Shown one piece after another: positions 1 to 27,727 of a stretch of 27,727 nt of DNA. A model generated the notes under the pieces. The model did no database searches and was not told the origin of the DNA. It saw only the letters and a program-made list of their open reading frames with translations. Positions within the stretch are counted from its first letter, which is position 1, and the number at the start of each line of letters is the position of its first letter. Source of the DNA: a virus. The position numbers and the translations under genes were made by a program. The stretch covers positions 1 through 27,727 of IMG/VR virus record IMGVR_UViG_3300044630_004842. One strand, written 5' to 3'.

Positions 1-1090
1 TAGTTGTAGTACTAGTGGTAGTTAAAGTGTTTGGTTCTAAATTACTTTGATTGGAAATACTATAATTATCTGGCGTATTATCATTAAAAACTTCAACGGT
101 TATAGTTTGATTGACACAATTAGATCCAGCACAAGCAGTTAATGTATAAGATCTAGTGGCAGGAGAAGACGAACCAACTGTTGATTGAGGTAAATTTGTA
201 ATACTAGCAGAACCACTAGAACCAACCACACCAATATTACTTATAGAAACAGATGTTGTATCTGATGTATTCCAACTTAATGTAGTGTCATAATTTTGAA
301 TACCATCAGATCCGCTAGTTTGTGGATTTGGATTTGCTGAAAAATTATTAATTTCTGGAGTTAATAAAGTGTATTGAATAAAAATATACCCGTTACCATT
401 ATTAATATTTGATGAAGTTAATGAAGCGTATGTAGTGTTATATCCGCTACCACCCCCGTATCCACCCCTAGCATTTACGTTTCCAACACTCACGTCAAAA
501 CCATTATATCCTCCACCTCCGCCGCTAGCACCACCACCACCGCCACCACCACCAGATCCATCACTAGGACAATTGCCGCCACCACCACCGTTACTAATTG
601 AGGAAACAGACCCCGCCCAATTAAGACCAACATCACCTGTTAAACCAGGAACATTTGGATATGCGGCACCACCGCCACCTCCACCGCCACCAGCAACGAT
701 AATCCAAGAACCAGAATAACTATCATAAACTCCAGTGGCTCCGCCACCGCCACCTCCACCACCAGAAGATCCCTGAGGACCCGCACGACCACCTGTACCA
801 CCAGAAGCAACACCGCCTCCGCCGCCACCACCAGGAGCATTACTTTGATTGCTATTTCCGTCGCCACCAATAGATCCAATATTTAATTGTAGATTTCTAG
901 CAACAAATGATGGTTGTATAGTAAATGTTCCAAATCGACCAGCTCCATAAATTCCCCCAGGAGAACCAGCATCAGAACCACCAGATCCGCCCCTAGCAGC
1001 AGCAACTTGAATAGAAATGTTGGTGGCATTTGCTGGAATAGATATAGTTTGACTTGATGTATATGTAGCACTAAAAGTTGATGATGCCAT
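1..1090 (-). CDS. Partial glycine-rich tail adhesin/fibre-like protein, C-terminus beyond the left edge
   Basis: The frame is open from ATG at 1088-1090 to the window edge, giving 363 visible codons; the C-terminus is missing. Residues 1 to about 240 are very rich in glycine, with runs of seven or more glycines separated by short aromatic or polar segments. They start with a small beta-type segment (MASSTFSATYTSSQ). From about residue 241 an Ig-like segment begins (PEINNFSANPNPQTSG, then SYTLTA and NDNTPDNYS). It matches the two upstream genes, so this is a third tandem paralogue. The start has a strong Shine-Dalgarno (AAGGAG) 7-8 bases upstream, just after the preceding stop. The polyglycine layout recalls the receptor-binding gp38 adhesins of T-even phages. 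That is an analogy of composition and position, not proven homology. It lies last in the visible late operon, consistent with a distal tail or host-recognition role. Confidence 0.82.
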   Translation of the reverse strand, partial: MASSTFSATYTSSQTISIPANATNISIQVAAARGGSGGSDAGSPGGIYGAGRFGTFTIQPSFVARNLQLNIGSIGGDGNSNQSNAPGGGGGGGVASGGTGGRAGPQGSSGGGGGGGGATGVYDSYSGSWIIVAGGGGGGGGAAYPNVPGLTGDVGLNWAGSVSSISNGGGGGNCPSDGSGGGGGGGGASGGGGGYNGFDVSVGNVNARGGYGGGSGYNTTYASLTSSNINNGNGYIFIQYTLLTPEINNFSANPNPQTSGSDGIQNYDTTLSWNTSDTTSVSISNIGVVGSSGSASITNLPQSTVGSSSPATRSYTLTACAGSNCVNQTITVEVFNDNTPDNYSISNQSNLEPNTLTTTSTTT

Positions 1091-2395
1091 TTATATACTC
1101 CTTACATCTTGCCAATTATTCCAATTAGTAGAACCAGACGGTTTTATTCTCACTTGAACATTTGGGTTACTAACTTTAACTTCAACTGGTATTTCGATAT
1201 CATCAACAGTTAAAGTATCCGATGTTATATATGAATCTGGTGTTCCTGGTATTGTATCTATATCAGGAAAAGGCAAAGCATCATCTTCATTAGGATAATT
1301 AAATGTTTCACTGACATCTGGTGCTCGTGTAGTCACTGTAAAAGTTGATCTAGTTGGTCCAACATCAACATAATATTGAGTGGAGTTAGTTAAACCAGAA
1401 GGATCTGTATTAAATGGCAAAGAAAAAACTTTTACGTATAATTGTTGATTATTACTTATAGTAGTTGTATTAGCATAATTAACGCCGTTGGTAGAAACTT
1501 GAACCCCAGGACCACCACTGGCAACAGTTACCATGTCTATTCCTTCAATTGCTGATGTTTGTATAATTACAGGACTATTTGGTTCTACGTTATTTTGATT
1601 TGGTATACTGAACCCAGTTGGAGTATTATCATTATATACTGATACTGTAGTTTGAGCAGTCGTTGTTCCAGCACTATTTGCCGCTGTTAGTGTATAAGTT
1701 TTAGTTGCTGGCGAAACTGATCCTGTGATAGATTGAAGACCAGTGTTAACTGTTCCAGTTGATCCAGCAATCGAAGAAAGTTCACCAACTCCTTGATTAA
1801 TGTTTAATGTTTGTGCCCCAAAAGTATTCCAAAAAAACGATGTATTTGCCGATGGTACACCTAAAATACCACTAGTTTGTGGATTTGGATCAGCATAAAA
1901 TTCAAAAATTTCTGGAGGATCTAATAAGGTAAAAGTCAAATTACATTGATAAAAACAACCAACGTGAAATAAAGGGTCTGCTGTAGAAAAAGTTAATTGA
2001 AAAGAATTATTACTATTTTTAGCTAGAAAATATGGACCAGGAACTACTATTGTTTGATTTACTGGTCTTCCTGCAGCGCACCCTTGTCCTCCACCTGGAG
2101 ATGTTGCTCTAATTATTTCAGTTCCGTTAAATCTCAAACTCATATTTTCGTATCCAGGATCTTGACTTTCTCCTAGACCAGTTAACGAAACAGTCATATT
2201 AAATCTTGCCTGAGCACTTAGTACTGCTGTAGCAACACCATTTTGAACATTTCCATTAGGACCACCACAATTAGCAGAATCCTGTACATCAAATCTTATC
2301 GTGTTTCCACTATTTGATATATTCCACCCAAAAGGAGCGCCGACACCAACTTGAGATGTAGTCCAATTTACTGATACTGCTGGAGGTAACGGCAT
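1091..2395 (-). CDS. Ig-like domain virion protein, middle member of a three-gene paralogue array
   Basis: 434 residues from ATG at 2393-2395 with a good AGGAG ribosome site; it follows the upstream stop directly. Three parts are visible. Residues 1-158 form a beta-rich domain without the glycine runs of its neighbours but with several cysteines (C43, C106, C147, C151). Residues 159-258 are Ig-like, with PNPQTSG, an FFWNT strand and TYTLTAANSAGTTTAQTTVSVYN. Residues 259-434 form a C-terminal domain shared with the next gene upstream, including GGPGVQVSTN, FNTDPSGLTNS, YVDVGP, TTRAPDV, FNYPNEDD and TLTVDDIEIPVE, and ending W..W.D.RSI. No enzyme motif is seen. It is probably a tail fibre or decoration component whose N-terminal module was exchanged relative to its paralogues. 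The exact location in the virion is unknown. Confidence 0.85.
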   Translation of the reverse strand: MPLPPAVSVNWTTSQVGVGAPFGWNISNSGNTIRFDVQDSANCGGPNGNVQNGVATAVLSAQARFNMTVSLTGLGESQDPGYENMSLRFNGTEIIRATSPGGGQGCAAGRPVNQTIVVPGPYFLAKNSNNSFQLTFSTADPLFHVGCFYQCNLTFTLLDPPEIFEFYADPNPQTSGILGVPSANTSFFWNTFGAQTLNINQGVGELSSIAGSTGTVNTGLQSITGSVSPATKTYTLTAANSAGTTTAQTTVSVYNDNTPTGFSIPNQNNVEPNSPVIIQTSAIEGIDMVTVASGGPGVQVSTNGVNYANTTTISNNQQLYVKVFSLPFNTDPSGLTNSTQYYVDVGPTRSTFTVTTRAPDVSETFNYPNEDDALPFPDIDTIPGTPDSYITSDTLTVDDIEIPVEVKVSNPNVQVRIKPSGSTNWNNWQDVRSI

Positions 2396-3829
2396 TTAAA
2401 TACTCCTTATATCGATCCATTCACCCCAAGCAGATGAGCCAGGAGTTTTCTTTCTAATCTGTACATTAGAATTATTAGTTTTAATTTCTACAGGTATTTC
2501 AATATCATCAACAGTTAATGTGTTAGATATAATATAAGGTTCAGCTGGATCGGGTATAGTATCTATATCAGGAAAAGGAACTCTATCATCTTCATTTGGG
2601 TAATTAAATGTCTCGTTGACATCAGGCGCTCTAGTTGTTAAGGTAAAAAATCTTCGAATGGGACCCACATCAACATAAAAACTAGAAGAATTAGTTAAAC
2701 CAGATGGATCAGTATTGAATGGGGGAGAAACAGCTCTAACAAATAAAGGATTGTTATTAGATACAAAAACAGAACCAGCCCAAGAAGAATTATTAGTTGA
2801 TACTTGTACACCAGGACCACCTTGGGCATTAATTGTAACATCTATGCCAGTAATTGTACCAGCAGAAATACTAGTTAAAGTGCTTGGTTCTAAGTTTGAT
2901 TGACTCGGCACCGAGTAATCATTTGGCGTACCGTCATTATATACACTAGCAGTAGCTGTAGCAGTAACTGTTCCTCCAGGTCCAGAAGCAGTTATTGTGT
3001 AAGTTCTTTGTGCTGGAGAATTAGACCCAGCGACAGATTGAAGACCAGTATTAACCGAAAAACCACCAGAATTAACAGCAACTCCACCAACTCCCTGATC
3101 AATTGTTACATTGCTAGCATAAGTAGTGCTCCAAGTTAGTGTTATAGTACTACTTAATGTTCCTGGAACTGGATTAGTTTGAGTACTAGCAGTAAATGAA
3201 TTTATTTGTGGTGGATGAAAATCCCATACTAATCGAGCAGCGCCATTTCCGCCAGCACCTGCTTCGCTACCATCAGTATTACCAGCTCCGCCAGCTCCAT
3301 AAGCTCCCCCTCGTCTACCCCCAGTACATCCTCCCTGGGAGCCATCTAAATTAGTACCTTGACCTCCTAATGAATTACCACACCGACCAGAGTTACCTCC
3401 TGGTCTGCCAGCACCACCACCTTCTCCGCCAGTAGTGTTATTATCAGAATCTTTTGTACCATCTTGTCCACCACCAGTTTCATCTCCAGATCCACTACCA
3501 CCATTTCCACCTTGCCCGTCAGTGCCTCCTCTTCCCCCAGTAGCAGTTACACCTAATGGTCCACCACTAATTATAGTAGTTCCGCCGTTGTTGGAACTAT
3601 TATTTCCTGGCTGATTACCACCAGATCCAACAGTTATGGATATAACAGTTCCGCCAGCTACTGATCTCGTAGATCTAGCAAATCCACCGCCGCCGCCGCC
3701 ACCACCATCTTGATTATCAGTTCTATCTTTATAGCCAGATCCACCACCACCGATAGCTGTAGCAGTTACATTTCTACAAGCAAAAGGTGCTGTCCAAGAT
3801 GTCGAACTAGTAAAATCCTGACTGGGCAT
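2396..3829 (-). CDS. Glycine-rich adhesin/fibre-like protein with Ig-like and shared C-terminal domains
   Basis: 477 residues from ATG at 3827-3829. Residues 1-204 are glycine-rich, with an eight-glycine run near residues 42-49 and many GGxGG turns, introduced by a short strand segment (SWTAPFACRNVTATAIGGGG). Residues 206-300 are Ig-like (PPQINSFTAST, TLTWSTTYA, TYTITASGPGGTVTATATASVYN). Residues 300-477 match the C-terminal domain of the adjacent 434-residue paralogue closely, with blocks such as RAPDVNETFNYPNEDD, PFPDIDTIP and TLTVDDIEIPVEIK. It lies 4 bases after the collar-fibre gene and has a weak ribosome site (AAGATA). Glycine-rich loops on a structural scaffold are known in T-even gp38 receptor-binding tips, so a host-recognition role is a reasonable inference. 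No chaperone or catalytic signature is seen. Confidence 0.85.
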   Translation of the reverse strand: MPSQDFTSSTSWTAPFACRNVTATAIGGGGSGYKDRTDNQDGGGGGGGGFARSTRSVAGGTVISITVGSGGNQPGNNSSNNGGTTIISGGPLGVTATGGRGGTDGQGGNGGSGSGDETGGGQDGTKDSDNNTTGGEGGGAGRPGGNSGRCGNSLGGQGTNLDGSQGGCTGGRRGGAYGAGGAGNTDGSEAGAGGNGAARLVWDFHPPQINSFTASTQTNPVPGTLSSTITLTWSTTYASNVTIDQGVGGVAVNSGGFSVNTGLQSVAGSNSPAQRTYTITASGPGGTVTATATASVYNDGTPNDYSVPSQSNLEPSTLTSISAGTITGIDVTINAQGGPGVQVSTNNSSWAGSVFVSNNNPLFVRAVSPPFNTDPSGLTNSSSFYVDVGPIRRFFTLTTRAPDVNETFNYPNEDDRVPFPDIDTIPDPAEPYIISNTLTVDDIEIPVEIKTNNSNVQIRKKTPGSSAWGEWIDIRSI

Positions 3830-3833
3830 ATTT

Positions 3834-4712
3834 TTATATCTTGATAATAAATTCTACTAACATGTAGGGTGATATAGCAGTGTCCAATTTTTTAACATTT
3901 TCGGTAGTGATAATGACTTCACTTTCGATACCATCGGCAGGAATGTCAGTATTAAAAAATTGATATTTTAGTGTTGTATTATCTTTTAATTCAGTTGATC
4001 CAGGTAAATTAATACCGTGTGTATGATTTATAGTGAATGTAGATCCTTCAGGACCATCTATAGCAATAACATTATTAGATCCTTCAGTTTGAGAATCATT
4101 TCCACCTCTACTACCTCTATTTTGAACATATGAAGTATCTGTCCAATTACCCAAATAGGTAAACACCCCAACATCAGCATCGTGACCGTGAGCTTGAAAA
4201 TTTTCTTCAGTTAATGGAGAATTTAAAACAAACCCAGTAGAAGTTTTGTATAATGGGTTTCCACCAAAAGAATTTTCTTGACCAATAACTTCAAAACTTC
4301 CTCCATATCTAATTGTTACAGAATCTCCAACCAATGATTGTACTATCGTTTCCGCTCCAACTTTAGTAATTGATGGATCTTGATCCAATGTTAGATTAAG
4401 ATATTGGCCAGTTGAATTAGCACATCTAATATATTTCGATCCTAAATCAGGAAGTTGAAATTGATTACTTGTAAGAATATCTGGGTTTTTAGCAAATTTA
4501 GAATTTTGTCCTGTTCCCAAAATAGCGGCAAGACCAGGATAAACATCGGCAGAAAGAATACTACCGTCACATCTCAAATAGCCAGCTGGCAATAAAGTTT
4601 TCCAAGTAGACTGATCAGGAATATTAACATCAGGTAATTTAACCATAAAGGGCATTATGATACCAGTAATGCCACCATATTTTGCTTTTTCTTTAGTGTA
4701 ATATTTTGCCAT
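3834..4712 (-). CDS. Tail-collar domain fibre protein (short)
   Basis: 292 residues from ATG at 4710-4712, with AGGG about 9 bases upstream in the end of the previous gene. The N-terminal third has the phage tail collar pattern: GIIMPFM at residues 17-23, then LPAGYLRCDGSIL at 41-53, a YPGLAAILG segment at 58-66 and FQLPDLGSKYIR at 85-96. The collar domain is found in T4 gp12 short tail fibres and related fibre proteins. Two HxH pairs (HGH at 175-177, HTH at 230-232) resemble the metal-binding histidine pairs known in the shaft of T4 gp12 and other fibre tips. The C-terminus ends in a strand-like YMLVEFIIKI. It lies between a longer collar paralogue and the adhesin-like array, so it is probably a tail fibre or baseplate-attached fibre. 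The family call is firm; the exact fibre is not. Confidence 0.87.
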   Translation of the reverse strand: MAKYYTKEKAKYGGITGIIMPFMVKLPDVNIPDQSTWKTLLPAGYLRCDGSILSADVYPGLAAILGTGQNSKFAKNPDILTSNQFQLPDLGSKYIRCANSTGQYLNLTLDQDPSITKVGAETIVQSLVGDSVTIRYGGSFEVIGQENSFGGNPLYKTSTGFVLNSPLTEENFQAHGHDADVGVFTYLGNWTDTSYVQNRGSRGGNDSQTEGSNNVIAIDGPEGSTFTINHTHGINLPGSTELKDNTTLKYQFFNTDIPADGIESEVIITTENVKKLDTAISPYMLVEFIIKI

Positions 4713-4713
4713 G

Positions 4714-6324
4714 TTAATATGCCCTAATTAAATTTGTTATGGATAATGATGGCGAAGTTAATGTGAAAGCAATTTGTAAAGCTTCTGGTACATTATCAGG
4801 AATAACATTTGGCTGGCAATTCACAGAAATAAAATCTCTAATATTTAAATTACCTGGATCATAAGTAACTAAAAATTCACTTTCGTGGTCGTGAGTTTCA
4901 ATAACATCATTTACACTAGCGTCAACTTTAGATGTAACTGTAAAGCTAACAGCAGCGGTATTATAAAGTGTCTTTTTAAAATTATCTGCTTGATCACTCC
5001 CATTACCACCAGAATCATAATTTGGTTGTTTAATTGGTGATGTTTCGTCAGAAAAAGGAATAAAACTGTTTACGTTTAATCTACCAGTAGATCTAATATT
5101 AGCTAAATCAGAAGTTTCTGTTTCTCCTGATGTTCTAGTTCTTAATTTTTTTGCCGAAGTAAACCAAGGTTTACCAACTCCATGGGCAGCGGCACTAGTT
5201 TGAATCGGTATATGTGTTCTTGCTGGTTTTGTTCCACCAATAACAGCTAAAGCATATTTTCCATATCCTTGTTGAAACGGACTACTTGAAGATCCTACAG
5301 TTGCTTCATCACTGTTAAGTCCAGTTTGATCTCCCCAATAATTAGCAACACCATTACTACGTACAGGACCATCAGGATTTTGATTCAATGGAAAACAAAA
5401 TTCATTAGGATCTCCATTAGTTTGCTCGTATGTTTGAGCTAAAAATATTTGAGGGTTATCCCAAACACCAACGCCAGTTCCCGGCACAGTATCAGAATCA
5501 TTTTTATTAATAGTTTCGTAAGATCCTGGGTGTACATGTTGCGGCATATGATCTCTGCCTAATTTTCTCGGAACTACATACACAGAACGAACGTCAAATC
5601 CGCCAATAAATGTTTGTCCTTCAATAGTTCCTTGAAAATAAGAATTACCTACAGAATCAACCGTTACTATAGCATTACCCCCACCACCTATATTAGCTCC
5701 ACTTATAGTTAAAATATTTCCTTGGGTATAACCTTGTCCTTTATTTTTAATAGCTACAGAATATGTTCCGTCACTAGCAACAATTACAGTAAATAATGCT
5801 CCTGTTCCAGTACCGCCCGTGGCAGAAATATTTTTAAATACTTGTGTGGAGCCAGTAGCAATTCCAGATCCAGAAGTAGTATAAGCAGCAATAAATCCGT
5901 CTGGATCTGGAGTGTATGTAAAATTGATGTCGGTGGTAGCAAAAACAGTTGATGGGGGTCCCAAATCCCCTTCATCCCCCAAATATTGAATAACAACATT
6001 TCCGGCAGAAATATCATCAATAGATGATGGTGCTATACTAGCGTTAGCATTAAAATGTTCCGGTCCTATATCAGCTAGAGTTTTTTGATTTACAGCGGGC
6101 AATCTAAAAGTTCCGTCATAATCTGGAAAAGAACCATCAAATCCTGTTCCTCCATAACTGTCTTTTAAAATTCTAGCTAATAAAGGATACTCGTCAGCCC
6201 TAACTTCAGCTCCATTACACAATAACCACCCTTTAGGGATTCTAGTTAAAACCCCAGTCCAAGGCATTACCGATCCAATTGGTAATGCCTTTTGTGTTCT
6301 TACAGCGTTGTAATTTTTTGGCAT
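4714..6324 (-). CDS. Tail-collar domain fibre protein (long)
   Basis: 536 residues from ATG at 6322-6324, one base after the stop of the giant gene. The collar domain is clear at residues 14-85: LPIGSVMPWTGVLTRIPKGW, LLCNGAEV, EYPLLARIL, YGGTGF and FRLPAVNQKT. Residues 168-226 hold a small inserted module (GTGTGALFTVIV, KNKGQGYTQGNILTISGA, GGGGNAIVTVDSVG) of the same GxGY/G-A style as the C-terminus of the gp5-like protein in this window. HxH pairs occur at HMPQHVH (259-265) and HDH (478-480), consistent with metal-stabilised fibre trimers as in T4 gp12. It is longer than the next gene because of the insert and a long middle segment. It probably forms a tail fibre or baseplate fibre; which T4 fibre it replaces cannot be told from sequence alone. 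Confidence 0.87.
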   Translation of the reverse strand: MPKNYNAVRTQKALPIGSVMPWTGVLTRIPKGWLLCNGAEVRADEYPLLARILKDSYGGTGFDGSFPDYDGTFRLPAVNQKTLADIGPEHFNANASIAPSSIDDISAGNVVIQYLGDEGDLGPPSTVFATTDINFTYTPDPDGFIAAYTTSGSGIATGSTQVFKNISATGGTGTGALFTVIVASDGTYSVAIKNKGQGYTQGNILTISGANIGGGGNAIVTVDSVGNSYFQGTIEGQTFIGGFDVRSVYVVPRKLGRDHMPQHVHPGSYETINKNDSDTVPGTGVGVWDNPQIFLAQTYEQTNGDPNEFCFPLNQNPDGPVRSNGVANYWGDQTGLNSDEATVGSSSSPFQQGYGKYALAVIGGTKPARTHIPIQTSAAAHGVGKPWFTSAKKLRTRTSGETETSDLANIRSTGRLNVNSFIPFSDETSPIKQPNYDSGGNGSDQADNFKKTLYNTAAVSFTVTSKVDASVNDVIETHDHESEFLVTYDPGNLNIRDFISVNCQPNVIPDNVPEALQIAFTLTSPSLSITNLIRAY

Positions 6325-6325
6325 C

Positions 6326-9300
6326 TTAGATTTCCATTAACCACCAACCTTGTTGTGAAGGAGGAGCCCCAGTAGTAGTACCATCATAATTTAGTGGACC
6401 AATGTAAATTAATCCAAGAGCAGCATTAGGAGATTGTACTACAAGTTCACCACCATTATATGTAGACCCGATAGCTGGTCCTTGTCCAGAGTTTGTATTG
6501 TCTCCTTGAACACGAACGGTCGAAGGCGCCCTAAATCTCAATGAAATATTATAAGTTAGATTTCCGCCAACGTCTACTACTCTAATCATATCACCAGTCG
6601 TTGGATTTTGTGGAAGTTTGAAAATAGTGTCAGCAGAAGGAGAGAGGAAATAATTAACATTAGCAACACCCTCGATGACATCTTCACCACCACCAACGTA
6701 TACCCATTTTCTAGCACCCGATGGAGTAAAGAATCCATTTACCCCAGCAAAATCCATAGAGCCATCATTACCAATTTCAAATAATTTTTGCTCTAATGTT
6801 CCTCCATCACCATCGCTAACAATCTTATTGACTGTTAAATCACCACCGTTAATTTTAACATCGCCAGCAAAAGTGCTAGTACCAGATCCTTCGGTAGTTA
6901 ATGTTCCAGAAATAGTTAGATTTCCAGTAGTATTTTGTAAGAATAATTTCTGACCAAATACTAATCCACCATCACCATCATCAACAGGGTTGTTGTCAGT
7001 AATTAATAGATTTCCACCACGTAGTGTAGTAGATGAGGTAGAACCATCAACTGTAAATCTGTCACAATTTGAACCACCAACACCAAGATTTCCAAAGATA
7101 CATGTGTTGCCAGTAGCACTATCTACAGCAAACCTTTGGGTTGTTCCATTAGTAATTACAAATCTATCTTGATTTGTTGTTGAAGATCCAATAAGTGTGA
7201 ATGTTTTATTTAAATCTAAAGTTCCTGCTATAACTGTATTACCAGTTGTAGAATCAACTTGGAACACAGTAGTAGCTGGGTTGCCGCCATCATTAATTCT
7301 GAAAAGTTGATTAGTTGTCTGATTAATGGCATTAACATTAGCTAATTCACTATCACTAAATCTTAGAATATCACCAGGAATTACAGACCCACTGAATACA
7401 CCAGTAGCAATTGTTTGAACTGTTCCTGACCCAGGATTATTTAATCCACTTACTTCATCAATATAACTTACATCATTTGCTAAAGTATATTTTACAAGAA
7501 CAGCATTATCTGGGTGATCAGTTCTAAGATAACGATAAACACCTGTGCTAGATCCAACATTAGGACCAGATATCATCAAACCTTCGCCAGTGAGAGCATT
7601 TCTAGCTCGTTTTACTTTAATTCTGAGTGGCAAATCAGAAATATCGTTTAGATTCGTAAGTTCAATAACTTGTACTAATTCACTATACTGCTCGCCAACA
7701 GGAGAAGCTACCGTATCTTGTCCAGTAACTTGTACAGAACGATCAATTAAAACATAATCACCAATACCAAACTCATTGAAACTTTGTTCTCCGATGGGTA
7801 GGAAATAATCTTCAGCATTTGCTGGGTCAACTTGATATGTCGTTCCTCCCCAGAATGATAATCCCTGAGTATCAATAGTTCTTGAGATGATTACTTTTTT
7901 GAAAATATCGACATTTAGGAGATCAATATTTCCTCTTACATGTATAGTGGTTGGAGTTCCGAAAGAACCTCTCCTTACAGTAAACGCTCCAGCGTTTAAT
8001 CCACCAATTAATGTAATATCACCATTAATCTCGGCAGCATTCTTTCCTACCAGAGTATTATTAATTGTAGTGAAACCACCAGCACCACCAATGTTCAATC
8101 TTGTTACTGAGGTAGCAAAATCAAGTGTCGAAATGTTTCTGCTGAACATTTCAACTTCTCTAGAATTAGTTTGGAATTCCGAGAAACCTGTTCCTGGTGG
8201 GTTGTAAGTACCAATCGAAAGATTACCATCAATTTCGGTAAAACGGTTTCTAATTTTAAATAAGCTTTCTACGTTACTAAGTTTTCCGAAAGCACCACCC
8301 ATTCTAATAATACTAGTATTTGTACTAGATTCACTTACAGTACCAATATCAACTAATGAATTAGTAGAATTACTATGAATCCACAGTTGACTAGTTTGAA
8401 CAAATCTACCAATGTTAAATTCTTGAGTGTTTGATACATTACCAATGTTAATTAATTGATTTTCATTAGTAATATTAGCGATGTTTAACTCTTCAGCAAC
8501 ACTGAAAGCGTTTACATCTGTAGCAATAGTATCAAGAATATTAAATGAAGTACTGGTAGTAGTTAATGATCCACCATTTACAGCTAGATTAGATTCTAAT
8601 TTAAGATCATTTGTAATTCTAGCATTACCTTTAACAACAAAGTTTCTATCTAACTCAGATAAAGTAGTATTGATACCAATTCTACCACCAGCATTTGAAG
8701 CAGTTCCTATAGTTGTGGAAGCAACTCGTAGAACAACTTCATCTTGTGGAGCATTTGTTTTTGGATCAAATCCAACAATAAAGGCATGATCAACTTTATT
8801 AAATGTTCTATTTGATAATAGAGGATTGTTAATAAAGTTGTTTGGAGAAGTACTTAAAGTTCTACCACTAATAAAGGCATTACCAACGATATCTAGATTA
8901 GCTCTAGGATCGACTGCTTGAGAAACAAAACCAGTTAATTGATCTCCATCAGTGCCATGTTTTGCTCTAGCAAGAGTATTAATACCAAGTTTAAAATCTC
9001 CATAATTTTGTGTATTTGTTCTTAAAGTTTCCGCTCCAAGAACACCAAATTCTTTCCAGGAATTTCTAGAAATTTCAATACTCCATCCAGCTGGAATGAT
9101 AGTAGGATCATCAACACTGGTCGAAATAATAAACGGCGAGATTACTTGGAATGTATTTGTGGTAACAGTGCCAACAGTTCTAAGACCATTTAGATTAGCA
9201 TATCTTCCAGTAAATCCACCAATTTTTAATTTAGAACCTTGAGTAATACCAATTTGACTATTTGTTACGCCTACCTGAAGTGTAAACTGAACAATGTTTG

Positions 9301-12300
9301 AACCTAAGGCAGTTACAGTGAATACATTGGATGTAATTAAATCATAGAAATTACTGTAAATCCATCCAAGTGATCCAGTTTTGTCTACTTGGGCTCCTTT
9401 CAGAAGAATATCACCTGGAGTAGGAGAAACAGATCCAAACGTTACATTCAATCCAAGAGTGCTTAATTCTTGATTTGGAGTGTAATTGGAAGGAATGTTG
9501 CCGTTTGTTTGGTTTACATGAGTTCTAATACTGTAATTTTGACCACTTAGAGCAGTGTTACCTCGTGGATTTAAAGTAAATATAGCAGAGTAAATATTAT
9601 TTTTACTCAATACAATATTACCTTCCGAAGGAATATCACTCAAAGCAAACGTAGCACTATCTAATGTTACATCTTCGCCAGCGGAAGAATTTAAATTAGA
9701 TACGACAGTTAGAGCAAATGGTTCAGATGGTTCTACATTAATTGTTACTGGATTATTAAAGTTAGCATTGCCATCTACAGTAATATCTTTTTCAAATACA
9801 ACAGGAAGTTCAAATGTAGTAACGAGACCACCCAAATCATCTGTTTCATCATCGGATGAAATTAATTGAGCCCTTTCTAAATATGTCTCTTCACCAGTGA
9901 TAGCATTAATTTTACGGTTACCAATATAAAGGTCACCGTTGGAGTTTAGACCAGTATAGAATACAATACCACCATCTTCTTTCTTAGATTGAGCATAGAA
10001 ATCCTGAATATCAGAAAGAACAACTTCTTGTCTTAGTGGGAAACCAGTTGAGTAGTTACCAGGACCAAAACCTAGATATTCGAAGGTGTGGTTGCCAGAA
10101 CGAGCAATAGATGGTCTACGAAGTTCTACATATAGTCTACCTTCAGTTGGGTATGGAGAATCACCAGAGATAGGAATTAATCTATCCTCAGAACCAGAAG
10201 TAGCATTTCCTGCTTGAGCAGCAATAGGATTAACTACGTAATCATATCTGTTTAGAGCAGGATTATTAATAAAATCTAAAATAACTTCTTTAGTTTCGCT
10301 GTTCTTAGAATCGTTAGTTGTTACTAAACCATGAACAAAGTTATCAGCAGCACAAATGGTTGGAGGAACGTCTACAATAGAAGTATCTCTAGAACCATCA
10401 GCTCTTACCTGGAACCATAGTGGATCGTTCTTATAATCTAATGGATACAGTTGAGAAATTGGCTGACTAAACTTAAAGTTTCTAAAGTTAGTACCAACTC
10501 CAGGTCCAGTTGGGAATGGTGAGATATTACCTTTAAGGCAAGTTAGGTAGTAAATACCAGCTTGCTGATTAGGAATACGTCTTTGGATTTCATCAATATC
10601 AAAGATGTAGAAAGAATCTTCAATTTGACCAGCATCCTCAACTGATATAACTCTATATTGAGTGCTGTCATCATCTTCAATAATATCGCCAGGAGTTATT
10701 GTAAGAACATTAGAATCCTTAATGCTGTATAGATAATCTTTTCTATCAGATTTACTTAATGAATTGTTTACACTTCCTACGCTGTTTTCTTTGGCTTGTA
10801 GAGAAGCAAAAATCAATACGGCATTGCCATCACCATCAAATACTGGTTCTCCATCAATGTCAAGAACAGGTTGAGTGAATACAGTATCAATAAGTGAATT
10901 ATACTCAATTCTCTTATTATCATCAATATTTTTGATGATTAAGTAATGTTCATCAGTTCCATCTACATTAAAATAACCTTGTAGGTAGCCAGAACCAGCA
11001 GAAAAACCAGACCAAGTAATTCTATTATTTGATACACTGTTTAATGTATTAAATCTGAAAGTTCCACCTTGAGGAGCATCAATTTTCACCGTAGTGAATT
11101 TCTCATTCCTCAACTGATCGTTGGTAATTCCATAATCAAATACAGTTAACTCAATAAGATTTGTTCCATTTACATTAACTTGTCTAGCAGATTGAATGCT
11201 AAATGATACTTTACTTTGTGTTTTATCACTATCAATTACTTTTACTTGATTAATGTTGTACGGATCGTATTCAAAATTAAGATCTAACTGAGATTTAGGT
11301 AATCCTAATTGCTGAGCGATTGTTCCGCCAGTTGGTTGCTGTAATTGAATTTCAAAATAAGCAAGACTTGGTGATCCAACAGCAACAGGAGCTAAAACAA
11401 TTTTTTGTGGAAGAAGTCTTCTTGTTTCGTCAGTTCTTGCTTTAAGAACAAATCCATTGAGAGGATCACGAACACCTTGAGCATACTCAGGAATTACATA
11501 TCTTAAACGATAAATTCTGTCTTGAGCTGTTCTATTATCTCTAAGTCTTCTGTAGAAAGTGTTCTTACTTCTAGCATCTTTTAAGGTATCGCCAAGTTCT
11601 TGTATTCTTCTAATAATATTAAATTGATTGCTAATTTCATTCTTCGTGTTAATATACCATTGACCAGTAGTAGTATCAGCATTTACTAAAGTAGCATCAA
11701 ATTTTACTGGGCTTTCTCTCTTATCCGAAAATACATAGAAATTCTTACCAAATCCAGCAGTAAAAGTGATTCTAGGAGTACCAGAAATTGCTTCAGATGG
11801 AGTATAGAAAAGAGCGAAAGTTTTTGGCGTAACAAATCTAGCATAGTAATATGTGTTAGTATCAATTGGCTCTGTTATGCCACCGCTAGTAATTTGTGGC
11901 AATTCTGATTCACTAGGATCACCAAATGATCTAAAGAAAACTTTATGTACTGTATTTAATGTAGAAGGAACATCAAAAACGTGTGGTACATCTGTCTGAA
12001 TTACATCAGTTTGACCAGTAATAAAGTTACATAGGTATTGATGTAGATCATAAGTTTCATCAAGAACATATTGCTGAAGTTCGATTTCTACTTCTTCGTC
12101 TACAGAATCTGTTTCTGACGAATAGATGTAAATACCAGCAGCAGCATTTTCTTTAGTCCTGGCAAGCATGATCTTGGTAGATTCATCAGGACCAAACGTG
12201 TTTGGATAGGTTGCTTCATCAGAATAATCTTCTGGAGAAGTGCTTCTTCCTGGAGCAATTACATAATAAACTGTGTTAGTTTGGAATCCTCTTGGGAGAC

Positions 12301-15300
12301 GAATAACTCTTTTATCTGGATTCGTTCCTTCTCTTGCCTTAGGAACAAGACGAACAGCAGTTCCTGTTTCAAAATTGTGTGGGTTTGAAGTACCACCACC
12401 AACATTAACAGTGAACAGTGTTGCTCTAGAAGCAAGATTAGCAGTATCGACAACTGGTTCTACACGAGTTACATTATTAAATTCTGGTTCAGTTCTGGTA
12501 ATTCCAACAAGATCACCTGGATCAGCGTCAGTACCAATAGCTCCAGTAATAATACCATTAAATGTAGTAATTGTGCTAGCAATATCAGCACAATCATTAG
12601 CTGAATCATAGACTCCAGCTTGACCAGAAAGATCACCAATAACAGTATTATCGATGTACTGAGTTAAATTGTGATCACCTTGAATAGTAATCACCTGATT
12701 TCTCATTGCCTGGATAGCAAGATCTCTTACTTGAGTATAAACTTGAACAGCCTGAGTTCTTTCTCCATTAAGTAAATTAGGCTGAAGTACATATACTCTA
12801 GCAGCATCATAAACTCTACTATTACCGCCGTATTTAATATTATAAGCAATAGCATCAATAATTAATTTAACGTCATCAGTACATTGTTGATTGCCACCAG
12901 GAACTACAAATCCTGGGTTAGCAATAAGCATTCTATCAACTGCTTCCTCAGCGATTAAATTCTTATTAGCAAGAATTAAATTGGAAGCATCAACTTCTTT
13001 GCCGCCAAGAGGAGTTAAACCTTGATTAAGAATCAAGAATATATTTACAAAATACTCCTGAATAATAGTAGCAACACCAGAACACTCAGGATAGCCATTG
13101 CCAGCAGTAGGACCCCAAGTGCTGGTATCTTGTATTAAAGTATTATCTTTTTTAGCTGGAGTCGCTGCCCAAGAACCAACAAGATTAGAATCACTATCTA
13201 CAATTGATGTTGTTTTTGGTAATTCAAAATATAGATAAGCAGAAGAAGAATTTAAGTTTGCTGGAACAGACAAACCTTGGTCTAATTTACTGCCAAGATT
13301 ACCTAGCTCAATTCGGTTAGCATCAATAATTTTCTTAACATATACGTTGTTGGGAATAACTGGGTTTAATTGTACTGGTGTAGCACCAGGATTCAATTTA
13401 CCATCAGTAAAATTAATTAGATTGTAATCATACTGGGTTACTTTCATTCCAATCAAGATTCCACTTGTGTCACCAATATCGACAACAGCAGAACCCTGTG
13501 TCGTTACACAATTTCTGATGAGATAATCATAATTTCTCATCGTCGAAATACAAAGATTCTTGACGTAATCAAGAGCTTCTACTGTCTCGTTTAATTCATT
13601 GGAAATGTATGCTAATTGACCACCAATATAATAACCTTCGGCAGCTTGAATGGTATTAATATTACCACCAAGACGTAAATCTTGAATTACAGCATCAACA
13701 AAATAACCAATGTCTCTTTCACATGTAGAAATTTCGATGTTAGTATTTGTTAGAAGATTTGGATACTTTTGTGTAATATATCCGTATGCTTCTTGTTGAA
13801 TAAATGTCTTATTGGTTTCAATGATATTCGAAGCATCCTGTGCTCTATTATCAATTGAAATGCCATCTGGATTTAAAGTTTCTAATGAAACGGTATACTT
13901 TTTAAATCCGTTTGGTGTAACTGAAGAAAAATATTCTTCTGTAGTTCCAGCAGGTGATTTTAACTTAAGATAAATCTTTTCATCTGTTTTGGCACCTAGT
14001 CTATATCCACTAATTGATGTAGATGGTCTATCAAATGGATCATAAGAATCATCGCTACCATAGTAAAGTTTTGTTTGGTTAGCTACATCTTTGGATACTT
14101 GTAAAGCAATCGAATAGTACTTAAGCTCTACTTCATTGAAAGCACTATCATCAATTTCTTTTACAGGGATGATATCTGTAATATATCCACCCTTATCTTG
14201 GTTGAAGGAGAATCCTTTGAATCCAACAGCATGAAGTGAAGTGTTACCGAAGTTAGAGTTGGAGTTGGTGATGGACATGTCACCACCAGATTCCATTAAG
14301 AAGTGATCAAAGAAGCCTACAGCGAATACCGAAACACACTGAATGAAAGCGTCATCAGAAGCACGAATGTGGAAGTTTCTCCAGTCATCCTTCCAGTAAG
14401 CATCACCTTTGCTGTGATAAGGAATTGTAGCAAAAGCATCTACAAGTGACGCCTGATTCCAAGTATTACTAAATTCATCATAGCGAATAAACGCTCTATC
14501 ATCTCTTTGTAGAGAAACACCAGTATACTGGGCAACAACCATCGACTTGAATCCAGTTGCCTTAGATCCATCCGCCCACATACCACACTGACCCCAGGTG
14601 GATCTAATCGAGCAGTTGAATACGTATGGCGAAGCAGATTCTACAGAGTCAATCTCTGCTTGTGCTCTGGCGCTAAGATTTAATGATGGAGTTGTCGAAT
14701 TGCTATATCCGTTTTCATTAATATCAAGACCCAAAATTGCTGGTGTAGTAGCAACTTGATACTCAAATATTCTTGGATCTTCTTGATCAACAGCAGTTAC
14801 TTTAAAAGTGCCATTTAGTAGATCATTAAGACCGTTATCTACAATAGCAACATACTGGTTTACAAAATATCCATGAGCAATTTTAGTAGTAGCTACAATC
14901 GTAGTTCTGGATGGATTTGTTGACTGCTTAAGACGAATATTTACAATACTTCTGGTATCAGAAAGAGGACCAACAATTCTATTTTCTTGTGGTAATGCTT
15001 CTAAGTCACCATCATCAATTGTTGGTTGGAATAAAGCGAAAGCAGTAGCGACTTTATTGTAATACAGATCTAGATCATCTAGATCGGCATAAGTCATAAT
15101 AGTAATCTTGTGGTGAGAATACTCAGGAATTGCTAATTGAGTATTGTTACCCTTTTGGAAATAAACCTTACCTACTTTGTCGTTGTTGTCATATAAAGGA
15201 GAATTCTCGGAAAGATCACCATCTTTAATAGTAAACTGCCAAATATAGCAACCACCAGTTAGATTAAAGATTGAAGTTCTTTCTTGTGTTCCGTCAGCAG

Positions 15301-16840
15301 GATCAGGTACATAAAGAGGACGTACAATTGTTCTACGAAGATCATAACCAATTAGAGAACACCCCCTAGGAACGATAGCACCGCCAGTAGAAGCGTTAAA
15401 TTTGTATAAAACGTTATCTGGATTGCTGAGATCAAGAATTGAGTTGTCTTGCCACTCTTCAAGTGCTCTGTTGTAATTAAATACAGGAATGTCTCCTGTA
15501 ATTTGAACATTAGCAAGACTTGTGATGTCTCCATCAGAAATAGCAGTCGTTATAATACCGATTAAAGTATCAATAGTTGCTTGAACATCGACACAAGTGG
15601 CAACATTACCTGATGGTAGATTTGGAACTACTGGACCACCAGAATTATAAACAGCTGGACCAGAAAGAATATTCAAATCTTTAGAATAAAGCTGATTGGT
15701 TACAGCTTTTTTCATCATTACTTTAGCAGCATTAAAAGCAATAACAGATTGTGCTTCTTCTCCTAAAAGACCATTCGAAATAGGAAGACCTTCTTTTGTA
15801 AAATATGATTTGGCAGCAGCCACAATATTGGCATTTCCGCCGTTAGCGAGGTCAGCAGCAACAGCATCAACAATGTAACCAATATCTCTTTTACACTTAG
15901 ATTCACCAAGACCGATGGTTTCGATAGTCTCTTCAGGAAGATATTCTAAATTGCCATCATTAATTACATCAGTGACAATTGCTGTAAGAGTGGCAATTGT
16001 AGTTTGAATGTTAGCACATGAATTAACATTTGTATTTGAACCAGTAAGAGGATCAATAGTGAGTGTCAAATCTTTAAATGTTAGCTGATTTGCTACAGCA
16101 GCCTTCATTAAATCTCTGGCTTTATTAAATGCTGTAGTAGATTCTGCTTCTTCTCCCTGAAGACCATTATCAATCCAAGCAGTTCCAGAATTATTAAAAT
16201 AATTTTGTAAAAATTTACGGGTATAGCGATTTCCACCACCAAGCAACACATCCAAAGATACCGCATCAACAAAATATCCAATATCACGCTGACATTTAGC
16301 TGAATTTGGATTTGTGAAGGTTGGGTGAGTAATAGCAATTTGAGCAAAAGCACCGTCAACAATTTCTTGACGATTTTTTTGAATCAAACGATATGAGTCA
16401 AATCCTCTGTTCAAAACACTGTTTACAGGATCGCCAGGAACTACCCAATCAGTACCCCAAGCAGCTTCATCATATTCGATGGCAATTTCGCCAAATGCTC
16501 TATCAATAATTTCTTGTCTATTTGCAATAATAAGTTCTTTAGCATCAAAATAACGTTGCTTTTCCCCACGATCAACTTCAACTAGTCCAGGTCTGTTGTC
16601 AATAAAGTGATCGCCAGGCATCAACATGATGCTAAACTGGTCAAATCTATCGTTATCTTGACCAGGAAGATACGAATATCTTGCTACTTCAATAAAGGCT
16701 CTTTGAATTGTTTTGAATGGACGTAGAGGAGAATTACCTCTATTATCTAATTCATCAGTAGCATTAAAATCGTCTGGAGAAACATATAGATATTTACCAG
16801 TTTTGCTTGAATACAGATTATCAAGTCTTGTAAGAGCCAT
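6326..16840 (-). CDS. Giant virion structural protein (tail fibre/baseplate-associated), 3504 residues
   Basis: This single uninterrupted frame opens with MALTRLDNLYSSKTGKYLYV at ATG 16838-16840 and is the first gene after the late promoter. The N-terminus (about 1-110, with RGNSPLRPFKTIQRAF and SIMLMPGDHFIDN) resembles the start of a right-handed beta-helix fold. A helical module with CxRDIGYxVDAV recurs near residues 185, 317 and 1040, with a weaker copy near 1325 (CTDDVKLIIDAI). Most copies end in a second Cys (C-x-D/N-x-Q-x-TI). Residues about 740-900 carry a conserved, Trp- and aromatic-rich segment (WGQCGMWADGSKATGFKS). The last third is beta-repetitive, with VDSTTGNTVIAGTLDL-type units near 3180-3290, as in fibre shafts. 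Very large proteins of this kind occur in the structural regions of cyanomyoviruses. I infer a long tail-fibre or baseplate rim protein; no enzymatic motif is visible. The ribosome site is weak. Confidence 0.85.
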   Translation of the reverse strand: MALTRLDNLYSSKTGKYLYVSPDDFNATDELDNRGNSPLRPFKTIQRAFIEVARYSYLPGQDNDRFDQFSIMLMPGDHFIDNRPGLVEVDRGEKQRYFDAKELIIANRQEIIDRAFGEIAIEYDEAAWGTDWVVPGDPVNSVLNRGFDSYRLIQKNRQEIVDGAFAQIAITHPTFTNPNSAKCQRDIGYFVDAVSLDVLLGGGNRYTRKFLQNYFNNSGTAWIDNGLQGEEAESTTAFNKARDLMKAAVANQLTFKDLTLTIDPLTGSNTNVNSCANIQTTIATLTAIVTDVINDGNLEYLPEETIETIGLGESKCKRDIGYIVDAVAADLANGGNANIVAAAKSYFTKEGLPISNGLLGEEAQSVIAFNAAKVMMKKAVTNQLYSKDLNILSGPAVYNSGGPVVPNLPSGNVATCVDVQATIDTLIGIITTAISDGDITSLANVQITGDIPVFNYNRALEEWQDNSILDLSNPDNVLYKFNASTGGAIVPRGCSLIGYDLRRTIVRPLYVPDPADGTQERTSIFNLTGGCYIWQFTIKDGDLSENSPLYDNNDKVGKVYFQKGNNTQLAIPEYSHHKITIMTYADLDDLDLYYNKVATAFALFQPTIDDGDLEALPQENRIVGPLSDTRSIVNIRLKQSTNPSRTTIVATTKIAHGYFVNQYVAIVDNGLNDLLNGTFKVTAVDQEDPRIFEYQVATTPAILGLDINENGYSNSTTPSLNLSARAQAEIDSVESASPYVFNCSIRSTWGQCGMWADGSKATGFKSMVVAQYTGVSLQRDDRAFIRYDEFSNTWNQASLVDAFATIPYHSKGDAYWKDDWRNFHIRASDDAFIQCVSVFAVGFFDHFLMESGGDMSITNSNSNFGNTSLHAVGFKGFSFNQDKGGYITDIIPVKEIDDSAFNEVELKYYSIALQVSKDVANQTKLYYGSDDSYDPFDRPSTSISGYRLGAKTDEKIYLKLKSPAGTTEEYFSSVTPNGFKKYTVSLETLNPDGISIDNRAQDASNIIETNKTFIQQEAYGYITQKYPNLLTNTNIEISTCERDIGYFVDAVIQDLRLGGNINTIQAAEGYYIGGQLAYISNELNETVEALDYVKNLCISTMRNYDYLIRNCVTTQGSAVVDIGDTSGILIGMKVTQYDYNLINFTDGKLNPGATPVQLNPVIPNNVYVKKIIDANRIELGNLGSKLDQGLSVPANLNSSSAYLYFELPKTTSIVDSDSNLVGSWAATPAKKDNTLIQDTSTWGPTAGNGYPECSGVATIIQEYFVNIFLILNQGLTPLGGKEVDASNLILANKNLIAEEAVDRMLIANPGFVVPGGNQQCTDDVKLIIDAIAYNIKYGGNSRVYDAARVYVLQPNLLNGERTQAVQVYTQVRDLAIQAMRNQVITIQGDHNLTQYIDNTVIGDLSGQAGVYDSANDCADIASTITTFNGIITGAIGTDADPGDLVGITRTEPEFNNVTRVEPVVDTANLASRATLFTVNVGGGTSNPHNFETGTAVRLVPKAREGTNPDKRVIRLPRGFQTNTVYYVIAPGRSTSPEDYSDEATYPNTFGPDESTKIMLARTKENAAAGIYIYSSETDSVDEEVEIELQQYVLDETYDLHQYLCNFITGQTDVIQTDVPHVFDVPSTLNTVHKVFFRSFGDPSESELPQITSGGITEPIDTNTYYYARFVTPKTFALFYTPSEAISGTPRITFTAGFGKNFYVFSDKRESPVKFDATLVNADTTTGQWYINTKNEISNQFNIIRRIQELGDTLKDARSKNTFYRRLRDNRTAQDRIYRLRYVIPEYAQGVRDPLNGFVLKARTDETRRLLPQKIVLAPVAVGSPSLAYFEIQLQQPTGGTIAQQLGLPKSQLDLNFEYDPYNINQVKVIDSDKTQSKVSFSIQSARQVNVNGTNLIELTVFDYGITNDQLRNEKFTTVKIDAPQGGTFRFNTLNSVSNNRITWSGFSAGSGYLQGYFNVDGTDEHYLIIKNIDDNKRIEYNSLIDTVFTQPVLDIDGEPVFDGDGNAVLIFASLQAKENSVGSVNNSLSKSDRKDYLYSIKDSNVLTITPGDIIEDDDSTQYRVISVEDAGQIEDSFYIFDIDEIQRRIPNQQAGIYYLTCLKGNISPFPTGPGVGTNFRNFKFSQPISQLYPLDYKNDPLWFQVRADGSRDTSIVDVPPTICAADNFVHGLVTTNDSKNSETKEVILDFINNPALNRYDYVVNPIAAQAGNATSGSEDRLIPISGDSPYPTEGRLYVELRRPSIARSGNHTFEYLGFGPGNYSTGFPLRQEVVLSDIQDFYAQSKKEDGGIVFYTGLNSNGDLYIGNRKINAITGEETYLERAQLISSDDETDDLGGLVTTFELPVVFEKDITVDGNANFNNPVTINVEPSEPFALTVVSNLNSSAGEDVTLDSATFALSDIPSEGNIVLSKNNIYSAIFTLNPRGNTALSGQNYSIRTHVNQTNGNIPSNYTPNQELSTLGLNVTFGSVSPTPGDILLKGAQVDKTGSLGWIYSNFYDLITSNVFTVTALGSNIVQFTLQVGVTNSQIGITQGSKLKIGGFTGRYANLNGLRTVGTVTTNTFQVISPFIISTSVDDPTIIPAGWSIEISRNSWKEFGVLGAETLRTNTQNYGDFKLGINTLARAKHGTDGDQLTGFVSQAVDPRANLDIVGNAFISGRTLSTSPNNFINNPLLSNRTFNKVDHAFIVGFDPKTNAPQDEVVLRVASTTIGTASNAGGRIGINTTLSELDRNFVVKGNARITNDLKLESNLAVNGGSLTTTSTSFNILDTIATDVNAFSVAEELNIANITNENQLINIGNVSNTQEFNIGRFVQTSQLWIHSNSTNSLVDIGTVSESSTNTSIIRMGGAFGKLSNVESLFKIRNRFTEIDGNLSIGTYNPPGTGFSEFQTNSREVEMFSRNISTLDFATSVTRLNIGGAGGFTTINNTLVGKNAAEINGDITLIGGLNAGAFTVRRGSFGTPTTIHVRGNIDLLNVDIFKKVIISRTIDTQGLSFWGGTTYQVDPANAEDYFLPIGEQSFNEFGIGDYVLIDRSVQVTGQDTVASPVGEQYSELVQVIELTNLNDISDLPLRIKVKRARNALTGEGLMISGPNVGSSTGVYRYLRTDHPDNAVLVKYTLANDVSYIDEVSGLNNPGSGTVQTIATGVFSGSVIPGDILRFSDSELANVNAINQTTNQLFRINDGGNPATTVFQVDSTTGNTVIAGTLDLNKTFTLIGSSTTNQDRFVITNGTTQRFAVDSATGNTCIFGNLGVGGSNCDRFTVDGSTSSTTLRGGNLLITDNNPVDDGDGGLVFGQKLFLQNTTGNLTISGTLTTEGSGTSTFAGDVKINGGDLTVNKIVSDGDGGTLEQKLFEIGNDGSMDFAGVNGFFTPSGARKWVYVGGGEDVIEGVANVNYFLSPSADTIFKLPQNPTTGDMIRVVDVGGNLTYNISLRFRAPSTVRVQGDNTNSGQGPAIGSTYNGGELVVQSPNAALGLIYIGPLNYDGTTTGAPPSQQGWWLMEI

Positions 16841-16876
16841 AATTACCCAGACCTATGTGTGCTTTCTTCTTACGAG

Positions 16877-16884
16877 TATTTATA
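16877..16884 (-). promoter_or_regulatory. T4-type late promoter for the giant structural gene
   Basis: On the minus strand this reads TATAAATA, a perfect match to the late promoter box recognised in T4-like phages by gp55-directed RNA polymerase. It lies 36 bases upstream of the ATG of the 3504-residue gene and directly behind the terminator of the tRNA island. That position is right for restarting transcription of the late fibre operon. Confidence 0.75.
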
Positions 16885-16888
16885 CAAT

Positions 16889-16914
16889 AAAACCCCTCCC
16901 GAAGGAGAGGTTTT
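16889..16914 (-). terminator. Intrinsic terminator ending the tRNA/cpeT island
   Basis: Read on the minus strand, AAAACC-T-CTCC / TTCG / GGAG-G-GGTTTT forms a hairpin with one internal mismatch, a stable C(UUCG)G tetraloop and a U-rich exit (TTTTATTG). UUCG-loop hairpins are typical intrinsic terminators in T4-like phages. It sits 43 bases past tRNA-Asn and just before the late promoter, insulating the island from the late genes. The A-rich/U-rich flanks are symmetrical, so it could also act on the other strand. Confidence 0.8.
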
Positions 16915-16956
16915 AAAGCACACGGAAGGTCTTTTGGTTCTTGGCAGTATCGCCAA

Positions 16957-17028
16957 CTGGAGTGGTGGGATTCGAACCTACGACCAATCGGTTAACAGCC
17001 GACCGCTCTACCACTGAGCTACACTCCA
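16957..17028 (-). tRNA. trnN: tRNA-Asn (anticodon GTT)
   Basis: The cloverleaf is complete: acceptor TGGAGTG paired with CACTCCA, D-arm GCTC/GAGC, anticodon stem GTCGG/CCGAT with loop CTGTTAA (anticodon GTT), and T-arm with TTCGAAT. One A-C mismatch is visible in the T-stem and the discriminator base is G. CCA is not encoded. A small hairpin (TTGGC/GCCAA, 16941-16956) follows the 3' end. The endonuclease VII-like gene ends three bases upstream, so the two are probably cotranscribed. Confidence 0.93.
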
Positions 17029-17031
17029 TTG

Positions 17032-17448
17032 TTATGTCAAATAATTTCCCTCAAGATAATTAAGTGCCTTTTTTACGCCTTCAATACTATCACCAAGTCT
17101 CCCAATACCAACATTACAATTATCACAAATAAAACCACGAATGGTTTCAGTTCCATGAATATGATCACAAACCAGCATTTGATCAGTTTTTCCACAACAA
17201 GCACAAGGAGTGCCCAGGGGTGGTGTTTTTAAATTATATTTTTTCTTCAATTTCTTAGAAGCTGAAGGATCTTTAACACCTCCTGGTTTTCTACATTCTT
17301 TACATTCATATCTAAAACCATTTTGTGTAGAATGATTTTTGTGATAAAAATCTTTAGTTAATGGTTTTTCTTTTTTACAATACCTACAAACTCTAGTTTG
17401 TACAGCTATTTCAGATTTTTCATTAAATAGAATTTCAAGAAGTGACAT
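17032..17448 (-). CDS. Endonuclease VII-type HNH nuclease, possible free-standing homing endonuclease
   Basis: 138 residues from ATG at 17446-17448. The N-terminal half has a zinc-finger-like pair of CxxC motifs (C21-R-Y-C24 and C49-K-E-C52) in a basic context. The C-terminal half is a classic recombination endonuclease VII core (T4 gp49 family): CACC at 82-85, DHIHG at 95-99 with the metal/catalytic Asp and His, RGFICDNCN at 104-112, and GRLGDS. All key positions are present, so it should be active. At 138 residues it is a little shorter than T4 gp49 (157). Nucleases of this type occur in phages as resolvases and as mobile homing nucleases; the setting, wedged between tRNA genes, favours the latter. 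It follows a 47-residue gene by 7 bases and has no clear ribosome site of its own, suggesting translational coupling. Confidence 0.9.
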   Translation of the reverse strand: MSLLEILFNEKSEIAVQTRVCRYCKKEKPLTKDFYHKNHSTQNGFRYECKECRKPGGVKDPSASKKLKKKYNLKTPPLGTPCACCGKTDQMLVCDHIHGTETIRGFICDNCNVGIGRLGDSIEGVKKALNYLEGNYLT

Positions 17449-17455
17449 GATTAAG

Positions 17456-17599
17456 TCAGAATTTGTCTTTTTGCTTCAATTTTACCCAATTAAGTAAATT
17501 ATAGTATTCAAATTTATCGTCAGATTCCTCCTTTGTTTGGATTAGGGTTTCTAGTGCCTCGATGACCATTTCGTGATCTTTCTTAGAAAGTAAGCTCAT
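17456..17599 (-). CDS. Small hypothetical protein, 47 residues
   Basis: ATG at 17597-17599 is preceded by a good Shine-Dalgarno (GAGGGT) 7 bases upstream, and the frame ends at TGA 17456-17458. The product (MSLLSKKDHEMVIEALETLI, then TKEESDD, FEYYNLLNWVKLKQKDKF) is charged and predicted mostly helical, with no Cys and no membrane segment. I do not recognise a family. It sits 7 bases upstream of the endonuclease VII-like gene, whose own start lacks a ribosome site. Both products begin MSLL. The strong ribosome site and real-looking amino acid composition support translation. Confidence 0.7.
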   Translation of the reverse strand: MSLLSKKDHEMVIEALETLIQTKEESDDKFEYYNLLNWVKLKQKDKF

Positions 17600-17607
17600 T
17601 TTTTACC

Positions 17608-17676
17608 CTCAACTTTTTTGACGATTTTTTACCGGGAATTTTTTTCCCGATTTCATGTATTTAGTTTTTGAATTTC
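17608..17676. repeat. Diverged 69-bp direct repeat, copy 1
   Basis: This segment aligns without gaps to 19793-19861; I count 53 of 69 matching bases (about 77%). The shared core includes GATTTTTTACC, AATTTTTT and CCGATTTC. In this copy the centre forms a hairpin (CGGGAA/TTCCCG with an A5 loop on the minus strand). It lies between tRNA-Leu(TAG) and the 47-residue gene. On the minus strand it contains CTAAATA (17658-17664), a possible weak late-promoter variant for the downstream pair of genes. Confidence 0.65.
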
Positions 17677-17693
17677 GGATTTGTAATCCGAAG

Positions 17694-17773
17694 TGCCCAA
17701 GAGAGGACTCGAACCTCCACGCCGAAGCACATGATCCTAAGTCATGCGTGTATACCAATTTCACCACTTGGGC
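17694..17773 (-). tRNA. trnL: tRNA-Leu (anticodon TAG)
   Basis: Class II tRNA of 80 bases: acceptor GCCCAAG/CTTGGGC with A discriminator, D-arm containing TTGGTA, anticodon loop CTTAGGA (anticodon TAG), a variable arm with a TTCG loop (TGC-TTCG-GCG), and T-arm GGAGG-TTCGAGT-CCTCT. All canonical Leu features, including the long variable arm and A73, are present. CCA is not encoded. It reads CUA and other CUN codons. Confidence 0.95.
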
Positions 17774-17777
17774 AGTG

Positions 17778-17815
17778 ACCCCTCTGTTTGAGCATCGTTG
17801 ATAGGCTTGAGGGGT
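17778..17815 (-). other. Spacer hairpin between tRNA-Leu(TAG) and the tRNA-like element
   Basis: ACCCCTC at 17778-17784 and GAGGGGT at 17809-17815 pair perfectly over 7 bp around a 24-base loop. The hairpin fills the spacer between two tRNA-type units. It has no U-tract on the minus strand, so it is more likely a processing or stabilising stem than a terminator. Function is inferred only from position. Confidence 0.4.
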
Positions 17816-17817
17816 GT

Positions 17818-17889
17818 TTTCCTGTCTGGGAATCGAACCCAGTTTCCATGTGTGTTGTCCACCCGTCCTTACCAATAGACTACCAGGAT
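17818..17889 (-). pseudogene. tRNA-like element with degenerate anticodon arm
   Basis: The D-arm (GTCT-ATTGGTAA-GGAC) and T-arm (CTGGG-TTCGATT-CCCAG) are intact, and the acceptor keeps a 5-bp core (TCCTG/CAGGA). The 22 bases between the arms do not make a normal anticodon arm. The best fit is GGGTG/CACAT with loop GACAACA, which has one mismatch, one wobble and A instead of the near-universal U at position 33. The acceptor ends also mismatch. I therefore call it a decayed tRNA rather than assign an amino acid. It could instead be a retained tRNA-like structure. Confidence 0.55.
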
Positions 17890-17896
17890 TTGTGGT

Positions 17897-17930
17897 AGGA
17901 GGGGGGAGCATCACCTTAAGCCCCCCTCTT
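17897..17930 (-). other. GC-rich hairpin upstream of the tRNA-like element
   Basis: GAGGGGGG (17899-17906) pairs with CCCCCCTC (17921-17928) over 8 bp, extended by a wobble and an A-T pair, around a 14-base loop. It is strikingly GC-rich in an AT-rich genome. No U-tract follows on the minus strand, so it is not a standard terminator; RNA processing is a guess. The rest of the spacer up to tRNA-Thr (17931-18059) has no convincing gene. It holds only a small hairpin TAGGC/GCCTA at 18034-18048. Confidence 0.45.
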
Positions 17931-18059
17931 TACTTCACTTGGACACAGAATACTAAGACCAAGGAGAGGTTTTGGTTCCTACATTTGGCGAGAAGATTCG
18001 GATATTTCCAACCCTTCCCCCTCGATCTCCTTCTAGGCTATCTGCCTAACGAGTATCGA

Positions 18060-18131
18060 AGCCCCCGATCTGATTCGAACAGACGACCAACGGTTTACAA
18101 AACCGTTGCTCTACCACTGAGCTACAAGGGC
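18060..18131 (-). tRNA. trnT: tRNA-Thr (anticodon TGT), 5' end overlapping cpeT
   Basis: Cloverleaf: acceptor GCCCTTG/CGGGGGC (two G-T wobbles), D-arm GCTC-AGTGGTA-GAGC, anticodon stem ACGGT/ACCGT with loop TTTGTAA (anticodon TGT), T-arm with loop TTCGAAT, and discriminator T. CCA is not encoded. Its first 10 bases are also the last codons and stop of cpeT, so the same bases serve a tRNA acceptor stem and a coding end. Confidence 0.94.
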
Positions 18132-18646
18132 ATTCTAGAAAATTCAAACCTACCATATTTAGAACCCCAGAGCTGATGTTTATGTTCAGCACAGAATCCT
18201 CGATCCATAACGTAATAGTGGGTTGGAGTCAACTCAATTTCGTTTTGGAGGTAGGTTTGACGACCATTCCATTCTACCATACAATCACAACCTTGAATAC
18301 CCCCCACGAATGAACTGGCTTTTGGAGTCATGAACACGTCACAACCACTCTTCAATTTTAGCACACTCTGGTCGATTTCGTCAAGCCTTTTGAAACCAGT
18401 ATAGTTTTCTTTATCAATCAATTCATAATTATAGATATGAATTTGACCGTTTTCTTCTTTTGGTTCAAGAACAAACTGACGATAAGGTTTATTTAATTGA
18501 TAATTGTATGCTTGTTCACCATAAATTAGACCATCACCCAAATTTACATGTGTTACCCTAATAAAGGCATACTTGCTTGGGTTAGAAAATGCTTGGATTT
18601 TGTTTTCGAATCGTCCTTCAATTAATCTAAAAAATTCTTTAATCAT
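18122..18646 (-). CDS. cpeT: CpeT/CpcT-like phycobiliprotein bilin lyase
   Basis: 174 residues from ATG at 18644-18646, which overlaps the previous stop (ATGATTAA). Family hallmarks run through the whole length: LIEGRFENKIQAFSNP at 8-23, LIYGEQAY at 40-47 followed by KPYRQFV at 53-59, GCDVFM at 101-106, FVGGIQGCDC at 113-122, WNGRQTYLQNEIEL at 126-139, DRGF at 148-151 and LWGSKYGRFEFSR at 159-171. CpeT/CpcT proteins attach phycoerythrobilin or phycocyanobilin to phycobiliprotein cysteines in cyanobacteria. Phage copies are auxiliary metabolic genes thought to affect light harvesting during infection. The gene looks complete, slightly shorter than host versions. Its last codons and TAG stop lie inside the tRNA-Thr acceptor stem. 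A longer in-frame start at 18685 is possible, but the overlap start fits family alignment better. It marks the host as a phycobilisome-bearing cyanobacterium or a relative. Confidence 0.9.
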   Translation of the reverse strand: MIKEFFRLIEGRFENKIQAFSNPSKYAFIRVTHVNLGDGLIYGEQAYNYQLNKPYRQFVLEPKEENGQIHIYNYELIDKENYTGFKRLDEIDQSVLKLKSGCDVFMTPKASSFVGGIQGCDCMVEWNGRQTYLQNEIELTPTHYYVMDRGFCAEHKHQLWGSKYGRFEFSRMPL

Positions 18647-18905
18647 CTTTAGGTAGTAACTCAGGATTTTCAAATTCCAATTCAAACATTAGCGGATGAG
18701 CCTCTTCCATCATCAAATAATTAGACCAAATAAACATGTCTTCATCATCAAAATCCCTATTAGATAGGGCTTCAGTTTGGACAGAAGGATGGTCTTGTAT
18801 GAGGGCAGGAAGTTCGTCAAAGGTATATGGCATACCTTGTATGAAATACATACGAACAACTTCTCCCATGTAAAAGCAATATGCTTGAGAAAGTGTGTAT
18901 TTCAT
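18639..18905 (-). CDS. Hypothetical acidic protein, 88 residues, coupled to cpeT
   Basis: ATG at 18903-18905 has GGA about 9 bases upstream; an in-frame GTG at 18917 is an alternative start. The product is acidic and rich in aromatics and Met (AYCFYMGEVVRMYFIQGMPY, then DDEDMFIWSNYLMMEEAHPL, ending ELLPKDD). It has no signal peptide or clear membrane helix. I do not recognise a family. Its stop overlaps the cpeT start, so it is probably cotranslated with cpeT and may be part of the same functional unit. It lies directly downstream of a 6-bp hairpin that follows tRNA-Leu(TAA). Confidence 0.75.
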   Translation of the reverse strand: MKYTLSQAYCFYMGEVVRMYFIQGMPYTFDELPALIQDHPSVQTEALSNRDFDDEDMFIWSNYLMMEEAHPLMFELEFENPELLPKDD

Positions 18906-18913
18906 AACATTTT

Positions 18914-18934
18914 CCACTATGATTTATTTAGTGG
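18914..18934 (-). other. Hairpin between tRNA-Leu(TAA) and the 88-residue gene
   Basis: CCACTA (18914-18919) and TAGTGG (18929-18934) pair perfectly over 6 bp around a 9-base AT-rich loop. The minus-strand loop region reads TAAATAAATCA, partly resembling a late-promoter box. The stem covers the region just upstream of the start codon, so it could be a tRNA 3' processing element or could limit ribosome access. Neither is shown. Confidence 0.4.
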
Positions 18935-18936
18935 AA

Positions 18937-19009
18937 TACCCGTGGTCGGATTCGAACCGACACTGGAGGGATTTTAAGTCCCCTGTCTCTGCCGTTGGAC
19001 TACACGGGC
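18937..19009 (-). tRNA. tRNA with TAA (Leu) anticodon on a short-variable-arm body
   Basis: Cloverleaf: acceptor GCCCGTG/CACGGGT (G1-T72 wobble) with A discriminator, D-arm GTCC..AGAC with one mismatch, anticodon stem GGGGA/TCCCT with loop CTTAAAA (anticodon TAA, reads UUA), variable loop of only five bases (CCAGT), and T-arm GTCGG-TTCGAAT-CCGAC. Bacterial tRNA-Leu normally has a long variable arm, so the amino acid identity is uncertain although the tRNA itself is well formed. CCA is not encoded. Confidence 0.88.
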
Positions 19010-19053
19010 TTGTGTATGTGACAATTGTAGCAGGTTTTGCTCAGATTGTCAAG

Positions 19054-19126
19054 TGCTCCTTGAGGGGATCGAACCCACCTTAGCCGAATTATGAGTTCGG
19101 TGCATTCGCCAGATTGCTAAAGGAGC
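19054..19126 (-). tRNA. tRNA-Met or tRNA-Ile2 (anticodon CAT)
   Basis: Cloverleaf: acceptor GCTCCTT/AAGGAGC with A discriminator, D-stem GCA/TGC, anticodon stem CCGAA/TTCGG with loop CTCATAA (anticodon CAT), and T-arm with loop TTCGATC and one T-T mismatch. The G1-C72 pair rules out a standard initiator tRNA. Elongator Met and lysidine-modified Ile2 share this anticodon loop and cannot be separated by eye; in an AT-rich phage an AUA-reading Ile2 is a real possibility. Confidence 0.92.
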
Positions 19127-19130
19127 AAGG

Positions 19131-19218
19131 TACGAGTGGGTGGATTCGAACCACCTCAAAGCCGCTAATCTGGCGGAAAGAGTTTATAAGACTCCTCTGA
19201 CTACCAAGTCTCACTCGC
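19131..19218 (-). tRNA. Atypical class II tRNA with TAT anticodon
   Basis: 88 bases: acceptor GCGAGTG/CACTCGT (G1-T72 wobble) with A discriminator, anticodon stem GGAGT/ACTCT with loop CTTATAA (anticodon TAT, Ile AUA), a long variable arm with stem CCGC/GCGG, and a perfect T-arm GGTGG-TTCGAAT-CCACC. The D-arm is abnormal: three pairs (GAC/GTC), a six-base loop, and A rather than T at position 8. Long variable arms belong to Leu, Ser and Tyr tRNAs in bacteria, so a TAT anticodon here is unexpected. Identity is uncertain. Confidence 0.8.
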
Positions 19219-19242
19219 TTGAATTGATACCAATCTATGGTA

Positions 19243-19374
19243 TCATATTCGTCCCGTTGCTGACAAGTGGTTTTTCAATGCTTGTCTACGCTTTTTAGCA
19301 GCTCTCAATGCCTGGGGCTTGAGGGTACGCTTCTGTTCTTTTTTGCTGTGGTGTTGCCAATTTGGAACTTTCAT
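19243..19374 (-). CDS. Small highly basic peptide, 43 residues
   Basis: ATG at 19372-19374 has an excellent Shine-Dalgarno (GAGGAAACG, then ATG), and the frame closes at TGA 19243-19245. The product begins MKVPNWQHHSKKEQKRTLKP and continues QALRAAKKRRQALKNHLSATGRI. It contains 13 Lys/Arg and no acidic residue other than one Glu, and is probably helical. I do not recognise a family. It is the first gene after the sigma70-type promoter (ATG about 27 bases below the -10 box), so it should be expressed early and strongly. Its composition suggests binding to RNA or DNA. That it leads a tRNA operon makes an RNA role an attractive but untested idea. Confidence 0.78.
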   Translation of the reverse strand: MKVPNWQHHSKKEQKRTLKPQALRAAKKRRQALKNHLSATGRI

Positions 19375-19400
19375 CGTTTCCTCGACCCGTGTATGTATGT

Positions 19401-19429
19401 ATAATAGCAGCTTTGAGCTGGTCTGTCAA
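19401..19429 (-). promoter_or_regulatory. Sigma70-type early promoter for the tRNA/cpeT island
   Basis: On the minus strand, TTGACA (19424-19429) and TATTAT (19401-19406) are separated by exactly 17 bases. The -35 is a perfect match and the -10 differs from consensus at one base. It lies just past the end of the 106-residue gene and upstream of the 43-residue gene. The spacer contains a perfect inverted repeat CAGCT-CAA-AGCTG (19408-19420), a possible operator. Early genes of T4-like phages use host sigma70-type promoters, so the island is predicted to be expressed early. Confidence 0.82.
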
Positions 19430-19441
19430 CCCCCTGTGCCA

Positions 19442-19762
19442 CTAGTCACGCTGTCTCCAGTCTTCTGGTTTGTCTTGGCGAAACCAGTCAACCATCTCAT
19501 CAATAGTATCAAATCCAGTAATACCTTTAGATTCGTGACCAGTGCCACCAATATCAAGTTGATTCAAAAAATCATCCATATCTCCCTCAACCATATCTGG
19601 ATTATTAGCAGTACGTCTTGCTTGTCTAAGTATAGTGGCAGCACTTCTATTTGATTTTGCTAATTTTTCTGCCCATATCATTTCAGATAATTCTACTGTT
19701 TGTCCAGCAACAATTTTTTGACAAATAGATTCTAAGCGAAGACGATATTGGGTAGATAACAT
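19442..19762 (-). CDS. Hypothetical protein, 106 residues
   Basis: The start chosen is ATG 19760-19762, with GAGGT six bases upstream; a longer frame begins only at TTG. The product (MLSTQYRLRLESICQKIVAG at the start, then AEKLAKSNRSAATILRQARR, and an acidic C-terminal half with DMDDFLNQLDIGG and WFRQDKPEDW) looks like a soluble helical protein with a basic N-terminal half and an acidic C-terminal half. I do not recognise a named family. A late-type box lies 22 bases upstream of the ATG, so it is probably a late gene placed between the spike gene and the early island. Its stop is 13 bases before the -35 of the island promoter. Confidence 0.85.
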   Translation of the reverse strand: MLSTQYRLRLESICQKIVAGQTVELSEMIWAEKLAKSNRSAATILRQARRTANNPDMVEGDMDDFLNQLDIGGTGHESKGITGFDTIDEMVDWFRQDKPEDWRQRD

Positions 19763-19783
19763 AATACACCTCAATGTTATTGG

Positions 19784-19791
19784 TATTTATT
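19784..19791 (-). promoter_or_regulatory. Late promoter-like box upstream of the 106-residue gene
   Basis: The minus strand reads AATAAATA, one base off the T4 late consensus TATAAATA and a full match to the ATAAATA core. It lies 22 bases upstream of the ATG with a good ribosome site in between. It also lies within a few bases of copy 2 of the diverged direct repeat. Confidence 0.6.
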
Positions 19792-19792
19792 G

Positions 19793-19861
19793 CTCGACTT
19801 TTTGAGTGATTTTTTACCAGAGAATTTTTTGCCGATTTCCTGGTTTCAGTTTTCCAATTTC
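19793..19861. repeat. Diverged 69-bp direct repeat, copy 2
   Basis: This is the partner of 17608-17676, same orientation, with 53 of 69 bases matching and no gaps by my hand alignment. It begins at the stop codon of the beta-helix gene (TGA 19860-19862) and ends at the late box of the 106-residue gene. An imperfect hairpin (ACCAG/CTGGT) can form here. The two copies bracket all of the island except the endonuclease VII gene, its partner and tRNA-Asn. Confidence 0.65.
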
Positions 19862-21056
19862 AATTTAGGTAAATTTGTGTCGCCACTACAGAAATTTTAG
19901 CTGGCTCCAATGTAATCTTTGATGTTTTACCATAAGAAAATTCTGCTTTCGTTTCAGACATCTCAAGCACACCCAATTCTTTACCAACATTTACTTTGAA
20001 AGATTTTTCGTCAAGTGTCATGGTGCTTACTTGAGTAGCAGCATCAAATTTAAATCCACCTGTGGTGGTACTCATTTCAACTTTGCCGCCACTGGATACC
20101 TTATAAGAAGCTATTTCTGGTGTTGGATTTGCTCCGACCTCTAATACATATGACTCTTGTTGTGATGACTCACGGACTTTTGTTCCAGTGATTGCTGTTT
20201 TTTGTTTACCTACTGTTTTTTCTGAGGCATTTCCTTTAACTTCTCTAGCATAATCTAAATCAACACTCAATGAATAATTTTTATTAACAATTTGTTTATA
20301 GTCTCCAGTAACTCCGAGATCATAATTACCATTGACTGTATAATTAACACTTCCTGGTGTTGAAACGGATGTTGAAGCATTTGGGTTGTACTGTTCTATT
20401 TGTACTTCTCCTGCTCCTTTAGAATACTCACCACCACTCAGATTTTTTTCAAAGAAGCTAGTATTGAGGGAAAAAGTACCCCCAAACATATTAATTCTCC
20501 CACCCTCTTTTCCTGCTGTGAGATTAATGTCTTTTCCAGAATTTAAATTGAGTGTGCTAGCAGCATTTAAGGTAATGTTTTCTCCTTTTATAACTGCTTC
20601 ACCACCAATACATTCAATTAACACATCTCCATATACTTTTAGCGAGTAAGCAGGCAGTTTAGTTTCACTTATACCCCCAGTAGCATTTGTTTCTTTTTTT
20701 ATGGAACCGTCATCTGGTCTTCCTTGAACTTCAATGGAAACAGATCCTGTCTTTTGTAGCTGTGCTTCTGATTTCATAATCAGTTTACCGCCACATCCAC
20801 TTTGAGATGGAGAACCAGTACCAAAGATTATGTTTCCCTGATTGTCTATGTGAAATGCTGATTTACCATCAGTTATAGCAAAGCCAGAAGATCCATCTTC
20901 AGGAAATGTATATGTAGTGAGAGTCCATTTACCTAACAGATAAGAATAATCTGGTATTGGACCTTCGCCATATTTAAAAGAAAGATCTCCATCAGCATTA
21001 GGAACAGTTCCTTTTGTTACATCTGGATTTGAAGCGGGTTTGTTAGTTACAGACAT
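19860..21056 (-). CDS. Beta-helix spike protein, like the C-terminal part of T4 gp5
   Basis: 398 residues from ATG 21054-21056, which shares its first base with the stop of the gp5-like gene (TAATG). A longer frame begins only at a TTG at 21065. Residues about 60-90 hold GFAITDGKSAFHIDNQGNII. From about 130 the sequence becomes a strand ladder: LKVYGDVLIECIGGEAVIKG, then ENITLNAASTLNLNSGKDIN and LTAGKEGGRINMFG. Later come YTVNGNYDLGVTGDY and NKNYSLSVDLDYAREVKGNA. This is the repetitive short-strand pattern of the gp5/VgrG trimeric beta-helix spike. In T4 this part is fused to gp5; here it is a separate coupled gene. I infer that it trimerises below the OB-fold hub to form the membrane-puncturing spike. 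A terminal GDxH tip motif is not obvious, so a separate tip protein may cap it. Confidence 0.8.
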   Translation of the reverse strand: MSVTNKPASNPDVTKGTVPNADGDLSFKYGEGPIPDYSYLLGKWTLTTYTFPEDGSSGFAITDGKSAFHIDNQGNIIFGTGSPSQSGCGGKLIMKSEAQLQKTGSVSIEVQGRPDDGSIKKETNATGGISETKLPAYSLKVYGDVLIECIGGEAVIKGENITLNAASTLNLNSGKDINLTAGKEGGRINMFGGTFSLNTSFFEKNLSGGEYSKGAGEVQIEQYNPNASTSVSTPGSVNYTVNGNYDLGVTGDYKQIVNKNYSLSVDLDYAREVKGNASEKTVGKQKTAITGTKVRESSQQESYVLEVGANPTPEIASYKVSSGGKVEMSTTTGGFKFDAATQVSTMTLDEKSFKVNVGKELGVLEMSETKAEFSYGKTSKITLEPAKISVVATQIYLN

Positions 21057-24000
21057 TATGGGCAATCAATATATTTACCTGTTCCAATTTTGGCATAGCC
21101 TTTGGTTTCAAGTTCTACCTTATCTAGGCAATTTAAACTAGGTAATACTCTAGCACCAGCACCACCGCCACCTCTAATTATAATACTAGGAATATCCTTA
21201 AAGGTTTTTGTTCTGTCGAGAACTTCTACACTAAAAACATATCCGAGATCATTTATTCTTGCTCTAGCAATTTCAAGTTGACCGTCAATGTATACTTCTG
21301 GTTCTGAAGTATACCCTCTACCTGGATTTAATAATGTGTATGAATCAATGACACAGGTTAAGTTTTGATTAACAGAAGTATTTTTTACATATCCCCTACC
21401 AGTTCTTGTCACTCTTACTTCACTCACATATCCGTTTTCATCCAACAAAGCAATAGCAGAAGCTCCATATCCTTTTCCACGTATGATTACTCTAGGTGGT
21501 TTTTGATATGGACATCCTCTATCGACAATTGGTATGCTAACGATTGCTCCAGATTCATTTGTAACAGGAACACCAGCTGATGGGGATGTTACACAAGGTT
21601 TAATAACATCAGGAACCACAGCAGGAGGTTCAATGATTTCTCCCAACACAATAATTTGCGCTGAAGCTCCTGTTCCATTGATAACAAAAGTGATCACTTC
21701 ATTGCTTTCGATTTCTAAGTCTTTATTAATACCAATATAAATTTTTGCTGTGTTATTATAAACAACAAACGTATCAAACAGTACACCATTAATAATATCA
21801 GATGATTTTAGCGAAGGACCATACAAAACATATTGTAATTTAGTTCCGTCTGGAACATTGGTTGTAGTAATAGTGAATTCTGCTGTCTCTCCTTCCTCGT
21901 ATTCAATTTTATCAGATTGAACAAAGAATGTTGGAGTAACAACAGTGTCCACAGGATCTTGAATTGTTTTATCTGGCTCAATTATTACCGTAGTAAAATC
22001 TCCATTATCAACACCAGTAATGGTGAAGATTAATAGTTCTGACTGTTCTATATCAGAATCTACTGCTAGCTGTATATTTACTGTAGCTTTATTATCAACT
22101 ATAGTAAATGTGCCAGATAATTCATACTCGATAATATCAGTTTCTGTAATGCCTGGTCCAGAAAGTTCGTATGTAACTACAGTATTGTTGGGAACATTAT
22201 AGGATGTTATTGAGTAAACTATCGTTTCTCCCTCAGCATAAACATTCTTATCGGCTTCTACAAAATAGTATGGTTCTACTGGAATATCATCACCCAATAT
22301 AGAAACGCTAGCGAAAGCATTTGTATCATCAATGCCAAAGATTAATCTTTCCGTTGGGTCTGGTATGTTTTGTGTTGATGTAGTTCCATCATCATTTACA
22401 ATTTCACCAACCAAATCGTTGTCTGTTGTTGTTGTAATTTTAACAGTGGCTTTGTTATCCACAACAATAAATGATCCTGTAAGTTGACCACCAACAATGT
22501 CGGCAGCAACAACATCACCAAAAATAGTATAATTTAATTCAGTATTATCTTTTACATTTTTAGTAAAAATATTGAATACTATTTGTGTACCTTCATAATA
22601 AAATGTTTTCTCTGGTATTACTGTATACGACGGCACAGTAGGAATAATATTATTCACTGGCGTCAAAGTTGTTACTGGTGTTGTGACAAAATTTGATGGG
22701 GGTTTAATTATAGATGTTGTAGCAGGAGTCAAACCACCATCAGGTGCTTCAAAATCAAATCCACCAGCAGAAGGTTCTATAGATTTTAAATCGTAATTTA
22801 AAATCTCACATTCAAAAATTGTTCCGTCAGGAAATATAGTTCTTGATCCTTCTGGGGTAACAGATTCTGATAACCTAATAGCAAATTTTTCTACGCCTTC
22901 ATCAACATCATCAGCAAGAGTTTTAAATGTTATTGTTTTTTGAAATTCTCCAGGAGCAAACCCAATTGTTCCTCCAGTATTTGGCTTAATAAAATCTACA
23001 CCTTCTGTAGCAGATAAATTAACAACTTGATATTTTATACTAGAAGAAAGTAAAGTATTTCCTTCTCTTATAATAGTAAAAACAGCATCCTGCCCTTCAA
23101 CTACTTGAAGATCATTTGATTTGTAGGCAAAAACTTTTTCCAAACTTGTAGGAGAAGCATCTGTTGGTACATCTCCTGGAGGTTGAAAGATGCCTCCAAC
23201 AAATACGATGCCTGTTTCTTCATCAGCTGGCGATTCTTTTGATTCGGCACAAACAGAAGTTCCTGCCAAAGGACCATCTTCTATTTGTTTGAGTAATTTA
23301 TCAAGCCAATCTTCAGTGTCTTCAGAACCACAGTCAGTACACTCCTTCGAAACTTTTTCACATTCAGCATTCGGACCATCACAAGAAATACCTAGCAAAT
23401 CAAAGACAGCACTTATAGCCGATCCAATAATGTTTAATGGGGCAGCTAAGATACTTAAGAAATCTTGTAGTGGTCCGAGAACTAGATCTAAAATTTCTTC
23501 AAGACCATTCAATATTTCACTAATAATAGATTCAATTACAGCATCAATCAAACAAGTGGCAGCATTAAATGCCTCCATAAAAATTTCTAAAAGTAAATCA
23601 GTCAGCCATGATGCTAATCTGTCGGTAAAATCAGCAATACTACAACCCAAATCATCAAGAACTTCATTGATTGTATCAATGACTGGCTTCAATCTACTTT
23701 CTTTTTTAGTGATGGGAGTAAAGGGTTCTACTCCTAAGTCAGGAGCAACTGGTCCTGTATTAACATTGCCTAGGGCATCTGTAGTAGCAACGTCCACAGT
23801 TAATGCCAAGTCAACCAAGCCATCTATGCCTTGTCTAACAACTTTTATTATCTCACCCTTTGCTCTAGACACAAAACTAGAAACTAATCTAGTTGCTTTA
23901 TTAACATAGCCTCTAGCAACATTCGTATAGTTATCTAATTCTCCATTGATTTGACTCACATAATAGTCGCCAAGTTGTCCACCTGATTGTTGATTGGCGG

Positions 24001-24697
24001 CAAGCATTTCCGATAAAATATTTTTTAATCCGCCAGACAAATCAGATTCAGAACCACATTTTGGATTAGCAATTTCAACACAAAGTTTAGAACCAGTTGG
24101 ATTAGTTGATGTATTCTCAGCAAACAAAGCATAGAAACTAGCAGGAGCTTGTCCAGGAATAGCAGCAGCAATTACTCCAGCTTGTCCAGGTTTTGTGTAC
24201 TCTGAATCATCTTTATCTGTATTACCTTCTGATTTCTTTCCTTCAGGTAGAGGCTCATGCTTATATGGATTTCTTTCTGGATCAAAATATGTGGTGAATG
24301 ATTTACATGTGCCACCTGGATTGGGATCTTTCTCATAATTTTTAATTAATGTAGAACCAGCAGTGTGACCAATAGATCCCATGATAATTGGCTTCTGCTT
24401 ATCAGCATCCATGTAAAAGCCAATCACCCAGTTACCTTGTCTCAAGTCAACCGAAGCACCAGTAACACCACCGTCAGTAAAAGGAGCGGTGACTGGCATC
24501 ATTACGTTTGCCCAAGGCAATTCGGTTGTTGGCGTGGCATCACAATCTTTTAGATGCTGGCCAACAATTCTTACACGATACCTACCAGAATTTTTAGGAT
24601 CGTCATGCTTATTTGATTCAACCTGACCAATCCACCAGTTGAAACCATCAGATCCTATTTGATTTACTGGAAATAATGATGATAATACTGGATCCAT
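21056..24697 (-). CDS. gp5: gp5-like baseplate hub OB-fold protein with Calx-beta/Ig-like repeats
   Basis: 1213 residues from ATG 24695-24697. Residues 18-115 are a gp5-type OB-fold: FNWWIGQVES, GRYRVRIVGQHLKD, ELPWANVMMPVTAPF, GNWVIGFYMDADKQKPIIMG. Residues 330-440 form a long hydrophobic helical segment, followed by a Cys cluster (C439, C446, C453, C456, C483). Residues 520-635 look like a Calx-beta domain (VVEGQDAVFTI, ATEGVDF, GFAPGEFQKTITF). Three related Ig-like repeats occupy about 690-805, 810-907 and 920-1020, each with a YxEGexxxF start. Residues 1055-1213 contain GxGY/GGGGAGA beta-repeats. The T4 lysozyme domain is absent, and the C-terminal beta-helix is encoded by the next, overlapping gene. 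T4 gp5 is 575 residues, so this version is twice as long. It should sit at the tail tip, contacting the gp27-like ring encoded just upstream. Confidence 0.87.
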   Translation of the reverse strand: MDPVLSSLFPVNQIGSDGFNWWIGQVESNKHDDPKNSGRYRVRIVGQHLKDCDATPTTELPWANVMMPVTAPFTDGGVTGASVDLRQGNWVIGFYMDADKQKPIIMGSIGHTAGSTLIKNYEKDPNPGGTCKSFTTYFDPERNPYKHEPLPEGKKSEGNTDKDDSEYTKPGQAGVIAAAIPGQAPASFYALFAENTSTNPTGSKLCVEIANPKCGSESDLSGGLKNILSEMLAANQQSGGQLGDYYVSQINGELDNYTNVARGYVNKATRLVSSFVSRAKGEIIKVVRQGIDGLVDLALTVDVATTDALGNVNTGPVAPDLGVEPFTPITKKESRLKPVIDTINEVLDDLGCSIADFTDRLASWLTDLLLEIFMEAFNAATCLIDAVIESIISEILNGLEEILDLVLGPLQDFLSILAAPLNIIGSAISAVFDLLGISCDGPNAECEKVSKECTDCGSEDTEDWLDKLLKQIEDGPLAGTSVCAESKESPADEETGIVFVGGIFQPPGDVPTDASPTSLEKVFAYKSNDLQVVEGQDAVFTIIREGNTLLSSSIKYQVVNLSATEGVDFIKPNTGGTIGFAPGEFQKTITFKTLADDVDEGVEKFAIRLSESVTPEGSRTIFPDGTIFECEILNYDLKSIEPSAGGFDFEAPDGGLTPATTSIIKPPSNFVTTPVTTLTPVNNIIPTVPSYTVIPEKTFYYEGTQIVFNIFTKNVKDNTELNYTIFGDVVAADIVGGQLTGSFIVVDNKATVKITTTTDNDLVGEIVNDDGTTSTQNIPDPTERLIFGIDDTNAFASVSILGDDIPVEPYYFVEADKNVYAEGETIVYSITSYNVPNNTVVTYELSGPGITETDIIEYELSGTFTIVDNKATVNIQLAVDSDIEQSELLIFTITGVDNGDFTTVIIEPDKTIQDPVDTVVTPTFFVQSDKIEYEEGETAEFTITTTNVPDGTKLQYVLYGPSLKSSDIINGVLFDTFVVYNNTAKIYIGINKDLEIESNEVITFVINGTGASAQIIVLGEIIEPPAVVPDVIKPCVTSPSAGVPVTNESGAIVSIPIVDRGCPYQKPPRVIIRGKGYGASAIALLDENGYVSEVRVTRTGRGYVKNTSVNQNLTCVIDSYTLLNPGRGYTSEPEVYIDGQLEIARARINDLGYVFSVEVLDRTKTFKDIPSIIIRGGGGAGARVLPSLNCLDKVELETKGYAKIGTGKYIDCP

Positions 24698-24710
24698 ATC
24701 ACACAGGATT

Positions 24711-24724
24711 TATTTATTATTTAT
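24711..24724 (-). promoter_or_regulatory. Tandem late promoter-like boxes upstream of the gp5-like gene
   Basis: The minus strand carries ATAAATA twice back to back (24718-24724 and 24711-24717). They overlap the stop of the gp27-like gene and lie 14-21 bases before the gp5-like ATG. Each matches the 7-base core of the T4-type late promoter. The resulting leader would be very short and no Shine-Dalgarno is seen, so either they act weakly or the gene is translated from a leader-poor transcript. Confidence 0.5.
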
Positions 24725-26133
24725 TGTGTTTTAGAAGCATAATCTTTCATGCCATATGAATCTCTAATTAAAGTTAAGAACGTATAGCATCTTCTCTGCT
24801 TAGGATTAAACACATGATTGACCTCAGAAATTAAATAAGTTCCACTATGTTCTGGATCATATTTCTCAACTATTTTTTGCTGTTGTGTTACCTGATTAGG
24901 AATCATGATGTCAATTACATCCCCAACTTTAATTGCTGGTGATCCGTTAAGTTTTATTTTTACTTTTTGATTTGTTAACGAATTCAATCTTGATATAGAT
25001 TGTGCCATATAAAATTTTTGATAGTCAGGAAATTGAGTTGCTCCATTTTCGCCATCTCTTTTTTCTGGGGAAGCAGCTTCTTCGCCATCAAACCATGTTT
25101 CGTGATCTAATATCATACTCATAACACGAGTAGGATACTTAGACAATTCTTTTTGACCATAAGGTAATCCTTTTTGGGATCCCATATGTTTCATACTATC
25201 GTAAGCTTTGTCTAGTGAATAAGTATACTCTTCATATGCTCCAGTGCTAAAGTTGTAGTAACAAATTACTGAAGAGAATGCTCCTGTTCTTAACTTAGTT
25301 AGAACATCAATCTCATTTAAAAAATCAATTGATAATATCTTTTTATCTGGAGGAGAGTTTACATCAATTGGTTCTTGAAAATAAGTTCCCGCAGAATTAA
25401 CACCAGAACATAAAGTATCAATTGATTTGAACACATACCCATCCTTGTTTTCAAAGAAAAAATAACCAGCACTACCAGTTACACTGCCGTAGTCAGAACT
25501 ATCTACTGGTTTTAAAGAAGATATAGTTTTATTGTCTGAAGGAGATGACTTAGAAGATTTTTTACTTTCTGTTACTTTAGATGTACTAGAATCGGAAACA
25601 GATTTTGATTGAATACTATTGATGATAGCAAACGGAGATTTTTTTCCAGCATTAAAAATGATATTAAATTTAGTAGTTTCTACTTCCAAATCTTTATCTG
25701 TTTTCAAATAATCTTTTAGCAAGTCACTCACAATTTTATTAGATTTGCCACTCAAAGTTTTCGTAACTCTAATTCCTTCGTTGAGAAGTCCTTCTTGAGA
25801 AATCAAACCTAAGGTATACGTTTGGAATCTTTCTGCTCCAAATCTACTACCAATTTTATAAACTCTCAAGTCATATTCATGCTCTTCGTTGTTGGGAGCA
25901 ATGAGATTAATTACAACACGCTCAGTTCCCTGAATAGGTAGTGATGATATTAAATTAGATCCCGAATCTACCATGACTAACGTGCCAGATATGACAGGAG
26001 ATGTAATGCTTTCGAAGTAATCAAAACGCTGAACTAAATCAGTAATATCATATGACTCACTTGATTTTACTCTGTATATAACAACACTTTTTAATTGAAA
26101 ACTAGAAGCATAAGGTTTTAAATTATCTGACAT
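24721..26133 (-). CDS. gp27-like baseplate hub protein (putative)
   Basis: 470 residues from ATG 26131-26133, overlapping the previous stop as TAATG. The N-terminus (YDITDLVQRFDYFESITSPV, then SGTLVMVDSGSNLISSLPIQ and ERVVINLIAP, RVYKIG, YTLGLISQEGLLNEGIRV) is the pattern of myovirus hub proteins of the gp27/gpD/VgrG tube fold. Strands end in a G/DxxxLxxxxPIxG turn. A Ser/Lys-rich linker lies at about 180-215. The C-terminal part contains NQKVKIKLNGSPAIKVGDVI and GTYLISEVNHVFNP, typical of the last hub barrel. The gene directly precedes the gp5-like OB-fold gene, as expected for partners that form the gp27-gp5 hub. Assignment rests on this pattern and the context, not on a clear match to T4 gp27 itself. 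Confidence 0.75.
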   Translation of the reverse strand: MSDNLKPYASSFQLKSVVIYRVKSSESYDITDLVQRFDYFESITSPVISGTLVMVDSGSNLISSLPIQGTERVVINLIAPNNEEHEYDLRVYKIGSRFGAERFQTYTLGLISQEGLLNEGIRVTKTLSGKSNKIVSDLLKDYLKTDKDLEVETTKFNIIFNAGKKSPFAIINSIQSKSVSDSSTSKVTESKKSSKSSPSDNKTISSLKPVDSSDYGSVTGSAGYFFFENKDGYVFKSIDTLCSGVNSAGTYFQEPIDVNSPPDKKILSIDFLNEIDVLTKLRTGAFSSVICYYNFSTGAYEEYTYSLDKAYDSMKHMGSQKGLPYGQKELSKYPTRVMSMILDHETWFDGEEAASPEKRDGENGATQFPDYQKFYMAQSISRLNSLTNQKVKIKLNGSPAIKVGDVIDIMIPNQVTQQQKIVEKYDPEHSGTYLISEVNHVFNPKQRRCYTFLTLIRDSYGMKDYASKTQ

Positions 26134-27727
26134 TATCCTACACCTAACGAGAATGAATTACTAAAGAAATCTTGAGTAGGATTTCTACCAGATTCTACCC
26201 CACCATCAGCAGATGGTTGAGGACTCGAACCAGCAGAAGCAATTTGTTGCCCACCACCTGTATTTAATACAGTTATTCCTCCACCAGAAGATTTTGAAGA
26301 TGAAGTTGAAAGAGAAGATATCTGTTGTCCTGCTTGTGGTGGAGATATTTGCTGCCCACCATTAGTAGATTTAAAATATTCCACAATTGATTTACCTTGT
26401 GGTTTAGACATATCTAGTTTTGTAGGGCCATCATAAAAATCAAATCCAGTTGCTGTTTTATGTGCTTTTATTGTTCCATATTCTGGGTGAGTGAATTGTC
26501 TTTCTTGACCAACTTTAAGACCATAATTACTCGTTATTGCTTGACCAAGTTGTGCTGGTGTTGGAGGTGCTGATTGAGAAGGTGAGGGAGCATTAAATAA
26601 TCCAGATGGCGCTGCTTGTGCTCCTCTAGCCATCTGTGTTCTAGATCCATAAGCAGCAAAAAAATCATTATCTGATCCACCGCCTCTAGAAACAGATCCA
26701 GCTCCCCCTAATCCTCTACCCAAAAATTCAGTTCTGCCGCCAACATGTCTAGCAGCATTTTCTCTCAATTTAGCATCAGAAATTGCTTTAGCAGATGAGC
26801 GATACATTTGTCTTGCCTGTTCTTCAGTTACTGGTCTACCTCGTTTAGAATAATAATACATGATTGCTTTTGCAGCATCATCCTCGTTTTTAATATTCTT
26901 AAATACATCCGCCACTTTTGCTCCCTCACCACTACTAGAATTCGGATCTTTAAAAGCTACTTGATATTGATTATCTCTAGTTAAAATTTCTGTAATAGAT
27001 TTCCCATACATTTGACCAGTATCTCCCAATCTATTATATACGGATTGAGCAACATCAGCTTGTCCTTGAGCAGACCCAGATTCTAGAGCAGCAATAGTTG
27101 CTAATGTGGCAAAATCTTGACCACTTCCACCTGGACCGTTTCCTGTTGTGTCATCATCTGTAGTAGTATCTGTTGGTCTATTATTAATACTATTACCAAG
27201 TTTTTCAAGTAACTTACCAAACCCATCAGTGAGTTTAGCAAATAAATCTTTCTTGGATTCGCCGTCTTCTTTTTGTTCTTCCTCTCCAACAGCTTTTCTT
27301 GGGGTGCTTCCCTTAGCAGCACTTACTATTGTTGGAGGCAATCCAAATACGTTGGCAATAGGTCTTGATACTCTTTCTATTTCTGGGTTTATATTTGCTC
27401 CTTCCCCACCCAAACTTTGCATATACTTTGTAGTTGCCGAAAGTAATGTTCCTCCAGCAGCCATCATCGGCAATGACATGACATCAACCATTGATTGAGT
27501 TAATTTAGAACTTTCGGTAGTTCCTCCCCCAGCAATGCCAGTTATATTTTTTGTTGTATCGAATCCAAACTTAGACGTTATGGGAGCAGAATTTACTGTG
27601 CTATTCCCCATTTCATACTTAGGATAATTATTAACAATTTTACTGGTGCCCATTTCATACTTGGGCATTGATTCAATACTTTTTGGAGTGGCAATAGGCT
27701 GTTGTGGTTTAGGTCTAACCTTCCCAT
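26133..27727 (-). CDS. Virion structural protein with SleB-like cell-wall hydrolase domain, 5' end possibly beyond the window
   Basis: The first visible in-frame ATG is at 27666-27668 (511 residues). The frame stays open to the right edge through 19 natural-looking codons (GKVRPKPQQPIATPKSIES), and no ribosome site precedes that ATG, so the true start is probably upstream. Numbering from that ATG, residues 1-30 hold two PKYEMGxS repeats. Residues 100-180 are charged and low in complexity. Residues 186-318 form a SleB/Hydrolase_2-like domain: ATIAALESGSAQGQADVAQS with candidate catalytic Glu196, YNRL, YGKSITEILT, NQYQVAF, then AARHVGGRTEFLGRG. The C-terminal part is Ser/Gly/Gln-rich. Such domains cut peptidoglycan glycan chains. 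Next to the hub genes it could replace the lysozyme domain missing from the gp5-like protein. Its stop overlaps the hub gene start (TAATG). Confidence 0.8.
   Translation of the reverse strand, partial: GKVRPKPQQPIATPKSIESMPKYEMGTSKIVNNYPKYEMGNSTVNSAPITSKFGFDTTKNITGIAGGGTTESSKLTQSMVDVMSLPMMAAGGTLLSATTKYMQSLGGEGANINPEIERVSRPIANVFGLPPTIVSAAKGSTPRKAVGEEEQKEDGESKKDLFAKLTDGFGKLLEKLGNSINNRPTDTTTDDDTTGNGPGGSGQDFATLATIAALESGSAQGQADVAQSVYNRLGDTGQMYGKSITEILTRDNQYQVAFKDPNSSSGEGAKVADVFKNIKNEDDAAKAIMYYYSKRGRPVTEEQARQMYRSSAKAISDAKLRENAARHVGGRTEFLGRGLGGAGSVSRGGGSDNDFFAAYGSRTQMARGAQAAPSGLFNAPSPSQSAPPTPAQLGQAITSNYGLKVGQERQFTHPEYGTIKAHKTATGFDFYDGPTKLDMSKPQGKSIVEYFKSTNGGQQISPPQAGQQISSLSTSSSKSSGGGITVLNTGGGQQIASAGSSPQPSADGGVESGRNPTQDFFSNSFSLGVG

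Follow-up and report, generated by a model that had tools for sequence, protein, structure and literature searches.

AbiF is a HEPN toxin with an RNA antitoxin; it is described as RNA-antitoxin-controlled and has been proposed as a forerunner of Cas13. In C. difficile, the abiF RNA RCd22 binds and neutralises AbiF both in cis and in trans, and the sequence of its stem can be changed if pairing is preserved (PMC12373285). Solitary RNAs are also known from the RNA-based anti-CRISPRs of phages (Racr), solitary repeat units that are carried in the absence of the effector gene and are presumed, or have been shown, to sequester it, here Cas proteins (PMC10651486). For cyanomyoviruses, a hot spot near gp5 with tRNAs is already described (PMC3037559), and an abiF sRNA was reported earlier in the cyanophage S-CREM1, with no function given in the part of that report at hand (PMC9964418).

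The window analysed here, a stretch of 27,727 nucleotides of viral DNA, contains an abiF RNA within a compact tRNA/cpeT/endonuclease VII cluster on the minus strand (16877-19429). The structural genes that the earlier note had placed on either side of this island were matched to a 401-amino-acid baseplate hub and tail lysozyme (PHROG 4540) and a giant tail fibre of 3504 amino acids (PHROG 4527). The features of the island and its border are as follows.

16877-16884, minus: TATAAATA, T4-like late promoter that serves the fibre gene; it lies outside the island and is conserved in relatives
about 16889-16914, minus: UUCG-loop intrinsic terminator, CCTCTCC-TTCG-GGAGG-TTTTA
16957-17028, minus: tRNA-Asn(GUU)
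17032-17448, minus: endonuclease VII-like protein, 138 amino acids (PF02945, 3e-13)
17456-17599, minus: open reading frame of 47 amino acids
17693-17773, minus: tRNA-Leu(UAG), starting 4 nt (CACT) past the abiF hairpin
17778-17814, minus: orphan abiF RNA (RF03085, Rfam), a type III-like antitoxin RNA motif with no AbiF gene
17818-17889, minus: conserved non-decoding tRNA-like RNA whose "anticodon" loop, GACAA, has a length of just 5 nt (RF00005 score of 26.3 bits, under the cut-off)
18060-18131, minus: tRNA-Thr(UGU)
18122-18685, minus: CpeT-like protein (PF06206, 1e-39)
18639-18917, minus: 92-amino-acid protein (PHROG 4134, function not known)
18937-19009, minus: tRNA-Leu(UAA)
19024-19052, minus: predicted sigma70-type promoter P2, TTGACA-17-TACAAT, with TG before the -10 element (sequence match)
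19053-19126, minus: tRNA-Met(CAU)
19129-19218, minus: class II tRNA-Ile, anticodon UAU, variable-arm hairpin with the conserved loop C[A/C]GATTA
19243-19374, minus: basic protein of 43 amino acids whose gene opens the island (homologues in L090/L093/L091, S-RIM32 and S-PM2)
19401-19429, minus: predicted sigma70-type promoter P1, TTGACA-17-TATTAT, at the head of the island (11/12 consensus match)

ARAGORN calls six tRNAs in the island: Asn(GUU), Leu(UAG), Thr(UGU), Leu(UAA), Met(CAU) and the class II Ile(UAU). The gene inventory of the earlier note was largely confirmed with respect to cpeT, endonuclease VII and five tRNAs plus a class II tRNA, while its "relic" tRNA turned out to be a conserved structured RNA. 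The abiF RNA at 17778-17814 had been overlooked.

The regulatory borders that had been described also stand. The promoter predicted at the head of the island matches the sigma70 consensus in 11 of 12 positions, the UUCG-loop terminator closes its tail, and the late promoter follows the terminator. A stricter pattern, TTGACA-N17-TANNAT, occurs twice in the window (0.23 expected), both times on the minus strand and inside the island; since it also matches 19024-19052, a second promoter is predicted that was not listed before. A P70-like site is likewise found at the position of P1 in L090, L093 and L091, and P2 is kept ahead of tRNA-Leu(UAA) in these three and in S-PM2. TATAAATA lies 37 nt upstream of the fibre ATG and is kept ahead of the fibre gene in relatives. 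Its placement is informative, whereas its copy number (one in the window, against 3.1 expected by chance) is not and was dropped as evidence. Early expression of the island is plausible.

Comparison with other cyanomyoviruses identifies the island as a gp5-proximal tRNA hot spot, a fixed slot with promoters in which the cargo turns over. The tRNAs and variable genes adjoin a gp5-type hub/lysozyme gene, as in the published hot spot, although the RNA cargo is not described in the available part of that report (PMC3037559). The slot between hub and fibre holds a tRNA/cpeT cluster in Sf-FR1, S-PM2, S-RIM32 and four distinct IMG/VR relatives, and equivalent places in S-RIM8, S-SZBM1, DSL-LC03 and S-SRM01 carry tRNA clusters. 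The late-promoter boundary is identical while tRNA and cpeT cargo is shuffled; Sf-FR1, for example, lacks endonuclease VII, the Met and Ile tRNAs and the tRNA-like RNA. The earlier note had considered the entire 2.5 kb a moron-like, early-timed cassette, possibly mobilised by the endonuclease VII-like gene. Its own promoters and terminator, recognised by sequence matches, and the gain and loss of cargo are consistent with a moron, and the late-promoter boundary was also borne out. However, a discrete insertion is not supported by synteny: no empty site was found, the slot being filled in every relative examined with only its cargo replaced, and even distant cyanomyoviruses share the slot and its boundaries, at a location that is a known hot spot. 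Only the window and the relatives closest to it (60-97% identity) were found to carry the endonuclease VII gene, which speaks against the cassette reading. Other slots contain an HNH endonuclease (DSL-LC03), a "DNA endonuclease" (S-RIM32) or endonuclease V (S-SZBM1), and elsewhere none. Endonuclease VII is dispensable cargo of the slot. Endonuclease turnover fits a variable, perhaps homing-like cargo; mobilisation by endonuclease VII remains conjecture, and a mobilised moron-like cassette is an improbable description of the island as a whole.

The abiF RNA scores 50.7 bits against RF03085 (gathering threshold 37), spans the full model (1-37) and contains only standard pairs. It sits between the tRNA-like RNA and tRNA-Leu(UAG), 4 nt before the latter and outside coding sequence, downstream of P1 and P2, which share its strand. 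Among 25 distinct copies, 98.7% of the pairs are maintained and 7 of 9 pairs show compensatory changes (0/500 shuffles). Covariation supports a 6-bp outer and a 3-bp inner stem around a conserved core, and these stems, the conserved loop and the flank are shared with the RCd22-AbiF (AbiD/F, Abi_2) system (PMC12373285). Unlike RCd22, which has two motifs, the phage RNA has one, and whereas the RNA of the AbiF system is located 5' of the toxin gene, the phage RNA resides in a tRNA array of a T4-like phage, with no AbiF gene. A profile search for AbiF (PF07751, the Abi_2 HEPN toxin) found none in the record of the window, next to the RNA or elsewhere, and none in the complete genomes of phages with above-cut-off copies, namely S-CREM1, S-SZBM1, S-SRM01, Redno2, Bromden, Acj61 and Aeromonas PT2. 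L093, whose hub is 98% identical, carries at the same spot an apical-stem variant with an architecture like that of the Synechocystis RNAs described below; the abiF RNA was not found in the relatives L091 and Sf-FR1.

In bacteria, AbiF is encoded at most 1 kb downstream of the RNA in 69 of 113 evaluable copies. Since the other 44 have no AbiF nearby, orphans are not confined to phages. None of 125 bacterial copies is flanked by a tRNA. AbiF and such an RNA occur together in some cyanobacteria and actinobacteria. Plasmids of Synechocystis PCC 6714 and B12 encode an Abi gene with a similar hairpin ahead of it; in Synechocystis this RNA, at 29.7 bits, falls below the Rfam cut-off and has an apical loop unlike that of the window. 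The plasmid search for AbiF returned cyanobacterial cases, with no Synechococcus among the matches listed. In the actinobacterial family to which Gordonia effusa belongs, Abi_2 is present in 36/201 and the RNA in 4 of 12 loci.

Orphan abiF RNAs recur in many unrelated phages. The exact core was matched in 87 IMG/VR stretches, a retrieval that inflates core identity among the copies; those found by BLAST or with the Rfam model (S-CREM1, S-SRM01, Bromden, Acj61, PT2) show modest core variation. PF07751 is missing from 85 of the 87 records; in the remaining two, the RNA lies 113-121 nt ahead of Abi_2 as part of a canonical cassette. A tRNA directly adjoins the core in 31 of 63 non-redundant viral loci, against 1.6 ± 1.2 expected from random placement within the same loci. 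The hairpin and its CACT spacer precede Leu(UAG), Gly(UCC), Ala and Val tRNAs, and some copies lie 3' of tRNAs or away from them. The single abiF site of S-CREM1 (52.2 bits) is likewise an orphan in a cyanomyovirus; the available part of its report is silent on the 4-nt distance to tRNA-Gly and on the recurrence across AbiF-less phages (PMC9964418). A literature search that covered few subscription papers and bioRxiv preprints returned no paper tying orphan abiF RNAs to phage tRNA arrays or counter-defence.

These observations suggest that the hairpin is probably a phage-borne RNA antitoxin that is freed by tRNA processing and neutralises host AbiF. Soon after infection, the sigma70 promoters would drive its transcription together with the tRNAs. 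A free hairpin of about 40 nt would be released as the tRNAs mature, with RNase P acting at the 5' end of the tRNA that follows and 3'-end processing acting on the RNA in front of the hairpin. In hosts with an AbiF abortive-infection system, this hairpin may bind the HEPN ribonuclease and hold it inactive, standing in for the labile host antitoxin. As in Racr, a defence RNA is found alone, without its effector, downstream of a promoter and outside coding sequence; in contrast to Racr, its putative target is the AbiF toxin and its place is the tRNA array.

The fixed distance of 4 nt ahead of tRNAs, with CACT as spacer in most cyanophage copies, would also be expected of a processing or stability element of the tRNA operon, such as a leader on the 5' side that directs RNase P or stops exonucleases, with an incidental resemblance to abiF RNA. 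We regard this as unlikely, because a leader would not need a 20-nt loop and flank matching AbiF-linked RNAs of other phyla, phage copies also occur 3' of tRNAs or away from them, and most phage tRNAs of these arrays have no such leader. That the RNA is the worn-down remainder of an AbiF cassette once carried by the phage, and now has no role, would agree with the full cassettes in two phage records and the patchy presence among relatives. Strong compensatory change and core conservation among widely differing phages, complete carrier genomes devoid of any Abi_2 trace, and repeated fusion to different tRNAs make this reading quite doubtful. A mere terminator or attenuator, suggested by the T-run behind the stem in L002, L018, L056, L067 and Acj61, is very unlikely, as the window and most cyanophages have CACT followed by a tRNA and no T-run.

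The antitoxin-like hairpin is accompanied by two further unusual RNAs. The tRNA-like RNA has homologues in S-PM2, S-RIM8, S-RIM32, DSL-LC03, S-CREM1 and S-SZBM1, and 10 of its 19 pairs change compensatorily among 22 distinct copies. Whereas a decoding tRNA has a 7-nt anticodon loop with U33, in these 22 copies a covarying stem closes a loop of 5 nt, GA[C/T]AA, which was also the ground for rejecting a dead tRNA-Leu(CAA), ARAGORN's call for some homologues. The class II tRNA(UAU) has homologues in S-SRM01 (95.5%) and S-SKS1 (86%), and its variable-arm stem differs compensatorily from body to body. It was rejected as tRNA-Sec (34.1 bits, cut-off 47; anticodon UAU). Extra stable RNAs next to an endonuclease gene are shared with the tRNA cluster of T4 (RNA C, RNA D and the homing endonuclease SegB), yet RNA C and RNA D, tried as abiF RNAs, gave no match, unlike the hairpin of the window. 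A tentative extension would be that phage tRNA islands are general stores for RNA counter-defence, in which the abiF RNA, the GACAA RNA and tRNA-Ile(UAU) would all act as protein-binding decoys. They would be produced by riding on the transcription and maturation of tRNAs and exchanged like cassettes in step with host toxins.

Should the antidote alone be carried by lytic phages of cyanobacteria, mycobacteria, Acinetobacter and Aeromonas, AbiF would be a real selective force on phages. RNA-based counter-defence would then reach beyond CRISPR, and the non-tRNA hairpins in phage tRNA arrays would have a testable reason that is unrelated to codon usage.

The island between the baseplate-hub gene and the giant tail-fibre gene (window 16877-19429, minus strand) was described correctly in the earlier note, and its promoter, tRNAs, cpeT, endonuclease VII, terminator and TATAAATA were all recovered in order. 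That inventory of 16885-19430 overlooked one element, an abiF RNA at 17778-17814 (-) revealed by an Rfam match.

Elements of the island in transcription order (window coordinates)
19401-19429 (-), first sigma70-type promoter
(-), after the first promoter, 43-aa basic ORF
19129-19218 (-), class II tRNA-Ile(UAU)
(-), next, tRNA-Met
19024-19052 (-), second sigma70-type promoter
(-), next, tRNA-Leu(UAA)
(-), next, 92-aa ORF, PHROG 4134
(-), next, CpeT
(-), next, tRNA-Thr
17818-17889 (-), tRNA-like RNA
17778-17814 (-), abiF RNA, RF03085 (Rfam, full length, 50.7 bits, cut-off 37)
(-), 4 nt (CACT) 3' of the abiF RNA, tRNA-Leu(UAG)
(-), next, 47-aa ORF
(-), next, endonuclease VII
(-), next, tRNA-Asn
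(-), next, UUCG terminator
(-), past the terminator, TATAAATA, followed after 37 nt by the ATG of the 3504-aa tail fibre

Exact TTGACA-N17-TANNAT sites occur twice in the 27.7 kb, both in the island (0.23 expected). TATAAATA is present once in the window versus 3.1 copies expected, so its position is informative but its count is not. The 170 nt at 17890-18059 (-) contain no recognised gene; part of this stretch is conserved in the IMG/VR relatives L090 and L093, and it includes a hairpin (GGGGGG...CCCCCC) and a TGGAAAT motif that is present in L091 too. It could harbour additional small RNAs.

When the genes, tRNAs and motifs of the window were mapped to relatives, a tRNA/cpeT cluster lay in the same slot, with the gp5-type hub/lysozyme gene on one side and the fibre gene on the other, in Sf-FR1, S-PM2, S-RIM32 and four IMG/VR relatives (L090, L093, L091/L094 and L095). 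S-RIM8, S-SZBM1, DSL-LC03 and S-SRM01 carry tRNA clusters at equivalent positions, and the P70-like sites and late-type box at the slot borders were found again in relatives. Endonuclease VII is limited to the window and its nearest relatives; different endonucleases occupy the slot elsewhere, and the Sf-FR1 slot contains none. The hot spot itself is already known: Sullivan et al. 2010 (PMC3037559) named it 'near gp5 with tRNAs'. Because the slot is shared, its cargo varies and the hot spot was named before, the island is an old cargo slot with turnover rather than one inserted moron.

The tRNA-like RNA, previously taken for a relic, has unannotated homologues in six phages (S-PM2, S-RIM8, S-RIM32, DSL-LC03, S-CREM1 and S-SZBM1) and covaries strongly: the 22 distinct copies compared are paired in 99.5% of cells and show compensatory change in 10 pairs. 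Acceptor, D and T arms are retained, although the window copy has a mismatch at the acceptor stem end. The short anticodon-like stem covaries in 4/4 pairs below a conserved GA[C/T]AA loop with a bulged A; with the 5-nt GACAA loop, a normal anticodon loop cannot form. Copies with GACAA are found in the window and in the retrieved stretches L218 and L221-L225. In the class II tRNA-Ile(UAU), the stem of the variable-arm hairpin carries compensatory differences from one tRNA body to another, beneath a conserved loop, C[A/C]GATTA; such tRNAs were seen in the window, L238 (2501-2588), L239 (1499-1584), L240, L011, L047, L059 and L067.

A few nucleotides past the tRNA-like RNA lies the abiF RNA, a member of family RF03085, whose RNAs serve as antitoxin to the HEPN toxin AbiF. 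RCd22 of C. difficile binds to AbiF and neutralises it both in cis and in trans; disrupting the stem of its motif abolishes neutralisation, whereas exchange of paired bases is tolerated (PMC12373285). The window's virus record encodes no Abi_2 domain, and the locus was rejected as an AbiF system, the toxin gene having been searched for and found absent.

The core pattern was detected in 87 viral stretches, and only two of these records encode Abi_2, with the gene 113-121 nt after the RNA and no tRNAs; the search can therefore detect a normal cassette. An HMM made from bacterial AbiF proteins returned the same two positives and no others. Many of the remaining records are fragments, and complete genomes served as a cross-check: S-CREM1, S-SZBM1, S-SRM01, the mycobacteriophages Redno2 and Bromden, Acinetobacter phage Acj61 and T7-like Aeromonas phage PT2 all have the RNA above cut-off and no Abi_2. 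In Acj61 (L241, 2002-2050), the hairpin is followed by a T-run and TATAAATA, so it might also serve as a terminator ahead of a late promoter.

Among 25 distinct copies, all of them taken from records that lack Abi_2, 98.7% of cells are paired and 7/9 pairs show compensatory changes, values matched by 0/500 shuffles, with the core partly fixed by the retrieval pattern. Copies found by BLAST and by the model indicate that core conservation is genuine, though not absolute. The inner stem AGC/GCU is replaced by UGC/GCA in S-CREM1, S-SRM01 and PT2.

The hairpin directly adjoins a tRNA in 31 of 63 loci with distinct flanks (1.6 +- 1.2 when it is placed at random within these loci). In different cyanophages, the tRNA that follows the hairpin-CACT unit is Leu(UAG), Gly(UCC), Ala or Val, so the unit has been joined to various tRNAs; in Bromden, the hairpin occupies the gap from tRNA-Gly to tRNA-Lys. 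An unannotated tRNA-Arg(UCU)-like sequence lies 4 nt 3' of the hairpin in S-SRM01 (L233, about 1541-1620). RNase P and 3' processing of the neighbouring RNAs would release a hairpin of ~40 nt. Bacterial copies differ: AbiF follows the RNA within 1 kb in 69 of 113 evaluable cases, and no copy out of 125 lies next to a tRNA. The 44 bacterial copies without AbiF within 1 kb downstream (among L097-L215) come from Bacteroidales and others, and some sit just 5' of genes that appear DinD-like or RhuM-like by eye.

On the host side, plasmids of Synechocystis PCC 6714 and B12 carry a hairpin 5' of an Abi gene, which shares the outer and inner stem layout and the 3' CUCAAA with the phage RNA but has a longer apical stem. 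In L093, whose hub is 98% identical to that of the window, the loop is 11 nt longer and folds like the Synechocystis hairpin; L091 and Sf-FR1 have no hairpin at the corresponding spot. Such variation at one spot among close relatives is as expected from a toxin/antidote arms race, although only suggestive of it. Within the actinobacterial family that includes Gordonia effusa, Abi_2 is encoded in 36/201 genomes, and 4/12 loci examined have the RNA above cut-off.

The abiF sRNA of one cyanophage, S-CREM1, was published before with no stated function (PMC9964418), and our literature search found no account of counter-defence by orphan abiF RNAs located in phage tRNA arrays. By analogy, with RNA anti-CRISPRs (PMC10651486) as the nearest concept, we propose that the orphan abiF RNA may act in the manner of an RNA-based counter-defence.
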